Shown here: positions 1 to 64,000 of the stretch, in pieces | Position numbering within the stretch: the stretch's first letter is position 1 | Layout: each line of letters begins with the position of its first letter | Assembly: GCF_000787855.1 (NCBI RefSeq) | Contig: NZ_BBPQ01000001.1 | Coordinates: 168,529 to 232,528 of the forward strand | DNA: 64,000 nt | Reading direction: 5' to 3' | Source: Streptacidiphilus anmyonensis | GTDB lineage: Bacteria; Actinomycetota; Actinomycetes; Streptomycetales; Streptomycetaceae | Position numbers and translations under genes: made by a program | Notes under the pieces: generated by a model | What the model saw: the letters and a program-made list of their open reading frames with translations, nothing else | The model's database searches: none | Told to the model about the DNA's origin: nothing

Positions 1-7
1 CCCGCGC

Positions 8-29
8 CCCTCGGGCGTTGCCCCGAGGG
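8..29 (-). terminator. Stem-loop after the AI-2E permease gene
   Basis: An 8-bp perfect stem (CCCTCGGG / CCCGAGGG) with a 6-nt loop lies just beyond the TAA stop of the permease gene when read on the minus strand. There is no U-tract, which is usual for actinomycete terminators. Confidence 0.6.
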
Positions 30-31
30 CG

Positions 32-1342
32 TTACTCGGGTGCGGCGGCGGCCGTCAGCGCGGCGCGGACGTCCTCGTCGACCGCGTGCCGGGCGCGAAG
101 GTAGCCGATGACGGTGTTGGTCACCGCGACCAGCGGGACCGCGACCACCGCGCCGCCGATGCCGCCGATGATGGAGCCGGAGGCGACCGCGAGGATCACC
201 GCGAGCGGGTGGACCCGGACCGCGCGGCCGAGGATCAGCGGCTGGAGCAGGTGTCCCTCGATCTGCTGGACCCCCAGCAGCACCGCGAGAACCAGCAGTG
301 CGGTGACCGGCCCGTGCGTCACCAGCCCGATGAGGACCGCGATGGTGCCGGTGATCAGCGCGCCGACCAGCGGGACGAACGCGCCGAGGAAGATGATCAC
401 CGCGATCGGCATCGCCAACGGCACACCCAGCAGGTAGATCCCGATGCCGATCGACAGCGAGTCGATGAACGCCACGACGACGGTGCCGCGCACGTACGCC
501 GTCAGCGTGGCCCAGGCCCGCGGGCCCGCGCCCGCCGCGGACATGCGGGAGCGCACCGGCAGCAGCCGCAGGCACCAGCCCCAGATGCGCTCGCCGTCGT
601 AGAGCAGGAAGTACGTGCAGAAGGCCGCCAGGAAGACCCCGGTCACGATCTCCACGACCACGCTGACGGTGTCGAAGCCGAAGGACGCGATCTGGTCGCT
701 GTTGGTGCCGACGACCTTGGTCAGCTGGTTGGCGAACTGGTTGATCTGGGTGTCGGTGAGGTGCATCGGACCCGTCTCCAGCCAGTGGCGGATCTGGCCG
801 ATGCCCTGCTGGACCTGGTCGGTCAGCTGGTTGAGATGGGTGCTGACCTGCCAGAACACGAACCAGGCGACCAGGGCGATGCTGGCCAGGCCGCCGAGGA
901 AGGTCAGCGCCGTCGCCAGGCCGCGCGGGACGCCGTGGCGCTTGAGCAGGGAGACCGTGGGCTCCAGCAGCGCGCTGATCAGCAGGGCGGCGACGAAGGC
1001 CAGCGCGACGATCCGCAGCGTGCCGATGATCTGCAGCAGCACGTAGAGGCCCGCGCCGACCAGCAGCAGTCGCCACATGCCCTCGGCGGCCACCCGCAGC
1101 GTCCAGGGAACGGCCTCGGCCGGATGCGCGGGGCGGGCCGGGTAGGGCGGCAGGTCCGACCGGGCCGCGACGGGCATCACCTGCGGCGGGACGACCGCCT
1201 TCGGCGCCTCGGGCACGTGCACGACCGGGTCGGCCGCCTTCACCGACCCGGGCTCGGACTCGGCGCGCCGGTGGGCCAGCCACCCTCGAAACGCCTGCCA
1301 TGCGTTGCCCACGCCCGCCACCCCGTCCGCCCTTGCTTCCAC
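32..1342 (-). CDS. AI-2E family transporter (UPF0118-type permease)
   Basis: The 436-residue protein has an N-terminal cytosolic stretch of about 90 residues rich in Ala, Pro and Val. It is followed by clustered hydrophobic helices in the pattern of the AI-2E transporter family: a pair of helices at about 92-135, a central amphipathic region, and a C-terminal block with GAFVPLVGALI and a late Gly-rich segment (GSIIGGIGGAVVAVPL). Family members export autoinducer-2 or exchange ions; the substrate cannot be told here. The GTG start lacks a good Shine-Dalgarno sequence, and a TAGCGT hexamer 17 nt upstream could be a -10 element giving a very short leader. An internal GTG start a few codons in is also possible. 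The gene is monocistronic. Confidence 0.8.
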   Translation of the reverse strand: MEARADGVAGVGNAWQAFRGWLAHRRAESEPGSVKAADPVVHVPEAPKAVVPPQVMPVAARSDLPPYPARPAHPAEAVPWTLRVAAEGMWRLLLVGAGLYVLLQIIGTLRIVALAFVAALLISALLEPTVSLLKRHGVPRGLATALTFLGGLASIALVAWFVFWQVSTHLNQLTDQVQQGIGQIRHWLETGPMHLTDTQINQFANQLTKVVGTNSDQIASFGFDTVSVVVEIVTGVFLAAFCTYFLLYDGERIWGWCLRLLPVRSRMSAAGAGPRAWATLTAYVRGTVVVAFIDSLSIGIGIYLLGVPLAMPIAVIIFLGAFVPLVGALITGTIAVLIGLVTHGPVTALLVLAVLLGVQQIEGHLLQPLILGRAVRVHPLAVILAVASGSIIGGIGGAVVAVPLVAVTNTVIGYLRARHAVDEDVRAALTAAAAPE

Positions 1343-1537
1343 GACCGTTCCGGCTGTGAACGCTACCGGGTGGCTGCGGCGGCCGGGCGCCCGCCCACCG
1401 GAAACCTGCGGAGTCGGCCCGGGGAGCTATCAGATTTTTTTGGGCAAATCAGGAGAAAGAGGTTTAGCCCAGGAAGGCCCGGGGGACGGTCCACCACGAG
1501 GCCGTCCCGCACACGCGGCCTCTCCGTGGGAGAAGTA

Positions 1538-1572
1538 GGAAGCCCCCGATCGGACAGGGATCGGGGGCTTCC
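1538..1572 (-). terminator. Intrinsic-type hairpin after the transglycosylase gene
   Basis: 14-bp perfect arms (GGAAGCCCCCGATC and its complement) with a 7-nt loop, 52 nt beyond the stop of the minus-strand transglycosylase-like gene. The remaining stretch between this hairpin and the AI-2E start holds only a short T-rich run near 1436 and no gene I can support. Confidence 0.75.
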
Positions 1573-1623
1573 GCGGTTCACAGGGCGAACCGCTCACGTC
1601 TGTGCACTGCGTCCGTGAAGGGC

Positions 1624-2283
1624 TCAGTACCAGCTGTGGGCCTGCCAGAACGACCAGGCGCCGCAGGGGCTGCCGTAGCGGGAGTTCATGTAGTTCAGGC
1701 CCCACCGTATCTGCGTCGCGGGGTTGGTCCGCCAGTCCGCGCCGGCCGAGGCCATCTTGGAGCCCGGCAGGGCCTGCACCAGGCCGTAAGCACCGGAGCC
1801 CGGGTTGGTGGCCTGGTAGTTCCAGCCGCTCTCGCGGGTCACGATCTGGCTGAAGCAGGAGAACTCGGTGGCGTTTCCTATGATCGACGCGGCGAGTGCC
1901 TGCACCGAACCGGGGCTGTAGGAGACCAGCTGCTGGCGCTGCTCGGCCGCGGCGGCACGCGAGGCCGCCTGCTCCTTGGCGTGCTGCTCGGCCGCGGCCT
2001 TGGCGCGCGCGGCGTCGGCGGCCTTGGTGCGGGCTGCCTGAGCGGCTGCCTTCTGCGCGGTCACGAGCGCGGCGGACTGCTGCGCGTCGCTCTGGCGGGT
2101 CAGGTTGTCCGCGACAACCTGCGCCGAGCCGCCCATGGGGACTTCGGCAAGAAGGGTCGAGCCTGCGACATCGGACACCTGGGCCGGCTTCGTCTCGCCA
2201 GAGGCGACACCGACGACCGCACCGACAGCAGTCACAGCAGTGGCGGAGGCCACTGCCATCCCCCGAACCGAGATCCGGTTCAC
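1624..2283 (-). CDS. Secreted transglycosylase SLT-domain protein
   Basis: The protein is 219 residues from a GTG start at 2283, chosen because GGAAGG lies 6-7 nt upstream and the sequence then begins with a signal peptide (MNRISVRGMAVASATAVTA...). A more upstream frame start has no signal peptide. After the signal comes a linker and an Ala/Lys/Glu-rich helical region (about 60-130) that looks coiled-coil. The C-terminal domain (about 135-219) carries a lysozyme-like pattern: TRESGWNYQATNPGSGAYGL, then PATQIRWGLNYMNSRYGSPC and AWSFWQAHSWY at the very end. The Glu of RESGW is the likely catalytic acid. Such proteins cleave peptidoglycan outside the cell. It is preceded by a long structured leader (separate entry), which suggests riboregulation like that of other actinobacterial muralytic enzymes. 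Confidence 0.85.
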   Translation of the reverse strand: MNRISVRGMAVASATAVTAVGAVVGVASGETKPAQVSDVAGSTLLAEVPMGGSAQVVADNLTRQSDAQQSAALVTAQKAAAQAARTKAADAARAKAAAEQHAKEQAASRAAAAEQRQQLVSYSPGSVQALAASIIGNATEFSCFSQIVTRESGWNYQATNPGSGAYGLVQALPGSKMASAGADWRTNPATQIRWGLNYMNSRYGSPCGAWSFWQAHSWY

Positions 2284-2294
2284 ATGGTTTCCTT

Positions 2295-2400
2295 CCAGCG
2301 TCGCCCGTATGGTGACCGAACGGACGAACCCCGCCCCTGACGCTGGCCTCCCCCATGCTCTGGTCACGGAAGACGCGGGCCCGTTGCTCTCCGGTGTCCC
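2295..2400 (-). promoter_or_regulatory. Structured 5' leader, possible ydaO-like (c-di-AMP) riboswitch
   Basis: Read on the minus strand the leader has nested complementary segments: GTGACC (2367-2362) with GGTCAC (2317-2312), and CCAGCGTC (2346-2339) with GACGCTGG (2302-2295). The second pair crosses the first and reaches the ribosome-binding site GGAAGG, so it could form a pseudoknot or an alternative fold that hides the site. The 3' part (GGTCACCATACGGGCGACGC) resembles the 3' part of the clear ydaO element near 56.06 kb (AGCTCACCTCGCAGGCGTCG), but the GGGGGACCC core seen there is not conserved. I infer a related or divergent riboswitch; the class is uncertain. Confidence 0.45.
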
Positions 2401-2586
2401 GGATCGCGATCTGCTCGGGCGGCGTGCGGCGCCATGCATGCCACACGCGGGGCCTGACAGATCCCACACACTGCCGCACCGCAACGCGCAAGCGCAATTC
2501 TGGTTTGCGTGGCGAAGCTCACACGGCCCATCCGGCCGTCATTTCTCGCCAGACACTGGCTTGTCGCCTGACGGATCGTTACGATG

Positions 2587-2636
2587 CTGTGCCCTTCCGC
2601 ACCGTGGGCTTGCCACGGGCGTGCGGAAGGGCACAG
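2587..2636 (-). terminator. Long hairpin after the PhoH-family gene
   Basis: 16-bp perfect outer arms (CTGTGCCCTTCCGCAC and complement) enclose a further 6-bp stem (CCGTGG / CCACGG). It lies 22 nt beyond the stop of the minus-strand PhoH-family gene. Confidence 0.8.
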
Positions 2637-2657
2637 TTAGGAGGGTTTTCGCCCGAT

Positions 2658-3980
2658 TCAGGGCTGGATGTCCTCCAGCATCTCGGTCACCAGTGCGGCG
2701 ATCGGAGACCGCTCCGAGCGGTTGAGCGTGACGTGGGCGAAGAGCGGATGCCCCTTCAACTTCTCCACGACCGCGACGACGCCGTCGTACCGACCCACTC
2801 TCAGGTTGTCGCGCTGGGCGATGTCGTGGGTCAGCACGACCCGCGAACCCTGCCCGATCCGGGACAGAACGGTCAACAGCACGTTGCGCTCCAACGACTG
2901 CGCCTCGTCGACGATCACGAAGGCGTCGTGCAGCGAGCGGCCGCGGATGTGGGTGAGCGGAAGGACCTCCAGCATCCCGCGGGAGAGCACCTCCTCGATG
3001 ACGTCCGGGGTGGTCACCGCGGAGAGCGTGTCGAAGACGGCCTGGGCCCAGGGGCCCATCTTCTCCGCCTCGCTGCCCGGGAGGTAGCCCAACTCCTGCC
3101 CGCCGACCGCGTACAGCGGCCGGAACACCATCACCTTGCGGTGCTGACGCCGCTCGAGCACCGCCTCCAGGCCGGCGCAGAGCGCGAGCGCGGACTTGCC
3201 GGTTCCGGCCCGTCCGCCCAGGGACACGATGCCGACCTCCTGGTCGAGCAACAGGTCCAGCGCGACCCGTTGTTCGGCGCTGCGCCCGCGCAGCCCGAAG
3301 GCCTCGCGGTCACCGCGCACCAGGCGCACCCGCCCGTCGGCGGTCACGCGGCCGAGCGCCTTGCCCCGCTCCGACGTCAGCATGAGACCGGTGTGAACCG
3401 GGAAGTCCCGCGCCTCGGGGATGTCGACGGGGTCGCCTGTGAACAGGCCGTCAACCTCCTCGGCACTGACGGCCAATTCAGACATTCCGGTCCAGCCGGA
3501 GGTGATCGCCAACTCGGCGCGGTACTCCTCGGCCGTCAGGCCGACGGAGGAGGCCTTGACCCGCAACGGCAGGTCCTTGGAGACGACGGTCACGTCGTAC
3601 CCCTCGGCCTGCAGGTTCCTGGCCACGGCCAGGATCCGGGTGTCGGCGTCGCCCAGCCGGTAGCCGGCGGGGAGGACGGAGGGATCGGTGTGGTTCAGCT
3701 CGACCCTGATCGTGCCCCCCAGCTCGCCCACGGGGATGGGCGTGTCGAGACGGCCGTAGCGGACCCGGTAGTCGTCCAGCAGCCGCAAGGCCTGCCGGGC
3801 GAAGTAGCCGAGCTCCGGGTGGTGTCGCTTGGCCTCCAGCTCGGTCACCACGACCACGGGCAGCACGACCTCGTGCTCCTCGAACCTGGTCATGGCGCTC
3901 GGGTCAGCCAGCAGGACACTGGTGTCGAGGACGTACGTGCGCCGGTCGTGCAAGCTCCGGCGGCTCTTGGAACTGACCAC
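2658..3980 (-). CDS. PIN domain-PhoH family ATPase (PhoH2-like)
   Basis: The protein is 440 residues from the GTG at 3980, which has GGGAGG 4 nt upstream; a longer frame starts at 4106 but its extra residues are low-complexity. An N-terminal PIN domain (about 10-135) opens with [10 protein letters not shown] and contains the acidic residues expected of a metal-dependent ribonuclease. A C-terminal PhoH domain (about 235-440) has Walker [10 protein letters not shown] near residue 255 and Walker [10 protein letters not shown] near 353. Family members couple an RNase PIN domain to an RNA-unwinding ATPase. The gene is monocistronic with its own terminator. Confidence 0.9.
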
Positions 3981-4296
3981 AGGGCCTCCCGGGCGGGTGG
4001 CCCCGTGCCACCCGCGGTCGCCGCGCCCTCCGGCCCCGTTGGCCGAGGTCGCGGTCTGACTGCGGTATTCCCCAGGTGTCCCATTCCATGCAGGCGACGA
4101 CATCATGACGACCAGGATTCACCTGGCGGTGACCTTGCCCACCAGCCGTGAACCGGACGTCCACATAGGTCGAGCCTGCACAGGTCCGCGTCGGGTTGAC
4201 CGACGATCAGGGCACGCCGCACGGCCTGCGCCAGAAGCGGATCAGGAACGGGTCAGGAGCGGATCGGGAGCGGGTCGGGGCTCGGCCCGAGCCGCC
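3981..4296. other. Intergenic region between PhoH and cis-prenyl transferase genes
   Basis: About 316 bp with no gene I can support. It holds the upstream region of the PhoH gene, an 11-bp tandem repeat (4236-4279) and a short GGCTCGG/CCGAGCC palindrome near 4278-4293 that may end the prenyl transferase transcript. Confidence 0.5.
4236..4279. repeat. Four tandem copies of an 11-bp unit
   Basis: Consecutive units AGCGGATCAGG, AACGGGTCAGG, AGCGGATCGGG and AGCGGGTCGGG lie directly downstream of the prenyl transferase gene. The alternating variants suggest duplication of a 22-bp unit. Confidence 0.8.
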
Positions 4297-5088
4297 TCAT
4301 CCGCCGTATCTGCGGTTGCGGGCGGCGTAGTCGCGCAGCGCGCGGAGGAAGTCGACCTTGCGGAAGGCGGGCCAGTAGGCCTCGCAGAAGTAGAACTCCG
4401 AGTGCGCCGACTGCCACAGCAGGAAGCCGGAGAGGCGCTGCTCCCCGGACGTGCGGATGACCAGGTCCGGGTCCGGCTGGCCGGAGGTGTAGAGGTGGCG
4501 GGAGATCTGCTCGATGTCGATCATCTCCGACACCTCCTCCAGCGGCTTGCCCGCCGCCCCCTGCTCGCGCAGGAGCTTGCGGACGGCCTCGACGATCTCG
4601 TGGCGTCCGCCGTAGCCGACGGCGACGTTCACCAGGAGCCCGGGATTGTCCGCGGTGGCCTGGTCCGCCTCCTTGAGCACGGTGGCGGTGGAGGCCGGCA
4701 GGAGGTCCAGCGCGCCGACGGGGTGGACCCGCCAACGACCCGTGGCCGCGAGGCCGCGCACGGCCTCCTCGATGATGCCGAGCAGCGGCACCAGCTCCTC
4801 GGCGGGGCGGGTGAGGTTGTCCGTGGAGAGCAGCCACAGCGTGACCACCTCGACGCCGGTCTCCTCGCACCAGCCCAGGAACTCCGGGATCTTGTCCGCG
4901 CCGGTCTGGTGGCCGTCCGCCGTGGACATGCCCACGGCACGGGCCCAGCGACGGTTGCCGTCGAGCATGACGCCGACGTGCCGGGGTGCTCGGGCGCGGT
5001 CCAGGTGCGCCTCGACGCGGTGGCCGTACAGGCCGTAGACGGCATTCCGGAGCAGCGGCGTGCGCCGGACCAACCTACCGATGTCCAT
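4297..5088 (-). CDS. uppS: Isoprenyl (cis-prenyl) transferase, UppS family
   Basis: The protein is 263 residues from the ATG at 5088, with AGGAGG 10 nt upstream; an upstream in-frame extension adds only low-complexity residues. The family signature GVMLDGNRRWAR is at about residue 36-47, with Asp as the Mg-diphosphate ligand. The late motifs WLLSTDN, DLVIRTSGEQRLSGFLLWQS and EFYFCEAYWPAF are all present. It should condense isopentenyl diphosphate with an allylic diphosphate to make cis-polyprenyl diphosphates for cell-wall lipid carriers. I cannot tell from sequence whether the product is long chain (C50/C55) or short. It is divergent from an aldo/keto reductase gene across a 123-bp promoter region. 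Confidence 0.92.
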   Translation of the reverse strand: MDIGRLVRRTPLLRNAVYGLYGHRVEAHLDRARAPRHVGVMLDGNRRWARAVGMSTADGHQTGADKIPEFLGWCEETGVEVVTLWLLSTDNLTRPAEELVPLLGIIEEAVRGLAATGRWRVHPVGALDLLPASTATVLKEADQATADNPGLLVNVAVGYGGRHEIVEAVRKLLREQGAAGKPLEEVSEMIDIEQISRHLYTSGQPDPDLVIRTSGEQRLSGFLLWQSAHSEFYFCEAYWPAFRKVDFLRALRDYAARNRRYGG

Positions 5089-5211
5089 GACGACGGCCCC
5101 TCCTGTGCTCGCGCGTGCGGGGGCCACCCTACTCCGCGCCGGTTAATGTTCAGTCTGGAGACAAAACCCTGGAGCCGTCCCCTCCCCGGACCCACCCCTG
5201 GAGTACGCCCC

Positions 5212-6252
5212 GTGATCCCCGCCCCCTACCAGCCCGCCGAGTCCCGGTACGACGGATCGATGCGCTACCGCCGGACCGGACGCAGCGGACTGAAGCTGCC
5301 CGAGATCTCCCTGGGCCTGTGGCACAACTTCGGCGACGACCGGGCACTGGACGTGCAGCGCGCGATCCTGCGCCGCGCGTTCGACCTCGGCGTCACGCAC
5401 TTCGACCTGGCCAACAACTACGGCCCGCCCTACGGCGCTGCCGAGGCGAACTTCGGCCGGCACCTGGCCGCCGACTTCCGCCCGTTCCGGGACGAGCTGG
5501 TCATCTCGACCAAGGCCGGGTACGACATGTGGCCCGGCCCGTACGGGGAGTGGGGTTCGCGCAAGTACCTGACCGCGAGCCTGGACCAGTCCCTCAGGCG
5601 GATGGGCCTCGACTACGTCGACATCTTCTACTCGCACCGCTTCGACCCGGAGACCCCGCTGGAGGAGACCATGGGCGCACTCGCGTCCGCGGTCCAGCAG
5701 GGCAAGGCGCTGTACGTCGGCGTCTCCTCCTACAGCGCGGAGAAGACGCGCGAGGCGGCGGCGATCCTGCGTGACCTGGGCGTTCCGCTGCTGATCCACC
5801 AGCCGTCCTACTCGATGCTGAACCGCTGGATCGAGGACGACTCGCTGCTCGACGTGCTGGAGGCCGAGGGCGCGGGCTGCATCGGCTTCGCGCCGTTGGC
5901 GCAGGGGATCCTGACCGACCGCTACCTGAACGGCATCCCGGCCGACTCGCGCGCCGCGCAGGGCAAGTCGCTCGACCCGGCCTCGATCACCGAGGACACC
6001 GTGGCCAAGCTGCGCGGGCTCAACGAGGTCGCGGCCGCGCGCGGCCAGTCGCTGGCCCAGCTCGCGCTGAGCTGGCTGCTGCGCGACCCGCGGATGACCT
6101 CCGCGCTGATCGGGGCCTCGTCGGTGTCCCAGCTGGAGGCCAACGTGGCGGCGGTGCAGGGCGCTCCGCTGACCGAGGCGGAGTTGGCCGAAATCGATCG
6201 CTATGCGACCGACGCACACCTCAACCTCTGGGCGAAGTCCAGCGAGGACTGA
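5212..6252 (+). CDS. Aldo/keto reductase (YghZ / Kv-beta-like, AKR14 group)
   Basis: The protein is 346 residues from a GTG at 5212, a length typical of YghZ-type L-glyceraldehyde-3-phosphate reductases. Motifs: MRYRRTGRSGLKLPEISLGLW at the N-terminus, FDLANNYGPPYGAAE (catalytic Asp/Tyr), LVISTKAGYDMWPGPYG (Lys), DYVDIFYSHRFDPETPLEET, and an ALIGASSVSQL cofactor-binding segment near the C-terminus. It probably reduces aldehydes with NADPH; the physiological substrate is not shown. The open frame continues far upstream, but the start was set by a GGAG 9 nt before the GTG and by family length. A 34-bp palindrome lies 24 nt after the stop. Confidence 0.88.
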   Translation: MIPAPYQPAESRYDGSMRYRRTGRSGLKLPEISLGLWHNFGDDRALDVQRAILRRAFDLGVTHFDLANNYGPPYGAAEANFGRHLAADFRPFRDELVISTKAGYDMWPGPYGEWGSRKYLTASLDQSLRRMGLDYVDIFYSHRFDPETPLEETMGALASAVQQGKALYVGVSSYSAEKTREAAAILRDLGVPLLIHQPSYSMLNRWIEDDSLLDVLEAEGAGCIGFAPLAQGILTDRYLNGIPADSRAAQGKSLDPASITEDTVAKLRGLNEVAAARGQSLAQLALSWLLRDPRMTSALIGASSVSQLEANVAAVQGAPLTEAELAEIDRYATDAHLNLWAKSSED

Positions 6253-6276
6253 GGCGCGGGCGCCTGACGCGCCCAC

Positions 6277-6310
6277 AGGTGATGCCGTGGTCTGGACCAC
6301 GGCATCACCT
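6277..6310. promoter_or_regulatory. 34-bp perfect palindrome: terminator and/or DasR-like site
   Basis: 16-bp perfect arms (AGGTGATGCCGTGGTC and complement) flank a central TG, so the centre reads TGGTCTGGACCA. That differs at one base from the DasR operator core TGGTCTAGACCA. It sits between the aldo/keto reductase stop and the chitinase promoter. It may end the upstream transcript and also bind DasR. Confidence 0.65.
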
Positions 6311-6340
6311 TAACCAGCCCTTAAGGCACCGGCGGCACCC

Positions 6341-6369
6341 TTGACAGCGCCAATGGTCTAGTCCAACTT
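6341..6369 (+). promoter_or_regulatory. Chitinase promoter with DasR (dre) site
   Basis: TTGACA at 6341-6346 is a good -35 hexamer. TGGTCTAGTCCA at 6354-6365 matches the 12-bp dre/chi-box core (TGGTCTAGACCA) at all but one position and lies where the spacer and -10 would be. DasR represses chitin and N-acetylglucosamine genes in Streptomyces and is released by glucosamine-6-phosphate, so the placement fits the downstream gene. Confidence 0.8.
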
Positions 6370-6429
6370 GTGTGGCGGGCTTCACATCCTGTCTTTCCCC
6401 GCTTCCCCCACAGTTGAGGACAGACCCCT

Positions 6430-7989
6430 ATGCCTTCTCCCCGTACGGTCAACGCCGCGCTGGCGACCGTCGCCGCGCTGGGCCTCGGCCTGACCGGCCT
6501 GGTGGCGCTCGGCGGCGGCGCGAGCGCCGACACCACCAACCTCGTGGTCAACCCCGGATTCGAGACCGGCTCCCTGGCCAACTGGAACTGCGACGCCGGC
6601 ACGGCCGCGGTCACCACGACCACGGTCCACTCCGGCTCCGACGCGCTCGCGGCCACCCCCACGGCCTCCGACGACGCCCAGTGCACGCAGACCATCAGCG
6701 TCCAGCCCAACTCCTCGTACACACTGAGTGCCTGGGTCAACGGCCCCTATGTCTACCTGGGCACCCAGGGCGACGGCACCACCGACGTCAGCACCTGGTC
6801 CAGCAGCAGCTCCTGGAACCAGCTCTCCACCAGCTTCAAGACCGGCGCCTCCACCACGAGCGTCACGATCTACCTGCACGGCTGGTACGGGCAGTCCACC
6901 TACTACGCGGACGACGTGGCGCTGAGCGGGGCGGGCGGCTCCAGCCCGAGCCCGACGCAGACTCCGACACAGAGCGCGTCGCCCACGCCGACGTCCACCC
7001 CGACGTCGAGCCCGACCCCCACGGCCTCCGCGACGCCGACCACCTCGCCCACCCCGACGGCCACCTCGACCGGCGGCACCGGCGGCGGCAGCAACCCGAA
7101 GCACTGGGTGACCGGCTACTGGCAGGACTTCGACAACGGCGCGACCGACCAGAAGATCAGCGACGTCAGCTCGCAGTACAACATCATCGCGGTCGCCTTC
7201 GCCAACGCCGACTCCGCCGGCGACGGCGGCATCACCTTCTCGCTCGACCCGACCCTGCAGAGCAAGCTCGGCGGCTACACCGACGCCCAGTTCAAGGCGG
7301 ACATCGCCGCCAAGCAGGCGCAGGGCAAGAAGGTGATCCTCTCGGTCGGCGGCCAGAACGGCACCATCTCGATCACCAGCGCCGCGCAGGCCACGGCCTT
7401 CGCGAACAGCGCGTACTCGATCATCCAGCAGTACGGCTTCAACGGCGTGGACATCGACCTGGAGAACGGGATCAACCCGACCTACATGTCCTCCGCGCTG
7501 CACCAGCTGGCGTCGAAGGTCGGCTCGGGCTTCATCCTCACCATGGCCCCGCAGACCATCGACGTGCTGAACTCCTCGTCCGACTACCTGGCCACCGCGC
7601 TCCAGGTGAAGGACATCCTCACGATCATGAACACCCAGTACTACAACTCGGGGTCCATGAACGGCTGTGACGGCGGCGTCTACAGCGAGGGCGGCGTCGA
7701 CTTCATCACCACGCTGGCCTGCACCGCGATCCAGGCGGGCCTCAGCCCGAACCAGGTCGGCATCGGCGTCCCCGCCTCCAGCAGCGCGGCCGGCAGCGGC
7801 TACGTCGCCCCGACCGTGGTCGAGAACGCCCTGAACTGCCTCGCCAAGGGGACGGGCTGCGGCACCTTCAAGCCCAGCACCACCTGGCCGACCATCGGCG
7901 GCGTGATGACCTGGTCGACCAACTGGGACGCCAGCAACGGCAACCAGTTCGCGAACAACGAGGGCGCCTTCACCAACGCCATGCCGTAA
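6430..7989 (+). CDS. Secreted chitinase: CBM plus GH18
   Basis: The protein is 519 residues. Layout: signal peptide (1 to about 35, cleavage near GGGASA-D), a jelly-roll carbohydrate-binding module (about 36-165, opening NLVVNPGFETGSLANW, as in CBM4/9/16 types), a Pro/Thr/Ser linker (about 170-215) and a GH18 domain (about 220-519). The GH18 active-site motif is FNGVDIDLENG near 337-347: the catalytic Glu and two preceding Asp are present, while the first Asp of the usual DGxDxDxE is Asn. Later motifs IMNTQYYNSGSMNGC and GGVMTWSTNWD fit the substrate cleft. It hydrolyses chitin outside the cell. Regulation by DasR is inferred from the operator upstream, and a hairpin follows the gene. Confidence 0.93.
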   Translation: MPSPRTVNAALATVAALGLGLTGLVALGGGASADTTNLVVNPGFETGSLANWNCDAGTAAVTTTTVHSGSDALAATPTASDDAQCTQTISVQPNSSYTLSAWVNGPYVYLGTQGDGTTDVSTWSSSSSWNQLSTSFKTGASTTSVTIYLHGWYGQSTYYADDVALSGAGGSSPSPTQTPTQSASPTPTSTPTSSPTPTASATPTTSPTPTATSTGGTGGGSNPKHWVTGYWQDFDNGATDQKISDVSSQYNIIAVAFANADSAGDGGITFSLDPTLQSKLGGYTDAQFKADIAAKQAQGKKVILSVGGQNGTISITSAAQATAFANSAYSIIQQYGFNGVDIDLENGINPTYMSSALHQLASKVGSGFILTMAPQTIDVLNSSSDYLATALQVKDILTIMNTQYYNSGSMNGCDGGVYSEGGVDFITTLACTAIQAGLSPNQVGIGVPASSSAAGSGYVAPTVVENALNCLAKGTGCGTFKPSTTWPTIGGVMTWSTNWDASNGNQFANNEGAFTNAMP

Positions 7990-8004
7990 CGGCGGGCGAC
8001 GAAG

Positions 8005-8045
8005 CGGAAGGCCCGGCGCTCCGAGGGGGAGCGCCGGGCCTTCCG
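8005..8045 (+). terminator. Terminator after chitinase gene
   Basis: 18-bp perfect arms (CGGAAGGCCCGGCGCTCC and complement) with a 5-nt loop, 16 nt after the chitinase stop. Confidence 0.85.
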
Positions 8046-8115
8046 ACGTGCGGATCCCCGCTGGCAGGATGAGCAGAGCACTGAGGCAAGGCGCACGACC
8101 GAGAAGGAGCCGTTC

Positions 8116-9378
8116 ATGGACCAGGCCGCACTCGACGCGCTGGGCGAGACCGTCGTCGACTGGCGTTTCAAGGGCATGCCGATGGGCGTGGCCCCGACCG
8201 TGAACCAGATGCGCGACGCGAAGCTCGACCTCTTCGCGGACGGCTTCGTGACGCCCCTGCTCACGCTGGACTCGCGGGCCCTCGACCACAACCTGGAGCT
8301 GATGGCCTCCTGGGCACACCGCCACGGCCTGGCCCACGCCCCGCACGGCAAGACCCCGATGGCGCCCCAGCTGTTCCAGCGCCAGCTGGAGCTGGGCGCG
8401 TGGGGCATCACCGCCGCGACGCCGAGCCATGTGCAGGTGTACCGGCACTTCGGTGTGAACCGCATCTTCCTCGGCAACGAACTCGTCGACGCCGCCGCGC
8501 TGCGCTGGCTGAGCGCGGAGCTGGAACGCGATCCCGAGTTCCGCTTCGTCTGTTATGTCGACTCGGTCCACGGGGTCGAGCTGATGGACGCGGCGCTCAC
8601 GCACCGCGTCGACGTCGTGGTCGAACTCGGAGCGGTCGGTTCACGCACCGGGGTGCGAACCCGGGCCGAGGCGGACGAGGTCGCACGGGCCGTCCGCGCC
8701 TCGCGGTGGCTGCGGCTGGTCGGTGTCGCCGGGTACGAGGGCACGCTGCCGGGCGTCGACGAGACCCGCGCCGCCGTACGCGTCTGGATGCAGGAGCTGG
8801 TCGACACCGCCCATGCCTTCGACGCGCAGGGGTACCTCGCCGACGCGGACGAGATCGTCGTCAGCGCGGGCGGCAGCCAGCACTTCGACCTGGTCGCGGA
8901 CGCGCTGACGGAGACCGCGCTCCAGCTGTCCCGTCCGGTGCTGAGGCTGCTCCGCTCCGGCGCCTACGTCACCCACGACCACCTCCACTACGCGAAGATC
9001 ACCCCGCTGACCGAGGAGACCGAGCACTTCCTGCCGGCGTTGAAGCTCTGGGCTCAGGTCGTTTCCCGGCCCGAGCCGGGGCTGGCCCTGCTCAACGCGG
9101 GCAAGCGGGACGTCCCCTACGACCTCGGGCTGCCCGTGCCGATCCAGGTGCGCGACGCCCGGCAGGGCGGGCTGCACCCAGCCGAGGGCCTCAGCATCAC
9201 CGCCCTCTCCGACCAGCACGCCTTCATGGCGGTCAGCCCGGAGGCGGCCGTCGAGGTCGGCGACTGGGTCGCGCTCGGGCTGTCGCACCCCTGCACGGCC
9301 TTCGAGAAGTGGCAGTTGATCCCCGTCGTTCTTCCCGACGGCCGGACGGTCGTCGACTACATCCGCACCTTCTTCTGA
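8116..9378 (+). CDS. PLP-dependent D-amino-acid deaminase / D-threonine-aldolase family
   Basis: The protein is 420 residues with AAGGAG before the ATG. It has the alanine-racemase-like TIM barrel with the PLP-binding Lys in APHGKTPMAP (about residue 79), YVDSVHGVELM, and the C-terminal D-serine dehydratase-like domain with the metal ligands His and Cys (DQHAFM and LSHPCTAF). Family members act on D-serine, D-threonine and related hydroxy-D-amino acids, deaminating or retro-aldol-cleaving them. The next gene, 29 bp downstream on the same strand, is an N-acyl-D-amino-acid deacylase, so the pair probably releases and degrades D-amino acids. Confidence 0.88.
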   Translation: MDQAALDALGETVVDWRFKGMPMGVAPTVNQMRDAKLDLFADGFVTPLLTLDSRALDHNLELMASWAHRHGLAHAPHGKTPMAPQLFQRQLELGAWGITAATPSHVQVYRHFGVNRIFLGNELVDAAALRWLSAELERDPEFRFVCYVDSVHGVELMDAALTHRVDVVVELGAVGSRTGVRTRAEADEVARAVRASRWLRLVGVAGYEGTLPGVDETRAAVRVWMQELVDTAHAFDAQGYLADADEIVVSAGGSQHFDLVADALTETALQLSRPVLRLLRSGAYVTHDHLHYAKITPLTEETEHFLPALKLWAQVVSRPEPGLALLNAGKRDVPYDLGLPVPIQVRDARQGGLHPAEGLSITALSDQHAFMAVSPEAAVEVGDWVALGLSHPCTAFEKWQLIPVVLPDGRTVVDYIRTFF

Positions 9379-9407
9379 CGGCCCCTCCTGACACCCCCGG
9401 ACCGCTG

Positions 9408-11042
9408 ATGCCTCCGCCCCGGACCGTTCTGCGCGGCGCTCTCGTCGTCGACGGCAGCGGCGGCGCGCCCTACCGCGCCGACGCCGTCCTCGACGACGGC
9501 CGTATCTGCGCGCTGCACCGCGAGGGCGATCCGGGGCCGCGGCCCGGCGGCGGCCGTGTCCTCGACGCCGACGGGTTGGCGCTCGCACCCGGCTTCGTCG
9601 ACATGCACGCGCACTCCGACCTGGCCCTGTTGGCCGACCCGGCGCACGAGGCGAAGGTCGCCCAGGGCGTCACCCTGGAGGTGCTCGGCCAGGACGGGCT
9701 CTCCTACGCGCCCGTCGACGACACCACCCTGGCCGGACTGCGCCGCCAGCTCGCCGGCTGGAACGGGGACCCCTCGGACGCGGACTTCGACTGGAACTGG
9801 CGCAGCGTCGGCGAGTACCTCGCCCGGCTCGACGCCCAGGGCATCGCCGTCAACGCCGCGTACCTCGTCCCCCAGGGGACGCTGCGCGCGCTGGTGCTCG
9901 GCTGGGAGGACCGCCCCGCCACACCCGCCGAGCTGGACCGGATGCGGGCGCTGCTCGCGCGAAGCCTCGACGAGGGCGCGGTCGGCATGTCCTCCGGGCT
10001 GACCTACACACCGGGCATGTACGCCGACGCCGCCGAACTCACCGCGCTGTGCCGGGTGGTGGCGGCCCACGGCGGTTACTGGTGCCCGCACCACCGTTCC
10101 TACGGCGCGGGCGCGCTGGAGGCCTACGCGGAGGTCGTCGCCGTCGCCGGGGCCTCCGGCTGCGCGCTGCACCTGGCCCACGCCACGATGAACTTCGAAG
10201 TCAACCGCGGCCGCGCCGGCGAACTGCTCGCCCTCGTCGACGCGGCCGTCGCCGACGGCGTGGACCTGACCCTGGACAGCTACCCCTACCTCCCGGGCTC
10301 GACCACCCTCGCCGCGCTGCTCCCCGGCTGGGCCGCGGCCGGCGGACCGGCGGAGACGCTGCGCCGCCTGGCCGACCCGGCGGCGCGGGCGCGCATCCGT
10401 GCCGACCTGGAGGTGCACGGCTCCGACGGCTGCCACGGCGTCGTCGCCGACTGGGACACGGTGCAGGTCAGCGGCGTCCGCGAGCCCGCACTGCGCTCCG
10501 CGGTGGGCCTGACGGTCCGACAGCTCGCGCGGCGGGAGGGCGTCGAACCGTTCGAGGCGTTCACCCGGCTGCTGCTCGACGACGGCCTCGGCACGACGAT
10601 CCTCCAGCACGTCGGCCACGAGGAGAACGTCCGCGCGATCATGCGCCACCCGGCGCACTGCGGCGGCAGCGACGGCCTGTTGACCGGCGACCGCCCCCAC
10701 CCGCGCGCCTACGGCACCTTCCCCCGCTATCTCGGCGCGTACGTGCGGGAGGAGGGAGTCCTCTCCCTCCCCGAGGCGGTCCGGCACCTGTCCGCCACCC
10801 CGGCCCGCCGCCTGGGCCTCGCCGACCGCGGCCAGGTCCGCGAGGGGTGGGTGGCGGACCTGGTCCTCTTCGATCCGGGAACCGTCGCCGAGCAGGCGAC
10901 GTTCGAGGATCCGAGAAGGACCCCACGAGGCATCCCCTACGTGTTCGTCGGCGGCGTCCCGGTCATGGACGACGGCCGTCGGACCGACGCGCTGCCCGGC
11001 CGGGCGATCACCCGACGTTCTGCGACGGGGAGGCCGGCGTGA
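9408..11042 (+). CDS. N-acyl-D-amino-acid deacylase (D-aminoacylase family)
   Basis: The protein is 544 residues from the ATG at 9408; the open frame runs much further upstream but inside the previous gene. It belongs to the amidohydrolase superfamily: APGFVDMHAHSDLALL carries the HxH metal motif near residue 65, followed by GVTLEVLGQDGLSYAP, GMSSGLTYTPGMYA, LHLAHATMNFEVN, LDSYPYLPGS and a late Asp in GGSDGLL. The tail PRRTPRGIPYVFVGG is typical of D-aminoacylases. It hydrolyses N-acyl-D-amino acids to the free D-amino acid, which the preceding enzyme may use. Its last 35 bp overlap the convergent gene on the other strand. Confidence 0.9.
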   Translation: MPPPRTVLRGALVVDGSGGAPYRADAVLDDGRICALHREGDPGPRPGGGRVLDADGLALAPGFVDMHAHSDLALLADPAHEAKVAQGVTLEVLGQDGLSYAPVDDTTLAGLRRQLAGWNGDPSDADFDWNWRSVGEYLARLDAQGIAVNAAYLVPQGTLRALVLGWEDRPATPAELDRMRALLARSLDEGAVGMSSGLTYTPGMYADAAELTALCRVVAAHGGYWCPHHRSYGAGALEAYAEVVAVAGASGCALHLAHATMNFEVNRGRAGELLALVDAAVADGVDLTLDSYPYLPGSTTLAALLPGWAAAGGPAETLRRLADPAARARIRADLEVHGSDGCHGVVADWDTVQVSGVREPALRSAVGLTVRQLARREGVEPFEAFTRLLLDDGLGTTILQHVGHEENVRAIMRHPAHCGGSDGLLTGDRPHPRAYGTFPRYLGAYVREEGVLSLPEAVRHLSATPARRLGLADRGQVREGWVADLVLFDPGTVAEQATFEDPRRTPRGIPYVFVGGVPVMDDGRRTDALPGRAITRRSATGRPA

Positions 11043-12471
11043 GCCGGAGCGTGTGCACCGTCCCCGGCGTCGGCCGGGTGACCGTCAGGGAGAGGATGTG
11101 GCGCGCCGGGTCCCAGGTGCTGGTGTACTCCGAGTCGAAGTCGATCTGCGGGCCGAGGGGGAAGTCCGACGGCGGGAGGTAGACCTCCGTCGGGCCGATC
11201 ACCGCCGCCTCGTCACGGAACTGGAGCGTGAAGACGAGGGTGCCCTTGTCGTAGTCGAACTCCACCGGAGTCCCGGCGATCGCGCGCGGGTACGCGGTCT
11301 GGAGCACGCCGGCGATGTCGGCGCCCTTTCCGGGCTTCTGCCAGGGGGACCACGGGCCCGGCGCGGCCGTGCAGCAGGCCGAGCCCGCCATCAGGTCGTC
11401 CAGCAGTTCCTGCACGTGGTCGACGTAGAGGTGCGCGCCGGGTGCCGTGAAGTCCGCTCCCCAACCGCCCACCAGGACCGGCGCGTCCAAGCGCTTGGCG
11501 GTTCGGGTGACCTGGATGGCCCAGGAGTTGAGGAGGCGGTCGGTCCAGAAGGCGTCGCTGCCGCTGTAGTTCCCGTCGGGGTCGACCGGCGCGGGGTAGA
11601 GCTGGGGGGCGTAGCCGATGCGGGCGACGCCGTGGCGCGGGTCCGGCAGGTAGGGCAGCGCGCTGGGCAGCCCGGTGTCCGCGGAGGCGGCCTCGGGTTC
11701 GACGAAGAGCCAGTGGTCCTGGTCGACCGCGCGCACCCGGGCGATGACGCGCTCGTAGAAGGCGGCCAGCGCCCCGGTCTCGAAGGCCGGGCCCTGAACG
11801 GATCCGCCCCACGGACGGTCCAGCAGGTCGAAGCCCACGACGGCGTCGGCGGGTGACAGCAGGCCCGCGCCGCGCGGGAGGTGCGCCGCGAGGTAGCTCG
11901 CGATGTGCGCCCAGGCCGCGGCGTAGCGGTCCTGGAGGTCGGGGGCGTCGTCGCGGGTGTGCCAGAACTCGTCGGCCGCGTGGATCCGGGCGGAGTTCAC
12001 AGCGGCCGGAACGGACGCGGCGCCTGGCGTCGGGCCGAAGGCGTCCTGGGTCATCGCGAGGACGACGTGGTCGCCGACCGCCGCGTACTGCCCGATGCGC
12101 CGGACCAGGGCGGCGAGGTAGACGTCGTCGTAGCGGCCAGGGGTGGGCTCGACACTGCTCCAGTGCAGCAGGATCCTCGCGCAGTCGTCACCGAGCAGCC
12201 CGTACTCCTCGGACGGCGACGACGACCAGGACGCCGAAGCCGACGCCGACGACGACGGCGATGCCGGGGCCGCCGAACGGGAGGCGCCCGCCACGACCGG
12301 GACGTCGTCCGTGTTGAGCCCGTAGAGGATCAGCGCCCGGCCCTGGGCGTCCGTCAGGAAGCGCGGCGTCGTCGCGCCGACCGCCGCGGGCGTGCCGAGA
12401 CGCAGCAGCAGTCCCGCCGCGCAGGCCAGGACCGCCAGCCCCGCGAACCACCGACGCAGATGTCCCCGCAT
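11008..12471 (-). CDS. Secreted GH5/endoglycoceramidase-like protein lacking catalytic residues
   Basis: The protein is 487 residues from the ATG at 12471. Layout: signal peptide or membrane anchor (about 1-32), then a barrel opening FLTDAQGRALILYGLN and containing ARILLHWSSVEPTPGRYD, as in the endoglycoceramidase branch of GH5. The expected acid/base motif (NEP in ...GYDLxNEPW...) reads GFDLLDRPWGG near residue 219. The His of the usual PHxY motif is Gln (YAPQLYPAP, about 289). The expected nucleophile motif (GEWG) reads VLVGGWGAD near 336. A C-terminal beta domain (about 400-487) is retained. I read this as a folded, secreted pseudoenzyme, possibly sugar- or glycolipid-binding. A Ser/Ala insertion follows residue 50. 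It converges on the D-aminoacylase gene with a 35-bp overlap. Confidence 0.75.
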   Translation of the reverse strand: MRGHLRRWFAGLAVLACAAGLLLRLGTPAAVGATTPRFLTDAQGRALILYGLNTDDVPVVAGASRSAAPASPSSSASASASWSSSPSEEYGLLGDDCARILLHWSSVEPTPGRYDDVYLAALVRRIGQYAAVGDHVVLAMTQDAFGPTPGAASVPAAVNSARIHAADEFWHTRDDAPDLQDRYAAAWAHIASYLAAHLPRGAGLLSPADAVVGFDLLDRPWGGSVQGPAFETGALAAFYERVIARVRAVDQDHWLFVEPEAASADTGLPSALPYLPDPRHGVARIGYAPQLYPAPVDPDGNYSGSDAFWTDRLLNSWAIQVTRTAKRLDAPVLVGGWGADFTAPGAHLYVDHVQELLDDLMAGSACCTAAPGPWSPWQKPGKGADIAGVLQTAYPRAIAGTPVEFDYDKGTLVFTLQFRDEAAVIGPTEVYLPPSDFPLGPQIDFDSEYTSTWDPARHILSLTVTRPTPGTVHTLRLTPASPSQNVG

Positions 12472-12598
12472 CCGCCACCCCCCTGCCGCCATGGTGATCG
12501 TAGATCCACAAACTGGGAGTGCGCAGGGAGTCGTCCTGGTTCTGTACCAACATCGACGAGCGCCGACCGGTGCGTGGGCGCGCGGGTACAGTCCGGCC

Positions 12599-13252
12599 AT
12601 GACCCCGCCCCTGGACCGCCCCCGTTCCGTGCTGCTCGCGGGCCTGACCGCGGCTCTGCTGCTGGTGCTGGCCCTCGGCACGGGCACGGTGTGGCTGCGG
12701 CTGACGGACGCCTTCCCCACGGTGCTGCACGCGGCGGCGCTCGAAGTGCCGCCGTTCCTGCCGGGGCTGCGGCCGGATCCGCGTGGGGACAGCACCTGGG
12801 CGTTCACCCTCTCGGAGGACTTCGCGGCGCTGCTGCTGGTCGGCGTCGTCGCCCTGCGGCTGCGCCGCCACGTGCTGCGCCACCCGTACGCGGGTGTGCT
12901 GCGGCGCCTGGGGGCGGGCTGGTCGGCGGTGGCGCTGGGCGGGGCGGTCGCCGGGGTGTTCCGCGGTCTTGCGCTGGCGCGGATGACGGGCGCGGCACCG
13001 CTCGGCTGGACGGTGCACCCGCTGGCCGGAGCCGTGTCGGGCGCGGTGTGGGGGGTGCTGCTGGGTTGGACGGTCGGCCTGGCCGTCGCCCTGGTCGGCA
13101 ACCGCCGCCTGCGCCGCCTGCCCCGGCTGCGTGAACTGCGACGCGTGGGCGCCACCGTCGTCCCACCGGCGCGCCTCGCGCGGGTGGGACGCCTCCCGCG
13201 CCGCCTCCAGCATGGTGAAAATCACCGCGCAGCGGGTATGGCGAGGCACTAG
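12599..13252 (+). CDS. Conserved actinobacterial membrane protein, function unknown
   Basis: The protein is 217 residues with about four hydrophobic helices: near 12-32, 70-86, 100-118 and 138-162. An Arg-rich cytosolic tail follows. I recognise no family. The ATG at 12599 has no Shine-Dalgarno sequence but lies 6 nt after TACAGT (12587-12592), the spacing expected for a leaderless transcript. The region between it and the divergent GH5-like gene is only 127 bp. Confidence 0.65.
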   Translation: MTPPLDRPRSVLLAGLTAALLLVLALGTGTVWLRLTDAFPTVLHAAALEVPPFLPGLRPDPRGDSTWAFTLSEDFAALLLVGVVALRLRRHVLRHPYAGVLRRLGAGWSAVALGGAVAGVFRGLALARMTGAAPLGWTVHPLAGAVSGAVWGVLLGWTVGLAVALVGNRRLRRLPRLRELRRVGATVVPPARLARVGRLPRRLQHGENHRAAGMARH

Positions 13253-13263
13253 GCTGCATCGGT

Positions 13264-14478
13264 ATGCAGGTGATCCAGTCCAGCAAGCTCGCCAACGTCT
13301 GCTACGACATCCGCGGACCGATCCTCGACGAGGCCATGCGGCTTGAGGACGAGGGCCACCGCATCCTGAAGCTGAACACCGGCAACCCGGCGCCGTTCGG
13401 CTTCGAGGCGCCGGCGGAGATCCTTCAGGACATCGTCCGCAACCTCGCCGGGGCCCACGGCTACGGCGACTCCAAGGGCCTGCTCTCCGCGCGCCGCGCC
13501 GTGGTGATGCACTACGAGGAGCGCGGCCTGCACGGCCTGAGCGTCGAGGACGTCTACATCGGCAACGGCGTCTCCGAGTTGATCCAGATGGCGATGCAGG
13601 CGCTGCTGGACGACGGTGACGAGATCCTCGTCCCCTCCCCCGACTACCCGCTGTGGACGGCCTCGATCAGCCTGTCCGGCGGGACGGCGGTGCACTACCG
13701 CTGTGACGAGCAGTCCGACTGGTTCCCCGACCTCGCGGACATCGAGTCGAAGATCACCGACCGCACCCGCGGCATCGTGATCATCAACCCGAACAACCCG
13801 ACCGGCGCGGTCTACCCGGTCGAGCTGCTGGAGGGTCTGGTCGCGATCGCCCGCCGGCACAACCTGATCGTCTACTCGGACGAGATCTACGACAAGATCC
13901 TCTACGACGACGCCGAGCACACCTCCACCGCCGTGCTCGCGCCGGACCTGCTCTGCCTCACCTTCAACGGCATGTCCAAGGCCTACCGGGTGGCCGGCTT
14001 CCGCAGCGGCTGGATGACGATCTCCGGCCCGAAGGAGGAGGCCCGCAGCTACATCGAGGGCCTGACCACGCTGGCCACCATGCGTCTGTGCGCCAACATG
14101 CCCTCGCAGCACGCGATCGCCGCCGCGCTCGGCGGGCGCCAGTCGATCAAGGACCTGATCCTCCCCGGCGGTCGGCTGCGCGAGCAGCGCGACATCGCCT
14201 GGAAGATGCTCAACGACATCCCCGGCGTCTCCTGCGTGAAGCCCAAGGGCGCGCTGTACGCCTTCCCGCGGCTGGACCCGAAGGTCTACAAGATCAAGGA
14301 CGACGCCCAGATGGTGCTGGACCTGCTCAAGCAGCAGCACATCTACGTCGTCCAGGGCACCGGGTTCAACTGGCCCGACCCGGACCACTTCCGCCTGGTC
14401 ACGCTGCCCCGTGCGGAGGATCTGAGCGAGGCGATCGAGAAGATCGGCGTCTTCCTGTCGACCTACGCTCAGCCGTAG
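13264..14478 (+). CDS. PLP-dependent aminotransferase, AlaA-like
   Basis: The protein is 404 residues of the class I/II aminotransferase fold: LKLNTGNPAPFGF, GYGDSKGLLSARRAV, YIGNGVSELIQMAMQALLDDGD, IINPNNPTGAVY, YSDEIYDKILYD, and the PLP-lysine motif FNGMSKAYRVAGFRSGWM. The length and motifs match alanine aminotransferases of the AlaA type, which make alanine from pyruvate and glutamate. TAGGCT at 13250-13255 lies 8 nt before the ATG with no Shine-Dalgarno sequence, so the message is probably leaderless. A palindrome GGTGAAAATCACC sits at 13214-13226, upstream of the -10, and could be an operator. Confidence 0.9.
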   Translation: MQVIQSSKLANVCYDIRGPILDEAMRLEDEGHRILKLNTGNPAPFGFEAPAEILQDIVRNLAGAHGYGDSKGLLSARRAVVMHYEERGLHGLSVEDVYIGNGVSELIQMAMQALLDDGDEILVPSPDYPLWTASISLSGGTAVHYRCDEQSDWFPDLADIESKITDRTRGIVIINPNNPTGAVYPVELLEGLVAIARRHNLIVYSDEIYDKILYDDAEHTSTAVLAPDLLCLTFNGMSKAYRVAGFRSGWMTISGPKEEARSYIEGLTTLATMRLCANMPSQHAIAAALGGRQSIKDLILPGGRLREQRDIAWKMLNDIPGVSCVKPKGALYAFPRLDPKVYKIKDDAQMVLDLLKQQHIYVVQGTGFNWPDPDHFRLVTLPRAEDLSEAIEKIGVFLSTYAQP

Positions 14479-14500
14479 CGAGACCAGCCCTAGAGACAGA

Positions 14501-14531
14501 GACTTGTTTTAGACAAAGTCCAAGTTAGGCT
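14501..14531 (+). promoter_or_regulatory. Leaderless promoter with overlapping dyad
   Basis: TTGTTT (14504-14509) and TAGGCT (14526-14531) are spaced by 16 nt and place the transcript start at or next to the ATG at 14538. The half-sites GACTTG (14501-14506) and CAAGTT (14521-14526) form a dyad that covers both hexamers, as a repressor operator would. Confidence 0.5.
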
Positions 14532-14537
14532 GTTCCC

Positions 14538-14930
14538 ATGTACGAGCAGCCGAAGACTCTTCCCGTGCGCCGACGCGCCCTGGACACCCGCGCGCCCGTG
14601 CATGCCGTCAGCGGTCTGCGCGGGCAGCTGGCCGGGCACCTGGCCGCCATGCTCGACGTCACCCGCGAGCTGCACGCACGAACCGGCGATCCCCTGTTGG
14701 CGGACGCGGCCGCCGCACTCACCGCGCGCCTCGGGGAGCTGGGCGCCCAACTGCCGCCGCGCGCGGCCGTGACCTACCCGGGCGACCTCGCCGCCCTGCA
14801 CGCCCAGGCTTTCGACCTGGCCGGACGGGTCCTCGTGGTCGCAGCCGCCCAGCAGGACACCAGGACGGCGATACTCGCGTGCCGCCGTATGGACTTCCAC
14901 ACGGCGGCACGCGAGTCACTCACTGCCTAG
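14538..14930 (+). CDS. Conserved hypothetical protein
   Basis: The protein is 130 residues, soluble and mainly helical, rich in Ala, Leu and Arg, with no signal peptide. A segment at about 25-60 and another at 78-110 look like amphipathic helices and could form a helical bundle. I recognise no domain. It probably has a leaderless message and a candidate operator over its promoter (separate entry). It ends 4 bp from the stop of the convergent pckG, so the two transcripts must overlap. Confidence 0.65.
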   Translation: MYEQPKTLPVRRRALDTRAPVHAVSGLRGQLAGHLAAMLDVTRELHARTGDPLLADAAAALTARLGELGAQLPPRAAVTYPGDLAALHAQAFDLAGRVLVVAAAQQDTRTAILACRRMDFHTAARESLTA

Positions 14931-14934
14931 AGGC

Positions 14935-16770
14935 TCAGCCCAGGCGCTGGGTCAGCTTCTCGTACTCGTCCCACAGGGCCTTCGGCGTGTGCTCGCCGAA
15001 CAGCTCCAGGTGCTCGGGGATGAGCGCGGCCTCCTGCTTCCAGATGTCACGGTCGACGGAGAGCAGCAGGTCGAGGTCGGCCTGGCTGATGCTGAGGCCG
15101 TCCAGGTCCAGCGCGTCCTCGGTGGGCAGGACGCCGATCGGCGACTCGACGCCCTCGGCGGTGCCCTCCAGGCGCTCGACGATCCACTTCAGCACGCGGC
15201 TGTTCTCACCGAAGCCCGGCCAGACGAACTTGCCGTCGGCGTTCTTGCGGAACCAGTTCACGTAGTAGATCTTCGGCAGCTTGGCCGCGTCGGCGTTCTC
15301 GCCGACCTCCAGCCAGTGGGCGAAGTAGTCACCCATGTTGTAGCCGCAGAAGGGCAGCATCGCGAACGGGTCGCGGCGCAGCTTGCCGACCGTGCCCTCG
15401 GCGGCGGCGGTCTGCTCCGAGGCGACGTTGGCGCCCAGGAAGACGCCGTGCTGCCAGTCGAAGGACTCGGTCACCAGCGGAACCGCGCTGGCGCGGCGGC
15501 CGCCGAAGAGGATGGCCGAGATCGGCACACCCGCCTGGTCCTCCCACTCCGGGGCGATGGTCGGGCACTGGGCGGCCGGGACGGTGAACCGGGCGTTGGG
15601 GTGCGCCGCCGGGGTCTCCGACGCGGGCGTCCAGTCGTTGCCCTTCCAGTCGGTGAGGTGGGCGGGCTTCTCCTCGGTCATGCCCTCCCACCACACGTCG
15701 CCGTCGTCGGTGAGCGCCACGTTGGTGAAGACCGTGTTGGCGTACATCGAGTCGATGGCGTTGGCGTTGGTGTCACGGCCGGTGCCGGGCGCGACGCCGA
15801 AGAAGCCGGCCTCCGGGTTGATCGCGTAGAGGCGGCCGTCCGCACCGAACCGCATCCAGGCGATGTCGTCGCCGATGGTCTCGACCTTCCAGCCCGGGAT
15901 GGTCGGCTGGAGCATGGCCAGGTTGGTCTTGCCGCAGGCGCTGGGGAACGCGGCGGCGACGTACTTGGCCTCGCCGGACGGCGGGGTGAGCTTCAGGACG
16001 AGCATGTGCTCGGCCAGCCAGCCCTCGTCGCGGGCCATGGTCGAGGCGATGCGCAGCGCGTAGCACTTCTTGCCGAGCAGGGCGTTGCCGCCGTAGCCGG
16101 AACCGTAGGACCAGATCTCCTTGGTCTCCGGGAAGTGCGAGATGTACTTGGTCTCGTTGCACGGCCACGACACGTCGGCCTCGCCCTCCGCGAGCGGGGC
16201 GCCGAGGGTGTGCACGGCCTTGACGAACTCGCCGTCCTCGCCGAGGAAGTCGAGCACGGCCTGACCCATGCGGGTCATGGTGCGCATCGACACGGCGACG
16301 TAGGCGGAGTCGGTGATCTCGACGCCATAGGCGGCCAGCGGCGAGCCCACGGGACCCATGGAGAACGGCACCACGTACATGGTGCGGCCCTTCATGGAGC
16401 CCTGGAAGATGTCGCCGAAGATCGCCCGCATCTCCGCGGGGGCCTTCCAGTGGTTGGTCGGGCCGGCGTCCTTCTCCTGCTCGGAGCAGATGAACGTACG
16501 GTCCTCGACGCGCGCGACGTCGCGCGGGTCGGAAGCGGCGTAGTAGGAGTTGGGCCGCTTCTCCGGGTTGAGCTTGCGGAAGGTGCCCTTCTCGACAAGC
16601 AGGTCGCACAGACGCTGGTACTCGGCTTCAGAGCCGTCGCACCACTCGATCCGATCCGGCTGGGTGAGCTCTGCGATCTCCTGAACCCACGCCAGCAGCT
16701 TCTTGTGCCGGGTCGGGGCAGTGTTGACCTGGGCAGAGTTCTCGTACGGCACGATCGCTCCGTTTCCCAT
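14935..16770 (-). CDS. pckG: Phosphoenolpyruvate carboxykinase (GTP)
   Basis: The protein is 611 residues from the ATG at 16770, with AAGGACG upstream; this length is typical for actinobacterial PckG. The nucleotide/PEP site is [13 protein letters not shown] near residue 278. [52 protein letters not shown] and [14 protein letters not shown] are also diagnostic. It converts oxaloacetate plus GTP to phosphoenolpyruvate, CO2 and GDP, the entry to gluconeogenesis, in the cytoplasm. It is divergent from a hemolysin-III-like gene; the 182-bp gap carries two tandem palindromes near the other gene. Confidence 0.96.
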
Positions 16771-16907
16771 CCGGTCGTCCTTGAACGGATGGTGAGGGGT
16801 TGAGGGTCTTCGCAGCGTATCTCCGATGGCCGGGAAGCGACACACCGCCCCCTGTGTGAGAACGGCAACATCGCAGGTCAGCGTCACTTTGACGAGAATT
16901 CGAGCAG

Positions 16908-16940
16908 ACCTACCAGTAGGTAACCTACGGTGCCGTAGGT
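16908..16940. promoter_or_regulatory. Two tandem palindromic operators upstream of the hemolysin-III-like gene
   Basis: ACCTAC-CA-GTAGGT (16908-16921) and ACCTACGG-TG-CCGTAGGT (16923-16940) are both perfect palindromes sharing the ACCTAC/GTAGGT half-site, with centres 17 bp apart. The second abuts the TATGCT hexamer (16940-16945) just before the gene. The layout is that of a repressor or activator dimer pair; the regulator is unknown. Confidence 0.75.
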
Positions 16941-16952
16941 ATGCTTCGGGAC

Positions 16953-17615
16953 ATGACTCCAGGGGTGGAAATGATTGAGCGGAATCTCCCGCTGAAGCCC
17001 GCGATGCGCGGCTGGTTGCATGCCGGAATGTTCCCGGCGACGGTGGCGGCCGGCATCGTGCTGATCTGCCTGGCCACGACCCCCGCCGCACGCGCGGCCT
17101 GCGCCGTCTACGCCGCCAGCGCGTGGATGCTGTTCGGCGTCAGCGCGCTGTACCACCGCTTCACCTGGGGGCCGCGCGGCGAGGCGATCCTGCGGCGGCT
17201 CGACCACAGCAACATCTTCCTGATCATCGCGGGCACGTACACGCCCGTCACGATCCTGCTGCTGCACGGCGCACGTCAGCAGGTGCTGCTCTGGCTGGTC
17301 TGGGCCGGGGCGCTGGCCGGGATCGCCTTCCGGGTCTTCTGGGTCGGCGCGCCGCGCTGGCTGTACACACCCTGCTACCTGGCCCTCGGCTGGGCGGCGG
17401 TCTTCTTCCTGCCCGACTTCTTCCACAGCGGCGGCGTCGCGGTGACCGTGCTGATCATCGTCGGCGGCGCGCTCTACAGCGTCGGCGGCGTCATCTACGG
17501 CCTGAAGCGCCCCGACCCCTCGCCGCGCTGGTTCGGCTTCCACGAGGTCTTCCACGCGTGCACGCTCGCGGCCTTCACGGTCCAGTTCGTGGGGGTGTCG
17601 CTCGTCGCGATGTGA
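16953..17615 (+). CDS. Hemolysin III / PAQR-family membrane protein (TrhA-like)
   Basis: The protein is 220 residues with seven hydrophobic helices. PAQR/HlyIII marks are present: [33 protein letters not shown] and the late metal-ligand-type HEVFHACTL. Bacterial members affect membrane fluidity or lipid homeostasis; the biochemical reaction is not settled. ATG at 16953 was chosen over the in-frame ATG at 16941 because TATGCT at 16940-16945 is a good -10 only 7 nt before it, predicting a leaderless message. Two palindromes cover the promoter. Confidence 0.88.
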
Positions 17616-17663
17616 TTGACAGTCCCTGGCTTTTGAGAGTTACTGTCAGAAGACAGTAACTCT
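17616..17663 (+). promoter_or_regulatory. Promoter and TetR-type operator of the efflux operon
   Basis: TTGACA (17616-17621) and TACTGT (17641-17646) are candidate promoter hexamers. A palindrome with 12-bp perfect arms, AGAGTTACTGTC and GACAGTAACTCT (17636-17647 and 17652-17663), covers the -10 and start region. It is the obvious operator for the TetR regulator encoded two genes on. Confidence 0.8.
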
Positions 17664-17675
17664 TAGGGGGCTGCC

Positions 17676-19220
17676 ATGACCACGAAAGCGTCCATCAGCA
17701 CCACCGCACCAGCGGGCACCGCACCGCCCGACCGGAGACGCTGGTGGGCGCTGGCCGCCGTCTGCCTGAGCGTGCTGGTGCTCGGCTTCGACGGCACGAT
17801 CCTCAACGTCGCCCTCCCCGACATGGCGGTGCAGCTCCACGCCACCACCGGACAGTTGCAGTGGATCGTCGACGCGTACCTCGTCGTCTTCGCCGCCGCG
17901 ATGCTCCCCGCCGGCCTGCTCGGCGACCGCTTCGGGCGACGTCGGCTGCTCATCGGCGGGCTGGCGCTCTTCGGCGTCGCCTCGCTGGTCGGCACACTCG
18001 CGGACTCGCCGAACACGCTGATCGCCGTCCGCGCCGTGATGGGCCTCGGCGGCGCGCTGATCATGCCGCTCGGCATCGCGATCCTGCCGAGTCTGTTCAC
18101 CCCGGCCGAGCGGCCGCGCGCCATCGCCGTGATGACGGCGGGCATGGCCGTCGGCATGCCGCTCGGCCCGATGCTCGGCGGGCTGCTGCTCAACCACTTC
18201 TGGTGGGGCTCGATCTTCCTGATCAACGTCCCGCTGATCGCGGTCGGCATCGTCGCCTGCCTGTGGCTGGTGCCCGAGTCGCGCGACCCGAACGTGCCCC
18301 GGGTCGATCCGCTCAGCGCCGTCGTCGGCGTGCTCGGCCTCGGCGCGCTGACCTTCGGCATCATCCAGGGCCCGAGCGACGGCTGGGGCTCCGCCCAGGT
18401 CGTCGCGCCGCTGGTGGCCTCCGTGCTGCTGCTCGGCTTCCTGGTCCGGCGCGAACGCACCCTGCCGCACCCGATGGTCGACTTCACGCTGCTGGCCGAC
18501 CGCGTCTACCGCTGGAGCACGGCCGCCTCGGTGCTGGTCTCCTTCGTGCTGATGGGCGGCCTGTTCGTGCTGCCGCAGTACCTCCAGTCGGTGCTCGGCT
18601 ACGACGCGCTCGGCACCGGCGTCCGGCTGATGCCGATGATGGCCGGCCTGCTGCTCGCGGCGCGGGTCGCGGAGCGGCTGGTCTCGAGACTGTCGGTCCG
18701 TTGGGTCGTCGCCTCGGGCATGCTCGTCGTCGCCGCGTCGATGCTGCTGGGGGCCTCGACCACGACCGGGGACGGTTACGGCCGCACGGCCCTGTGGCTG
18801 GCCCTGCTCGGCCTCGGCATGGGCTTCACCATGGTCCCGGCCATGGGCGCGGCCATGGCTGCGCTCCCGGACGACCGGGCCGGCGTCGGCTCCGGACTGC
18901 TGCAGACGCTGCGCCAGTCCGCCAGCGCGATCGGCGTGGCCCTGCTCGGCAGCCTGCTGGCCGGTGGCTACACCGCGCGGCTGGCCACCGGCAGCCTTCC
19001 TGAGCCCCTGGCCCACACCGCCCGCGGCTCGGTCTCGGCCGCGCAGGCGATCGCCACGAAGCTGCACGACACGGCGCTGGCCGCGTCCGCGCACGCCGCG
19101 TTCGTCCACGGCATGGACCTGGTCCTGCTGGCCTGCGGCATCGGCGCGGCCCTTTCGGCGGCGTTGATCGCCTGGCGGATGCCCGGCACGGGGGGCGGTG
19201 CGGGAGAATCCCAGGCATGA
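17676..19220 (+). CDS. MFS drug efflux transporter, DHA2 (14-helix, EmrB/QacA) family
   Basis: The protein is 514 residues with about 14 hydrophobic helices. Motifs: VLGFDGTILNVALPDMA (motif D1), GDRFGRRRLLIGG (motif A), RAVMGLGGALIMP (motif B) and GPMLGGLLLNHFWWGSIFLINVP (motif C, antiporter-type). It should export toxic compounds with proton antiport. It forms an operon with the TetR gene, whose ATG overlaps this stop by 4 bp (ATGA), and the operator upstream would allow ligand-induced autoregulation. Confidence 0.92.
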   Translation: MTTKASISTTAPAGTAPPDRRRWWALAAVCLSVLVLGFDGTILNVALPDMAVQLHATTGQLQWIVDAYLVVFAAAMLPAGLLGDRFGRRRLLIGGLALFGVASLVGTLADSPNTLIAVRAVMGLGGALIMPLGIAILPSLFTPAERPRAIAVMTAGMAVGMPLGPMLGGLLLNHFWWGSIFLINVPLIAVGIVACLWLVPESRDPNVPRVDPLSAVVGVLGLGALTFGIIQGPSDGWGSAQVVAPLVASVLLLGFLVRRERTLPHPMVDFTLLADRVYRWSTAASVLVSFVLMGGLFVLPQYLQSVLGYDALGTGVRLMPMMAGLLLAARVAERLVSRLSVRWVVASGMLVVAASMLLGASTTTGDGYGRTALWLALLGLGMGFTMVPAMGAAMAALPDDRAGVGSGLLQTLRQSASAIGVALLGSLLAGGYTARLATGSLPEPLAHTARGSVSAAQAIATKLHDTALAASAHAAFVHGMDLVLLACGIGAALSAALIAWRMPGTGGGAGESQA

Positions 19221-19861
19221 CCCCCGGCAATCCCCCCACCCGGACCACCGCCGGCGCCGAGCTCGAGGAACTCCTCGCCGCCCCGCTCGGCCTGCGGGAG
19301 CGCAAGAAGCTGAAGACCCGCCGCGCGATCCGCGCGGCGGCCTTCGGCCTGTTCAGCGAGCAGGGCTACGAGGCCACCACGGTCGACCAGATCGCGGCCG
19401 CGGCGGAGGTCTCGCCCAGCACGTTCTTCCGGTACTTCCCCACCAAGGAAGACCTCGTCATCAGCGACGACTACGACCCGCTGATGGAGGTGTCCTTCCG
19501 CTCGCGCCCGGCCGACGAACCGCTGATCGAGTCCGTCCGCCAGGCGATGATCGATCCGCTGCGCCAGGTTCTCGCGGCCGAGCGCGAGGAGGTGCTGCTG
19601 CGCATGCAGCTGTACCGGGAGGTCCCGGCGATCCGCGCCCGCGCGCTGGTCGAGATGCAGCGCACCGGCGAGATGCTGTGCGGGCTCCTCGCCGAGCGGA
19701 CCGGTCGGCCCGCGGACGGGCTGGAGCTGCGCGCCCTGGTCGCCGCGATCCTCGCGGCGTCGAGCGAGGCGGTGCAGTACTGGGCCGAGCGCGGGGGCCG
19801 GGACGAGCTGGACGACCTGCTGGACCGGGCGATCACGTCCCTGGGCGGCTTCGGGCTGTAA
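19217..19861 (+). CDS. TetR family transcriptional regulator
   Basis: The protein is 214 residues with an N-terminal TetR HTH (about 32-78): IRAAAFGLFSEQGYEATTVDQIAAAAEVSPSTFFRYFPTKEDLV in separate stretches. The C-terminal ligand domain ends in LDRAITSLGGFGL. It is translationally coupled to the efflux gene by a 4-bp overlap and most likely represses the operon by binding the 28-bp palindrome at 17636-17663. The ligand is not predictable. Confidence 0.92.
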   Translation: MTPGNPPTRTTAGAELEELLAAPLGLRERKKLKTRRAIRAAAFGLFSEQGYEATTVDQIAAAAEVSPSTFFRYFPTKEDLVISDDYDPLMEVSFRSRPADEPLIESVRQAMIDPLRQVLAAEREEVLLRMQLYREVPAIRARALVEMQRTGEMLCGLLAERTGRPADGLELRALVAAILAASSEAVQYWAERGGRDELDDLLDRAITSLGGFGL

Positions 19862-19862
19862 C

Positions 19863-19895
19863 GGCCCGGCCGGTCAGGCACCTGACCGCCGGGCC
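19863..19895. terminator. Bidirectional-type hairpin between convergent genes
   Basis: Arms GGCCCGGC(c)GGTCAGG and CCTGACCGCCGGGCC pair with one bulged C. It lies in the 45-bp gap between the TetR gene and the convergent DUF255 gene. Confidence 0.65.
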
Positions 19896-19906
19896 GGGCC
19901 CGGCGG

Positions 19907-21925
19907 TCAGGCTTCCTTCGGGATCGCGCTGAGCCCCTCACGGAGCCAGGCCGGGTCGGTGACGGGGGCGTCGCAGGTGAAGCGGCGGCAGACGTAGGCC
20001 GCCGGCGCGCCGTCGAGGAGCGGCTGGTCCTCGCCCGCGGGCGTGACGACCAGGCCCGGGGCGGTCGCGGCCAGGGCGGCGATCCGCAGCGCCGCCGTCG
20101 CCGGGTCCTCGGGCGCGCCCGCGAGGGCGACCTTGCGGGGGCCGTCGAGGAGGGCCTGGGCGGTCGCCAGGCCCCAGCCGACGAAGCGCGGGGCCTGTCC
20201 GGCCAGCGGTGTCACCACCGTCAACGCCTGCTCCGCGGCTGTGCGGTGGCGCTCGGAGTCGGTCAGGGCCGCATAGGAGAGCAGGGCTCCCGCCGCGGCG
20301 GTCCAGCCGGACGGCGCCGCGTTGTCGGTCGGGTCCTGCGGGCGGCGGATCAGCGGCTCCGCGTCGGCGGCGGTGTCGTACAGGGCTCCTGACGCCTCGT
20401 CCGTGAACCGGGTCAACACAACGTCGAGCAGTTCCCCGGCGGCGTCGAGCCATCGAGCGTCGCCGGTGACGGTGTGCAGTGTGAGCAGGCCCTCCGCCAC
20501 GTCGCCGTAGTCCTCCAGGACGCCGGCGTTGCGGCCCGCCACACCGTCACGGGAGGTGCGCAGCAGGCGGCCCGACGCGTCGCGGTGGACCCCGAGCAGC
20601 AGCGCGGTCGTGACCACGGCGGCGTCAAGGAAGTCGGGGCGGTCCAGCAGCGCGCCCGCCTCGGCGAGCGCGGCGACGGCCAGGCCGTTCCAGGCGGCGA
20701 CCACCTTGTCGTCGCGGGCGGGACGCGGTCGCAGGTCACGAGCGGCGAGCAGACGCTCGCGCATCTCCTCGTCCGCGGCGTCGGGCTCGTCCTCCCCCGG
20801 CCACTGCAGGACGGAGGCGCCCTCCTCGAAGGTGCCCTGCGGGGTCACGCCGTAGCGCTCCGCGGCGCGCAGACCGTCCTCCTCGCCGAGCACCTCGGCC
20901 AGCTGGCCGGGTGTCCACACGTAGAACGCGCCCTCGCGGCTGTGTCCCTCGGCGTCGTGGCTGTCCGCGTCCAGCGCGGAGGCGAAGCCGCCCTCGGCGG
21001 TGCGCAGTTCACGCAGCAGGAAGTCGCCGGTGCCCTCGGCGACGCGGCGCGCCAGCGCGCTGCCGGTGGCGCGCCACAGGTGCAGGTACACACGGAGCAG
21101 CAGCGCGTTGTCGTACAGCATCTTCTCGAAGTGCGGCACGACCCAGTGCGCGTCGACGGAGTAGCGGGCGAAGCCGCCGCCGAGCTGGTCGTGGATGCCG
21201 CCGCGGGCCATCGCCGCGCAGGTGCGCTCGACCAGGTCGAGCGCCGCGGGCGAGCCGGTGGCGGCGTGGTGGCGCAGCAGGAACTCCAGCACCATGGACG
21301 GCGGGAACTTGGGCGCGCCGCCGAACCCTCCGTTGCGCTCGTCGAACTCCCGGCCGAGCCCGGCCAGCGCCTGGCGCATCGACTCCGGCCCCGGCAGGTC
21401 GGCCGCGGCCAGCCCCGCGTACACCCCGGCGCGGCCGCTCAGCTCGTGCACGATCCGGTGGGCCACGTCCGTGACCTCCTCGCGCCGCCCGCGCCAGGCC
21501 TCGGCGACGCCCTCCAGCACCTGCCGGAACGACGGCATGCCGTGCCGGGGCTCCGGCGGGAAGTAGGTCCCGAAGTAGAACGGCTCCCCGTCCGGCGTCA
21601 GCCACACCGTCATCGGCCACCCGCCCTGCCCGGTCGCCGCCTGCACCGCCTCCATGTAGACGGCGTCGACGTCGGGCCGCTCCTCGCGGTCCACCTTGAC
21701 CGGCACGAAGTGCGCGTTCAGGTACTCCGCGAGGCCGTCGTCCTCGAAGCTCTCGTGGGCCATGACATGGCACCAGTGACACGCGGCGTAGCCGACGCTG
21801 AGCAGCACCGGAACGTCCCGTTCGCGGGCGGCCGCGAAGGCGTCGTCACCCCACTCCCACCAGTCGACCGGGTTGTCGGCGTGCTGCAGAAGATACGGCG
21901 AGGTCGCACCAGCCAAGCGGTTCAC
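19907..21925 (-). CDS. DUF255 thioredoxin-fold / six-hairpin protein (YyaL, SPATA20-like)
   Basis: The protein is 672 residues. The N-terminal thioredoxin-fold domain (about 1-165) has [22 protein letters not shown] and the CxxC-like motif [14 protein letters not shown], then [18 protein letters not shown] and [13 protein letters not shown]. The rest is an alpha/alpha toroid like N-acylglucosamine 2-epimerase-type enzymes ([40 protein letters not shown]). The family is widespread, highly conserved, and has no established reaction. It is monocistronic and convergent with the TetR gene. Confidence 0.88.
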
Positions 21926-22028
21926 CTCGTCAGCCTCTCACATGGCTGAAGGTCTGAACGTGCAGCGACCCGGAGCCGGGCCCACGATGGAGGGGGGTCA
22001 CCACGCCGCACCGAGGAGGTGGCGCCAC

Positions 22029-22331
22029 ATGCGCACGATCATGACCGTCAGCATGGACACGGACAAGGCGAACGAGGTCATCCTCGCCAAGCGCCTACAG
22101 GAGTTCATGCAGTCGCGGCTCGCAGTGCTGAAGCCGGAGGCTGCCTACTTCTGGACCCTGAACGGAAAGCGGGGCGGCTTCGTCGTCTTCGACCTCAAGG
22201 AGCCCGCGCAGATCCCCTCCATCGCCGAGCCGTTCTTCCAGGAGCTCGGCGCCGAGGTCTCGTTCTCACCGGTCATGGTGCCGGAGGACATCGGCAAGGG
22301 CCTCGACCCCGGTTACGCGCCGCCCGCCTGA
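22029..22331 (+). CDS. Small conserved hypothetical protein
   Basis: The protein is 100 residues with a strong GAGGAGG ribosome site before the ATG. It starts RTIMTVSMDTDKANEVI and has an alternating strand-helix pattern compatible with a ferredoxin-like alpha/beta sandwich (EAAYFWTLNGKRGGFVVFDL, ELGAEVSFSPVMVPEDI). It resembles small stress-responsive dimeric alpha-beta barrel proteins, but I cannot name a family with confidence. It is monocistronic, with a hairpin shared with the convergent aldo/keto reductase gene. Confidence 0.7.
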   Translation: MRTIMTVSMDTDKANEVILAKRLQEFMQSRLAVLKPEAAYFWTLNGKRGGFVVFDLKEPAQIPSIAEPFFQELGAEVSFSPVMVPEDIGKGLDPGYAPPA

Positions 22332-22406
22332 CCCGGCCCCGGCCCTGGCCCCGACTACGGCCACCGTCTCGGTTTCGGTCTCGGCCACGCCGCCCTCGTG
22401 CGTCAT

Positions 22407-22440
22407 GGAAGCCCAGGTCGACGCTTCGACCTGGGCTTCC
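22407..22440. terminator. Bidirectional terminator
   Basis: 15-bp perfect arms (GGAAGCCCAGGTCGA and complement) with a CGCT loop, between two convergent genes. Confidence 0.85.
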
Positions 22441-22459
22441 AGTCGGCCGTCCGGCCCTG

Positions 22460-23470
22460 CTACCAGGCGTAGGCCTCCGGTGCGGGGCCAGTTCCCGGGA
22501 AGATCTCGTCGAGACCGGCCAGCAACTCCTCCGAGAGCGTCAGCTCCAGCGCCCGCAGCGCGGAGTCCAACTGCTCGTGCGTGCGCGGGCCGACAATGGG
22601 GCCGGTGACGCCGGGGCGGGTCAGCAGCCAGGCCAGCGCCACCTCGCCCGGCTCCATCCCGTGCTTGGCCACCAGGTTCTCGTACGCCTCCACCTTCGCG
22701 CGGACCCCCGGGTCGGCCAGCCCCGCCGCCGACCGGCCCGTCCTGGTGCGGGCCCCGACGCCCTCGGCCTCCTTGCGCAGCGCGCCGCCGAGCAGGCCCT
22801 GGTGCAGCGGCGACCACGGGATGACGCCCAGACCGTACTCCTGAGCGGCAGGGACGACCTCCAGCTCGGAGCGCCGCTCGAAGAGGTTGTACAGGCACTG
22901 CTCGCTGACCAGACCCAGCCCGAGCCGTCCGCGCTTCGCGGTCTCGTTGGCCTGGGCGATCTTGTATCCGGGGAAGTTGGAGGAGCCCGCGTAGAGGATC
23001 TTGCCCTGCTGGACCAGCGTGTCCACGGCCTGCCAGATCTCCTCGAAGGAGGTCAGCCGGTCGACGTGGTGGAACTGGTACACGTCGATGTGGTCGGTGC
23101 CGAGCCGCCGCAGGCTGGCCTCGACGGCACGGCGGATGTTGACCGCCGAGAGCCGGTCGAAGTTGGGCCAGGAGGCGCCGACGACGGGCTCGCCGTCGAT
23201 CATGTTGCCGTAGACCTTGGTGGCCAGCACGACCTTGTCGCGCCGCCCGCCGCCCTTGGCGAACCAGGAGCCGACGATCTCCTCGGTCAGGCCCTTGTGC
23301 TCGGTGAGCCCGTAGATGTTCGCGGTGTCGAAGAAGTTGACGCCCGCGTCGAGCGCGGCGTCCATCAGGCTGTGCGCGTCGGCCTCGTCGGTCTGCGGGC
23401 CGAAGTTCATCGTGCCGAGGACGAGGCGGCTGACCTTGACCCCGGTGCGTCCGAGCTGCGTGTACTCCAT
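22460..23470 (-). CDS. Aldo/keto reductase
   Basis: The protein is 336 residues from the ATG at 23470 (a TTG four codons upstream is a poorer choice because its Shine-Dalgarno sequence would abut it). Motifs: MEYTQLGRTGVKVSRLVLGTMNFG, VNFFDTANIYG (Asp/Tyr), VVLATKVYG (Lys), DHIDVYQFHHVDRLTSFEE, and GVTGPIVGPRTHEQLDSAL for NADP(H). It belongs to the YajO/Tas-like group. The substrate is unknown. It has no partner gene on the same strand. Confidence 0.88.
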   Translation of the reverse strand: MEYTQLGRTGVKVSRLVLGTMNFGPQTDEADAHSLMDAALDAGVNFFDTANIYGLTEHKGLTEEIVGSWFAKGGGRRDKVVLATKVYGNMIDGEPVVGASWPNFDRLSAVNIRRAVEASLRRLGTDHIDVYQFHHVDRLTSFEEIWQAVDTLVQQGKILYAGSSNFPGYKIAQANETAKRGRLGLGLVSEQCLYNLFERRSELEVVPAAQEYGLGVIPWSPLHQGLLGGALRKEAEGVGARTRTGRSAAGLADPGVRAKVEAYENLVAKHGMEPGEVALAWLLTRPGVTGPIVGPRTHEQLDSALRALELTLSEELLAGLDEIFPGTGPAPEAYAW

Positions 23471-23577
23471 GGGCTCATCCAAGCCCCCTGGAGTGCGCTC
23501 GAAGCAAGCGCTTCCGAGGCACCGAAGCAGAGCGTTTCGCCGCGCAGCGGCCGTGGGCCGTGCTTAGGCTGGTCGTC

Positions 23578-24987
23578 ATGGCGCTGCATCAGGGACAGGA
23601 CAAGCAAAAGCCGCTGAGCCTCCCGCGGGTGGCCGGCGTGGAGGACCTCCTCAACGGCATGGAGGAGGCGGTGCCGAAGAACCGCCTTCCGCACCACCCG
23701 CTTCCGGCGGTGATCGCCTCCCAACTGATCCGCGACGAACTGCTGCTGGACGGCAACGCGCGGCTCAACCTCGCCACGTTCGTGACCACCTGGATGGATC
23801 CGCAGGTCACCGAGCTGATCAGCGAGTGCCTCGACAAGAACATGATCGACAAGGACGAGTATCCGCAGACGGCCGAGTTCGAACGCCGCTGTGTGAACAT
23901 CCTCGCCGACCTGTGGCACGCGCCGGACGCGACACAGGCCGTCGGCTGCTCCACCACCGGCTCCAGCGAGGCCTGCATGCTCGCCGGGATGGCCCTGAAG
24001 CGGCGCTGGATGCAGCGCAACCGCGAGAAGTACGACAGCGGCGCCGCCCGCCCCAACCTGGTGATGGGCGCGAACGTCCAGGTCTGCTGGGAGAAGTTCT
24101 GCAACTTCTGGGAGGTCGAGTGCCGCCTGGCCCCCATGGAGGGCGACCGCTTCCACCTCGACGCGCAGTCGGCGCTGGCCCTGGTCGACCAGAACACCAT
24201 CGGCGTCGTCGGCGTCCTCGGCTCCACCTTCGACGGCAGCTTCGAGCCGATCAAGGAGATCTGCGAGGCACTGGACGACCTGGAGCGACGGACCGGGCTG
24301 GACATCCCCGTCCACGTCGACGGGGCGTCCGGCGGCATGATCGCCCCCTTCATCGACCCCGATCTGGTCTGGGACTTCCGACTCCCGCGCGTCGCCTCGA
24401 TCAACACCTCCGGCCACAAGTACGGGCTGGTCTACCCCGGCGTCGGCTGGGCGCTGTGGCGCGACGCGGAGGCGCTCCCCGAGGAACTGGTCTTCCGGGT
24501 GAACTACCTCGGCGGCAACATGCCGACCTTCGCCCTCAACTTCTCGCGCCCCGGCGCGCAGGTGATCGCCCAGTACTACAACTTCCTGCGCCTGGGCCGG
24601 GCCGGCTACACGGCGGTGCAGCAGGCAACGCGCGACGTCGCGATCCGCCTCGCCCAGGGCATCGAGGGGCTCGGCGTCTTCCGCCTGCTGACGCGCGGCG
24701 ACGAGCTGCCCGTCTTCGCCTTCACCACGACCGACGACGTGACGTCGTTCGACGTCTTCGACGTCTCGCGCAGGCTCCGTGAACGCGGCTGGCTCGTCCC
24801 GGCGTACACCTTCCCGGAGAACCGAACGGACCTGGCGGTCATCCGCATCGTCATCCGCAACGGGTTCACCATCGACCTCGCGGACCTCCTGCTGAACGAC
24901 CTGGCCCGGCTCCTGCCCGAGCTCCAGGCCCAGCCCAGCCCGGGCACCGAGCACGGTGTGACGCCGCGGGAGGGCTTCCACCACTGA
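23578..24987 (+). CDS. gad: Glutamate decarboxylase
   Basis: The protein is 469 residues from the ATG at 23578. It is a PLP-dependent group II decarboxylase: FVTTWMDPQVTELISECLDKNMIDKDEYPQT, VGCSTTGSSEACMLAGMALK, IPVHVDGASGGMIAPF and the PLP-lysine motif SGHKYGLVYPGVGWA near residue 280. It converts glutamate to GABA and CO2 in the cytoplasm, consuming a proton. TAGGCT at 23565-23570 is 7 nt before the ATG and there is no Shine-Dalgarno sequence, so the transcript is likely leaderless. Its stop is 8 bp from that of the convergent nickel permease. Confidence 0.94.
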   Translation: MALHQGQDKQKPLSLPRVAGVEDLLNGMEEAVPKNRLPHHPLPAVIASQLIRDELLLDGNARLNLATFVTTWMDPQVTELISECLDKNMIDKDEYPQTAEFERRCVNILADLWHAPDATQAVGCSTTGSSEACMLAGMALKRRWMQRNREKYDSGAARPNLVMGANVQVCWEKFCNFWEVECRLAPMEGDRFHLDAQSALALVDQNTIGVVGVLGSTFDGSFEPIKEICEALDDLERRTGLDIPVHVDGASGGMIAPFIDPDLVWDFRLPRVASINTSGHKYGLVYPGVGWALWRDAEALPEELVFRVNYLGGNMPTFALNFSRPGAQVIAQYYNFLRLGRAGYTAVQQATRDVAIRLAQGIEGLGVFRLLTRGDELPVFAFTTTDDVTSFDVFDVSRRLRERGWLVPAYTFPENRTDLAVIRIVIRNGFTIDLADLLLNDLARLLPELQAQPSPGTEHGVTPREGFHH

Positions 24988-24995
24988 AAACCGCG

Positions 24996-26138
24996 TTACG
25001 CGGCTCGCTGGTCCTCGACAGCGGCCCCGGCGGCGACGGCCGCCGGGGCCGGCGTGCCGCCGGGCGCGAGCGCCCACTTCTCCTCGACGCGTCCGAAGCG
25101 CCAGACGGCCAGCGCGGCCAGCCAGGTGACGACGAAGAGCCCGACGATCACGAAGCCGACGTTGTTCAGGTCCAGTCCGGCGATCCAGCCGATCACGCCG
25201 CCGCTGATGTCCAGCTTCTCGGCCAGCAGGCCGGTCAGTTCGATGCCGCCGATGATCACGGCCACGGCGACCGACAGGCCGGTGATCGTGATGTTGTAGT
25301 AGACCTTGCGGACCGGCTGCGAGAAGGCCCACTCGTAGGCGAAGTTCATGAACGAGCCGTCGATCGTGTCCAGCAGCGACATACCGGCCGCGAAGAGCAC
25401 GGGCAGGGTGAGGATCGCGTACCAGGGCAGCGAGAAGGCCGAGGCGCCGCCCGCCAGCACCAGCAGCGAGACCTCGGTCGCGGTGTCGAACCCGAGCCCG
25501 AACAGCAGGCCGACCGGGTACATGTGCCACGGCTTGGAGACGGCCTTGGTGACGCGGCCCAGGATGCGGTTCATCAGCCCGCGCTTGTTCAGGTGCTCCT
25601 CGAGCTCGGCCTCGCTGTAGTCGCCCCCGCGCATCTTCCGGAAGACCTTGACGATGCCGACCAGCACCACCGCGTTGATCACGGCGATCAGCATCAGGAA
25701 GGTGCCGGAGACGGTCGTGCCGATCGTTCCGGCGAGCGTCTGCAGTGTGGAGGAGCCGTTGGAGACCTGGCCGGCCAGGGCCTTCACGCCGAAGGAGAGC
25801 AGCAGGCACAGGCCGAAGACGACGGAGGAGTGGCCGAGGGAGAACCAGAAGCCGACCGACAGCGGCCGCTTCTCCTCGCCCATCAGCTTGCGGGTGGTGT
25901 TGTCGATGGCCGCGATGTGGTCGGCGTCGAAGGCGTGCCTCATGCCGAGGGTGTACGCGGTCAGGCCGATGCCGAGGCCGAAGGCCTGGGTGCCGACCTG
26001 GTAGTGGTGCGGGGCGACGATCAGCGCCAGGACGCCCCAGCCGACGACGTGCAGGGCGACGACGAACGCCGCCATGCCCCCCAGCCGGGCCCATTCACGC
26101 CGGGTCAGAGCGCCCTTGATACGCGTGATCGTCCCCAT
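24996..26138 (-). CDS. Nickel/cobalt permease, NiCoT (HoxN/NixA) family
   Basis: The protein is 380 residues from the ATG at 26138; a longer frame adds 12 unlikely residues. It has eight or so membrane helices and the NiCoT signature LGMRHAFDADHIAAIDNTTRK (HX4DH) near residue 65-80, then GFWFSLGHSSVVF, a long cytosolic loop with KVFRKMRGGDYSEAELEEHL, and LFGLGFDTATEVSLL. It imports Ni2+ or Co2+ with high affinity. A Nur-box sequence about 60 bp upstream of the start suggests repression when nickel is sufficient. Confidence 0.92.
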   Translation of the reverse strand: MGTITRIKGALTRREWARLGGMAAFVVALHVVGWGVLALIVAPHHYQVGTQAFGLGIGLTAYTLGMRHAFDADHIAAIDNTTRKLMGEEKRPLSVGFWFSLGHSSVVFGLCLLLSFGVKALAGQVSNGSSTLQTLAGTIGTTVSGTFLMLIAVINAVVLVGIVKVFRKMRGGDYSEAELEEHLNKRGLMNRILGRVTKAVSKPWHMYPVGLLFGLGFDTATEVSLLVLAGGASAFSLPWYAILTLPVLFAAGMSLLDTIDGSFMNFAYEWAFSQPVRKVYYNITITGLSVAVAVIIGGIELTGLLAEKLDISGGVIGWIAGLDLNNVGFVIVGLFVVTWLAALAVWRFGRVEEKWALAPGGTPAPAAVAAGAAVEDQRAA

Positions 26139-26196
26139 GCCACACACCCCTCCGTGGATCAGCTGCCGATCCACCGTAGGGGCTGCCGATATTTAG

Positions 26197-26213
26197 TTGC
26201 AAGTCATTCGCAA
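26197..26213. promoter_or_regulatory. Nur box (nickel uptake regulator)
   Basis: TTGCAA-GTCAT-TCGCAA matches the Streptomyces Nur consensus (tTGCaa-N5-ttGCAA) at all but one position. It lies upstream of the nickel/cobalt permease gene on the minus strand, which fits Nur control of nickel import. Confidence 0.8.
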
Positions 26214-26229
26214 TAGCGTACGGCTCGCG

Positions 26230-26427
26230 CTAGCTCTTGGCGTCCTCGGCGGGCTCCGGCTCCTCCACGAAGTCGACCTTGCCCAGCGAGCGGTTCATGG
26301 CCTTGAGGATCCACCAGGTGCCCGCGCCCAGCGCGGCGAAGACCAGAAAGCCCAGGATGCCCGGGGTGACCTTGTTCTCGTCCAGGGCGAGCAAGGCGGT
26401 GGCGGCGGGGTGCATGGCTGTGTTCAC
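26230..26427 (-). CDS. Small single-pass membrane protein next to mca
   Basis: The protein is 65 residues from a GTG start. One hydrophobic helix (about 22-43, VTPGILGFLVFAALGAGTWWIL) is followed by a basic turn and an acidic tail (DFVEEPEPAEDAKS). It lies 12 bp after mca and is probably co-transcribed with it. I do not know its function. The acidic C-terminus would face the cytosol if the positive-inside rule holds. Confidence 0.7.
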   Translation of the reverse strand: MNTAMHPAATALLALDENKVTPGILGFLVFAALGAGTWWILKAMNRSLGKVDFVEEPEPAEDAKS

Positions 26428-26439
26428 CGTTCCATCGTC

Positions 26440-27342
26440 TCAGGAGGGATTGGGGATCTTGGAGGCCCCCACCGGGATCTGGATCCCCTCGAAGAGGTCG
26501 GCCTCCGGGATGGACGAGTCGACCAGGGATCGGGCCAGCTCGTAGTCCTCCGTCGGCCACACCTCGCGCTGGATCTCCATCGGCACCCGGAACCACGGGC
26601 CGTCCGGGTCGATCTGGGTGGCGTGGGCGATGAGCGCCTTGTCGCGGACCTCGAAGAAGTCGCCGCAGGGCACGCGCGTGGTGATCTCACGCGGCTTGCG
26701 GTCCGACTCCTCCCAGCGGGCGATCCACTCCTTGTACGGGGACTCCAGGCCGCGCGCGTTCATCGCCGCGTCCAGGGCCTTGATCCGCTCCAGGGAGATG
26801 CCCTGGTTGTAGTAGAGCTTCAGCGGCTGCCACGGCTCACCCGCCTCCGGGTAGGCGTCCGGGTCCCCCGCCTTGTCGAAGGCCAGCATCGTGATCTTGT
26901 GGGTCATGATGTGGTCCGGGTGCGGGTAGCCGCCGTTCTCGTCGTACGTGGTGATCACGTGCGGCCGGAACTCGCGGATCAGCTTCACCAGCGCGCCGGC
27001 CGCCTCCTCGACCGGCTGGAGCGCGAAGCACCCCTCCGGCAGCGGCGGCAGCGGGTCGCCCTCCGGCAGGCCGGAGTCGACGAAGCCGAGCCATGCCTGC
27101 TTGACGCCGAGGATCGCCCGCGCGGCGTCCATCTCCTTGGCCCGGACCTCGTGGATGTTCTCCTCGATCCACGGGTCCCCCTGGAGCTTCGGGTTCAGCA
27201 CCGAACCACGCTCGCCCCCCGTGCATGTGGCCACGAGCACGTCCACGCCACGCGAGACGTACATCGCCATGGTGGCCGCGCCCTTGCTGGACTCGTCGTC
27301 CGGGTGCGCGTGCACCGCCATCAGTCGCAACTGCTCAGTCAC
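26440..27342 (-). CDS. mca: Mycothiol S-conjugate amidase
   Basis: The protein is 300 residues from a GTG start. The zinc motif AVHAHPDDESSKGAATMA is at about residue 9-26, then VLVATCTGGERGSVLNP, and YDENGGYPHPDHIMTHKITM with the third ligand His. The length and the motif YYNQGISLERIKALD match Mca rather than MshB. It cleaves mycothiol S-conjugates of electrophiles and xenobiotics to a mercapturic acid, which is exported, and GlcN-Ins, which is recycled. This is a marker of actinobacterial thiol chemistry. A small membrane protein gene follows. Confidence 0.94.
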   Translation of the reverse strand: MTEQLRLMAVHAHPDDESSKGAATMAMYVSRGVDVLVATCTGGERGSVLNPKLQGDPWIEENIHEVRAKEMDAARAILGVKQAWLGFVDSGLPEGDPLPPLPEGCFALQPVEEAAGALVKLIREFRPHVITTYDENGGYPHPDHIMTHKITMLAFDKAGDPDAYPEAGEPWQPLKLYYNQGISLERIKALDAAMNARGLESPYKEWIARWEESDRKPREITTRVPCGDFFEVRDKALIAHATQIDPDGPWFRVPMEIQREVWPTEDYELARSLVDSSIPEADLFEGIQIPVGASKIPNPS

Positions 27343-27448
27343 TGCCCCTGTGCCCTTCGTCTTCGGTACAGACTCCTATAGTGACGGACGGGGGTATGCC
27401 GTTGATTCCGCGATCATGCGCGGAACCCCCGAAGGAGGCCAAAGTCCG

Positions 27449-27886
27449 ATGGCGGATACGACCCCGGACGTACGCCCGGCCGAGAGCGCGGCCGAGCAGC
27501 TCGCCGCGCAGCCGCCGGTCGGCCGCTACGGCCGCCGCGACGAGAAGAAGGCGCGGGTGCGCGGCAAGCGCGTCTACTACGTCACCGTCGCGCTGGCGCT
27601 CGCCCTGGTCGCGGCGATCGGCTACGAGTACGTCTCCGGCAACCCCGTCAACGGGGAGGTGCAGACCTTCCAGGTGATCTCCGCCCACGAGGTCAGGATC
27701 ACCCTGGAGGTGAGCAAGCCCAGCGACAAGGCCGCCTCCTGCACCGTCCGCTCGCGCGACGCGAACGGCGACGAGGTGGGGCGCGTCAGCGTCGCCATCC
27801 CCAAGGGCACCGGTGACACGCAGACGACCGTGCTGCTCAGGACCACGTCCCTCGGCACCACCGGGGAGCTCGTCGGCTGCTCCTGA
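27449..27886 (+). CDS. DUF4307 domain membrane protein
   Basis: The protein is 145 residues from the ATG at 27449, with GAAGGAGG upstream. A cytosolic N-terminus of about 45 residues (ending RRDEKKARVRGKR) is followed by one membrane helix (VYYVTVALALALVAAIGYEYV) and an extracellular beta-rich domain with two Cys (about 94 and 144). This is the DUF4307 pattern, found widely in actinobacteria beside mca and greA. The function is not known. It is divergent from mca across about 100 bp containing TATAGT near 27377. Confidence 0.8.
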   Translation: MADTTPDVRPAESAAEQLAAQPPVGRYGRRDEKKARVRGKRVYYVTVALALALVAAIGYEYVSGNPVNGEVQTFQVISAHEVRITLEVSKPSDKAASCTVRSRDANGDEVGRVSVAIPKGTGDTQTTVLLRTTSLGTTGELVGCS

Positions 27887-28038
27887 CCGGGGTTCCGGGC
27901 CGGCCCGTCGGCCGTCAACACCCGGGTGACGCTCTTCACGGCTCCTGACTCCCGGCGCGGGAATTGTTAGGGTTGTGGTTTCGCCCGTTCCGACCGAGCG
28001 GGCGATGCTTTGTATCCCAGTACCTACGAGGAGCACCA

Positions 28039-28536
28039 GTGACCCAGACCAGCGACAACGTCACCTGGCTCACCCAGGAGGCGTACAACCAGCTTCGTGC
28101 CGAGCTGGAGCACCTGTCGGGTCCCGGACGCACCGAGATCGCGCAGAAGATCGAGCAGGCCCGCGAGGAAGGCGATCTCAAGGAGAACGCCGGCTACCAC
28201 GCGGCGCGCGAGGAGCAGGGCAAGATGGAGCTGCGCATCCGCCAGCTCACCCAGCTCCTGGAGCGCGCCCAGGTCGGCGAGGCGCCGGCGGACAACGGCG
28301 TGGCCGGCCCGGGTATGACCATCACCGTCGCGTTCGACGGTGACCTGGACGACACCATGACCTTCCTGCTCGGCTCCCGCGAGGCCGCCTCGGGCGACAT
28401 CGAGGTCTACTCCCCGCAGTCGCCGCTCGGCCGCGCCATCGTCGGCCAGAAGGTCGGCGCGGACGTGTCCTACGAGCTTCCGAACGGCCGCAAGGCGAAC
28501 GTCAAGATCACCGAGGCCAAGCCGTTCACCGGCTGA
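28039..28536 (+). CDS. greA: Transcription elongation factor GreA
   Basis: The protein is 165 residues from the GTG at 28039 with GAGGAG upstream. The N-terminal coiled coil carries LTQEAYNQLRAELEHL and the tip signature EEGDLKENAGYHAAREEQ (acidic residues that enter the polymerase channel). The C-terminal FKBP-like domain has SPQSPLGRAIVGQKVGAD. It stimulates cleavage of backtracked RNA by RNA polymerase. TAGGGT at 27967-27972 is a candidate -10. A hairpin follows 22 nt after the stop. Confidence 0.96.
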   Translation: MTQTSDNVTWLTQEAYNQLRAELEHLSGPGRTEIAQKIEQAREEGDLKENAGYHAAREEQGKMELRIRQLTQLLERAQVGEAPADNGVAGPGMTITVAFDGDLDDTMTFLLGSREAASGDIEVYSPQSPLGRAIVGQKVGADVSYELPNGRKANVKITEAKPFTG

Positions 28537-28558
28537 GGCCCGCCCCACCCGCCATCCC

Positions 28559-28599
28559 GTACCGCCCCGCCACGGCCCGCGCCGTGGACGGGGCGGTAC
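28559..28599 (+). terminator. greA terminator
   Basis: Arms GTACCGCCCCG-CCACGGC and GCCGTGG-A-CGGGGCGGTAC pair over 18 bp with one bulge and a CCGC loop, 22 nt after greA. Confidence 0.85.
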
Positions 28600-28632
28600 G
28601 TGCGTTCGGCCGCGGGGAGCCGGGTTCGTCCC

Positions 28633-28675
28633 TTGGACAGGTCTGTCCCTTGCACAGGTTTGTCCATTGCACAGG
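28633..28675 (+). repeat. Direct repeats with 17-bp period upstream of a membrane-protein gene
   Basis: TTGGACAGGTCTGTCCC, TTGCACAGGTTTGTCCA and a shortened TTGCACAGG follow each other without gap. The first contains the perfect palindrome GGACAGGTCTGTCC (28635-28648). They end about 60 bp before the next start codon, where an operator array could sit. Confidence 0.7.
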
Positions 28676-28736
28676 GCCCCCGGTAGCGGGATGATCTCGC
28701 CCGCTGATGCACGAGCAGAACGCGAGAGCAGGGATC

Positions 28737-29846
28737 ATGAGCGCCGCCGGACAGCCGTTCGCCGATTCGGAGCAGGGACCGTCAGGCGGATCGGAGGTCG
28801 TGCGGTACCGGGCACGGGCCTGGCAGACGGTCGTCGTCGCCGGGGCCTTCGCGCTGATGGCGGCCGCCTTCCTCACGGATGCCCTGGCCCGGCCGGTTCC
28901 GGGTGAGTCCTGGTCGGAGCGCCTGGCCGCCGCGTGGCCGTTCGCGCTGCTGACCGTCGAGTACGGGTGGCTCTCCTTCTGGGTCGGCGTCGCCCTCACT
29001 CCGGAGGCCGCGGTGGTCTACCGGTTCCGCCGCCGGACGGTGCCGTGGCGCGAGATCGCCGAGGTGGCCGTGGAGCCCTTCCCGCTCGGCGGTGGCCGCC
29101 GCGTCGTGCTCCACCTGCACGACGGCACCCGCATCGCGCTGCGTCAGCCCAGCACCGGCTTCCTCGTCTGGGACCCCCGCTTCGACGAGAAGCTCGCCGC
29201 CATCCGCTCCTCCTGGCTGGCCGGCGGCGGAACAGCCTGGCCGGAGAGCGAGGTGGACGAGCCGCCGGCGGACAGCTTCCGTCTCAGGCCCTCCGTGCTC
29301 CAGCGGATCTATCCGTCGTTCCCGCCGGCGCTGGTCGCCGTCGAGGTGGGGGCGGGCAGCCAGGCGAGCGGCGGCTCCGTGGTCCAGCACGTCGTCGGCG
29401 GACTCGTCGGCCTGTTCCTGCTCGGCTGCGCCTCCCGGTTCTGGTTCGTCGGCACCACCGCCGACCGGCAGCGGCTCGTCTCCCGTGACCTGCTCGGCCG
29501 ACGCACCGTGGTGCCCTGGGCGGACGTCCGCGCCCTCCGGGTGGTGGCCACGCGCACCGCCCGCCGCCTCGCGGTGACGGACGTGAGCGGTCGCACCCTG
29601 CTGCTAGCCGCTCCGCGGCTGGGAGCCCTGCTGTGGGACCCCGGGTTCCAGGCCAAGGCGGAGATGCTGCGACGCCGGTGGAGCGAGCTGTACCCCGAGG
29701 CCGCCGCGACCGCGCCGTCGCCCGCACCGGGCGAAAGCCCGCGGCCGTGGCAGCGCGCCGTCGTGGGCGTCATCGGCCTCGTCTACGCCTTCGGCGCGGT
29801 CATGGTCCTGTTCCTGGGCCTCGTGCTGCTGCTGATGCTCGTCTGA
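28737..29846 (+). CDS. Membrane protein with two PH-like repeats, function unknown
   Basis: The protein is 369 residues from the ATG at 28737. Two similar halves can be seen. In the first, a membrane pair (about 28-48 and 62-83) is followed by LTPEAAVVYRFRRRTVPWREIAEVAVEP and DPRFDEKLAAIRSSWL. In the second, a helix (about 217-238) is followed by DRQRLVSRDLLGRRTVVPWADVRALRVVA and DPGFQAKAEMLRRRWSEL. This is the pattern of bacterial PH-like domains attached to membrane helices. A last helix lies at 342-368. The duplication is visible in sequence; the function is not known. Confidence 0.7.
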   Translation: MSAAGQPFADSEQGPSGGSEVVRYRARAWQTVVVAGAFALMAAAFLTDALARPVPGESWSERLAAAWPFALLTVEYGWLSFWVGVALTPEAAVVYRFRRRTVPWREIAEVAVEPFPLGGGRRVVLHLHDGTRIALRQPSTGFLVWDPRFDEKLAAIRSSWLAGGGTAWPESEVDEPPADSFRLRPSVLQRIYPSFPPALVAVEVGAGSQASGGSVVQHVVGGLVGLFLLGCASRFWFVGTTADRQRLVSRDLLGRRTVVPWADVRALRVVATRTARRLAVTDVSGRTLLLAAPRLGALLWDPGFQAKAEMLRRRWSELYPEAAATAPSPAPGESPRPWQRAVVGVIGLVYAFGAVMVLFLGLVLLLMLV

Positions 29847-29862
29847 GAGCCGGAGCCGGTCG

Positions 29863-30663
29863 TCAGCCGTCCGCGAGGCGGTACTTGCGCACGGCCAGGG
29901 TCCGGAACACCACGATGATCAGCACCGACCAGCCGATGGACACCGGGATGGCGTGCTTCATCGGCCAGGCCGTCTGCACCATCCCGGGCGGCACGTTGCC
30001 GAACAGCTGCCGCACCGCCTGCACGGTGGCGCTGAACGGGTTCCAGTACGCGATCGGCTGGAGCCAACCCGGCATGGTGGCGACGGGGACGAAGGCGTTG
30101 GAGATGAAGGTCAGCGGGAACAGCCACACCAGCCCCGCCGAGGTCGCCGCCTCCGGGCTGCGCACCGACAGGCCGATCAGCGCCCCGATCCAGGAGAAGG
30201 CGTAGCCCAGCAGGAGCAGCAGCAGGAACCCGCAGAACACCTTCCAGAGGTCGTTGTGCGTGCGCCAGCCGATCAGCAGCGAGACGATCGACAGCACCAC
30301 CAGGATCAGCGCCGTCTGGACGGAGTCCGCCAGGGTGCGTCCGGTCAGGACGGCGCCGCGGGCCATCGGCAGCGAGCGGAAGCGGTCGACCAGGCCCTTG
30401 GTCATGTCCTCCGAGATGCCCGCCGAGGCCCCGGCCACCGCGAAGGTGACCGTCTGCGCGAAGATGCCCGCGATCAGGTACTGCTTGTAGGCGTTCGGGT
30501 CGGTGGTCGCGCCGGGGACGGTGATCGCGCCGCCCATCACGTAGGTGAAGAGCAGCACGAACATGACCGGCTGGATGAGCCCGAAGACCAGGACCTCGGG
30601 GATCCGCGTCATACGGCGCACATTGCGCTTGGCGACGACGAACGAGTCGTTCATGGCGGTCAT
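29863..30663 (-). CDS. ABC-2 type transporter permease (DrrB-like)
   Basis: The protein is 266 residues from the ATG at 30663, overlapping the ATPase stop by 4 bp (ATGA). It has about six membrane helices, with IPEVLVFGLIQPVMFVLLFTYV at the start, GLVDRFRSLPMARGAVLTGR in the conserved cytosolic loop and WLFPLTFISNAFVPVATMPGWLQPIAYWNP toward the C-terminus. These are hallmarks of DrrB-like exporters of drugs or lipids. It works with the ATPase encoded just upstream. Confidence 0.92.
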   Translation of the reverse strand: MTAMNDSFVVAKRNVRRMTRIPEVLVFGLIQPVMFVLLFTYVMGGAITVPGATTDPNAYKQYLIAGIFAQTVTFAVAGASAGISEDMTKGLVDRFRSLPMARGAVLTGRTLADSVQTALILVVLSIVSLLIGWRTHNDLWKVFCGFLLLLLLGYAFSWIGALIGLSVRSPEAATSAGLVWLFPLTFISNAFVPVATMPGWLQPIAYWNPFSATVQAVRQLFGNVPPGMVQTAWPMKHAIPVSIGWSVLIIVVFRTLAVRKYRLADG

Positions 30664-31700
30664 ACCCGGGCCTTCTTCCTGCCCGCGCGCCGTCCCGCAC
30701 CCGTCTCGCCGTCCGGGCTCTGCGGACCGCCCTCGTCCTCGTCCCCGCCCTCCTCGGCCTCGGTCACGTGGCCGGTCAGCGAGAGGAAGACGTCGTCGAG
30801 GGTCGGTCGGCGCAGCCCGATGTCGTGGATGAGGATCCCCCGCGCGTCCAGGTCCCGGATCACGTCCGCGAGGACGCGCGCGCCGCCGGTCACCGGGACG
30901 GTGATCCGGCGGGTGTGCGGCTCGACGGTGGGCTCCCCGATCGCGTACGGGGCCAGCGCCTCCACGGCGAGCGGCAGCGCCGCCGAGTCCGTCACCACCA
31001 CCTCCACGCGCTCGCCGCCGATCTGCGCCTTCAGCTGGTCCGCGGTGCCGCGGGCGATGACGCGACCGCGGTCGACGACGGCGATGTCGTGGGCGAGCCG
31101 GTCGGCCTCCTCCAGGTACTGCGTGGTCAGCAGCAGCGTCGTGCCCTCCCCGACCAGTTCCTCGATGACCTCCCACAGGGCCATCCGGTTCCGCGGGTCG
31201 AGGCCGGTCGTCGGCTCGTCGAGGAACATCACCGGCGGGCGCACGACCAGCGCGGCGGCCAGGTCCAGACGGCGTCGCATGCCGCCGGAGTACGTCTTGG
31301 CGATCCGCCCGGCCGCGTCGTCGAGGCTGAACCGCTTCAGCAGCTCCCTCGCCCGCGCCTTCGCCTCACGCGCGGACATCTGGTAGAGCTCGCCGACCAT
31401 CTGCAGGTTCTCCTGCCCGGTCAGGTACTCGTCGACGGCCGCGTACTGGCCGGAGAGCCCGATCAGGCTGCGCACCTTGTCCGGGTGCTTCAGCACGTCG
31501 ACGCCGGCGACGCTGGCGCGCCCGGAGTCCGGCCGCAGCAACGTGGTGAGCACGCGTACGGCCGTGGTCTTCCCCGCGCCGTTGGGCCCCAGCAGGCCCA
31601 GCACCGTCGCCTCCGGCACCTCCAGATCCACACCGTCGAGCGCACGAACGTCCCCGAAGGTGCGCACCAGCCCCTCGGCGGAGATGGCTGCCTCGCTCAT
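30660..31700 (-). CDS. ABC transporter ATP-binding protein (DrrA-like)
   Basis: The protein is 346 residues from the ATG at 31700; a longer frame to 31766 adds Arg-rich residues only. Walker A GPNGAGKTT is at about 39-47, Q-loop GLSGQYAAVDEYLTG, signature YSGGMRRRLDLA, and Walker B PVMFLDEPTTGLDPRNR. The DrrA-specific C-terminal domain includes RRPTLDDVFLSLTGH, followed by an acidic, then basic tail of about 30 residues. It powers export with the permease gene downstream. The substrate is not known; the DUF and enzyme neighbours give no hint. Confidence 0.93.
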   Translation of the reverse strand: MSEAAISAEGLVRTFGDVRALDGVDLEVPEATVLGLLGPNGAGKTTAVRVLTTLLRPDSGRASVAGVDVLKHPDKVRSLIGLSGQYAAVDEYLTGQENLQMVGELYQMSAREAKARARELLKRFSLDDAAGRIAKTYSGGMRRRLDLAAALVVRPPVMFLDEPTTGLDPRNRMALWEVIEELVGEGTTLLLTTQYLEEADRLAHDIAVVDRGRVIARGTADQLKAQIGGERVEVVVTDSAALPLAVEALAPYAIGEPTVEPHTRRITVPVTGGARVLADVIRDLDARGILIHDIGLRRPTLDDVFLSLTGHVTEAEEGGDEDEGGPQSPDGETGAGRRAGRKKARV

Positions 31701-31877
31701 CGACTGCGTCTCCCTCCCGCGTTGGTCCCTGCGGTCTCCCCAGCCTCGCGTACGAAGGCGGAGCACGCATGTTCACCCGGGGCCCGGCGGACGGCCGTAC
31801 CTCCCGGCCCCGGCCAGAGGGGACGGCCTCGCGTCTCCGGCCCGGTCAGGTCGGTCGCGGGACGGGGGCTGCCGCCG

Positions 31878-33095
31878 CTACGCCTGCGAGAGGACCGTGT
31901 AGCCCGCGTCGCGCAGTTCGGCGACGACCGCGGCGCAGTGCTCGGCGCCCTTCGTCTCCAGGTGGAGGTCGACCTCGACCTCGCCGATGCCGAGCTTCGG
32001 GTCGGTGCGGACGTGGGCCACGTCGACGACGTTCGCGTCGGTGCGCGACAGCACGCTCAGCAGGTCCGCCAGCGCGCCCGGGCGGTCGTTGACGCGCAGG
32101 CGCAGCGACATGTACCGGCCCGCCGCCGCCATGCCGTGGCGCAGGACGCGCTGCATCAGCAGCGGGTCGATGTTGCCGCCGGAGAGGACCGCCACGACCG
32201 GTCCCTCGATCTCCGCGCCGTGCTCCAGCAGCGCCGCGACCGGGCTCGCGCCCGCCGGTTCGACGACGAGCTTCGCTCGTTCGAGGCAGACCAGCAGGGC
32301 CCGTGCCAGCGCGTCCTCGCTGACGGTCCAGACGCCGTCCGCGAGCCGGTTGATGATCTCGAACGGCACCTCGCCGGGTCTGCGCACCTGGATCCCGTCG
32401 GCCATCGTCGCGCACCGCTCCAGCGTCACCGGGCGGCCGGCCCGCAGCGACGGCGGGTACGCGGCCGCGCCCTCCGCCTGGACGCCGATCACGCGCACGT
32501 CGGGACGCACGTGCTTGACCGCGGCGGCGAGGCCCGCGAGCAGCCCGCCGCCGCCGGTGCCGACCAGGATGGTCCGCACCTCCGGGCTCTGCTCCAGGAT
32601 CTCCAGACCGACGGTGCCCTGACCGGCCACGATGTCGGGATGGTCGAAGGGGTGGATGAACACCGCGCCGGTGGTCTCCGCGTACTCCAGGGCCGCGGCC
32701 AGCGTCTCGTCGAAGTGGTCGCCGACCAGGCGCACGTCCGCGCCGTAGTCGCGGGTGGCGGCCACCTTGGGGAGCGGCGCGGCGACGGGCATGAAGACCG
32801 TCGAACGGACACCGAGGGTGTGCGCCGCGAGCGCCACGCCCTGCGCGTGGTTGCCCGCGCTGGCCGCGACCACGCCCGCCGCGCGCTCGACGGGCGAGAG
32901 CCCGGCGATGCGCACGTACGCGCCGCGCAGCTTGAACGAGCCGGTGCGCTGCAGGTTCTCGCACTTGAGCTGGACCGGGGCGCCGATCAGCGAGGAGAGG
33001 TAGCGGCTGCTCTCCATCGGGGTGATCCGCGCGAGGCCCGAGAGCATCTTGTGAGCCCCTCGGACGTCGTCGAGGGTGATCGGCCAGGCGTTCAT
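31878..33095 (-). CDS. ilvA: Threonine ammonia-lyase (threonine dehydratase)
   Basis: The protein is 405 residues. PLP-lysine motif LQRTGSFKLRGAY is near residue 50, SAGNHAQGVALAA follows, and the Gly-rich phosphate loop GTGGGGLLAGLAA is near 182. A C-terminal ACT-like domain (about 325-405, SLRLRVNDRPGALADLLSVLSRTDANV) suggests allosteric control. It deaminates threonine to 2-oxobutyrate, the first step to isoleucine, or serves threonine breakdown. TAGGCT at 33107-33102 lies 6 nt before the ATG with no Shine-Dalgarno sequence, so it is probably leaderless. It is divergent from a MarR gene. Confidence 0.94.
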   Translation of the reverse strand: MNAWPITLDDVRGAHKMLSGLARITPMESSRYLSSLIGAPVQLKCENLQRTGSFKLRGAYVRIAGLSPVERAAGVVAASAGNHAQGVALAAHTLGVRSTVFMPVAAPLPKVAATRDYGADVRLVGDHFDETLAAALEYAETTGAVFIHPFDHPDIVAGQGTVGLEILEQSPEVRTILVGTGGGGLLAGLAAAVKHVRPDVRVIGVQAEGAAAYPPSLRAGRPVTLERCATMADGIQVRRPGEVPFEIINRLADGVWTVSEDALARALLVCLERAKLVVEPAGASPVAALLEHGAEIEGPVVAVLSGGNIDPLLMQRVLRHGMAAAGRYMSLRLRVNDRPGALADLLSVLSRTDANVVDVAHVRTDPKLGIGEVEVDLHLETKGAEHCAAVVAELRDAGYTVLSQA

Positions 33096-33160
33096 GGCTT
33101 CAGCCTAGGGGCCCGGCGCGGATACGCTCGGAGGGCTCAGCCGAACGACAGAACGCGACG

Positions 33161-33637
33161 ATGCCGATGCCCGAAGACAGCGCCCCTGACTCCGCCCCCG
33201 CCGAGCTGTACGACCAGCTCCAGTACCAGGTCGCGATCTTCGCGCGCCGGGTCGAGCAGGCACGGATCGGCGCACTGGGCGAGCAGCGCAACTCCATGGA
33301 CCGCGCGGCGTTCCTGCTGCTGAACCGGCTCGACCGGTCGGGCCCGGTGGGCGTCAAGGCGCTCGCGCAGGCCATGGGCATCGACTCGTCCACGGTGACC
33401 CGCCAGGTCGCCCCGCTGGTCGACTGCGGCCTCGTGGACCGGGTGCCGAACCCGGACGACGGCCGGGCCGTGCTGCTGGAGCTGTCCGACCAGGGGCGGC
33501 GCCGGCTGGAGGAGGTCCGCAGCTCGCGTCAGGAGCTGATGCGGGTGCTGTTGGCCGACTGGCCGGCCGGGGACCGGGAGACCTTCGTCGAGCTGCTGAC
33601 GCGCTTCAACCAGTCGATCAAGGCGCACCGGCCCTGA
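33161..33637 (+). CDS. MarR family transcriptional regulator
   Basis: The protein is 158 residues with the winged-helix fold of the MarR family: a helical N-terminus, LLLNRLDRSGPVGVKALAQAMGIDSSTVTRQVAPLV (in parts; recognition helix at about 72-84), and the wing motif RVPNPDDGRAVLLELSDQGRRRL. It is divergent from ilvA across 65 bp with TACGCT at 33122-33127 as candidate -10, so it may control itself and ilvA. The ligand is unknown. Confidence 0.9.
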   Translation: MPMPEDSAPDSAPAELYDQLQYQVAIFARRVEQARIGALGEQRNSMDRAAFLLLNRLDRSGPVGVKALAQAMGIDSSTVTRQVAPLVDCGLVDRVPNPDDGRAVLLELSDQGRRRLEEVRSSRQELMRVLLADWPAGDRETFVELLTRFNQSIKAHRP

Positions 33638-33682
33638 GCGGCTTTCCGCCCGGGGCCGGTGCGCCTGTGCTTCCGTGCCTGG

Positions 33683-34840
33683 TCAGCCCAGCGCGCGCTG
33701 GAGGTCGGCCAGCAGGTCGTCGACGGACTCGATGCCGACGGACAGCCGCACCAGGTCGCTCGGCACCTCCAGCGGGGAGCCCGCCGCCGAGGCGTGCGTC
33801 ATCCGGCCCGGGTGCTCGATCAGCGACTCGACGCCGCCGAGGGACTCGCCGAGGGTGAACAGCTCGGCGCGGTTGCAGGTCTGGACCGCCGCCTCCTCGC
33901 CGTCACGGTGGCGGAAGGAGACCATGCCGCCGAAGGCGCGCATCTGCTTGGCCGCGATCTCGTGGCCGGGGTGCTCGGGCAGGCCCGGGTAGAGCACCTG
34001 GGAGACCTTCGGGTGACCGGTCAGGAACTCCGCGACCCGCGCGGCGTTGGCGCTGTGACGGTCCATCCGGACGCCCAGGGTCTTGATGCCGCGCATGACC
34101 AGCCAGGCGTCGAACGGACCGGCCACCGCGCCCATCGCGTTCTGGTGGTACACCAGCTCCTCGCCCAGGGCGGCGTCGTCGGTCACCAGCGCGCCGCCGA
34201 CCACGTCGGAGTGGCCGCCCATGTACTTGGTGGTCGAGTAGACGACCACGTCGGCGCCGAGCGCCAACGGCTGCTGCAGGTAGGGGCTGGCGAAGGTGTT
34301 GTCGACGACCAGCAGTGCGCCCGTGTCGTGCGCGATGTGCGCGAGGGCGGAGATGTCAGCGATCCCCAGCAGCGGGTTGCTGGGCGTCTCGACCCAGATC
34401 ACCTTGGTGTTCGGCCGGACGGCCGCGCGCACGCTCTCCGGGTCGTGGGTGTTGGCGACGGACCACTCGACGCCCCAGCGCGTCAGCACCTTCGCGAAGA
34501 GCCGGAAGGTGCCGCCGTAGGCGTCGTTGGGGATGACGATGTGGTCCCCGGGCTTGGTGACGGTGCGCAGCAGCGTGTCCTCGGCGGCCAGCCCGGAGGC
34601 GAAGGCGAGGCCCCGGCGTCCGCCGTCCAGCGCCGCGAGGTTCTCCTCCAGCGCGGTGCGCGTGGGGTTGGCGGAACGGCTGTACTCGTAACCGCCGCGC
34701 AGGCCGCCGACGCCGTCCTGCTTGAAGGTGGAGACCTGGTAGATGGGGGTGACCACGGCCCCGGTCTGCGGGTCCGCCTCCTGCCCGGCATGGATGGCCA
34801 GGGTCTCGAAAGCGTAGTGATGCTGCTCGTGCTCGCTCAT
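33683..34840 (-). CDS. metB: Cystathionine gamma-synthase
   Basis: The protein is 385 residues of the Cys/Met-metabolism PLP family. Motifs: FETLAIHAGQEADPQTGAVVTPIYQVSTF, GYEYSRSANPTRTALEENLA, VETPSNPLLGIADI, and the PLP-lysine motif VVVYSTTKYMGGHSDVVGG near residue 200. It joins O-acylhomoserine and cysteine to cystathionine, or acts as a related lyase; the family cannot be fully split by eye. The start ATG follows TACGCT by 8 nt and lacks a clear Shine-Dalgarno sequence. It converges on the MarR gene with a 45-bp gap. A 12-bp tandem repeat lies upstream. Confidence 0.9.
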   Translation of the reverse strand: MSEHEQHHYAFETLAIHAGQEADPQTGAVVTPIYQVSTFKQDGVGGLRGGYEYSRSANPTRTALEENLAALDGGRRGLAFASGLAAEDTLLRTVTKPGDHIVIPNDAYGGTFRLFAKVLTRWGVEWSVANTHDPESVRAAVRPNTKVIWVETPSNPLLGIADISALAHIAHDTGALLVVDNTFASPYLQQPLALGADVVVYSTTKYMGGHSDVVGGALVTDDAALGEELVYHQNAMGAVAGPFDAWLVMRGIKTLGVRMDRHSANAARVAEFLTGHPKVSQVLYPGLPEHPGHEIAAKQMRAFGGMVSFRHRDGEEAAVQTCNRAELFTLGESLGGVESLIEHPGRMTHASAAGSPLEVPSDLVRLSVGIESVDDLLADLQRALG

Positions 34841-34908
34841 GAAGCCTGAGCGTAGTCCGCGCCGGGAGCACCCGTCCGTTTCCCGGGCTTTCGAAGGCCC
34901 TGCCGACT

Positions 34909-34980
34909 CCCGCACCACGTCCCGCACCACGTCCCGCACCGCGTCCCGCACCGCGTGTCGCTCCAAGTCCCGCTCCAAGT
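34909..34980. repeat. Six tandem copies of a 12-bp unit
   Basis: Two CCCGCACCACGT, two CCCGCACCGCGT and two (G/C)(T/C)CGCTCCAAGT units follow one another without gap between metB and the divergent nucleotidyltransferase gene. The pairwise matching of neighbours points to stepwise slippage. Confidence 0.85.
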
Positions 34981-35021
34981 CCCGTGCGACGGCGGGGTCT
35001 GCTGCGGCACACTCTGCGTCC

Positions 35022-35852
35022 ATGACGTTGACCGGCCACCGCGGACTGGACGAGGACGGCACGATCGCGCGCGAGGGGTCGCCGGACCGGGTGGCGGCGG
35101 AGTTCGCGCCCGTGGTCGCCGCGACCCGTTCGCTGCTCCTCGCCGCCTTCGGCGACCCCGACACGGGCTCCTCGCGACTGCACAGCGCCTACCTCTACGG
35201 CAGTGTCCCGCGCGGCACCGCCGTCCCCGGACGCTCCGACCTCGACCTGCTGCTCGCCCTCCGCGACCGGCCCCGGGCGGACGACCGCGCGGCGGCCGAC
35301 GCGCTCGGCCGGACCCTCGACGCCGACTTCCCGCAGATCGACGGCGTCGGTGTGCTGCTCTTCGACACGGCCGCCCTGCTCAGCGAGCTGGAACGGCACG
35401 ACCTGGGCTTCTTCCTCGCCTGTCTGTGCACCCCACTGCTCGGGGAGGATCTGGCCGGACAGCTCCCCCGCTACCGTCCCACCTCGCTCCTCGCCCGCGA
35501 GACCAACGGCGACCTGGCCCGTCTGCTCCCCGTCTGGCGCGACCGCCGCGCGGCCGCCACGACGGACGCCGAACTGCTGCGTCTCAGCCGCCATGCCGGG
35601 CGGCACCTCACCCGCACCGGCTTCACCCTCGTCATGCCCCGCTGGGGCGGCTGGACCAGCGACCTCGCCGAGTCGGCCGACCTGTTCGGCCGGTACTACC
35701 CGGCCCGCGCGGCCCAGATGCGCACAGCCGCCCTGACCGGCCGCACCCCGACCACCGACGCCACGACTCTCCGCCTCCTCCTCGACGACCTCGGCCCGTG
35801 GCTCGCCGCCGAGTACACCCGCGTCCACGGCGAGAAGACCCCCCGCCCCTGA
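35022..35852 (+). CDS. Nucleotidyltransferase domain protein (aminoglycoside adenylyl-type fold)
   Basis: The protein is 276 residues from the ATG at 35022; the frame extends upstream through the 12-bp tandem repeat, which encodes only an RT/SR-rich stretch and was left out. The nucleotidyltransferase motif is YLYGSVPRGTAVPGRSDLDLLL near residue 56-77 (GS...SDxDL), with a further acidic residue in QIDGVGVLLF. The C-terminal part is helical and resembles a substrate-binding domain. The family transfers a nucleotide to a small molecule or protein; the substrate is unknown. Confidence 0.78.
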   Translation: MTLTGHRGLDEDGTIAREGSPDRVAAEFAPVVAATRSLLLAAFGDPDTGSSRLHSAYLYGSVPRGTAVPGRSDLDLLLALRDRPRADDRAAADALGRTLDADFPQIDGVGVLLFDTAALLSELERHDLGFFLACLCTPLLGEDLAGQLPRYRPTSLLARETNGDLARLLPVWRDRRAAATTDAELLRLSRHAGRHLTRTGFTLVMPRWGGWTSDLAESADLFGRYYPARAAQMRTAALTGRTPTTDATTLRLLLDDLGPWLAAEYTRVHGEKTPRP

Positions 35853-35992
35853 GCCGAGCAGGACGACCGAGACGAGCGGAAGGGCCGGGGACGTCGCACG
35901 GACGGACGGGCCGTCACCTGCGGTCCGAACGCGGCGGACCGTCGCGGAGAAGCGTTCGAAGCGGTCGCACCCGATCGGCTACTCTCGCGCGG

Positions 35993-37042
35993 GTGACCCA
36001 GACCCCGCCGCCCTCGGCCTCGGCGCCGCAGGCGTCCCCGTATCCCGCCGCCGCACCCCTGGCCGCTCCCGCGGCGAAGCTGAGCGCGGCCGCGGTGTGC
36101 GCGCTGGTCGCCTCGGCCGTCGCGCTGGTGCCGGTGGGCGTGGTGCTGGGCATCGTCGCGCTGTTCCGCACGCGACGGCTGGGTCAGCGAGGTCGGCGGC
36201 TGGCGGTGGTCGCGCTCTCGCTGTGCGCCGCGTGGACGGCGATGGGAATGGTGGCGATCATCGCGACCGCCACGGTGATCGGCTCCAGCCAGGGCCCCCT
36301 CAACACCTTCGGGGCGGGGACGTGCTTCACGTACCAGGACGGCGTCGACACCGCGCAGGGCGTGGACGTCGTCTCCTGCTCGGATCCCCACGACGGGCAG
36401 ATCGTCGCCGACCACGGCCTCGGCTCCGCCTACCCGGGGCTGAGCGCCGCGGCGAAGGAGTCGGTCCTCGGCTGCGTGACCGACGCCGCGCAGGCGATCC
36501 CCGACGCCGGTCGGTTCGGTCCGTCGACCCGGCTGAAGATCTACTACCCGTCCCAGGACAGCTGGGACGGCGGCATGCACTCCGCCGTCTGCGTGCTGAC
36601 GAACACCGACCACTCCACGCTGAGCGGTGACGCGCTCGACGCCTCCGGCCTGACGCCGTCGCAGCGGCAGGTGCTGCGGCTGACCAACGAGACGGTCCTG
36701 CTCCGGAGCAAACTGCACGACGTGCCGCAGAGCGGCTGGCAGATCGCCGCCGCGCTGGAGGAGCGGCTGGACGCGGCCGACCGTGCGGAGAGCGCCGCTC
36801 TCACCGCGCTCGCGGCCGACGCGCCGCAGGGCGCGACGTCCGCCGTCCCGCCGCTCCTGCGCGCCCTGGCCGCCGCGGACGCGCAGGAGGCGTCCGCGGC
36901 CGAGGCGGCCTCCGGCGCGATCACCAGCGCCGCCGCCTGGCAGTCCCGGATCGACGGCGACAGCGTCACGTACGCTCCGGCCGCTTCGGGCTACCAGGAG
37001 CTCCGCGGGCCTCTGGGCCTGCCGCGGCAGCCGACGGAGTAG
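35993..37042 (+). CDS. DUF4190 / septum-formation-like membrane protein
   Basis: The protein is 349 residues from the GTG at 35993. A Pro/Ala-rich N-terminus is followed by two membrane helices (about 32-55 and 70-95) with the FRTRRLGQRGRRLA loop, typical of DUF4190. The extracellular part has the septum-formation-type repeat GTCFTYQDGVDTAQGVDVVSCSDPHDGQIV, with paired Cys, and a long helical Ala/Glu-rich region (about 225-320) that looks coiled-coil. TACTCT at 35980-35985 lies 7 nt before the GTG, so the message is probably leaderless. A role in envelope or division is inferred only. Confidence 0.75.
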   Translation: MTQTPPPSASAPQASPYPAAAPLAAPAAKLSAAAVCALVASAVALVPVGVVLGIVALFRTRRLGQRGRRLAVVALSLCAAWTAMGMVAIIATATVIGSSQGPLNTFGAGTCFTYQDGVDTAQGVDVVSCSDPHDGQIVADHGLGSAYPGLSAAAKESVLGCVTDAAQAIPDAGRFGPSTRLKIYYPSQDSWDGGMHSAVCVLTNTDHSTLSGDALDASGLTPSQRQVLRLTNETVLLRSKLHDVPQSGWQIAAALEERLDAADRAESAALTALAADAPQGATSAVPPLLRALAAADAQEASAAEAASGAITSAAAWQSRIDGDSVTYAPAASGYQELRGPLGLPRQPTE

Positions 37043-37055
37043 GGCGCTCGGGGGC

Positions 37056-38258
37056 TCAGACCGCGCTGCCGGACTTCCAGGTGGCCCAGTCCATGTTCCA
37101 GCCGTTCAGGCCGTTGGCGGGGTCGACCGTGCGGTCGCCGGAGTTGATGACCTCGACGACGTCGCCCACGATCGAGCTGTTGTAGAACTCCGCCGCGGGC
37201 GTGCCCGGGTCGGAGGCCCCCTGGACGTCGTGGAGGCCGACGCAGCCGTGGCTGGTGTTGACGTTGCCGAAGGTGCCGTAGGACCAGTAGTTGCCGTGGA
37301 TGAAGGTCCCGGAGTTGGTCAGGCGCTGCGCGTGCGGCACGTCGGGGATGTCGTACTCGCCGCCCAGGTTGACGGTGCGTGAGTCCATCCGGGTCTGCAG
37401 CAGCTTCTCGGAGATGACCATCTTGCCCGCCCACGTGGTGTGCGCGGGGCTGCCGCCCGAGATCGGGAAGGTGCTGGTGACCTTGCCGTCACGGGTGACG
37501 GTGAGCTGATGGGTGGCAAGGTCGGCGACGCTGGTCTGGCTGCGGCCGATGGTGAAGGTCGCCGAGGTGTTCTGGGTCCCGAAGCGGTCGGCCGCGCCTT
37601 CGACGTCCTTGAGGGCGATGGTGACGGTGACCTTCGTGCCGGGCTTCCAGTACTGCTCGGGGCGGAAGTCCAGCCGGGTGTCGCCGAACCAGTGGCCCAC
37701 GATCTCGACGGGCGGTTCGGACTTCACGGTGACGGCCTTCTGGACCGCGGCCTTGTTCGTGACGGCGTTGTTGAAGGTGATGGAGACCGGCATGCCGACC
37801 CCGACGGTGGCGCGGTCGTCGGGGGTGTACACCCCGACGAAGGACTTCACGGGCTTGCCGGTGGTGAACGCGGACGAGACGGTCGCGGTGGTGCCGGCGC
37901 CGTCCTTGGTGACCGCGGCGAGCTTGTAGCCGGCGCTGGAGGAGAGCGGGGTGTCGCTGGTCCATCCGGTGCGGTCGGCGGTGAGCCGGCCGGCTATGTG
38001 CTTGCCGCCGGGGCCGGTCAGGGTCACCGACTCCAGCGTGCCCTGGGCCACCTGGACGGTGACGGGGGCGGTCATGTCGACGCCCGTCGCCCCGTCCTTC
38101 GGAGTGACCGTCACGCTCGCCTTGGAGGCCGCCGGTGACGCACCGCCGGAGCCCTTGGAGCCGGAACCCGATCCCGTGCAGCCGGCTATCAGCAGCACCG
38201 GGGTCCCGACCATGCCTGCGACCACGGATCGCCGGGTCCAGTTCGCTGCTGTCGCCAT
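37056..38258 (-). CDS. Lipoprotein L,D-transpeptidase (Ig-like domains plus YkuD)
   Basis: The protein is 400 residues. The signal peptide ends in lipobox LIAGC (Cys at about 27), giving a membrane-anchored lipoprotein. A Gly/Ser linker is followed by two Ig-like domains (about 45-250, with VTVTPKDGATGVD and VGVYTPDDRATVGVG) and a YkuD domain (about 250-390). The catalytic motif is HGNYWSYGTFGNVNTSHGCVG with Cys near residue 341. It forms 3-3 peptidoglycan crosslinks outside the membrane, as the actinobacterial LdtMt2-type enzymes do. It is convergent with the DUF4190 gene (13-bp gap). Confidence 0.93.
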   Translation of the reverse strand: MATAANWTRRSVVAGMVGTPVLLIAGCTGSGSGSKGSGGASPAASKASVTVTPKDGATGVDMTAPVTVQVAQGTLESVTLTGPGGKHIAGRLTADRTGWTSDTPLSSSAGYKLAAVTKDGAGTTATVSSAFTTGKPVKSFVGVYTPDDRATVGVGMPVSITFNNAVTNKAAVQKAVTVKSEPPVEIVGHWFGDTRLDFRPEQYWKPGTKVTVTIALKDVEGAADRFGTQNTSATFTIGRSQTSVADLATHQLTVTRDGKVTSTFPISGGSPAHTTWAGKMVISEKLLQTRMDSRTVNLGGEYDIPDVPHAQRLTNSGTFIHGNYWSYGTFGNVNTSHGCVGLHDVQGASDPGTPAAEFYNSSIVGDVVEVINSGDRTVDPANGLNGWNMDWATWKSGSAV

Positions 38259-38444
38259 GGCTCACTCCTGCCGTCGGGGTCGTGCACTTAGTGCGCTTAT
38301 CACCCTAAACAGGACTGCCGATAACGCCCAATTCGGACGTCTCGGACGCCACTCATCTGGCGGATGGTCAGGACGCCCCGGCTCGTGGAACCGCCCGCCG
38401 GACCGGCCGCCGGACGGCACGGCGGACCGCATGCCGCCGGTGGG

Positions 38445-38768
38445 TCACTCCTCCGTGCCGGCCTCGAACGGCTCCCAGTCCTCGGTCTCGGCGTCGTAGT
38501 CGACGGGCTGCGTCTCCCAGCCGGCCTCGGCCAGCTCGACGCCGGGGATGTTCTCCAGCATCGCGACCGGGTCGATGAAGTGCGCGACCGAGCCACTCGG
38601 GTCGAGGTTGATCGCCTCGAGCGCCTCGGCGCGCTCGTCGTCCTCCAGGTACTCGTCGCTCTCGACCTGCTCCAGTGCCGCGGCCTGGAGCGCCTTCTCG
38701 TCGACGATCTCGGCGATCAGCTCGATCTGAAGCCGGATGTACCGCGGCGAGCCGCTCTCAGTAGTCAT
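38445..38768 (-). CDS. Acidic conserved hypothetical protein
   Basis: The protein is 107 residues, strongly acidic (many Glu and Asp), with no membrane segment. It begins TTESGSPRYIRLQIELIAEIVDEKAL, then a helical stretch (ALEQVESDEYLEDDERAEALEAINLDP) and an acidic tail. I recognise no family name with confidence. TAGGCT at 38780-38775 lies 6 nt before the ATG and there is no Shine-Dalgarno sequence, so the message is probably leaderless. Confidence 0.7.
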   Translation of the reverse strand: MTTESGSPRYIRLQIELIAEIVDEKALQAAALEQVESDEYLEDDERAEALEAINLDPSGSVAHFIDPVAMLENIPGVELAEAGWETQPVDYDAETEDWEPFEAGTEE

Positions 38769-38866
38769 GGGCCGAGCCTATCCAAAGGCCGCCAAAGGTG
38801 ATTAGCATCGTCCGGACCAGCGCGAAGCAGCCGTCGTCACGGCCGTCGTACGTAGTAGGAGCGCCC

Positions 38867-39118
38867 GTGGGTCGCCGTCATCTCACCGTCACCGCCGTCG
38901 CAGCCGGCATCGGCACCGCGCTGACCCTCGCGGTGAGTCCCTACACGACGTCAGGCGCCTCGCCGGTGACGCCGGTTCACACCTCGGCGGGCGGCGACTC
39001 CGCGTTCACAGCGGCCGGTTCGGCGCGTACCGACGGCACCCCCTACCTGGTCGGCGGAGCGGGCTGCCTGCTGGCCGGAGCCGGGATCGTGATCGCCCGC
39101 CGCCGCGCGACTCCCTGA
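38867..39118 (+). CDS. Small secreted or double-pass membrane protein
   Basis: The protein is 83 residues from a GTG with TAGGAG upstream. It has an N-terminal signal-like helix (LTVTAVAAGIGTALTLAVSP), a Ser/Thr/Gly-rich middle, and a C-terminal hydrophobic helix ending in a basic cluster (YLVGGAGCLLAGAGIVIARRRATP). This is the layout of sortase substrates, but no LPxTG or LAxTG is present. The function is unknown; the protein may be a small envelope component. Confidence 0.6.
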   Translation: MGRRHLTVTAVAAGIGTALTLAVSPYTTSGASPVTPVHTSAGGDSAFTAAGSARTDGTPYLVGGAGCLLAGAGIVIARRRATP

Positions 39119-39544
39119 CGACGCTCCGCCGACGGCACCCCGACGACGACCCCGACAACCGGTGAGGTCGGGGGCCCGGGGACCCGGGGCCCTCGACGGC
39201 CTCCGGCACGCGCGTAGAAACACCAGTAGGGCCGGCCCCGAAGGGCCGACCCTACTGTCTCCGTCCTGTTCCCCCACCCGGGAACGCGGAGCTGGTGCCG
39301 CGGGGCGCCGCACCCCGTCGTGACGACGGGGGCGGGACGACGGCGTTCCCCACGGGCTGGACGCGGCCGGCCGGGTCAGGGCCGCCCGACGCGTCCTGGT
39401 GACTGCGGAGTCCGGGAGCCGCTCCATTCCCCGCTGTCACCACGCTCGGCTTCTTGCCGTTGACAAGAACAATGCCGGAGCGTTGTTAACCACGTGCTGC
39501 CGGTACGTGACGCCTACGTACCAATTGGACCTACTTACGCGAAC
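39119..39544. other. Gene-free region with hairpins and an orphan promoter-like sequence
   Basis: No supported gene in 426 bp. It contains a terminator-like hairpin at 39224-39257. TTGACA at 39460-39465 is followed by AT-rich sequence with GTTAAC (39485-39490) and a dyad AACAATGC/GCGTTGTT. A stem GGTACGT/ACGTACC at 39502-39522 may end the cystathionine beta-synthase transcript. Confidence 0.5.
39224..39257. terminator. Hairpin between convergent genes
   Basis: Arms CAGTAGGGCCGGCCC and GGGCCGACCCTACTG pair along 15 positions with one mismatch around a CGAA loop. It would end the small secreted-protein transcript. Confidence 0.75.
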
Positions 39545-40936
39545 CTACTTCCGCGACATGAAGGCGAGCAGGTCCTGACGGGTGACGATGCCCTGCGGCT
39601 TGCCCTGGACCAGCACGACCGCCGCGTCCGCCCGCTCGAGGACGCTCATCAGGCTGCTGACGGACTCCATGGAGCCGACCACGGGCAGCGGCGCGGACAT
39701 GTGCGTGCCGATCGTGTCCTCCAGGCCGAAGCGCTTGGCGAACAGTCCGTCCAGCAGGTCGCGCTCGACGATGGAGCCGATCACCTCACCCGCCATCACG
39801 TCCGGGTGCCCGGCCCCCGGGGAGACGACCGGCATCTGCGAGACGCCGTACTCGCGCAGGATCTGCACGGCCTCGCCGACGGTCTCGTTGGGGTGCACGT
39901 GGACGAACTGCGGGATGCCTTCGTGCTCCAGCGCGTCCTTGCGCGCCAGGACGTCGCCGACGTGCGCCTCGTCGCCGCCCTCCTCCAGGAAGCCGTAGTC
40001 GCGCATCCACTCGTCGTTGAAGATCTTGCTCAGGTAGCCGCGGCCGGAGTCCGGCAGCAGCACGACGACGACGTCGTCCGGGCCGAGCCGCTTGGCGACC
40101 TCCAATGCGGCCACGACGGCCATGCCGCAGGAGCCGCCCACCAGCAGGCCCTCCTCCTTGGCCAGGCGGCGGGTCATCTGGAAGGAGTCCTTGTCCGAGA
40201 CCGGCACGATCTCGTCCGCGACGGTGCGGTCGTACGCGGTGGGCCAGAAGTCCTCACCGACGCCCTCGACGAGGTACGGGCGGCCGGTGCCGCCGGAGTA
40301 GACCGAGCCCTCCGGGTCCGCGCCGACGACCTTGACCCGGCCCTCGGAGGCGTCCTTGAGGTAGCGGCCGGTGCCGGAGATGGTGCCACCGGTGCCGACA
40401 CCCGCGACGAAGTGGGTGATCCGGCCCCCGGTCTGCTCCCAGATCTCCGGGCCGGTCGACTCGTAGTGCGAGGCCGGGTTGTTCGGGTTGGAGTACTGGT
40501 CCGGCTTCCAGGCGCCCGGCGTCTCGCGGACCAGGCGGTCGGAGACGTTGTAGTAGGAGTCCGGGTGCTCGGGCGCGACCGCGGTCGGGCAGACCACGAC
40601 CTCGGCGCCGTAGGCGCGCAGCACGTTGATCTTGTCCGTGGACACCTTGTCAGGGCAGACGAAGATGCACTTGTAGCCCTTCTGCTGGGCCACGATCGCG
40701 AGACCCACGCCGGTGTTGCCGGAGGTGGGCTCGACGATGGTGCCGCCGGGCTTGAGCGCCCCGGAGGCCTCGGCGGCCTCGATCATCTTGATCGCGATGC
40801 GGTCCTTCACCGAACCGCCGGGATTGAAGTACTCCACCTTGGCCAGGACGGTGGCGGAGATGCCTTCGGCCACCTTGTTCAGCTTGACCAGGGGGGTGTT
40901 CCCGACCAGGTCGATGATCGAGTCGTGGTACCGCAA
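39545..40936 (-). CDS. Cystathionine beta-synthase
   Basis: The protein is 463 residues. The start is a TTG at 40936, chosen because GGAGG lies 6 nt upstream and because it gives the usual N-terminus (LRYHDSIIDLVGNTPLVKL); an upstream start adds 16 atypical residues. PLP-lysine motif EYFNPGGSVKDRIA is near residue 41, EPTSGNTGVGLAIVA follows, and the Gly loop is VGTGGTISGTGRY. A C-terminal pair of CBS domains (about 335-463) could bind an adenosyl regulator. It condenses homocysteine and serine to cystathionine, the first step of reverse transsulfuration to cysteine. MetB is about 5 kb away. Confidence 0.93.
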   Translation of the reverse strand: MRYHDSIIDLVGNTPLVKLNKVAEGISATVLAKVEYFNPGGSVKDRIAIKMIEAAEASGALKPGGTIVEPTSGNTGVGLAIVAQQKGYKCIFVCPDKVSTDKINVLRAYGAEVVVCPTAVAPEHPDSYYNVSDRLVRETPGAWKPDQYSNPNNPASHYESTGPEIWEQTGGRITHFVAGVGTGGTISGTGRYLKDASEGRVKVVGADPEGSVYSGGTGRPYLVEGVGEDFWPTAYDRTVADEIVPVSDKDSFQMTRRLAKEEGLLVGGSCGMAVVAALEVAKRLGPDDVVVVLLPDSGRGYLSKIFNDEWMRDYGFLEEGGDEAHVGDVLARKDALEHEGIPQFVHVHPNETVGEAVQILREYGVSQMPVVSPGAGHPDVMAGEVIGSIVERDLLDGLFAKRFGLEDTIGTHMSAPLPVVGSMESVSSLMSVLERADAAVVLVQGKPQGIVTRQDLLAFMSRK

Positions 40937-41316
40937 CGGGTTCCTCCGCGGTGTGGCGGTGTGAGGGAAATATGCGGAGCGCACGGTTTGTCGACTCCGC
41001 GGGTGCCAGCGTAATGCGGGAGACTCGGTCCAGGGCGCGGTCGGCTCCCGTCCTGCGGTGTCACCGCGGTGTCCCGGGTGACTCCGGGCGACGCGGCGGG
41101 CGACGCCACCCGCGGCCGAGGCGCGGTGGAGGCACGGCGTGGCGCGTGGTGGCAGGGTGTCGGCCGAATTGGCGGGAATGCCGCTGGCGCGGCTGAAACA
41201 CGAGCGCGTCCTCCGGCGTTACCGGGTATTGACGCAGTGATGCAGATGCCCCGGGTTCCACCGGGACCGCCACGAGCGGCCCGGAGGGTCTGGGCCCTAC
41301 CCACTTGGGGGTGGTC
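40937..41316. other. Divergent promoter region
   Basis: 380 bp with no gene I can support. It holds the ribosome site of the cystathionine beta-synthase gene at one end and TTGACG near 41229 upstream of the SGNH gene at the other. The rest is GC-rich without strong repeats. Confidence 0.4.
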
Positions 41317-42462
41317 ATGTCACGAGCACGAGTTGCCCGACGCATCGCCGCGGCCGCGGCGTACGGCGGTGGCGGGATCGGCCTCATCGGCGTGGGGCTC
41401 GTGGGTGTGCTGCTGGCAGAGGCCAAGATCGCGGAGCACCAACTGGACACCCTGAAGGGCGAGCCGCCGCGTGCCGACGGACGCTACGGCACCGCCTTCG
41501 CCGCCGCGGACGCCAGGCCGCTGCGCTTCGCCGTCCTCGGCGACTCCACCGCGGCCGGCTTCGGCGTGGACCGCGGCCGGGAGACCCCGGGCGCGCTGCT
41601 GGCCGGGGGGATCGCCTCCGTCGCCGAACGACCCGTCGACCTCTTCGTGGTCGCCGCCAACGGCGCGACCTCCGAGGACCTGGCCCGACAGATGGACGTG
41701 CTGCTCAGGACGGTCGGCCCGGAGGGCCCGGAGCTGGCCCTGATCATGATCGGCGCCAACGACGTCACCCAGCTGACCAAGCCCGCCACCGCGGTCCGCC
41801 TGCTCGGCGACACACTGAAGCAGCTTCGCGCCCGGGGCGCCGAGGTGGTCGTCGGCACCTGCCCGGACCTCGGCACCATCGAGCCCGTCCGCCCGCCGCT
41901 GCGCTGGCTGGCCCGGCGCGCCAGCCGCCAGCTCGCCGCCGCCCAGGCGATCACCGTCGTCGAGGCGGGCGCACGCAGCGTCTCCCTGGGCGACCTGCTG
42001 GGCCAGGAGTTCCGCGGCCGGCACGAGATGTTCGCCTCCGACCGCTACCACCCCTCCGCCCAGGGCTACGCGACCGCCGCGATGGCGATGCTGCCGACGC
42101 TCTGCGCGGCGCTCGGCGTCTGGCCGGAGATCCCCTCCGAGCAGCGCGGCGAGGGTCTGCACTCGCTCGCCAAGGCCGCCGCGGTCGCCGCCTCCCACGG
42201 CGGCACCGAGGTCGCCCCGGCAGGCCACTGGGCCCAGCTGCTGCGCCGGGCCCGCCGTCCGCTCAGCGCGGTCGGCAACGGGGTCGGCAACGGGGTCGGC
42301 AACGGGGTCGGCGGAGGGGTCGACGGCGGAGTCGACGGCGGAGTCGACGGCAGCGCGGGCGCCGAGGGTGACGCCGAGCCGGCCGAGCCCGCCGAGCCGC
42401 TGTCGGAGGGCGGCGCGACGTCCGTCGGCCCTGCCCTGTCTACGTCAGACAGCTCACAGTGA
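41317..42462 (+). CDS. SGNH/GDSL-family hydrolase with membrane anchor
   Basis: The protein is 381 residues from the ATG at 41317. One N-terminal helix (about 10-33) is an uncleaved anchor or signal. Block I is FAVLGDSTAAGFGVD (nucleophile Ser near 75), block III LALIMIGANDVTQLT (Asn), and block V FASDRYHPSAQGYA (Asp and His). The C-terminus carries a low-complexity repeat, three VGNG units then VDGG units (about residue 318-345), followed by an acidic tail. It is likely an extracytoplasmic esterase or lipase; the substrate is unknown. The thiolase gene follows in the same direction. Confidence 0.88.
   Translation: MSRARVARRIAAAAAYGGGGIGLIGVGLVGVLLAEAKIAEHQLDTLKGEPPRADGRYGTAFAAADARPLRFAVLGDSTAAGFGVDRGRETPGALLAGGIASVAERPVDLFVVAANGATSEDLARQMDVLLRTVGPEGPELALIMIGANDVTQLTKPATAVRLLGDTLKQLRARGAEVVVGTCPDLGTIEPVRPPLRWLARRASRQLAAAQAITVVEAGARSVSLGDLLGQEFRGRHEMFASDRYHPSAQGYATAAMAMLPTLCAALGVWPEIPSEQRGEGLHSLAKAAAVAASHGGTEVAPAGHWAQLLRRARRPLSAVGNGVGNGVGNGVGGGVDGGVDGGVDGSAGAEGDAEPAEPAEPLSEGGATSVGPALSTSDSSQ
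42271..42351 (+). repeat. 12-bp tandem repeat inside the SGNH gene
   Basis: GTCGGCAACGGG occurs three times in a row, then GTCGGCGGAGGG and GTCGACGGCGGA copies, about 6.7 units in all. Each copy encodes four residues, so length changes keep the frame. Confidence 0.85.
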
Positions 42463-42570
42463 CGGAGCGCTGACGAGACCCCTACCTGGGAGTAGCTTTC
42501 TGGCAGGCCTGTCTCCGACTCCGCGCGGCAGGCCTGCCGGCCACCCCCTTCCGCATCTCCAGGAGCCACG

Positions 42571-43791
42571 ATGCCCGAAGCCGTTATCGTCAGCGCCGCC
42601 CGTTCGCCGATCGGCCGGGCCGGGAAGGGCTCGCTCAAGGACGTCCGTCCGGACGACCTGACCGCGCAGATCGTCGCCGCGGCGCTGGCCAAGGTTCCCG
42701 AGCTGGACCCGCGCGAGATCGACGACCTGATGCTGGGCTGCGGTCTGCCCGGCGGCGAGGCCGGCTACAACCTGGGCCGCGTGGTCGCCGTGCAGCTGGG
42801 CATGGACCACCTGCCCGGCTGCACCATCACCCGCTACTGCTCCTCCTCGCTGCAGACCACCCGCATGGCGCTGCACGCGATCAAGGCGGGCGAGGGCGAC
42901 GTCTTCATCTCGGCCGGCGTCGAGACCGTCTCCCGCTACGTCAAGGGCAGCTCGGACGGCCTGCCCGACACCATGAACCCGCTCTTCGACGCGGCCCGGG
43001 CCCGCACCGAGGCCCGCGCGGCCGGCGGCGCGGACGACTGGCACGACCCGCGCGAGGACGGCCTGGTGCCGGACGTCTACATCGCCATGGGCCAGACCGC
43101 GGAGAACCTCGCCCAGCTCAAGGGCGTCACCCGCCGCGACATGGACGAGTTCGGCGTCCGCAGCCAGAACCTGGCCGAGAAGGCCATCGCGGACGGCTTC
43201 TGGGCCCGCGAGATCACCCCGGTGACGACGCCGGACGGCACCGTCGTCAGCAAGGACGACGGCCCGCGCGCCGGGGTCACCCTGGAGGGCGTGGAGGGCC
43301 TCAAGCCGGTCTTCCGCCCCGACGGCCTGGTCACCGCCGGCAACTGCTGCCCGCTGAACGACGGCGCGGCCGCGCTCGTCATCATGTCGGACACCAAGGC
43401 CCGCGAGCTGGGCCTGACCCCGCTGGCCCGGATCGTCTCCACCGGCGTCTCCGGCCTCTCCCCCGAGATCATGGGCCTCGGCCCGGTCGAGGCCTCCAAG
43501 CAGGCCCTGAAGCGCGCGGGGCTGTCCGTCTCGGACATCGACCTGGTCGAGATCAACGAGGCCTTCGCGGCCCAGGTGATCCCCTCCTACCGGGACCTCG
43601 GCATCGACCTGGACCGGCTGAACGTCAACGGCGGCGCGATCGCGGTCGGCCACCCCTTCGGCATGACCGGCGCCCGCATCACCACCACGCTGATCAACTC
43701 GCTCCAGTGGCACGACAAGCAGTTCGGCCTGGAGACCATGTGCGTCGGCGGCGGGCAGGGCATGGCCATGGTCATCGAGCGCCTGAGCTGA
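42571..43791 (+). CDS. Acetyl-CoA C-acetyltransferase (thiolase)
   Basis: The protein is 406 residues with CAGGAG before the ATG. The thiolase signature starts [20 protein letters not shown]. The nucleophile Cys is residue 90 in [11 protein letters not shown], the catalytic His is in [10 protein letters not shown], and the second Cys is in [11 protein letters not shown]. It catalyses reversible Claisen condensation of acetyl-CoA or beta-ketoacyl-CoA thiolysis in fatty acid breakdown. It stands alone without a neighbouring hydroxyacyl-CoA dehydrogenase, so the chain-length preference is unclear. A strong intrinsic terminator follows. Confidence 0.94.
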
Positions 43792-43848
43792 GCCGGGCTC
43801 TCAGAAGAACTTCACGATGACCCGTTTGGGCCAATAGCGGACGGGTAA

Positions 43849-43888
43849 GGGTTGGGTCACGTTCCGCCGCGACCCAACCCGTTTTCTT
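43849..43888 (+). terminator. Intrinsic terminator after thiolase
   Basis: 10-bp perfect stem (GGGTTGGGTC / GACCCAACCC) with a 12-nt loop and a following T-rich run (GTTTTCTTTATCTT). It is the most classical Rho-independent terminator in the window. Confidence 0.9.
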
Positions 43889-43986
43889 TATCTTCCCTTC
43901 ATCTTCGGTCGACAGAGCGCGATCACCCGGTCGCATTCCGTAGAGAATTGTTCTCCGGAAAAGCTCGACAATGTCGGACGTCACAG

Positions 43987-44064
43987 ATGAAAAGGGCATT
44001 ACGCCCTGCCGGGATTTGCCTCGGTGCGGCACTGTTGGGGTGACCGCCTGTTCAGATCCTCGCA
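43987..44064 (+). pseudogene. Possible broken lipoprotein signal sequence
   Basis: From the ATG at 43987 the frame reads MKRALRPAGICLGAALLG and stops at 44043. One base away the next frame continues VTACSDPRKG. Joined, this would be a lipoprotein signal with lipobox VTAC. The switch falls in a GGGG run, where a lost G would explain it. No longer coding remnant follows, and it ends before the next GTG start, so chance is a real alternative. Confidence 0.25.
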
Positions 44065-44076
44065 AGGGGTGCCCCC

Positions 44077-44817
44077 GTGACCGTCCTCCTTCTCGCCGTG
44101 CTCGCGCTGGTCACCGTGCTCGCCGTGGCCACGCTGCTGTCCGTGCGTGCCATGCGGCGCCGCCTGGAGTCGGACCTGGAGTCCACCGTCCGCCGCGCCG
44201 TGGCCGTGGCACTCGCCGAGGACCGGGAGCGTGAGATAGCCGAGGCGCGCACTTTCTGGGCCGAACAGGAGGCCCGCGCCGCAGAGGATTCCGTGACTCC
44301 CGAGGAGATCGAGGCCGTCGAAAGCCTCGACGCCCTCGTGGCCGAGAACACGCTCTTCCTGCCGGCTCCCCGCGGATTCATCGACGAGTCCGGGGAAATG
44401 GACCCGGAGTTCGCGGACGCGCTGCGTTCCGCGCTCGAGGAGATGATCACCGAGGGTGATCGGGTGGCCCGCCCGAGCCACCCCGCCGAGCCCGGCTTCA
44501 TCCCGCAGCCGACGCCGACCCCCGAGTGGACCGACCTGCGCCTGCTCGAGCTCGTCGAGGTCGGCACCGCCCTCAAGGACGTCCGCCCCGGCCCGATGGG
44601 CACCCTCGACGTCTACGTCTTCGAGGACGAGACCACGCTGTGCGTCGCCCCCGGCGACGCGGAGACCGGCGCCCTCATCCGCGAGGCGGTCGCCTCCGGC
44701 ACTCCCGTCCGCCTCCTGGGCACCTCGCGCCTCCCGGGCGCCCACGCCCTGACCTTCGCCCTCTCGGACGACGAGACGGTCTACGTCCTCGCCGACCGGG
44801 TGGTCGCAAGCCTCTGA
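44077..44817 (+). CDS. Membrane-anchored conserved hypothetical protein
   Basis: The protein is 246 residues from a GTG with AAGGGGTG upstream. One N-terminal membrane helix (about 2-22) is followed by a charged helical region with Arg/Glu repeats (RAMRRRLESDLESTVRRAVAVALAEDREREIAEA) that looks coiled-coil. A C-terminal globular part (about 150-246) ends VYVLADRVVASL. The middle is acidic. I recognise no domain. The long coiled coil suggests self-association. An inverted-repeat element lies downstream. Confidence 0.65.
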   Translation: MTVLLLAVLALVTVLAVATLLSVRAMRRRLESDLESTVRRAVAVALAEDREREIAEARTFWAEQEARAAEDSVTPEEIEAVESLDALVAENTLFLPAPRGFIDESGEMDPEFADALRSALEEMITEGDRVARPSHPAEPGFIPQPTPTPEWTDLRLLELVEVGTALKDVRPGPMGTLDVYVFEDETTLCVAPGDAETGALIREAVASGTPVRLLGTSRLPGAHALTFALSDDETVYVLADRVVASL

Positions 44818-44823
44818 GACCGG

Positions 44824-44845
44824 TGTGCCTCCGCGCGGAGGCACA
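44824..44845. terminator. 22-bp perfect palindrome after the hypothetical gene
   Basis: TGTGCCTCCGC and its exact complement abut with no loop, 6 bp after the stop. It would need to open a few pairs to form a hairpin. Confidence 0.6.
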
Positions 44846-44854
44846 GGTGCGAAC

Positions 44855-44998
44855 CCCAGGGGCACGGGGAACTGCGGGGGAACTGCGCGAGCAACCACCG
44901 TTGTGCGGATGCCCCCGGCAACAGGGCCGTCCCCACGCCGGTGGTTGCTCGCGCCCGCGCGAACGAGCCGCACATCGGCAGAGCCCCGCGCCCCTGGG
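44855..44998. repeat. Complex inverted-repeat (cruciform) element
   Basis: Outer arms CCCAGGGGCACGGGG (44855-44869) and CCCCGCGCCCCTGGG (44984-44998) pair with one mismatch. Inner arms GCGCGAGCAACCACCG (44885-44900) and its perfect complement (44939-44954) are nested inside. The AACTGCGCGA core next to the inner arm is of the kind scattered between genes in Streptomyces. It looks like a non-coding palindromic intergenic repeat. Confidence 0.7.
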
Positions 44999-45019
44999 TA
45001 GCGACACTCGGCGTGCTGC

Positions 45020-45307
45020 CTAGAACTCCGCGATGGCCCTCAGCGCGTCCGCGAGGATCCGGTCCGCATCCGGACCCTCCGTCGTGGCGAGCGTGAGCGC
45101 CAGGTCGTGCGCCGCCACCGCGATCTGATCCCCCACCACGAACGCCCCGGCGTCGGGAATCTCCGCGGCCGCCCCGGACGCCCGCGCCAGCTTGCGGGCG
45201 AGTTCCAGGCCCGCCGGGGCCTGACGCGTGAGTGAACTCTGCGGCATCGCGCGGAATCGGTCCGCCAAACGCTCGGCGGCGGCGAGAAGTGGTGTGGGAT
45301 CGGGCAT
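45020..45307 (-). CDS. Small conserved hypothetical protein
   Basis: The protein is 95 residues from the ATG at 45307, soluble and helical: PDPTPLLAAAERLADRFRAMPQSSL, LARKLARASGAAAEIPDAG, DQIAVAAHDLALTL. I recognise no family. TACGCT at 45319-45314 lies 6 nt before the ATG with no Shine-Dalgarno sequence, indicating a leaderless message. A longer frame upstream has no support. Confidence 0.7.
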   Translation of the reverse strand: MPDPTPLLAAAERLADRFRAMPQSSLTRQAPAGLELARKLARASGAAAEIPDAGAFVVGDQIAVAAHDLALTLATTEGPDADRILADALRAIAEF

Positions 45308-45438
45308 GCGCCGAGCGTATCCGCGCATCACGGATGAGAGCACCCGCGACCGGGTACGGGAGCCTCGACGCCGACTGTTGCCAAGCCTCGGCCCCTGCGG
45401 CACAGTCGTGAAACGGACCGCTCTATCGGAGGCGCCCA

Positions 45439-45666
45439 GTGACCCTCATGTACTCCGCAGAGACCCATCAGAACCTGATCTCCCGGATCCCCGTCGTGAC
45501 GGGCCGGAGCATCGACGACTGGCTTCACGCCGTGGCCGAAGGGCCGGGGCTCCACCGCTGTGAGGAGAAGATCGAGTGGCTCCGGCGCGAGTACGAGATC
45601 TCGTACGGCTACGCCAAGGCGCTCGTCCACGAGTACGACCTGCGCCGGGCCGCCGCACGCATGTAG
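45439..45666 (+). CDS. DUF4287 domain protein
   Basis: The protein is 75 residues from a GTG with GGAGG upstream. The pattern NLISRIPVVTGRSIDDWLHAV ... EKIEWLRREYEISYGYAKALVHEYDLRRA matches the short DUF4287 helical domain, in which the Trp and the GYAxALVHEY segment are conserved. The function is not known. It is followed by a hairpin shared with the convergent bldA. Confidence 0.8.
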   Translation: MTLMYSAETHQNLISRIPVVTGRSIDDWLHAVAEGPGLHRCEEKIEWLRREYEISYGYAKALVHEYDLRRAAARM

Positions 45667-45677
45667 GGAGGGGCTTG

Positions 45678-45724
45678 CGGGTCCGCGAAGTGGCCTGAGC
45701 ATGTCAGACCAGTTCGCGGACCCG
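45678..45724. terminator. Shared terminator of DUF4287 gene and bldA
   Basis: 12-bp outer arms (CGGGTCCGCGAA / TTCGCGGACCCG) enclose a second stem (TGGCCTGA / TCAGACCA with a G-U-type mismatch). It starts right at the 3' end of the tRNA gene on the minus strand and 12 nt after the DUF4287 stop. Confidence 0.85.
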
Positions 45725-45806
45725 TGCCCGGAGCCGGACTCGAACCGGCACGGCCTCCCGGCCAGCGAGGTTTAAGCTCGCCGTGTCTGCGTTCCACCAT
45801 CCGGGC
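45725..45806 (-). tRNA. bldA: tRNA-Leu (UAA anticodon)
   Basis: An 82-nt class II tRNA without encoded CCA. Acceptor GCCCGGA pairs with TCCGGGC, then discriminator A. The anticodon arm is GCGAG-CTTAAAC-CTCGC, so the anticodon is TAA and it reads UUA. A long variable arm (GGCC-GGGA-GGCC) and T arm GCCGG-TTCGAGT-CCGGC complete the fold. In Streptomyces the only UUA-reading tRNA is BldA, which limits translation of TTA-containing developmental and antibiotic genes. TAGGCT at 45827-45822 is a candidate -10, giving a leader of about 9 nt. Confidence 0.96.
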
Positions 45807-46150
45807 GTATTCCCGAGGCAAAGCCTATCCGGAGCTGTGCACCGCTCGTGCACGGATGTCGGGAAGTTGGCTCATTTTACCGGACTCTGACAATACGTCA
45901 GTGCAGCTCGGAGGGGGCGTGCGCCCGGCGCGCAGGCACCGCGGTGCGTGCTGCCCCCCAAGAGCGACCCTGAGAAGGGCCCCGAGACGTCCCCGAGGAG
46001 TCGGAGACGGTGTCATACCGGGGAAGGAGCAACGGTCCGTGCTTCGGGCCGACTTCCGGGCCGGTAACGGCCGAGAGGATGAAGAGGCGGTCAGTCGTCG
46101 GCCGCACTCCTGCTCTCGCACCAGCCCGTTCCGACCCTCGGAGTCCCACC
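45807..46150. other. Divergent region between bldA and the ABC genes
   Basis: 344 bp without a gene I can support. It holds the bldA promoter, two GTGCAC copies (45837-45853 region), an AT-rich patch with TAAAAT on the minus strand near 45877, a CTGAC-AATAC-GTCAG palindrome at 45887-45901, and the upstream region of the ABC ATPase gene. Confidence 0.5.
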
Positions 46151-46909
46151 GTGACCACCACTGCTCTGCGCACCGCCGCAGCTCGAGCCTCGGACCTGTC
46201 CAAGGTCTACGGCTCCGGCGACACCCGCGTCACCGCTCTGGACCACGTCTCGGTGGAGTTCTACCGAGGCGAGTTCACCGCCATCATGGGCCCGTCGGGC
46301 TCCGGCAAGTCGACCTTGATGCACTGCATGGCCGGCCTCGACAGCGTCAGCTCCGGCTCGGCCCGGATCGGCGAGGTCGAGCTGAACGGCCTGAAGGACA
46401 AGGCGCTCACCAAGATGCGCCGGGATCAGATCGGCTTCATCTTCCAGGCGTTCAACCTGTTGCCGACGCTGACCGCGCTGGAGAACATCACCCTGCCGAT
46501 GGACATCGCCGGCCGCAGGGCCGACAAGGTCTGGCTGGACCGGGTGATCGCCACGGTCGGCCTGGCCGACCGCCTGGGCCACCGGCCCAGCCAGCTCTCC
46601 GGCGGCCAGCAGCAACGCGTCGCCTGCGCCCGCGCGCTGGCCTCGCGGCCCGAGATCATCTTCGCGGACGAGCCCACCGGCAACCTCGACTCCCGTTCGG
46701 GCGCGGAGATCCTCGGGTTCCTGCGCTCCTCCGTGCGCGAGCTCGGCCAGACCATCGTCATGGTCACCCACGACCCGGTCGCCGCCTCCTACGCGGACCG
46801 CGTCGTCTTCCTCGCCGACGGGCGCATCGTCGACGAGCTCCAGGCCCCCACGGCCGACGGCGTCCTGGACCGCATGCGCCGGTTCGACGCCAAGGGCCGG
46901 ACCAGCTGA
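46151..46909 (+). CDS. ABC transporter ATP-binding protein (MacB/LolD type)
   Basis: The protein is 252 residues from the GTG at 46151; the frame extends upstream but without homology. Walker A GPSGSGKST is near residue 46, Q-loop IGFIFQAFNLLPTLTALEN, signature LSGGQQQRVACARALA, Walker B EIIFADEPTGNLDSRSG and H-loop VMVTHDP. These are features of the MacB/LolD/FtsE group, whose partners are FtsX-like permeases. The partner gene starts 24 bp downstream. The pair lies beside bldA. Confidence 0.94.
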   Translation: MTTTALRTAAARASDLSKVYGSGDTRVTALDHVSVEFYRGEFTAIMGPSGSGKSTLMHCMAGLDSVSSGSARIGEVELNGLKDKALTKMRRDQIGFIFQAFNLLPTLTALENITLPMDIAGRRADKVWLDRVIATVGLADRLGHRPSQLSGGQQQRVACARALASRPEIIFADEPTGNLDSRSGAEILGFLRSSVRELGQTIVMVTHDPVAASYADRVVFLADGRIVDELQAPTADGVLDRMRRFDAKGRTS

Positions 46910-46933
46910 GCGACGACGGGGATCGAAGAGCTC

Positions 46934-49486
46934 ATGTTCAAGACCGCACTGCGCAACGTGCTGTCCCACAAGGGGCGGCTGCTGATGACGATGCTCGCCG
47001 TCGTCCTGGGCACGGCCTTCGTGGCCGGCACCCTGGTCTTCTCCGACTCGGTCAGCACGGCGCTGAAGAACAGCCTTTCGCACAACTACGACAACGTCTC
47101 CGTCCGCGTGGAGAACAGCGCGGCCGGTGAGGACCGCAGCGCCCAGGACAACACCAGCGACGCCAAGCCGCTGACCGATGCGACGCTGCGCCAGATCCGC
47201 GCCCTGCCGGGCACCGCCTCCGCGGTCGGCGCCGTCGAGGGCTTCGCCGGGATATCCGATCCGAACGGCAACCTGATCGGCGGGCGCGGCGAGACGCAGG
47301 GCGCCAACTTCAGCCCCGGCGCCGACGGCGCCGACACGCGCTACCCGATGGCCCAGGGCTCCGGCCCGGCCACCTCCACGCAGATCGCCGTCGACCAGCG
47401 CACCGCCCAGAAGAACGGCTTCAAGGTCGGCGACACGATCCGCGTCGCCGTCAACGGCCCGGTCATGAAGCTGACCGTCTCCGGCATCTTCACCTCCGAC
47501 GACCCGGCGCTCAGCTCCGGCGGTTCGCTGGTGCTGTTCGACACCGCGACGGCCCAGCGGCTCTACACCGCGCCGGGCCAGTACGGCTGGATCGACGCCC
47601 TGGCCAAGCCCGGCACCGGCCAGGAGGCGCTGGAGTCGCAGATCGGGCAGGTCGTTCCGCACAGCGGCAACATCACCCTGCACACCGGCGCCTCCCTGAC
47701 CGCCGACGCCAAGCAGATGGTCGAGGACGACTCGAAGAACATGAAGACGGCGCTGCTGTTCTTCGCGGGCGTCGCACTGTTCGTCGGGATCTTCCTGATC
47801 TCCAACACCTTCACCATGCTGATCGCGCAGCGCACCCGCGAGCTGGCCCTGATGCGCGCCCTCGGCGCGAGCCGCAAGCAGGTGCGGCGGTCGGTGCTGC
47901 TGGAGGCGCTGCTGGTCGGCCTCACCGCGTCCGTGGCGGGTCTCGGCGCCGGCGTCGGCATCGGCGCGGCGCTGAAGGCCTGGGCCGGTTCCAGCGGCAA
48001 CCTCCCCGGCGGCGGCCTGACGGTCACTCCGTCGACGGTCCTGATCACGCTCGCGGTCGGCACCGTCGTCACCGCGCTCGCCGCGCTCTTCCCGGCGCTG
48101 CGCGCCTCCCGGGTCCCCCCGGTGGCGGCGATGAGCAGCAACGACCAGCCGGTCTCGCAGAAGAGCCTGGTGGTGCGGAACACCATCGGTCTGGTGCTGG
48201 CGGGCCTGGGCGTGGGCGTGGTGCTGCTCGGCGTCTCCCAGGGCGGCAGCGCCGGCCGGATGCCGGTCGCGCTGGGCGCGCTGCTGGTGATGCTCGGCGT
48301 CTTCGTGCTCACCCCCCTGCTGTCGCGACCGATCATCGCGGCCACGGGTCCGCTGTTCCGGCGCCTGTTCGGCATCAGCGGCACGCTCGCCAAGCAGAAC
48401 GCCATCCGCAACCCGCGCCGCACCGCGGCCACCGCCTCGGCGCTGACCATCGGCGTCACGCTGATCACCGCGCTGACGGTCATCGGCACGTCGATCAGCA
48501 CCACGATCACCAGGCAGGTCACCGCCAACATGAAGGCGGACTACGCGGTCGGCATGCAGTTGGGCGACCGGGTCTCGCCGCAGCTGCTCGCGCAGCTGAA
48601 GTCCGCGAAGGGCGTCACCGCCGCCAGCGCCGGCGACTCGCAGTACCTCAAGGTCGACGGCCAGGACCTCTCGCTGAGCGGCTACGACGCGAGCAGCTTC
48701 GACCAGCTGGTCGCACCGGACCTGACACAGGGGACGGTCGACGCCTTCAGGCAGGGTCAGCTCCTGATCGACACGGACCAGGCCAAGACCCTGAACGTCT
48801 CGGTCGGCAGCACCGTCCAGGTGGCCTACCCGAACGGCACCTCCGGCAGGCTGACGGTCGGCGGCGTCTACCCGAAGAGCGGCCTCCTCGGCCCGGCCCT
48901 GCTGAGCGAGCAGGCCCTGGCGGGCCACACCCTGGCCCCGTACTACAACGTCGTCCTGGTCAAGATGGACGGCGGCGCCTCGGCCGCCAACGAGCAGTCG
49001 CTGCGCGACGCCACGGGTCTGAACCCGCTGGTCAAGATCCAGTCGCAGCAGCAGATGGTCGACCAGTTCAACTCGCTGATCTCGATGATGCTGACGATCC
49101 TCTACGCGCTGCTGGGCATGGCGGTCCTGATCGCCATCCTGGGCGTGGTCAACACGCTGGCCATGTCGGTCTTCGAGCGCAAGCGCGAGCTGGGCATGCT
49201 GCGGGCGGTCGGGCTCGACCGTCGCGGGGTCAAGCAGATGGTCCGGCTGGAGTCCGTGGTCATCGCGGTCTTCGGCGCGGCGATGGGCGTCGCCATCGGC
49301 ACCTTCCTCGCCTGGGCGGCCAACGGCCTGCTGAAGTCGAGCCTCTCCGGCCTCACCACGGCCCTGCCCTGGGGCCGCCTCGCCCTCTTCATCGCCCTGG
49401 GCGCCACGGTCGGCCTCCTCGCCGCCCTCTGGCCCGCCCGCCGAGCCGCCAGGCTCGACATCCTCGGCGCGATCAAGACGGACTGA
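46934..49486 (+). CDS. ABC transporter permease, FtsX-like (MacB-type fused pair)
   Basis: The protein is 850 residues in two FtsX-like halves. Each half has an N-terminal helix, an extracellular domain, and a C-terminal three-helix bundle with FtsX marks (LALMRALGASRKQVRRSVLLEALLVG at about 308-335 and ELGMLRAVGLDRRGVKQMVRLESVV at about 750-775). Such transporters move substrates or signals by mechanotransmission rather than carrying substrates through the bilayer; antimicrobial peptide resistance and lipid transfer are known roles. The ATPase partner is encoded upstream. The stop lies in an 8-bp tandem repeat. Confidence 0.9.
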   Translation: MFKTALRNVLSHKGRLLMTMLAVVLGTAFVAGTLVFSDSVSTALKNSLSHNYDNVSVRVENSAAGEDRSAQDNTSDAKPLTDATLRQIRALPGTASAVGAVEGFAGISDPNGNLIGGRGETQGANFSPGADGADTRYPMAQGSGPATSTQIAVDQRTAQKNGFKVGDTIRVAVNGPVMKLTVSGIFTSDDPALSSGGSLVLFDTATAQRLYTAPGQYGWIDALAKPGTGQEALESQIGQVVPHSGNITLHTGASLTADAKQMVEDDSKNMKTALLFFAGVALFVGIFLISNTFTMLIAQRTRELALMRALGASRKQVRRSVLLEALLVGLTASVAGLGAGVGIGAALKAWAGSSGNLPGGGLTVTPSTVLITLAVGTVVTALAALFPALRASRVPPVAAMSSNDQPVSQKSLVVRNTIGLVLAGLGVGVVLLGVSQGGSAGRMPVALGALLVMLGVFVLTPLLSRPIIAATGPLFRRLFGISGTLAKQNAIRNPRRTAATASALTIGVTLITALTVIGTSISTTITRQVTANMKADYAVGMQLGDRVSPQLLAQLKSAKGVTAASAGDSQYLKVDGQDLSLSGYDASSFDQLVAPDLTQGTVDAFRQGQLLIDTDQAKTLNVSVGSTVQVAYPNGTSGRLTVGGVYPKSGLLGPALLSEQALAGHTLAPYYNVVLVKMDGGASAANEQSLRDATGLNPLVKIQSQQQMVDQFNSLISMMLTILYALLGMAVLIAILGVVNTLAMSVFERKRELGMLRAVGLDRRGVKQMVRLESVVIAVFGAAMGVAIGTFLAWAANGLLKSSLSGLTTALPWGRLALFIALGATVGLLAALWPARRAARLDILGAIKTD

Positions 49487-49508
49487 CGGACTGACGGACT
49501 GACGGACC
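49477..49508 (+). repeat. Four tandem copies of an 8-bp unit at the permease stop codon
   Basis: Three GACGGACT copies and a final GACGGACC cover the last codons and the stop (GAC TGA) and the bases after it. Slippage here would change the 3' end of the coding region. Confidence 0.85.
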
Positions 49509-49534
49509 GTCGCAACAGCACCGCCACAGCACCC

Positions 49535-49569
49535 CCAGGGGGCGCGGGACTCGTTCCCGCGCCCCCTGG
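49535..49569 (+). terminator. Terminator of the ABC operon
   Basis: 15-bp perfect arms (CCAGGGGGCGCGGGA and complement) with a 5-nt loop, about 50 nt after the permease stop. Confidence 0.85.
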
Positions 49570-49599
49570 CGTGTCAGCGCGACCTCGTATTGTCCGGGC

Positions 49600-50031
49600 A
49601 TGACCCTCGCCGCGATCGACGCGCTCCTGGCTCAGCCCTTCCCGCAGGCAGCGGCCAAGGACGGCAGCAGCGGACCCGGCCATCTGGTGCTGACACTGCG
49701 CCAGAGCCGGGAGTTCTGGGACGACGTCGACGACGCGGCCTCCAGCGCGGCCTACGCGGAGTTCGAGGCGGAGCTTGCCGCCCTGGCGGCCACCCTCACC
49801 GCGCGGTGGGGGGAGCCGGGCGCCGTCGATCTGCTGCCGTTCCTGCGGGCAGGCCTGGAGGGTGAGCACGTGCCCGAGCCTCTGGATCTCCTGAGCCAGT
49901 ACGTCGGCCGCATGCAGGTGTGGACGCCGCGCGGCGGCACCCGCTGGCTGGCTCTGGCCGTCGGGCAGTGGGACAAGGAGCTTCCCGTGGAACTCGTCGC
50001 CGCCGTCGGGACGGTGGAGCTCCGCCCCTGA
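49600..50031 (+). CDS. Conserved hypothetical protein
   Basis: The protein is 143 residues, soluble, without a membrane segment. Stretches HLVLTLRQSREFWDDVDDAASSAAYAEFEAELAALAATL (in parts) and MQVWTPRGGTRWLALAVGQWDKELPVELVAAV suggest a helix-plus-sheet domain. No family is recognised. TATTGT at 49588-49593 lies 6 nt before the ATG and there is no Shine-Dalgarno sequence, so the message is probably leaderless. A hairpin follows. Confidence 0.7.
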   Translation: MTLAAIDALLAQPFPQAAAKDGSSGPGHLVLTLRQSREFWDDVDDAASSAAYAEFEAELAALAATLTARWGEPGAVDLLPFLRAGLEGEHVPEPLDLLSQYVGRMQVWTPRGGTRWLALAVGQWDKELPVELVAAVGTVELRP

Positions 50032-50039
50032 ACGTGCCA

Positions 50040-50071
50040 GCGCCCCCGCCCGTGGGAACGGGCGGGGGCGC
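50040..50071 (+). terminator. Terminator after the hypothetical gene
   Basis: 14-bp perfect arms (GCGCCCCCGCCCGT and complement) with a GGGA loop, 9 nt after the stop. Confidence 0.85.
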
Positions 50072-50167
50072 TTACGGCAGCGGTGCCGGTCATGAGCACC
50101 ACGGTCTGTGGTCCGGCGACGCTGCCGGGCTGAGAGGTGGGCCGGAGCGGTACCGGCCCTGGGGCCG

Positions 50168-51523
50168 TCAGGCGGAGACCTTCTCCTTGGCGGGAGCCGG
50201 AATCACCGGGGCCGGGGCCGCGGCCTCGACGAACACCTCACGCGGCGTCTCCATCTCCACCAGGGAGACGGTCTCGCGCTTGAGGAACATCGCCAGGGTC
50301 CAGTCCGCGAAGACGCGGACCTTGCGGTTCATGGTCGGCACGCGGCTGCCGTGGTACAGGCGGTGGAACCACCAGGCGGGGCGGCCCTTCAGCTTGTACT
50401 TGCCGAAGAGGATCGCCACACCCTTGTGCAGGCCGAGACCGGCGACCGCACCCAGGTTCTTGTGCTTGTACTCCTTCTGCGGGAAGCCACGCATGCCGGA
50501 GATGACGTTGTCACCGAGGACGATGGCCTGACGCACCGCGTGCTGGGCGTTCGGCGGGCACCAGGCGCCCTCGCCGACGGCGAGGTCCGGGACCTGGGCG
50601 TTGTCGCCGGCGGACCAGACGTTGTCGAAGCCCTGGACCTGGAGGGTCGGGGCGGTGTCGACGTGGCCGCGCGGGCCGAGCGGCAGGCCGAAGTTGGCCA
50701 GCGCCGGGTTCGGCTTGACGCCGGCGGTCCACACGATGGTGGAGGCGTCGACCTCGATGCCGTTCTTCAGCACGACGTGCTTGTCGACGCACGACTCCAT
50801 CGAGGTCTCGATGTAGATCTCGATACCGCGCTCCTCGAGCTTCTCCTTGGTCCACAGACCGAGGTCCGGGCCCATCTCGGGGAGGATGCGGTTGGCTGCC
50901 TCGACCACGATGAAGCGCATGTCCTCACGCTTCACGTTGTGGTAGATCTTCGCCGAGTCGCGGGCCATGTCCTCGATCTCGGCGATCGTCTCGATGCCGG
51001 CGAAGCCGCCACCGATGACGACGAAGGTCAGCGCCTGCTTGCGCACCGCCTCGTCGGTCGTGGACTCGGCACGGTCGAGCTGGGCCACGACGTGGTTGCG
51101 GAGGCTGATGGCCTCCTCGACCGACTTCATGCCGATGCCGTGCTCCGCCAGACCCGGGATCGGGAAGGTGCGGGACACCGAGCCCATCGCGACGACGAGG
51201 TAGTCGAAGGGGATCTCGTAGGGGTCGCCCGCGGCCGGGTGCACGGTGGCCACCTTGCGGTCCTGGTCGACCGAGGTGACGTGACCCGTCAGGACCTCGG
51301 CCTTGGAAAGGACGCGGCGCAGCGGGGCGACGAGGTTGCGAGGCGCGACGTTGCCGCCGGCCGCCTCGGGGAGGAAGGGCAGGTACGTCATGTACGACCG
51401 CGGGTCGACGACCGTGACGGTCGCCTCCCCGTAGCGCATCTTCTTGAGGATGCGCATCGCGGCATACAGGCCGACGTAGCCACCGCCGACAATCAGGATG
51501 CGAGGACGCTCCGTGGTGCTCAT
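50168..51523 (-). CDS. ndh: Type II NADH:quinone dehydrogenase
   Basis: The protein is 451 residues from the ATG at 51523. Two Rossmann folds: FAD site ILIVGGGYVGLYAAMRI near residue 10 and NADH site TFVVIGGGFAGIETIAEIE near 165. It also has MTYLPFLPEAAGGNVAPRN, the quinone/FAD motif VWSAGDNAQVPD, and WWFHRLYHGSRVPTMNRKVRVFADW near the C-terminus, a membrane-binding region. It passes electrons from NADH to menaquinone without proton pumping at the inner face of the membrane. Two Rex-like operators upstream indicate control by NADH/NAD+ ratio. Confidence 0.94.
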   Translation of the reverse strand: MSTTERPRILIVGGGYVGLYAAMRILKKMRYGEATVTVVDPRSYMTYLPFLPEAAGGNVAPRNLVAPLRRVLSKAEVLTGHVTSVDQDRKVATVHPAAGDPYEIPFDYLVVAMGSVSRTFPIPGLAEHGIGMKSVEEAISLRNHVVAQLDRAESTTDEAVRKQALTFVVIGGGFAGIETIAEIEDMARDSAKIYHNVKREDMRFIVVEAANRILPEMGPDLGLWTKEKLEERGIEIYIETSMESCVDKHVVLKNGIEVDASTIVWTAGVKPNPALANFGLPLGPRGHVDTAPTLQVQGFDNVWSAGDNAQVPDLAVGEGAWCPPNAQHAVRQAIVLGDNVISGMRGFPQKEYKHKNLGAVAGLGLHKGVAILFGKYKLKGRPAWWFHRLYHGSRVPTMNRKVRVFADWTLAMFLKRETVSLVEMETPREVFVEAAAPAPVIPAPAKEKVSA

Positions 51524-51557
51524 ATCCGAAAGTATCCACCCCCTCCTCGCCTGGCAT

Positions 51558-51575
51558 TTGTGGGCCTGGTCACAA
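51558..51575. promoter_or_regulatory. Rex operator-like site 1
   Basis: TTGTG-N8-CACAA has the exact outer half-sites and 18-bp length of the Rex operator (TTGTGAANNNNTTCACAA) with a changed centre. It lies 35 bp before the ndh start codon. Confidence 0.7.
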
Positions 51576-51805
51576 GGGTCTGGACAGCACCTGCTACACT
51601 TCGCGCCCCCATGAGGCGGGTCTCCCCCACCGCTCACACCCGCGATCGCCATGGTGTGAATTTCCGCAGCTCGACGGCCTCATTGCGATTGTGCGTGCGA
51701 CGGCGGCACGTCGCCTCCGATCCGGCGGGCAGGGTCGCCGGGACGCCTTCGGTCCCACAATTCGGACGAAGCACCCCAGCGGCCCCGCCAGGCGACGGGA
51801 ACTCC

Positions 51806-51823
51806 ATGTGAAGAAATTCACGA
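51806..51823. promoter_or_regulatory. Rex operator-like site 2
   Basis: ATGTGAAGAAATTCACGA matches the Rex consensus at 12 of the 14 specified positions, with the full GTGAA-N4-TTCAC core. It is about 290 bp upstream of the ndh start codon. Confidence 0.65.
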
Positions 51824-51897
51824 ACATTTCTCGGCGGGACGCGCCGAGAGTCCGCGCAGGGCCCGTGGAGGGCCCGCAGAAGGCCTGCGGAAGGCCC

Positions 51898-51920
51898 GGG
51901 GCGCGCGCCAGGCGCGCCCC
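51898..51920 (-). terminator. Terminator after the Ppx/GppA gene
   Basis: 9-bp perfect arms (GGGGCGCGC / GCGCGCCCC) with a 5-nt loop, 10 nt beyond the stop on the minus strand. Confidence 0.75.
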
Positions 51921-51929
51921 GACCAGGCG

Positions 51930-52835
51930 TCAGAGCAGCGTGCTCCAGGCGATTCCGTCGAGGATGTCGTGCTCGCTGACGACCAGCTCGGCGGCCCCGG
52001 TCCGCTCCATGATCGCCAGCAGGACCAGGGCGCCCGCCACGATCACGTCGACCCGCCCCGGATGCATGACGGGGATCGCCGCGCGCTCCTCATGGGTGGA
52101 GGCCAGCAGCCGTGTCGCGACCGCCCGGACGTCCGCGACCGGGATCCGGGAGCGGTGGATCAACTCGCTCCGGTACGAGGGCAGCCCGAGAGCGATCCCG
52201 GCCACGGTGGTGACCGTCCCCGCCAGACCGACCAGCGTGGCCCCGGTGTCCAGCGGGACCGTCTCGGCGGCCTGGTCCAGCGCCTTGGCGATGTCGGCGC
52301 GCATCGCGTCGAAGTCCTCGCCGTGCCGCTCGGTCATCCGCACGCAGCCGATGTCGACCGAGCGGGCCGCCTCGACCCGGTCCGTGCCCAGCACGAACTC
52401 CGTCGAACCGCCGCCGAGATCGAAGACCAGGTAGGGGCCGCCCTCGCCGTTCAGCTCCTTGGTGGCGCCGGTGAAGGAGAGCTGCGCCTCCTCGTCGCCG
52501 GTGATCACCTCGGGGTCGACGCCGAGGATCTCGCGCACTCCGGCGACGAACTCCTCGCGGTTCTCCGCGTCACGCGAGGCGCTGGTGGCCACGAAGCGCA
52601 GCCGTGTCGCGCCGAGCTCGCGGATGATCGCGGCGTAGTCGCGGCAGGCGGCGAACGTCCGCTCCAGCGCCTCCGGCGCGAGCCGACCGGTGCGGTCCAC
52701 GCCCTGGCCGAGGCGGACGATGGTCATCCGGCGGTCCAGCTCGTGCAGCTCACCGGTCGCCGGGTCCAGGTCGGCGACGAGCAGGCGGATGGAGTTGGTG
52801 CCGCAGTCGACACCGGCCACTCGCGTCAGGCTCAC
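51930..52835 (-). CDS. Exopolyphosphatase / guanosine pentaphosphatase (Ppx/GppA) family
   Basis: The protein is 301 residues from the GTG at 52835, with GAGGAAGC upstream. Motifs: RVAGVDCGTNSIRLLVADLD, FVATSASRDAENREEF, ITGDEEAQLSF, YLVFDLGGGSTEFVLG and GLAGTVTTVAGIALG, all of the ASKHA fold. It hydrolyses polyphosphate or pppGpp, linking phosphate storage and stringent response. The length is the short form usual in actinobacteria. It overlaps the preceding DUF501 gene by 4 bp (GTGA), so it is translationally coupled. Confidence 0.92.
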   Translation of the reverse strand: MSLTRVAGVDCGTNSIRLLVADLDPATGELHELDRRMTIVRLGQGVDRTGRLAPEALERTFAACRDYAAIIRELGATRLRFVATSASRDAENREEFVAGVREILGVDPEVITGDEEAQLSFTGATKELNGEGGPYLVFDLGGGSTEFVLGTDRVEAARSVDIGCVRMTERHGEDFDAMRADIAKALDQAAETVPLDTGATLVGLAGTVTTVAGIALGLPSYRSELIHRSRIPVADVRAVATRLLASTHEERAAIPVMHPGRVDVIVAGALVLLAIMERTGAAELVVSEHDILDGIAWSTLL

Positions 52836-53392
52836 GCTTCCTCGCCCTCCGTCGTCGCATCCGCCGCCGGCTCGGCGGTCCCGTCGGCGCAGACGCACGG
52901 GCCCTTGCGCCACCACTCCGGCAGCGCGGCCAGCGCCTCGTCGCCGAGCGGGTTCACACCCGGACCCGCCGCCAGCGAGTGGCCGACCAGGACGTGCAGG
53001 CACTTGACCCGGTCCGGCATGCCGCCTGCGCTCGGGAAGCCCTCCAGCACCTCGATCGCGTCGCGACGGGCGATGTAGTCCTCGTGTGCCTTGCGGTAGC
53101 CCTCAGCGAGCTCCGGGTCCTCGGCGAGCCGGGCCGTCTGCTCCTTCATCATGCCGTCGGCCTCCAGCGTGCCGATCAGCGAGGCGGCGCGGGGGCAGGT
53201 CAGGTAGTAGAGGGTCGGGAACGGCGTGCCGTCCTCGAGGCGCGGGGCCGTCTCGACCACGTCGGGCAGGCCGCAGGGGCAGCGGTGGGCGACGGCGCGC
53301 AGGCCGCGCGGAACGCGGCCCAGCTGGGCCTCGACGGCGGCGCGGTCGGCCTCGGAGACAGGACCGGAAACGGGGGATTGGTCGTGCGACAT
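52832..53392 (-). CDS. DUF501 domain protein
   Basis: The protein is 186 residues. DUF501 marks: LGRVPRGLRAVAHRCPCGLPDVVETAPRLEDGTPFPTLYYLTCPRA with conserved Cys residues, GLMKEQ-like GMMKEQTARLAEDPELAEGYRKAHEDYIARRD, and the late GMPDRVKCLHVLVGHSLAAGPGVNPLGDEAL. The Cys cluster hints at a metal. No function has been established for the family, which sits between the FtsB-like gene and ppx in many actinobacteria, as here. Confidence 0.9.
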   Translation of the reverse strand: MSHDQSPVSGPVSEADRAAVEAQLGRVPRGLRAVAHRCPCGLPDVVETAPRLEDGTPFPTLYYLTCPRAASLIGTLEADGMMKEQTARLAEDPELAEGYRKAHEDYIARRDAIEVLEGFPSAGGMPDRVKCLHVLVGHSLAAGPGVNPLGDEALAALPEWWRKGPCVCADGTAEPAADATTEGEEA

Positions 53393-53414
53393 GTCTCTAT
53401 TCTTCAGTCATTCG

Positions 53415-53828
53415 TCAGTGTGCGACGTGGTCCGCCGTGTCGAGGGAGCCGAGCAGGCTCTGGTACCAGGGCTGTGAGGCCTGTTGCTGCGCCGTCGGCG
53501 ACGCGCTCGGCGTGGCCGAGGGGTTCACAGCTGTGAACGGGGTGTCGCCAGGAAAGGCGAAGTGGAGCCGCTGTCGTGCCTGCGCCTCGACGAACGCCGG
53601 GTCCTGCCAGCGGGCCTTCTCCCGGCGCAGCTCGTCCACCTGGCGCTGCGCCTGCTGCTGCGCCGCGCGCTGCTGGTCGATCTGCGAGCGCTGGGCGATG
53701 AACTGCCGCATCGGGTACGCGAGCGCGGCCACGAGCGCGCACACCACGAGGGCGAGCACGGCAGCGCGGCCGGTGAGCCGAGGCCGTTTCCGGCCCTGCT
53801 GCTGGTTGGCCACCGCTGTCCCTCCCAT
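53415..53828 (-). CDS. FtsB/DivIC-like septum formation initiator family protein
   Basis: The protein is 137 residues from the ATG at 53828; a GTG five codons later (53813) has an equally good GGGAGGG, so the start is uncertain. A basic N-terminus is followed by one membrane helix (about 21-42) and a coiled coil (QIDQQRAAQQQAQRQVDELRREKARWQDP). The family motif DPAFVEAQARQRLHFAFPGD follows. Such proteins scaffold the division septum with FtsL and FtsQ. It lies between enolase and DUF501, the usual actinobacterial order. Confidence 0.88.
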   Translation of the reverse strand: MGGTAVANQQQGRKRPRLTGRAAVLALVVCALVAALAYPMRQFIAQRSQIDQQRAAQQQAQRQVDELRREKARWQDPAFVEAQARQRLHFAFPGDTPFTAVNPSATPSASPTAQQQASQPWYQSLLGSLDTADHVAH

Positions 53829-53965
53829 GTTCGCAGCCCCTCCGTGCCCTGTGCGCTCCATGACCTGTGGACGCCGGGCCCTGTGGGCTCCGTGCCCCGT
53901 GCGCGACGACGCCCCGCCGCCCCCACCCTAGAGGGTGAAGGCGACGAGGCGTTGGAGGAGCAGGC

Positions 53966-56205
<2,240 letters not shown>

Positions 56206-56485
56206 CCTCACGGTGGACAGGACTCGGCGTCCCGTTCGACGGGTGTCCACTGCTGTGGACCTCAGGGAGGCTAAGCGGGTTTTCATATGAATCTCAATCA
56301 CGACACGAATCCCACTGTTTCGCACACTTCCCACTCGTCACGGAATCGCCGCACCGCACATGGGTTGACCTGCGGTTCTCGCATTGGCGCGGTATCAGCT
56401 GTGAGCTGCGTTACGGCACATCAATGGAGAAAGCGCTAAGCGACGCGCTCACGCCGAGTTTCTGACGAAACGTCGTCAACGCTTT
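56206..56485. other. AT-richer upstream region of the Rpf gene
   Basis: 280 bp with lower GC than its surroundings and no supported gene. It should hold the Rpf promoter. CATATGAATCTCAATCACG near 56284-56302 is the most AT-rich part. Confidence 0.45.
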
Positions 56486-57679
56486 TCAGCCGCGCACAAG
56501 GACTCGTCGGCGCGATCTGCGCCATTCCGACAGCGCCGTCCGTACCTGAGCGTCGGTGAGAACGGCCCGCACTCCGATCCACGGGAGCGCCCGTCCGACG
56601 ATCTCGGCCAACCGCTCCCGGACGACCGCCTCCCCCAGCAGGTCCGACGCCTCGCAGGTCCGGACGACATCGACGTAGACGGACCTGACGCGCTGGAAGC
56701 CGACGTACCAGCGCAGGTCGGCCTCCAGGCCCTTGACGGCCTTGGGCGCGACCCCACGCACCGCCCGCCGCCAGATCGCCCGCACCCTGCGGCGCTCCAC
56801 CTCGTTGCGGTAGCCGAAGCGCTCCAGGTGCATGGCCAGGTCGTGCAACGGGTCGCCGACCATGGCGAGTTCCCAGTCGATCAGCGTGGGCGTCCCGCCG
56901 TCGGCGGGGACGATGATGTTGCCGGCGTGGAGGTCGCCGTGGAGCAGGATGAACGGACGGCTCGTCAGCGGCGGCACGCGATCGGCGAAGCGCTGCAACG
57001 CGTCGTCGGGGAAGGCGAGTCCGCGCAACAGCGGCCCGTAGTCGCGCAGTACGGCGGGGGCCGTCTCCTGCTGGGCGTAGCGCACCTGCGCCATGAGGAA
57101 GCCCCGACTGTCGCCGTCGCTCGGCCAGTCCTCGGGTCGCCTCGGCAGCTTCTCCACGCGAACGGCCGCCAACTCGGCGAAGAAGGCAGCCAGCCAGGCG
57201 TGGATCCGCTCCTCGGGGACCGCGTTGCCGCGCAGCCGACGATCCGCCAAGGACTCACCCGGCGTGAAGGAGTGAAGGCGTTCGTTCAGCACCTGGGGAG
57301 CGCCGCCCACGCAGCCCTTGAGCGACTCCAGGATCTCCGTCTCCGACCACACGACCCGGTCGAAGCAGTACGTCTGACGTCGTGGCGACCGGAGCAGGGC
57401 CGGGGTTCCGCCCAGGTCGACCTCGACGTTCCGGTGTCGGAATCCCGTCAGCGCGACCCCATGACGAGCCAGCCACCAGACCGTCAACCCCGGGCACAGC
57501 CAGAAAGCCACCGCGAGCCGGCGTTTGGCCTTGGTGGCGCTGGGGTGAGGGTCCGGGCCTGGGATGGCTGCCCCCGCATGAGGAGAGGCGGTCGATGTTT
57601 GACCGCACTCTACTGCGGGAACTCGTGCCTCGCTCGACGGACTGGCCCATCGCAGCCGACCAATCTCACCTGGGGACAA
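56486..57679 (-). CDS. Phosphotransferase (APH-like kinase fold)
   Basis: The frame gives up to 397 residues, but the first 45-70 look non-native and the start is uncertain: the TTG at 57679 overlaps the preceding HAD gene by 14 bp. The kinase core is clear: RPFILLHGDLHAGNIIVPADGG (Brenner motif HGDLHAGN, catalytic Asp) and TLIDWELAMVGDPLHDLAMHLERFGYRN (metal Asp). Upstream is DRVVWSETEILESLKG. Similar enzymes phosphorylate aminoglycosides, choline, sugars or homoserine; the substrate here is not known. It is the last gene of a GntR-HAD-kinase operon. Confidence 0.8.
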   Translation of the reverse strand: MSPGEIGRLRWASPSSEARVPAVECGQTSTASPHAGAAIPGPDPHPSATKAKRRLAVAFWLCPGLTVWWLARHGVALTGFRHRNVEVDLGGTPALLRSPRRQTYCFDRVVWSETEILESLKGCVGGAPQVLNERLHSFTPGESLADRRLRGNAVPEERIHAWLAAFFAELAAVRVEKLPRRPEDWPSDGDSRGFLMAQVRYAQQETAPAVLRDYGPLLRGLAFPDDALQRFADRVPPLTSRPFILLHGDLHAGNIIVPADGGTPTLIDWELAMVGDPLHDLAMHLERFGYRNEVERRRVRAIWRRAVRGVAPKAVKGLEADLRWYVGFQRVRSVYVDVVRTCEASDLLGEAVVRERLAEIVGRALPWIGVRAVLTDAQVRTALSEWRRSRRRVLVRG

Positions 57680-58364
57680 AAGCCCTGGTCAGAACCTCCA
57701 TCTCGGCCACGACCGCACGCGCTCCGAGTTCGGTCAGGCGAGCGGCGTTCGTCCTGCCCTCCGGAACGAACCCGATGAAGGCGATGCCTGCCTCCCGCGC
57801 CGCCTCGGCGTCGGCCTCCGAGTCACCGATCAGGGCCACTCCGGCCCGGTCGACCACGCCCAGGCCGCGCAGCGCCCGCTCGATGCAGTCGGAGTGCGGC
57901 TTCATCCGCCACGGCTCCCGCGGATCGCGACCGTGTATGCCTCCGGTGAAACGTTCCAGCAGTCCTTCTCTTCTCAAGCAGCCGTCGATCGCGTCCCACG
58001 CGTTGTTGCTCGCCACCGCCAACGGGATCGACAGACCCTCGATCAGGTCCCGCACCCCGGGCGTCAGCTGCGCCGTCGAGACGGCCTCGCACTCCCGCTC
58101 GGTCAGCCACTTCTCCGCCTCCGCGAGCGCGGCGCTCGCCACGCCCCGCATCCTCCGCAGGATCGTGTGAGCGTTCCGCTCCTGCTCCAGACCGGTCAGG
58201 TCCGCATCGTGCCCGCGAAGGATCTCGCGGAGGTCATCGGCCATCCGTCCGGTGTCATGTCCCTCGAAGAGGCGGCAGACGGGTCCGTCGAAATCGAAGA
58301 GCAAGGCGCGCACATCCGCGGTCCATGCCCGGTCGAGCGCGAATCCTGATGCGGGTGGGATCAT
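57666..58364 (-). CDS. HAD family hydrolase
   Basis: The protein is 232 residues from the ATG at 58364, which shares one base with the GntR stop (TGATG). Motif I is LLFDFDGPVCRLF (nucleophile Asp; the usual T of DxDGT is P), motif II PLAVASNN, motif III Lys in WRMKPHSDCIERAL, and motif IV GVALIGDSEADAEAAREAG. It is a phosphatase-type HAD-IA. Coupled to a kinase-fold protein, it may act on the same phosphorylated small molecule; this is inference. Confidence 0.88.
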   Translation of the reverse strand: MIPPASGFALDRAWTADVRALLFDFDGPVCRLFEGHDTGRMADDLREILRGHDADLTGLEQERNAHTILRRMRGVASAALAEAEKWLTERECEAVSTAQLTPGVRDLIEGLSIPLAVASNNAWDAIDGCLRREGLLERFTGGIHGRDPREPWRMKPHSDCIERALRGLGVVDRAGVALIGDSEADAEAAREAGIAFIGFVPEGRTNAARLTELGARAVVAEMEVLTRAFVPR

Positions 58365-59182
58365 CAGGCCAGTTTGTAGGGGCGTGCCCGCCCTGACCAG
58401 ACGGACTCGAACCATCGCTCCGCCGTCGCGACCGGTATCTCGAACAGTGGCGCCTCCAGTCCGAACACGTCCTGGATCTTTGTGGGTTCGCCGTCTCCGA
58501 GCGGAACGTCCCGGTCCAGGAACTCGTACAGCCCCTGGAGGGCGAGCCGGCGGTTGACGATGTAGAGCTTCATGACCGGCGTCAGCGGCACCGCCTTGAT
58601 GTCGACCGTGAAGACGCCCTCCGGCTCGTCGATCGCCAGGGTCTCCAAAGTCAGCTGCAACGACCGTACTTGGTGGCGGGTGATCTCCGCCTGCCGCATC
58701 CGGGGAGCCGGATCGTCGGGGTCGGCCACCGCGTAGGGCACCGCCAGCTTGGCGGTCGGATCGGGCAGCAGCAGGCGCAACCGGATCTCGCGCGGCGGCG
58801 AGGCGCCCCCCAGGGCCCTCAGCCGGTCGAGCTTGGGCGCCAGGCTCAGCGCCAGCGTCTCCGCCGTGAACCCGAAGTAGTCGATGGCGACCTCGGATTC
58901 GGCGAGCACCCGGTCCAGGATGTCGTCCAGCACGTCGATCGCCTGGGACGACTGGGGCTCGCCCGCCGCGTCGGCGACGACGGGAGGAGCGCCCCGGCCC
59001 CCCGTGATCAGTCCCTCGGCCAGGAGTTCACGCAGCGCCCTCTGCACCGTGGACGGCGCCACGTCGTACTGGTGGGCCATGACGCCCCGCGACGGCAGGC
59101 GTTCGCCGGGCCGCATGGCCTTGATCTGGTCCCGCAGCGCCGCGACGACCCGCTCGGTCGCCGTCTCCGGCTCCGCGCCCAT
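58364..59182 (-). CDS. GntR-type winged-helix regulator with unusual C-terminal domain
   Basis: The protein is 272 residues from the ATG at 59182, preceded by GGGGAGG; a GTG at 59191 would place the ribosome site too close. The N-terminal wHTH (about 8-75) contains RPGERLPSRGVMAHQYDVAPSTVQRALRELLAEGLITGG in parts. The C-terminal part (about 90-272) is not the common FCD or UTRA domain that I can recognise; it includes IRLRLLLPDPTAKLAVPYAV. It heads the operon with HAD and kinase genes and probably binds the AAGTTGAC motifs upstream. Confidence 0.85.
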   Translation of the reverse strand: MGAEPETATERVVAALRDQIKAMRPGERLPSRGVMAHQYDVAPSTVQRALRELLAEGLITGGRGAPPVVADAAGEPQSSQAIDVLDDILDRVLAESEVAIDYFGFTAETLALSLAPKLDRLRALGGASPPREIRLRLLLPDPTAKLAVPYAVADPDDPAPRMRQAEITRHQVRSLQLTLETLAIDEPEGVFTVDIKAVPLTPVMKLYIVNRRLALQGLYEFLDRDVPLGDGEPTKIQDVFGLEAPLFEIPVATAERWFESVWSGRARPYKLA

Positions 59183-59241
59183 ACGCGCCACCTCCCCGCC
59201 GGTTGACTACCCATTTTGAGCCAGTCAGGAACTGTCCACCA

Positions 59242-59331
59242 GAAGTTGACCGCACGTCAGTTTATGGATCAGTCAACTTCGGGACAATTCCCGTAGTGGT
59301 GGTCATCTCGGTCAGCTTGCGCCAAGTTGAC
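59242..59331. promoter_or_regulatory. AAGTTGAC motif cluster upstream of the GntR operon
   Basis: GAAGTTGAC (59242-59250) and its exact complement GTCAACTTC (59272-59280) form an inverted pair 21 bp apart. GTCAGCTT (59311-59318) and AAGTTGAC (59324-59331) form a second, closer pair with one mismatch. A related GGTTGAC is at 59201. They sit between the divergent GntR gene and the small membrane-protein gene. Confidence 0.6.
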
Positions 59332-59437
59332 CGAGTCGGCCACGACGGGGGAAGCAGCATCCCGGCGCCGGCCGACGCTGTCCGGCACCCGTGTCTCCCC
59401 CTCCCCTGAGCCGCTGCGGGTTCCGAGGAGGAAATCC

Positions 59438-59638
59438 ATGAAGGCACTGTTCCGCCCACCAGGTGTCGCCACCGCACTCGCACTCGTCCTGCTGGTCGAG
59501 TGGTGGGTCACCCGGCACGTCCCCGGCCTGGGCTTCGCCCTGCTGGCGGCGACGGCTCTGTTCAAGAAGCAGTACGCGCAGGGCGCGCAGCTCTGCATCA
59601 CCCTGTTCGCGCTCTACGTCCTGCTCAACCGCCGCTGA
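59438..59638 (+). CDS. Small double-pass membrane protein
   Basis: The protein is 66 residues from the ATG at 59438, with a strong GAGGAGG. It has two hydrophobic stretches (VATALALVLLVEWWVTRHV and GLGFALLAATALF) and a third weaker one (LCITLFALYVLL) with a QYAQGAQ loop. I do not know the function. It is divergent from the GntR operon and may be regulated by the same motif cluster. Its last 14 bp overlap the convergent P450 gene. Confidence 0.7.
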   Translation: MKALFRPPGVATALALVLLVEWWVTRHVPGLGFALLAATALFKKQYAQGAQLCITLFALYVLLNRR

Positions 59639-60866
59639 CGGAGAACTCCACCGGCAGTTGCCTGAGCCCCCGCATGATGAGGCCGCCGCGCCAGCGCAGT
59701 TCGGCTGGGTCGGCGGCCAACGTGATGTCCGGGACGCGGCGCAGCAGGGCGGAGAGGGCGTACTGGGCCTCGAGCCGTGCCAGCGGAGCGCCGATGCAGT
59801 AGTGGATGCCGAGGCCGAAGGCGATGTGGGGGTTGTCCCGGCGGGCGAGGTCGAGGGTGTCCGGGCCCGGGAAGCGGGCGGGATCGCGGTCGGCGGCGGC
59901 GAGGACGACCAGGACCGGATCGCCCGGGGCGATGTCCTGGCCGCCGAGGGTGAGCGGCTCGGTGGCGAAGCGCCAGGTGGCGATCTCGACCGGGCCGTCG
60001 AAGCGGAGCAGTTCCTCGACGGCCGACTCCAGCGGCGCGGTCTCGCCCCGGGACAGGGCCCCCTGCAGCCCCGTCCGCTGCTCGGGGTGGGTGAGCAGCG
60101 CGAACATGCCGTTGCCGATGAGGTTGACCGTGGTCTCGAAGCCGGCGAAGAGCAGGATGAAGGCCATCGCTGCGGCCTCGTTCTCGGTCAGGTGCTCGCC
60201 GTGGTCACTGGCCCGGATCAGGCCGGAGATCAGATCCTCGCCCAGGTCCGCGCGCTTGCGGTGGATCAGCTCGGCCAGGTAGCCGCGCATCTTCTTCACG
60301 GCCCGGCCGACGCCGCCGCGCGGCGACTGGCCGTGGTGGATCATCATCCCCGCCCAGTCGCGGAAGTCGTCCTGGTCCTCGCGCGGCACCCCGAGCAGGT
60401 CGCAGATGGCGTAGATCGGCAGCGGAAACGCGAACTCGTGGATCAGGTCCGCGGTGCCGCGCTGCGCGAAGCCGTCGATCAGGCGGTCTGTGATCTCCCG
60501 CACACGCGGCTCGAACGCCGCGATCCGGCGCGGTGTGAACGCCTTCGAGACGAGGCGGCGCAGCCGGGTGTGGTCCGGCGGGTCGATGTTGAGCAGGTGC
60601 GTCATCAGGTCCGCGCTGCGTTCGCCCGGGATGCCGACGCGCCCGCTGCGGTGCGCCTGGAGGCTGTGTTTCGCCGGGTTCTTGCTCAGTCGCGTGTCCG
60701 CCAGCGCCTGGCGTGCGTCGGTGTAACGCGTCACCAGCCAGGCGTCGACCCCGCTCGGCAGCGTCGTCCAGTGCACCGGCGCGTGCTCCCGCAGCCAGGC
60801 GTACGCGGGGTAGGGATTCGCTGCGAACTCATGCGAAAAGAGCGGAGGCGGGGAGACATCGTGCAC
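59625..60866 (-). CDS. Cytochrome P450 (bacterial class I, CYP107-like)
   Basis: The protein is 413 residues from the GTG at 60866. The I-helix motif LLFAGFETTVNLI (AGxxT) is intact, ExxR is VEELLRF, and the heme-thiolate motif is FGLGIHYCIGAPLARLEA with Cys near residue 357. It needs external electron donors; no ferredoxin gene is adjacent. The substrate is unknown. TAACGT lies 6 nt before the GTG and no Shine-Dalgarno sequence is seen, so the message is probably leaderless. It overlaps a small membrane-protein gene at the 3' end by 14 bp. Confidence 0.94.
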   Translation of the reverse strand: MHDVSPPPLFSHEFAANPYPAYAWLREHAPVHWTTLPSGVDAWLVTRYTDARQALADTRLSKNPAKHSLQAHRSGRVGIPGERSADLMTHLLNIDPPDHTRLRRLVSKAFTPRRIAAFEPRVREITDRLIDGFAQRGTADLIHEFAFPLPIYAICDLLGVPREDQDDFRDWAGMMIHHGQSPRGGVGRAVKKMRGYLAELIHRKRADLGEDLISGLIRASDHGEHLTENEAAAMAFILLFAGFETTVNLIGNGMFALLTHPEQRTGLQGALSRGETAPLESAVEELLRFDGPVEIATWRFATEPLTLGGQDIAPGDPVLVVLAAADRDPARFPGPDTLDLARRDNPHIAFGLGIHYCIGAPLARLEAQYALSALLRRVPDITLAADPAELRWRGGLIMRGLRQLPVEFSVSGG

Positions 60867-61011
60867 GCCCCGACGTTAGCCGTTCGGCAAGGTGGGCAGA
60901 GACACACTGTCGAACCCACCGGTAGTGAGCTTACGATCGCCCGCAGCGATCGGACCGTGCGGGGGTCCGGGACGTGACGCGCGACGAGGCGCGGGAAATG
61001 GGGTTCGGGGC

Positions 61012-61806
61012 ATGGAGCTGAAGGGCGCTGTCGTCGTCATCACGGGCGCGGCCGGCGGCATCGGCGCGGCGTTGGCTCGGCGGTTCGCCGCGGAGGGCGC
61101 GCGCGGCCTGCTGCTCGCCGATCTCGACGGTGGAAAGGTCGAGGACCTGGCCCAGGAGCTGGACCGTGCCGGCTGCCACACCGTCGGCGTGGCCAGCGAC
61201 GTCTCGCGCGAGAGCGATGTGCGCGCACTGGTCGACACCGCCGAGAAGCACCTCGGCCCGGTGGACCTGTTCTGCAGCAACGCCGGCATCGGCAGCGGCG
61301 CGGGCATCGAGGCCCGCAACGAGGTCTGGCAGGCGAACTGGGACATCAACGTGATGGCCCACGTCTACGCGGCACGCGCCGTGCTGCCCGGGATGCTGAA
61401 GCGGGGCCGCGGCTACCTCCTGAACACCGCGAGCGCGGCCGGCCTGCTGCAGATGCCCGGCGACGCGGCCTACACGGCCACCAAGCACGCGGCGGTGGCC
61501 TTCGCCGAGTGGCTGGCCGTCACCTACGGCTCCCAGGGCATCCACGTCAGCGCGCTCTGCCCGCAGGGCGTCCACAGCGGGATGACCGCCCGCGACGACG
61601 TCCGCGCGGTCCTGACCGCTTTCGGCAAGCTCATCGAGCCGGAGGCGGTGGCGGACGCGGTGGTCCACGGCCTGGCGGAGGAGCGCTTCCTGATCCTCCC
61701 CCACGAGGAGGTCGCGACCTACGAACGCAACCGCACCGCGGACCGCGACGCGTGGCTGACGGGCATGCGCAAGGCCGTCGCGGCGCTCCCGCAGCTGGGC
61801 GCCTGA
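61012..61806 (+). CDS. SDR family oxidoreductase
   Basis: The protein is 264 residues from the ATG at 61012; the frame is open upstream but the family start is here (MELKGAVVVITGAAGGIGAA). Cofactor motif TGAAGGIG (NAD(P)), NNAG variant CSNAGIGSG, catalytic Ser in TASAAGLLQ, and YTATK with Tyr and Lys. The length is classical SDR. The substrate is unknown. It stands between the P450 and the LLM gene, divergent from the P450 across 145 bp. Confidence 0.9.
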   Translation: MELKGAVVVITGAAGGIGAALARRFAAEGARGLLLADLDGGKVEDLAQELDRAGCHTVGVASDVSRESDVRALVDTAEKHLGPVDLFCSNAGIGSGAGIEARNEVWQANWDINVMAHVYAARAVLPGMLKRGRGYLLNTASAAGLLQMPGDAAYTATKHAAVAFAEWLAVTYGSQGIHVSALCPQGVHSGMTARDDVRAVLTAFGKLIEPEAVADAVVHGLAEERFLILPHEEVATYERNRTADRDAWLTGMRKAVAALPQLGA

Positions 61807-61982
61807 GCGGCCCGGGCCTCCGACGGCCTCTTGACCGGCTTCCGGCGGCTTGCGGCGGCCGCACAGGCGGCTTCCGCCGCCGTCCCGCGTCGCTGTCATC
61901 CGGATGGACCTGGCATCCGAGGGGTGACGGCGATGGAGGACGGCGGCTGTCCTGGCGACCGGGGACGGGCCCGCCGCCGCGG

Positions 61983-62984
61983 TCAGCTCGGACTGACCGC
62001 CTTCACCGCCGCGGCCAGGGCACGCGCGCCCTGGTCCGGCGTGGGCAGCAGGGCCGGAACCGGCACCGTCACGCCGTTCTCGACGTAGGCGGTGATCCGC
62101 TCCCGGCAGCGTTCCGGCGAGCCGTGCACGATCAGCGCGTCCACGACCTCGTCCGGGACCGAGGCGGCGGCGGTCTTCCGATCGCCCGCCGCCCAGTTCT
62201 TCCAGAGCGGCTCCAGCGCGTCCCCGCGCCCGAGCCAGCGGTGGAACTCCGCGTAGGCGGGGACGGTCAGATAGGCCGCGATCAGCCGACGGCCGAGCGT
62301 GCGGGCGTAGTCCACGTCCTCCGTCGGGCAGACGAAGATCCGCGCCACGACCTCCTTGCCGTGGTCCGGCCCCGCCTCGGCGTCGAAGACGCCGCGCGCC
62401 GTCGGCACGTCCTCCGGCGCCAGCCAGTTGAGGATCGTCCCGTCCGCCTCCCGCGCCGCGAGCCGCAGCATCCCGGGCCGCAGCGCGGCCAGCAGCACGG
62501 GCGGCGTGTGCGCCGGGACGCGGTCCAGCCGGAACCTTCGCACGGAGAAGGTCGTGAACTCCTCCGTCACTGGTTGTCCCGTGAACGCCGCGCGCAGGAA
62601 CCGCAGCACGTCGCGGCTGCGCCGGAACGGCTCCTCGAACGGAATGGCGTTCCAGTCGTGGACGATGACCGGCGAGGACGCGCCGACGCCCAGCTGGAAC
62701 CGTCCCGGAGCAGCCTCGGCCAGCGCGGCGGCCTGCATCGCCAGCAGCGCCGGGCCACGCGTGTGAACGGGCACGATCGCGGTCCCGAGCCGCAGCTGCG
62801 GCGCCCAGACGGAGGCCAGGGCCAACGGCGTGAACGCGTCCGCGCCGGCCGTCTCCATCGACCACAGATCGGTGAAGCCGAGATCCGGCAGCGATTCCAC
62901 GAGGGCGCGCTGCGCGGCCAGCGGAATGCCGTCGAGCGGAAACGTGAGGCCCCAACGTGCGGGGGCGGTGGGGGTGGACGTCAT
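61983..62984 (-). CDS. LLM class flavin/F420-dependent oxidoreductase
   Basis: The protein is 333 residues from the ATG at 62984; an upstream frame extension is Arg-rich and unlikely. The luciferase-like TIM barrel has RWGLTFPLDGIP, VESLPDLGFTDLWSMETAGADAFTPLALAS, RLGTAIVPVHTRGPALLAMQAAALAEAAPGRFQLGVGASS, and PVLLAALRPGMLRLAAREADGTILNWL. These are marks of the F420-dependent group. It transfers hydride between F420H2 or FMNH2 and an unknown substrate. Confidence 0.88.
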   Translation of the reverse strand: MTSTPTAPARWGLTFPLDGIPLAAQRALVESLPDLGFTDLWSMETAGADAFTPLALASVWAPQLRLGTAIVPVHTRGPALLAMQAAALAEAAPGRFQLGVGASSPVIVHDWNAIPFEEPFRRSRDVLRFLRAAFTGQPVTEEFTTFSVRRFRLDRVPAHTPPVLLAALRPGMLRLAAREADGTILNWLAPEDVPTARGVFDAEAGPDHGKEVVARIFVCPTEDVDYARTLGRRLIAAYLTVPAYAEFHRWLGRGDALEPLWKNWAAGDRKTAAASVPDEVVDALIVHGSPERCRERITAYVENGVTVPVPALLPTPDQGARALAAAVKAVSPS

Positions 62985-63143
62985 GGGCCGATGCCACCAC
63001 GCTGCCGACGCGCGGACAAGGGGGCACGCGTGTGAGGAACACCCGATGGACGTGACCGGCTCCACGCGCCGCACAGCCGAACGAGGCACGTGGAACGACG
63101 GACGGGGCGACGGACGCTCGGGCGAGGCAGGCCGATCGGACCG

Positions 63144-63833
63144 TCAACCGACCGCCGCCACCGCCTCACGGCACAGGCGGTCGGCCAGGCGGGTCGTCTC
63201 CGGAAGGCGGTAGCGGGGAGCGGCGTCCAGCACCACCCGCGTCGCGTCGTCGAGGTCGATGAGGTGTCCGACCGAGACCGTCACCGGCTTCACACCGGAC
63301 TGCGTCCGCAGGACGCGAGCGACCAGGTCGCCGGAGTCGTGGACGTCCGACGTCGCGCCCCGGCTCTCCCCGGGCTCGGTCCACTGCCCCAGCAGCGGCG
63401 TCTTGGCGACGCCGAGGGTCGGCACGCCGGTCAGCACGCCGAGGTGGCAGGCCAGGCCGAAACGGCGCGGGTGGGCCAGCCCCTGGCCGTCGCAGAGCAG
63501 CACGTCGGGGGTGGTGGTGAGCCGCTCCAGCGCGCGGACCAGCACCGGGAGCTCGCGGAACGCGAACAGCCCCGGCACGTAGGGGAATCCCGCCGTGCCG
63601 ACCGCCGTGGCCCGCTCGACCGGTTCCAGCGTCGCCGCGTCCAGCACCACGACCGCCGCCGCGACCCTGTCGTCCGCCGCGCCGTGCGCGCCGACGTAGG
63701 CCACGTCGAGCCCGGCGATCAGGCGCGGCGGAGCCGGCAGCGGCACGGCCCGGACCAGCGGGCGCAGCTCCGCCTGCACAGCGAGCGCCTCAGCCTCCGT
63801 CGCGGGCCACGGGTGCTCCCGCTGAAGCCGCAT
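63144..63833 (-). CDS. nfi: Endonuclease V
   Basis: The protein is 229 residues. Motifs: LIAGLDVAYVGAHG (metal Asp), GFPYVPGLFAFRELPVLV, LLCDGQGLAHPRRFGLACHLGVLTGVPTLGVAKTPL and the late VSVGHLIDLDDATRVVL. It cleaves DNA, and in some organisms RNA, one nucleotide 3' of deaminated bases such as inosine. The ATG shares one base with the stop of the upstream gene (TGATG), so the two are coupled. Confidence 0.95.
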   Translation of the reverse strand: MRLQREHPWPATEAEALAVQAELRPLVRAVPLPAPPRLIAGLDVAYVGAHGAADDRVAAAVVVLDAATLEPVERATAVGTAGFPYVPGLFAFRELPVLVRALERLTTTPDVLLCDGQGLAHPRRFGLACHLGVLTGVPTLGVAKTPLLGQWTEPGESRGATSDVHDSGDLVARVLRTQSGVKPVTVSVGHLIDLDDATRVVLDAAPRYRLPETTRLADRLCREAVAAVG

Positions 63834-64000
63834 CAGTCCCCCTGGCCTTGGCCCGACTCCGCCGCACGGATCGCGTCACGGTACGCGCGGGCGGCCGCGC
63901 GCAGCGCCGCCTCCGGGTCCACTCCCGCGTCCTGCGCCTCGGCGGCCAGACGCAGCAGTCGCGCGCCGAAGTCCGACTCCGCCGCGTCCGGGAGGGCGAC
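63833..64000 (-). CDS. mazG: C-terminal fragment of a probable MazG nucleotide pyrophosphohydrolase
   Basis: Only the last 55 residues are in the window; the gene runs off the right edge. The fragment reads DFGARLLRLAAEAQDAGVDP, then EAALRAAARAYRDAIRAAES, then a short GQGQGD tail. A Leu-Arg-rich segment followed by DPEAALR is the usual end of actinobacterial MazG. It is coupled to endonuclease V, which would make sense as both limit damage by abnormal nucleotides. Confidence 0.55.
   Translation of the reverse strand, partial: VALPDAAESDFGARLLRLAAEAQDAGVDPEAALRAAARAYRDAIRAAESGQGQGD

Follow-up and report, generated by a model that had tools for sequence, protein, structure and literature searches.

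A secreted endoglycoceramidase-like protein of Streptacidiphilus that has probably become non-catalytic at its original locus

A gene within the 64,000-nucleotide stretch of DNA analysed here (the window), from the soil actinobacterium Streptacidiphilus anmyonensis, encodes a protein, P0001, that is probably the positional orthologue of a secreted endoglycoceramidase (EGCase) of the GH5_28 type. It would have turned non-catalytic without leaving its original locus, after its C-terminal domain had taken on a role of its own. A fuller history is more tentative and falls a little short of an even chance. The ancestral EGCase would have gained an important extracellular role for the C-terminal domain, and catalysis would then have been erased on two independent occasions at a single syntenic position, where sister species still have an intact copy. 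The predicted fold, the export segment, the upstream blocks, the position and the reading frame have all been kept. The features of the gene and its surroundings are as follows.

11008..12471, minus strand: coding sequence of the pseudo-endoglycoceramidase P0001, 487 amino acids (open reading frame, Pfam, phmmer); orthologous reading frames are intact in 12 further cleanly read species
12373..12471, minus strand: predicted N-terminal export segment, residues 1-33, a signal peptide or uncleaved anchor (RR motif and about 24 hydrophobic residues by hydropathy; AlphaFold helix 2-23)
12049..12051, minus strand: T141 in place of EGCase II His135 (alignment)
12000..12012, minus strand: deletion site of the WAT..GGL..WEM active-site loop, which holds Trp178, after about residue 155 (alignment)
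11812..11820, minus strand: D218-R219-P220 in place of N232-E233-P, the acid/base motif (alignment)
11602..11604, minus strand: Q290 in place of the PHLY His (alignment); Gln throughout groups A and B
11464..11466, minus strand: G336 in place of the nucleophile E351 (alignment)
11371..11376, minus strand: vicinal Cys366-Cys367 in place of Tyr381-Trp382 (alignment); found in 5/7 group A species
11044..11295, minus strand: C-terminal beta-sandwich domain PF18564, residues 393-476
12495..12506, minus strand: upstream block CGATCTA..ATC including TAnnAT, a possible -10 element with a putative promoter role; common to intact and dead groups
12533..12551, minus strand: upstream block GGTAC.GAATC.GGAC, putatively functional; common to groups A, B and C
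12599..13252, plus strand: divergently transcribed membrane protein, 217 amino acids, about four transmembrane (TM) segments; adjoins the gene in 13/13 readable Streptacidiphilus loci and in four Streptomyces
9408..11042, plus strand: amidohydrolase (Amidohydro_3), convergent neighbour and syntenic marker; its 3' end overlaps that of the P0001 gene by 35 nt
8116..9378, plus strand: D-serine-dehydratase-like protein (PF14031), syntenic marker (neighbour comparison)
13264..14478, plus strand: class I/II aminotransferase, syntenic marker (neighbour comparison)

The reading frame runs from an ATG at 12471 to a TGA at 11008-11010, with 487 codons and no internal stop. This is exactly the uninterrupted secreted protein described by an earlier sequence-only reading of this DNA, and the N-terminal export segment is likewise predicted. 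The N-terminus carries a Tat-like motif (RRWF/RRWL), and Cys17 is invariant. The PROSITE lipobox pattern of bacterial lipoproteins, read on the sequence, is absent, and lipoprotein anchoring through Cys17 was rejected as the residue lies inside the hydrophobic segment, with R7 too close and hydrophobic residues after it. Pfam places the GH5 C-terminal domain over its cut-off (E = 2.5e-12) and Cellulase slightly under. The 217-amino acid membrane protein matched none of the Pfam and NCBIfam families.

The closest protein of solved structure found by phmmer is endoglycoceramidase II of Rhodococcus (2osx; E = 1.8e-72), with an identity of 37-38% across about 400 aligned residues. An AlphaFold2 model of P0001, based on an alignment of 22 orthologues, has a mean pLDDT of 80.6 and a pTM of 0.81. 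Low confidence is confined to residues 23-35, a Ser/Ala-rich insert at 59-82, residues 146-154 at the site of a deleted loop, residues 263-265 and the last three. A Foldseek search with the model returned 2oyk (E = 3.2e-44, TM 0.85 by target), and comparison with EGCase II by VIA gave Z = 44.2 and an rmsd of 2.1 Å over 401 residues. EGCase II entries rank best in the PDB, with EGCase I and endogalactoceramidase next. The predicted structure of P0001 thus has the EGCase II-type fold, a TIM barrel plus a C-terminal beta-sandwich, and the retention of this fold proposed in the sequence-only reading is borne out. EGCase II (PDB 2OSW/2OSX/2OSY), which has been assigned to GH5_28 (Aspeborg and colleagues, PMC3526467), shares both domains and the whole fold with P0001. 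However it keeps both catalytic glutamates, Asn232, His135, the PHLY His, the active-site loops and Trp382, all of which P0001 lacks. The NCBIfam endoglycoceramidase I equivalog NF051847 has a cut-off of 700 bits and scores P0001 at 51.3 bits. It fails to separate dead from intact EGCase II-type proteins because an intact orthologue (L012), at 137.5 bits, also falls under the cut-off.

Residue numbers of EGCase II are given as chain position + 9 in the phmmer and VIA coordinates. E233 and E351 are established as its catalytic glutamates, and Lys66, His135, Asn232, Glu233, the PHLY His and Glu351 together make up the catalytic center and its immediate sugar contacts. The alignment of P0001 with EGCase II is unambiguous at the motifs: NEP has become DRP (R219), PHLY has become PQLY (Q290) and GEFG has become GGWG (G336). 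The columns are marked by deposited inactive mutants. In 2osx, the GM3 complex, the Glu of GEFG is Ser (GSFG), and in 2osy, the lactosyl-enzyme intermediate, the Glu of NEP is Ala (NAPF). P0001 therefore has neither the acid/base Glu of NEP where strand 4 ends (R219) nor the nucleophile Glu of GE[FWY]G where strand 7 ends (G336). The sequence-only reading had listed the same three replacements, the last as GEWG to GGWG, and had made its case depend on the absence of Glu from both strand ends. It was correct on each, but three was an undercount. In addition MHQD has become MTQD (T141), Asp takes the place of Asn in NEP, the SAK Lys is lost and Tyr-Trp 381-382 is replaced by Cys366-Cys367. A MAFFT alignment of orthologues shows two missing loops, ADGMP and WAT...GGL...WEM. 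As judged by these alignments, both catalytic glutamates and most of the glycone-contacting residues are gone. With a predicted GH5 fold, missing catalytic residues and an intact and conserved gene, P0001 can be classed from its sequence as a non-catalytic GH5 protein. A frameshift, or an assembly or sequencing artefact, was rejected as the source of the motif changes, as six further species share DRP and G[GSA]W[GT]. DRP is invariant in all seven, and the Arg at 219 is kept while its codon varies between CGT and CGC.

The gene is retained in all 14 Streptacidiphilus genomes, as a dead version in 11 and with an intact active site in three. In group A (the window, G003 and G005-G009) the motifs are DRP and G[GSA]W[GT]; in group B (G001, G011, G012 and G013) they are [SG]QP and SW[ST]. 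G013 is an error-rich assembly in which the gene was read piecewise, the readable residues being of group B type. Group C (G002, G004 and G010) keeps HQD, NEP, PHLY and GEWG. The active-site loop WAT..GGL..WEM is absent from 7/7 group A sequences and kept in group B. The position equivalent to His135 is T, A, E or Q in group A and E or Q in group B, and that of E351 is Gly or Ala in A, Ser in B and Glu in 12/12 intact sequences. Among 117 columns invariant in the 12 intact-type sequences, 19 are changed throughout group A and 14 throughout group B, with an overlap of six: Lys66, His135, Asn232, Glu233, the PHLY His and Glu351. The alignment at Lys66 is less sure owing to a low-complexity insert in group A. 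An overlap of six or more by chance has p of about 0.011.

An intact orthologue is present in four Streptomyces (L040-L042 and L069, the last being included in the gene tree and the column alignment) within the same gene neighborhood. The common order is the D-serine-dehydratase-like gene, the amidohydrolase, the EGCase gene reversed, the small membrane protein and the aminotransferase. These enzymes and those of group C (L010-L012) are the true orthologues of P0001, with the same position and neighbors, but they keep HQD, NEP, PHLY and GEWG or GEYG where P0001 has lost the intact motifs. The expectation of the sequence-only reading that orthologues would share the substitutions thus held within the genus, but not outside it, where the orthologues are intact. 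Elsewhere in the Streptomycetaceae sampled the orthologue is rare (3/~381 in one draw and 4/~388 in an overlapping draw, about 1%). As four Streptomyces carry the intact enzyme in the same neighborhood, we strongly infer that the Streptacidiphilus ancestor of P0001 was catalytic. The enzyme would then be ancestral and mostly lost elsewhere, yet kept throughout Streptacidiphilus though most copies there should not hydrolyse.

Catalysis was probably lost twice independently in Streptacidiphilus, in lineage A, which includes the window, and in lineage B, because the neighbor-gene and rpoB trees reject a grouping of A with B. Concatenated neighbor genes support a B+C clade (98/97), with A+B rejected at p-AU 0.0069, and rpoB does the same (100/99; p-AU 0.0034). 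With all columns, the tree of the gene itself groups A with B (91/89, unstarred). This would agree with a single loss followed by re-import of the intact group C gene from another lineage by recombination, and the PHLY His to Gln change is common to A and B. Yet the A+B grouping vanishes once the changed active-site columns are dropped; with these and their neighbors removed the gene joins B and C weakly (77/75), and A+B has a p-AU of 0.16 and is not rejected. The gene's own tree alone therefore does not reject a single loss. Nevertheless groups A and B carry different replacements at N232, E233 and E351, and synteny is unbroken in group C, so that one loss with re-import appears distinctly unlikely, and we retain two losses.

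The dead copies are under purifying selection. By the NG86 method dN/dS is 0.28-0.40 for close pairs in group A, while the intact copies give 0.30-0.35 (group C) and 0.24-0.31 (Streptomyces); YN00 gives 0.05-0.10 for close A pairs where computable. The differences between the window (G000) and G007 fall 40/40/92 by codon position (p = 1.5e-7 against equal rates), and GC3 of the dead copies is 0.93-0.95. Group A is nonetheless partly relaxed relative to its neighbor genes, since the amidohydrolase has a lower dN/dS there of 0.13-0.17. That relaxation, a group A barrel changing about three times faster than neighbor genes and the loss of loops might be taken to mean a gene decaying slowly, with its stop codon yet to come. 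Against this, the readable dead orthologues are full-length in 10/10 cases with purifying dN/dS and an invariant DRP, and in a simulation of neutral drift in a single lineage the probability of having no stop was 0.04 at 12% divergence and <0.01 at 20%. The stops and frameshifts of G013 were rejected as pseudogenisation; its neighbor genes are broken too and assembly errors are likely. Slow decay is thus very improbable. The preference of the sequence-only reading for a retained pseudoenzyme over a decaying gene is upheld by the full-length copies, the codon-position pattern, the intact-like dN/dS and the retention of the gene throughout the genus.

Streptacidiphilus differs from the other lineages in where in the protein constraint falls. 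The ratio of C-domain to barrel rate is 3.64 (2.39-5.78) in Streptomyces and 2.51 (1.83-3.36) in outgroup enzymes, but 0.71 in group A, 0.93 in B and 0.83 (0.37-1.48) in the intact group C, and the confidence ranges of A, B and C all lie below those of Streptomyces and the outgroups. Scaled to neighbor genes, the barrel rate is 1.02 in Streptomyces, 1.59 in C, 1.91 in B and 2.92 in A. The C-domain rate on the same scale is 3.72, 1.33, 1.78 and 2.10 respectively, a comparison over 84 columns and few species in which the group A interval overlaps that of Streptomyces. Since the still-intact group C already has a tightened C-domain, we infer that a non-catalytic role of this domain came first and the loss of catalysis second. 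The ancestral Streptacidiphilus enzyme would have gained a second, non-enzymatic role, exerted mainly through the C-terminal beta-sandwich and probably consisting of binding to an extracellular partner or surface. With that role in hand the hydrolase would have become dispensable, leaving the barrel free to change. The partner might be the divergent four-TM membrane protein (12599..13252) or a cell-surface glycopolymer, both of which are guesses. A Rosetta-stone link, in which this membrane protein would resemble a TM domain fused to a third EGCase-like paralogue, was not accepted: the hmmsearch match is weak and the hhalign result (71%) is composition-biased, leaving it as a lead only.

P0001 now probably does a different, non-cutting job. 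The sequence-only reading had suggested binding of a glycan or glycolipid, and a lectin or sensor still using the old active-site channel would fit the retained predicted fold. Moreover seven species share Arg219 and Asp218, the Arg through a synonymous codon change, which argues that the site is still selected, and inactive GH5 glycan sensors are known, such as the cellulose sensor of Clostridium thermocellum (PMC3526467). But the glycone subsite has been dismantled, with Lys66, His135, Asn232, the Trp178 loop, the PHLY His and Trp382 lost, and the barrel is the fastest-changing part. Because the changed residues are those that hold the sugar, an old-pocket lectin is unlikely, and binding by the C-domain is the more probable of the two. 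The suggestion of glycan or glycolipid binding therefore finds no support in that simple form, the evolutionary signal lying at the C-terminal domain and not at the old pocket. A new chemistry, with D218, R219, Q290 and the retained D143 forming a different active center, could be read into the group A invariance of these four residues, three of which are newly fixed. However position 141 varies (T/A/E/Q), 336 is Gly or Ala, the substrate loops are gone and groups A and B ended with different residues, which makes a new enzyme the most improbable outcome.

It is also improbable, if a little less so than slow decay, that P0001 is a regulator or decoy for another EGCase-like protein of its genome, a second paralogue with an intact catalytic site. 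Such a paralogue is found in 7/7 group A and 3/4 group B genomes but in 0/3 of group C. Yet G001, a single-contig genome, has a dead copy, and the searches detected no further EGCase-like paralogue there; the correlation may reflect only redundancy of hydrolysis at the P0001 locus. The distribution of the second paralogue fits a redundancy that permitted the loss, relatedness among the genomes making the count weak.

Pseudoenzymes usually come to notice as ancient, distinct subfamilies or as gene duplicates. At this locus a single gene in a single position has stayed intact in some species and died in others, apparently on two occasions. The proposed order, a new role and then loss of catalysis, is therefore directly testable, and if true the locus provides a natural before-and-after series from enzyme to non-enzyme. 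Within the open-access literature we found nothing on an endoglycoceramidase as a pseudoenzyme, nor Streptacidiphilus paired with endoglycoceramidase. Non-catalytic GH5 proteins are already known (PMC3526467): they occur in GH5_30, among offshoots of GH5_1 and GH5_8, in Xanthomonas subgroups of GH5_1 and GH5_8-like type, as one member of GH5_48 and as the C. thermocellum cellulose sensor, which is carried on an anti-sigma factor. Like P0001, the GH5_30, Xanthomonas and C. thermocellum examples are GH5 modules retained without catalytic residues. The non-catalytic GH5 of that survey differ from P0001 in subfamily and architecture, and the endoglycoceramidase branch supplies none of them. Nor does the survey describe a parallel loss in which the corresponding locus still has an intact orthologue in other species, as appears to be the case for P0001. 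P0001 is thus a new case in the endoglycoceramidase branch, and the automated label endoglycosylceramidase would mislead for most of Streptacidiphilus.

The former active site of the pseudoenzyme (window 11008-12471, minus strand), an endoglycoceramidase (EGCase)-fold protein lacking catalytic residues, and the genes around it have the following features.

6430-7989, plus strand: secreted protein with CBM_4_9 and GH18
11008-11042: 35-nt tail-to-tail overlap of the pseudoenzyme and amidohydrolase genes
11371-11376: vicinal Cys-Cys pair, also in four further group A (dead-copy) loci, L004-L007
12495-12551, minus strand: two upstream blocks, GGTAC.GAATC.GGAC and CGATCTA..ATC
12599-13252, plus strand: conserved 217-aa membrane protein without a Pfam or NCBIfam match, divergent from the pseudoenzyme gene
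G000:C95:42551-43864 (L002, L111; the window's own genome): second EGCase-like gene with NEP and GEWG intact

The cysteine pair stands where the active-site Tyr-Trp was, a replacement seen in five group A species. In this secreted protein the pair may form a vicinal disulfide.

Relatives carry counterparts of the second EGCase-like gene, with both motifs kept. It is found in all group A genomes and in three of the four of group B (likewise dead copies), and in none of the three genomes with an intact syntenic enzyme.

The upstream blocks are conserved in dead and intact groups. The membrane protein gene is divergently oriented to the pseudoenzyme in every case, and it also adjoins intact Streptomyces enzymes. 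In the third EGCase-like paralogue (L003, L026-L031) a GH5 domain is fused to a TM domain, part of which the membrane protein faintly resembles.

On the other side of the locus, the window's overlap with the amidohydrolase is missing in some relatives, and the G006 amidohydrolase has an apparent frameshift in the assembly (L073, about 6885-6939). The GH18 protein has an intact catalytic motif of DGVDIDLE type.

Follow-up and report, generated by a model that had tools for sequence, protein, structure and literature searches.

A DevA/DevB-type regulator and phosphatase accompanied by a kinase gene at a variable chromosomal slot of Streptacidiphilus

The genes and their control region

The window analyzed here is a stretch of 64,000 nucleotides from Streptacidiphilus anmyonensis. 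Three genes lie on its minus strand between positions 56486 and 59182, where a first interpretation made from the letters alone (the sequence-only reading) had placed them. The devA-like gene (58364..59182, minus strand) encodes a GntR-type winged-helix repressor of 272 amino acids with an effector domain of the DevA subfamily. Its Pfam GntR match (4.6e-10) covers residues 9 to 61 only, and the C-terminal domain is as unfamiliar as it had been said to be: for that part, no sequence match to Pfam, to NCBIfam or to a solved structure was listed. The devB-like gene (57666..58364, minus strand) encodes a HAD phosphatase of 232 amino acids (Pfam Hydrolase, 2.8e-14, and HAD_2) with DFDGP as motif I. 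The proposed coupling of the two genes by TGATG is indeed present: the regulator stop and the phosphatase start overlap, sharing the A at 58364. The third gene (56486..57511, minus strand, probable GTG start at 57511) encodes a small-molecule kinase of the APH/choline-kinase fold (341 amino acids; Pfam APH, 2.1e-22), for which we coined the label DevK.

The kinase gene had been read as overlapping the phosphatase gene by 14 bp, but this requires a TTG start at 57679, and the frame is broken by a one-base indel near 57592 in comparison with Streptacidiphilus neutrinimicus. In the DNA alignment, the next GTG kept in both species is the one at 57511. Because the indel breaks the TTG frame and this GTG is conserved, we predict a kinase of 341 amino acids behind a 154-nt gap; the overlap is probably an ORF artefact, and the longer frame, which reaches the TTG at 57679, is unlikely to be translated.

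DFDGP in place of DFDGT had been singled out as a feature of the window phosphatase. The motif is there, but it is a family signature, present in 21 of the 21 HADs found as neighbors of regulator homologs. Residues D24, D26, K155, D181 and D185 of the phosphatase are likewise invariant (21/21), as are H170, D172, N177 and D191 of the kinase (30/30); active members of the HAD and APH families typically carry these motif residues. The kinase model (pLDDT 94.3) has its best PDB match in TvaE (8jsu_D, E 2.5e-8). The protein shares its fold and catalytic-type motifs with TvaE, macrolide 2'-phosphotransferases and choline kinases, but it reaches no equivalog cut-off, and we rejected its identification with a known resistance kinase, the NCBIfam matches lying far below their cut-offs (best, 30 bits against 650). 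Since the solved structures closest to it are of different kinds (TvaE, choline kinase, macrolide kinase), we drew no conclusion about the substrate from the fold.

Two features upstream of the regulator had been overlooked. The first is a divergent, hydrophobic ORF of 66 amino acids (59438..59638, plus strand), which is 80% identical in the genome designated G008 and 91% in G002. The differences fall mostly on third codon positions (10/5/17 by codon position in G008, 4/3/11 in G002), and from this pattern and the similarity we consider the ORF to be probably coding. It occupies the position of devC, a gene for about 50 amino acids, but its match to a profile of Streptomyces devC is not significant (E 0.05). 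Small hydrophobic divergent ORFs of about 70 amino acids and of other sequence are found in the devC position of the G006 and G004 cassettes (L054:9582-9796 and L262:6659-6880).

The second feature is a candidate operator (59239..59333) in the gap that separates the small ORF from the regulator, with AAGTTGAC boxes at 59243-59252 and 59324-59333 and, on the minus strand, at 59270-59279 and 59309-59318 (the latter with one mismatch); the number of boxes is kept in G008 and G002. The arrangement AAGTTGAC-N5..35-GTCAACTT occurs at only one place in the 9.39-Mb genome, upstream of the window regulator. TTGAC/GTCAA is present four times in each of the upstream regions of the window, G008, G002, G018 and G019, a number reached in none of 500 mononucleotide shuffles, and three times in those of G001 and G015; the upstream regions of G011, G005 and G022 hold one copy each and show no enrichment. 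Among 109 regulator upstream regions (the non-redundant part of 148), AAGTTGG is present in 62 and AGTTGTA in 59, compared to 4.5 and 1.6 in shuffles, these seven-mers being the most enriched of all and picked after the fact. Together, the upstream boxes would fit a dedicated autoregulatory operator. A promoter scan gave no sigma-70-like site, and terminator-like sites numbered 2, compared to 0.8 in shuffles.

A slot of variable content

The cassette, which we delimit to 56420..59642 from blastn breakpoints and from the empty site of G009, is flanked by an Rpf-like gene on one side and a P450 gene on the other. Among 14 genomes of the genus, this slot is empty in five (G003, G007, G009, G010 and G013; 355 to 460 bp and no cassette), holds the regulator only in one (G004), regulator and phosphatase in two (G006 and G012), and all three genes in six (the window, G008, G002, G001, G005 and G011). 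In G009, no more than about 120 bp lies between the flanks. The flanking genes are conserved over the slot genomes in which they were found, with protein identities of 89 to 100% for enolase and 76 to 96% for P450.

Similarity of the flanks does not predict that of the cassette. G006, a close relative, is 92.9% and 91.9% identical to the window on the two sides of the slot, and its enolase and P450 proteins are 100% and 96% identical, but its cassette is a different one, lacking the kinase and with a regulator and a phosphatase that are 35% identical to those of the window. According to blastn, similarity stops and resumes at 56304/59643 in G006 and at 56308/59642 in G012, and the left breakpoint of G002 is at 56420. 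The flanks of G008 are no closer to the window than those of G006 (flank proteins 89 to 99% versus 90 to 100%; P450 DNA 93% in both), yet the proteins of its cassette are 80 to 88% identical to ours; the 90.2% blastn piece obtained for G008 is a single one that spans the cassette, and is not a flank-only figure. In G002, similarity to the window is high for the small ORF (91%) and for the box region (80 to 92% DNA identity), while the effector domain, phosphatase and kinase fall to about 36 to 65% DNA identity. Such discordance between flanks and cassette argues for replacement by recombination, or for loss followed by regain, rather than for slow divergence. In the stretches read at the slot, neither an integrase nor a clear target duplication was seen. 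The cassette is thus, very probably, an exchangeable unit, replaced, acquired and lost whole at one chromosomal position in closely related bacteria.

Relation to the DevA/DevB system of Streptomyces coelicolor

The purpose of the genes had been called unknown, which is half right: the regulator and the phosphatase almost certainly belong to the DevA/DevB-type family, members of which influence sporulation in S. coelicolor (PMC3187754, in the parts of that paper used here and below). In that species, the genes are arranged devE-devC-devA-devB (SCO4190 region); devA and devB act in development (aerial hyphae and sporulation) and their mutants have developmental phenotypes, devA is co-transcribed with devB, and DevA represses both its own gene and devB (PMC3187754). 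DevB is described there as a putative phosphatase, and no ligand of DevA is named in the parts used here. The window resembles this system in having a DevA-subfamily GntR regulator followed by a HAD-type phosphatase or hydrolase, with a small divergent ORF upstream. It differs in that the pair lies in the Rpf/P450 slot, falls in a separate clade and is accompanied by a kinase; regulator and phosphatase are 19 to 40% identical to the Streptomyces rows of our alignment.

Membership of the DevA subfamily follows from a GntR Pfam match above cut-off and from a C-terminal profile that links the window regulator to regulators of Streptomyces arrays having the published gene arrangement; the link therefore runs through these array regulators. 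Regulator matches at E<=1e-10 were found in 22 of 61 genomes, its own included, and a profile at a stricter threshold matched in 16 of 148 genomes of the class. Six residues (R136, K205, Y219, D238, G241 and W262) are invariant in all 46 aligned proteins. A tree of 84 effector-domain rows, rooted at midpoint and with bootstrap values that are not fully settled, groups the window regulator with those of G008 and G002 (support 99/95) and separates it from a clade of 18 rows (100/100) with most Streptomyces copies directly followed by a HAD gene; the clade of S. coelicolor devA was assigned by gene arrangement. Given this separate clade and a chromosomal place different from that of the Streptomyces devA/devE pair, the window regulator is to be classed as a member of the DevA subfamily and not as the ortholog of devA. 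The same genome holds a second regulator and HAD pair, without a kinase (contig C142, 40134-41641; L038:8363-9645), whose regulator falls with those of Kribbella, Nonomuraea and Kineosporia.

The likeness to S. coelicolor extends to paralogs that Streptomyces keeps in arrays at a conserved position of the chromosome. There, in the named loci, regulators stand in arrays with HAD, kinase and 62-amino acid divergent ORFs, close to genes of the RsiG, Dtd, YgfZ and Fur types (RsiG by Pfam, the other names by our reading of the sequences). RsiG is the anti-sigma factor of WhiG. Among the best 80 of 481 phosphatase hits, single loci (L058 to L135, for example L067 and L102) carry up to five regulator, two phosphatase or three kinase copies within a few genes of RsiG. 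In G032, two regulator genes enclose a short match to DevB (L048:7937-8050), which suggests a decayed array cassette.

The winged-helix domain of the window regulator matches the solved DNA-binding domains of the HutC/DasR, FadR, MocR and AraR subfamilies of GntR proteins, but none of them matches its effector domain in sequence; the model hints at a phospholipase-D-like fold instead. With the AlphaFold2 model (mean pLDDT 93.6), Foldseek returned a list dominated by winged-helix proteins that also included vaccinia F13 (E 4.5e-4), MITD1 (1.5e-3) and TrmBL2 (5.4e-4), which we take to have phospholipase-D-like folds. The signature of the phospholipase-D fold is the HxK(x4)D motif; in the alignment, K205 (46/46) and N210 (42/46) stand where its lysine and aspartate would be expected, and the histidine is lost. 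A search of viral structures gave mainly winged-helix matches, and the rows of a second aligner lie mainly over residues 3 to 77. Homology to phospholipase D at the sequence level was rejected, as hhalign gave a probability of only 0.9% between the effector domain and 19 PLDc_2 domains of relatives, so that the statement on the fold comes from Foldseek. A degenerate phospholipase-D fold is, at this stage, a weak lead from structural models.

Company of the three genes and possible function

In other genomes, the three genes are found mostly together, whichever gene is taken as the starting point, and not scattered, which the sequence-only reading had named as the outcome that would refute it. 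The 481 confirmed phosphatase hits were followed for the best 80, which gave 78 named loci; in these, the regulator lies within 3 kb of the phosphatase in 78 of 78 cases and the kinase within 6 kb in 66. Because the DFDGP pattern itself served to retrieve these loci, they are no independent evidence on that motif, for which the independent count is the 21 of 21 given above. Starting from the regulator, the phosphatase is nearby in 25 of 27 places and the kinase in 16. Starting from the kinase, 18 related kinases occur in 15 of 61 genomes, 14 of them at regulator/phosphatase loci. These counts support the view that the genes form a functional unit, and the grouping is far beyond chance. The profiles used for them stem from proteins of these very loci and, in arrays, the phosphatase or kinase counted may belong to a neighboring cassette. 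The kinase is not a universal partner of the regulator and phosphatase. It is missing in 12 of the 78 loci (again among the best 80 of 481 hits): all five that are not from Streptomycetaceae (0/5 with a kinase), L112 and L120, where the stretch ends soon after the phosphatase, and five others, that is, 7 of 73 within Streptomycetaceae.

In the single-copy loci, the three genes are co-stranded in 20 of 20, in the order regulator-phosphatase-kinase in 17 and regulator-kinase-phosphatase in 3. Their distances are correlated (n=20; each about 0.0005 by permutation), the pairs with the kinase (0.48 with the regulator, 0.51 with the phosphatase) more weakly than regulator and phosphatase (0.73). The correlations drop after control for flanking genes, most for regulator and kinase (0.13 to 0.41 against four of five control genes, 0.62 against the fifth). 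On plasmids, the phosphatase is present in 7 of 72,556 records and the kinase in 8, all seven phosphatase records also carrying the kinase; these seven represent three lineages (S. canus, whose five plasmids are near-copies, S. aurantiacus and Streptomyces sp. NBC_01724), with representatives that carry all three genes by profile. The eighth kinase plasmid is from Nocardia and has a kinase relative without companions; in a Nocardia plasmid (L137:8917-10747), a DevA-type regulator is directly followed by a family 2 glycosyltransferase in place of phosphatase and kinase.

The four kinases located elsewhere belong to G014 (twice), G037 and G040. Both G014 and G040 have a large ATPase-like gene immediately upstream; in G014 the two kinase matches are consecutive, and one has an internal TGA. 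Distant relatives of the kinase occur in genomes without a regulator match, after a large ATPase-like gene of about 830 amino acids (L156:4735-9247 and L158:2864-6336), which has a weak AAA_16 match at L156, the locus tested.

The kind of regulator and phosphatase found here is already known. For the kinase as third partner, a limited search of the devA/devB literature, which yielded one devA/devB paper, gave no mention, the terms 'kinase' and 'phosphotransferase' having no occurrence in the text of the 2011 DevA paper (PMC3187754). The best overall explanation, to which we give roughly even odds (about 0.5), is that a control cassette of the DevA/DevB type, enlarged by a kinase, works as a self-adjusting metabolite sensor. 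The DevA-like protein would bind the AAGTTG-type boxes between its own gene and the divergent ORF and repress the cassette, as suggested by the boxes and by the published autoregulation, which is known from S. coelicolor only, whose devA type belongs to another clade of the tree. The kinase would phosphorylate a small metabolite from which the DevB-like phosphatase would strip the phosphate, and either the phosphorylated or the unphosphorylated form would be the ligand of the effector domain, so that the cassette adjusts its own sensing of one metabolite. That kinase and phosphatase act on the sensed molecule is a tentative proposal, already put forward in the sequence-only reading, that we rate somewhat below the sensor reading as a whole. 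The clean presence, absence and replacement at one slot indicate that the three genes move as one unit, and such fast turnover would point to strain-to-strain differences in the sensed metabolite. Counting against the sensor reading, the regulator, mostly with its phosphatase, persists without the kinase in the non-Streptomycetaceae and Streptomycetaceae loci mentioned above and in G004, G006 and G012. The weaker distance correlations of the kinase pairs, the lack of TTGAC enrichment upstream of the regulators of G011, G005 and G022, and the limitation of the autoregulation result to S. coelicolor weigh on the same side. Should the sensor reading be correct, the kinase provides a handle, since what it phosphorylates and DevB dephosphorylates would be a candidate ligand of DevA.

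A bolder version goes further than we would readily defend: each cassette would decode one phosphorylatable metabolite, being block-swapped at the slot and on plasmids so that every strain tunes development or competition to another molecule, and the effector domain would be a dead phospholipase-D fold in which K205 reads the phosphate. That a sporulation-linked gene family behaves as a swappable accessory cassette is in any case unexpected for a developmental regulator.

Two other functions fare less well than the metabolite sensor. The locus could be a plain DevA/DevB developmental operon, with the kinase a passenger that has grown common in Streptomycetaceae without sharing a pathway. Its absence outside that family (0/5) and from three of nine occupied slots in the genus, the weaker distance correlations and the silence of the 2011 paper on kinases would all be expected of a passenger; such a gene, however, should occur alone more often than is seen, given 14 of 18 kinases at these loci, a common strand in 20 of 20 and a kinase on all seven phosphatase plasmids, and we therefore regard this reading as disfavored and unlikely. 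It is also doubtful that the genes form a xenobiotic or antibiotic module, in which the kinase inactivates a foreign or self-made compound, DevA is the sensor and DevB recycles or edits the product, with exchange following the compounds of neighbors. No curated resistance kinase scores above cut-off, the kinase is often absent where regulator and phosphatase persist, and the S. coelicolor mutants have developmental phenotypes (PMC3187754, in part), despite the structural neighbors of APH and macrolide-kinase fold, the plasmid copies, the presence, absence and replacement at the slot and the paralog arrays that speak for such a module.

A polymorphic self/non-self or conflict locus, at which diversity itself is selected and the kinase/phosphatase pair sets a strain-specific signal, appears improbable: empty, partial and divergent cassettes do share one slot between conserved genes, flank and cassette similarity are discordant, and in two genomes a large ATPase gene (weak AAA_16 match at L156) adjoins distant relatives of the kinase, but the unit has no PADLOC match, no recognized toxin or immunity gene and no phage copies, and the comparison spans 14 genomes only. 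An anti-phage defense system was rejected, with no PADLOC family for any of the three proteins and no phosphatase or regulator copy in the phage records.

A last observation concerns the small divergent gene of the published system. The SCO4189 promoter is listed as SigF/H/N-dependent in S. coelicolor (PMC8346170, in the part of that source used here), and SCO4189 would be devC, by its number between devE (SCO4188) and devA (SCO4190).
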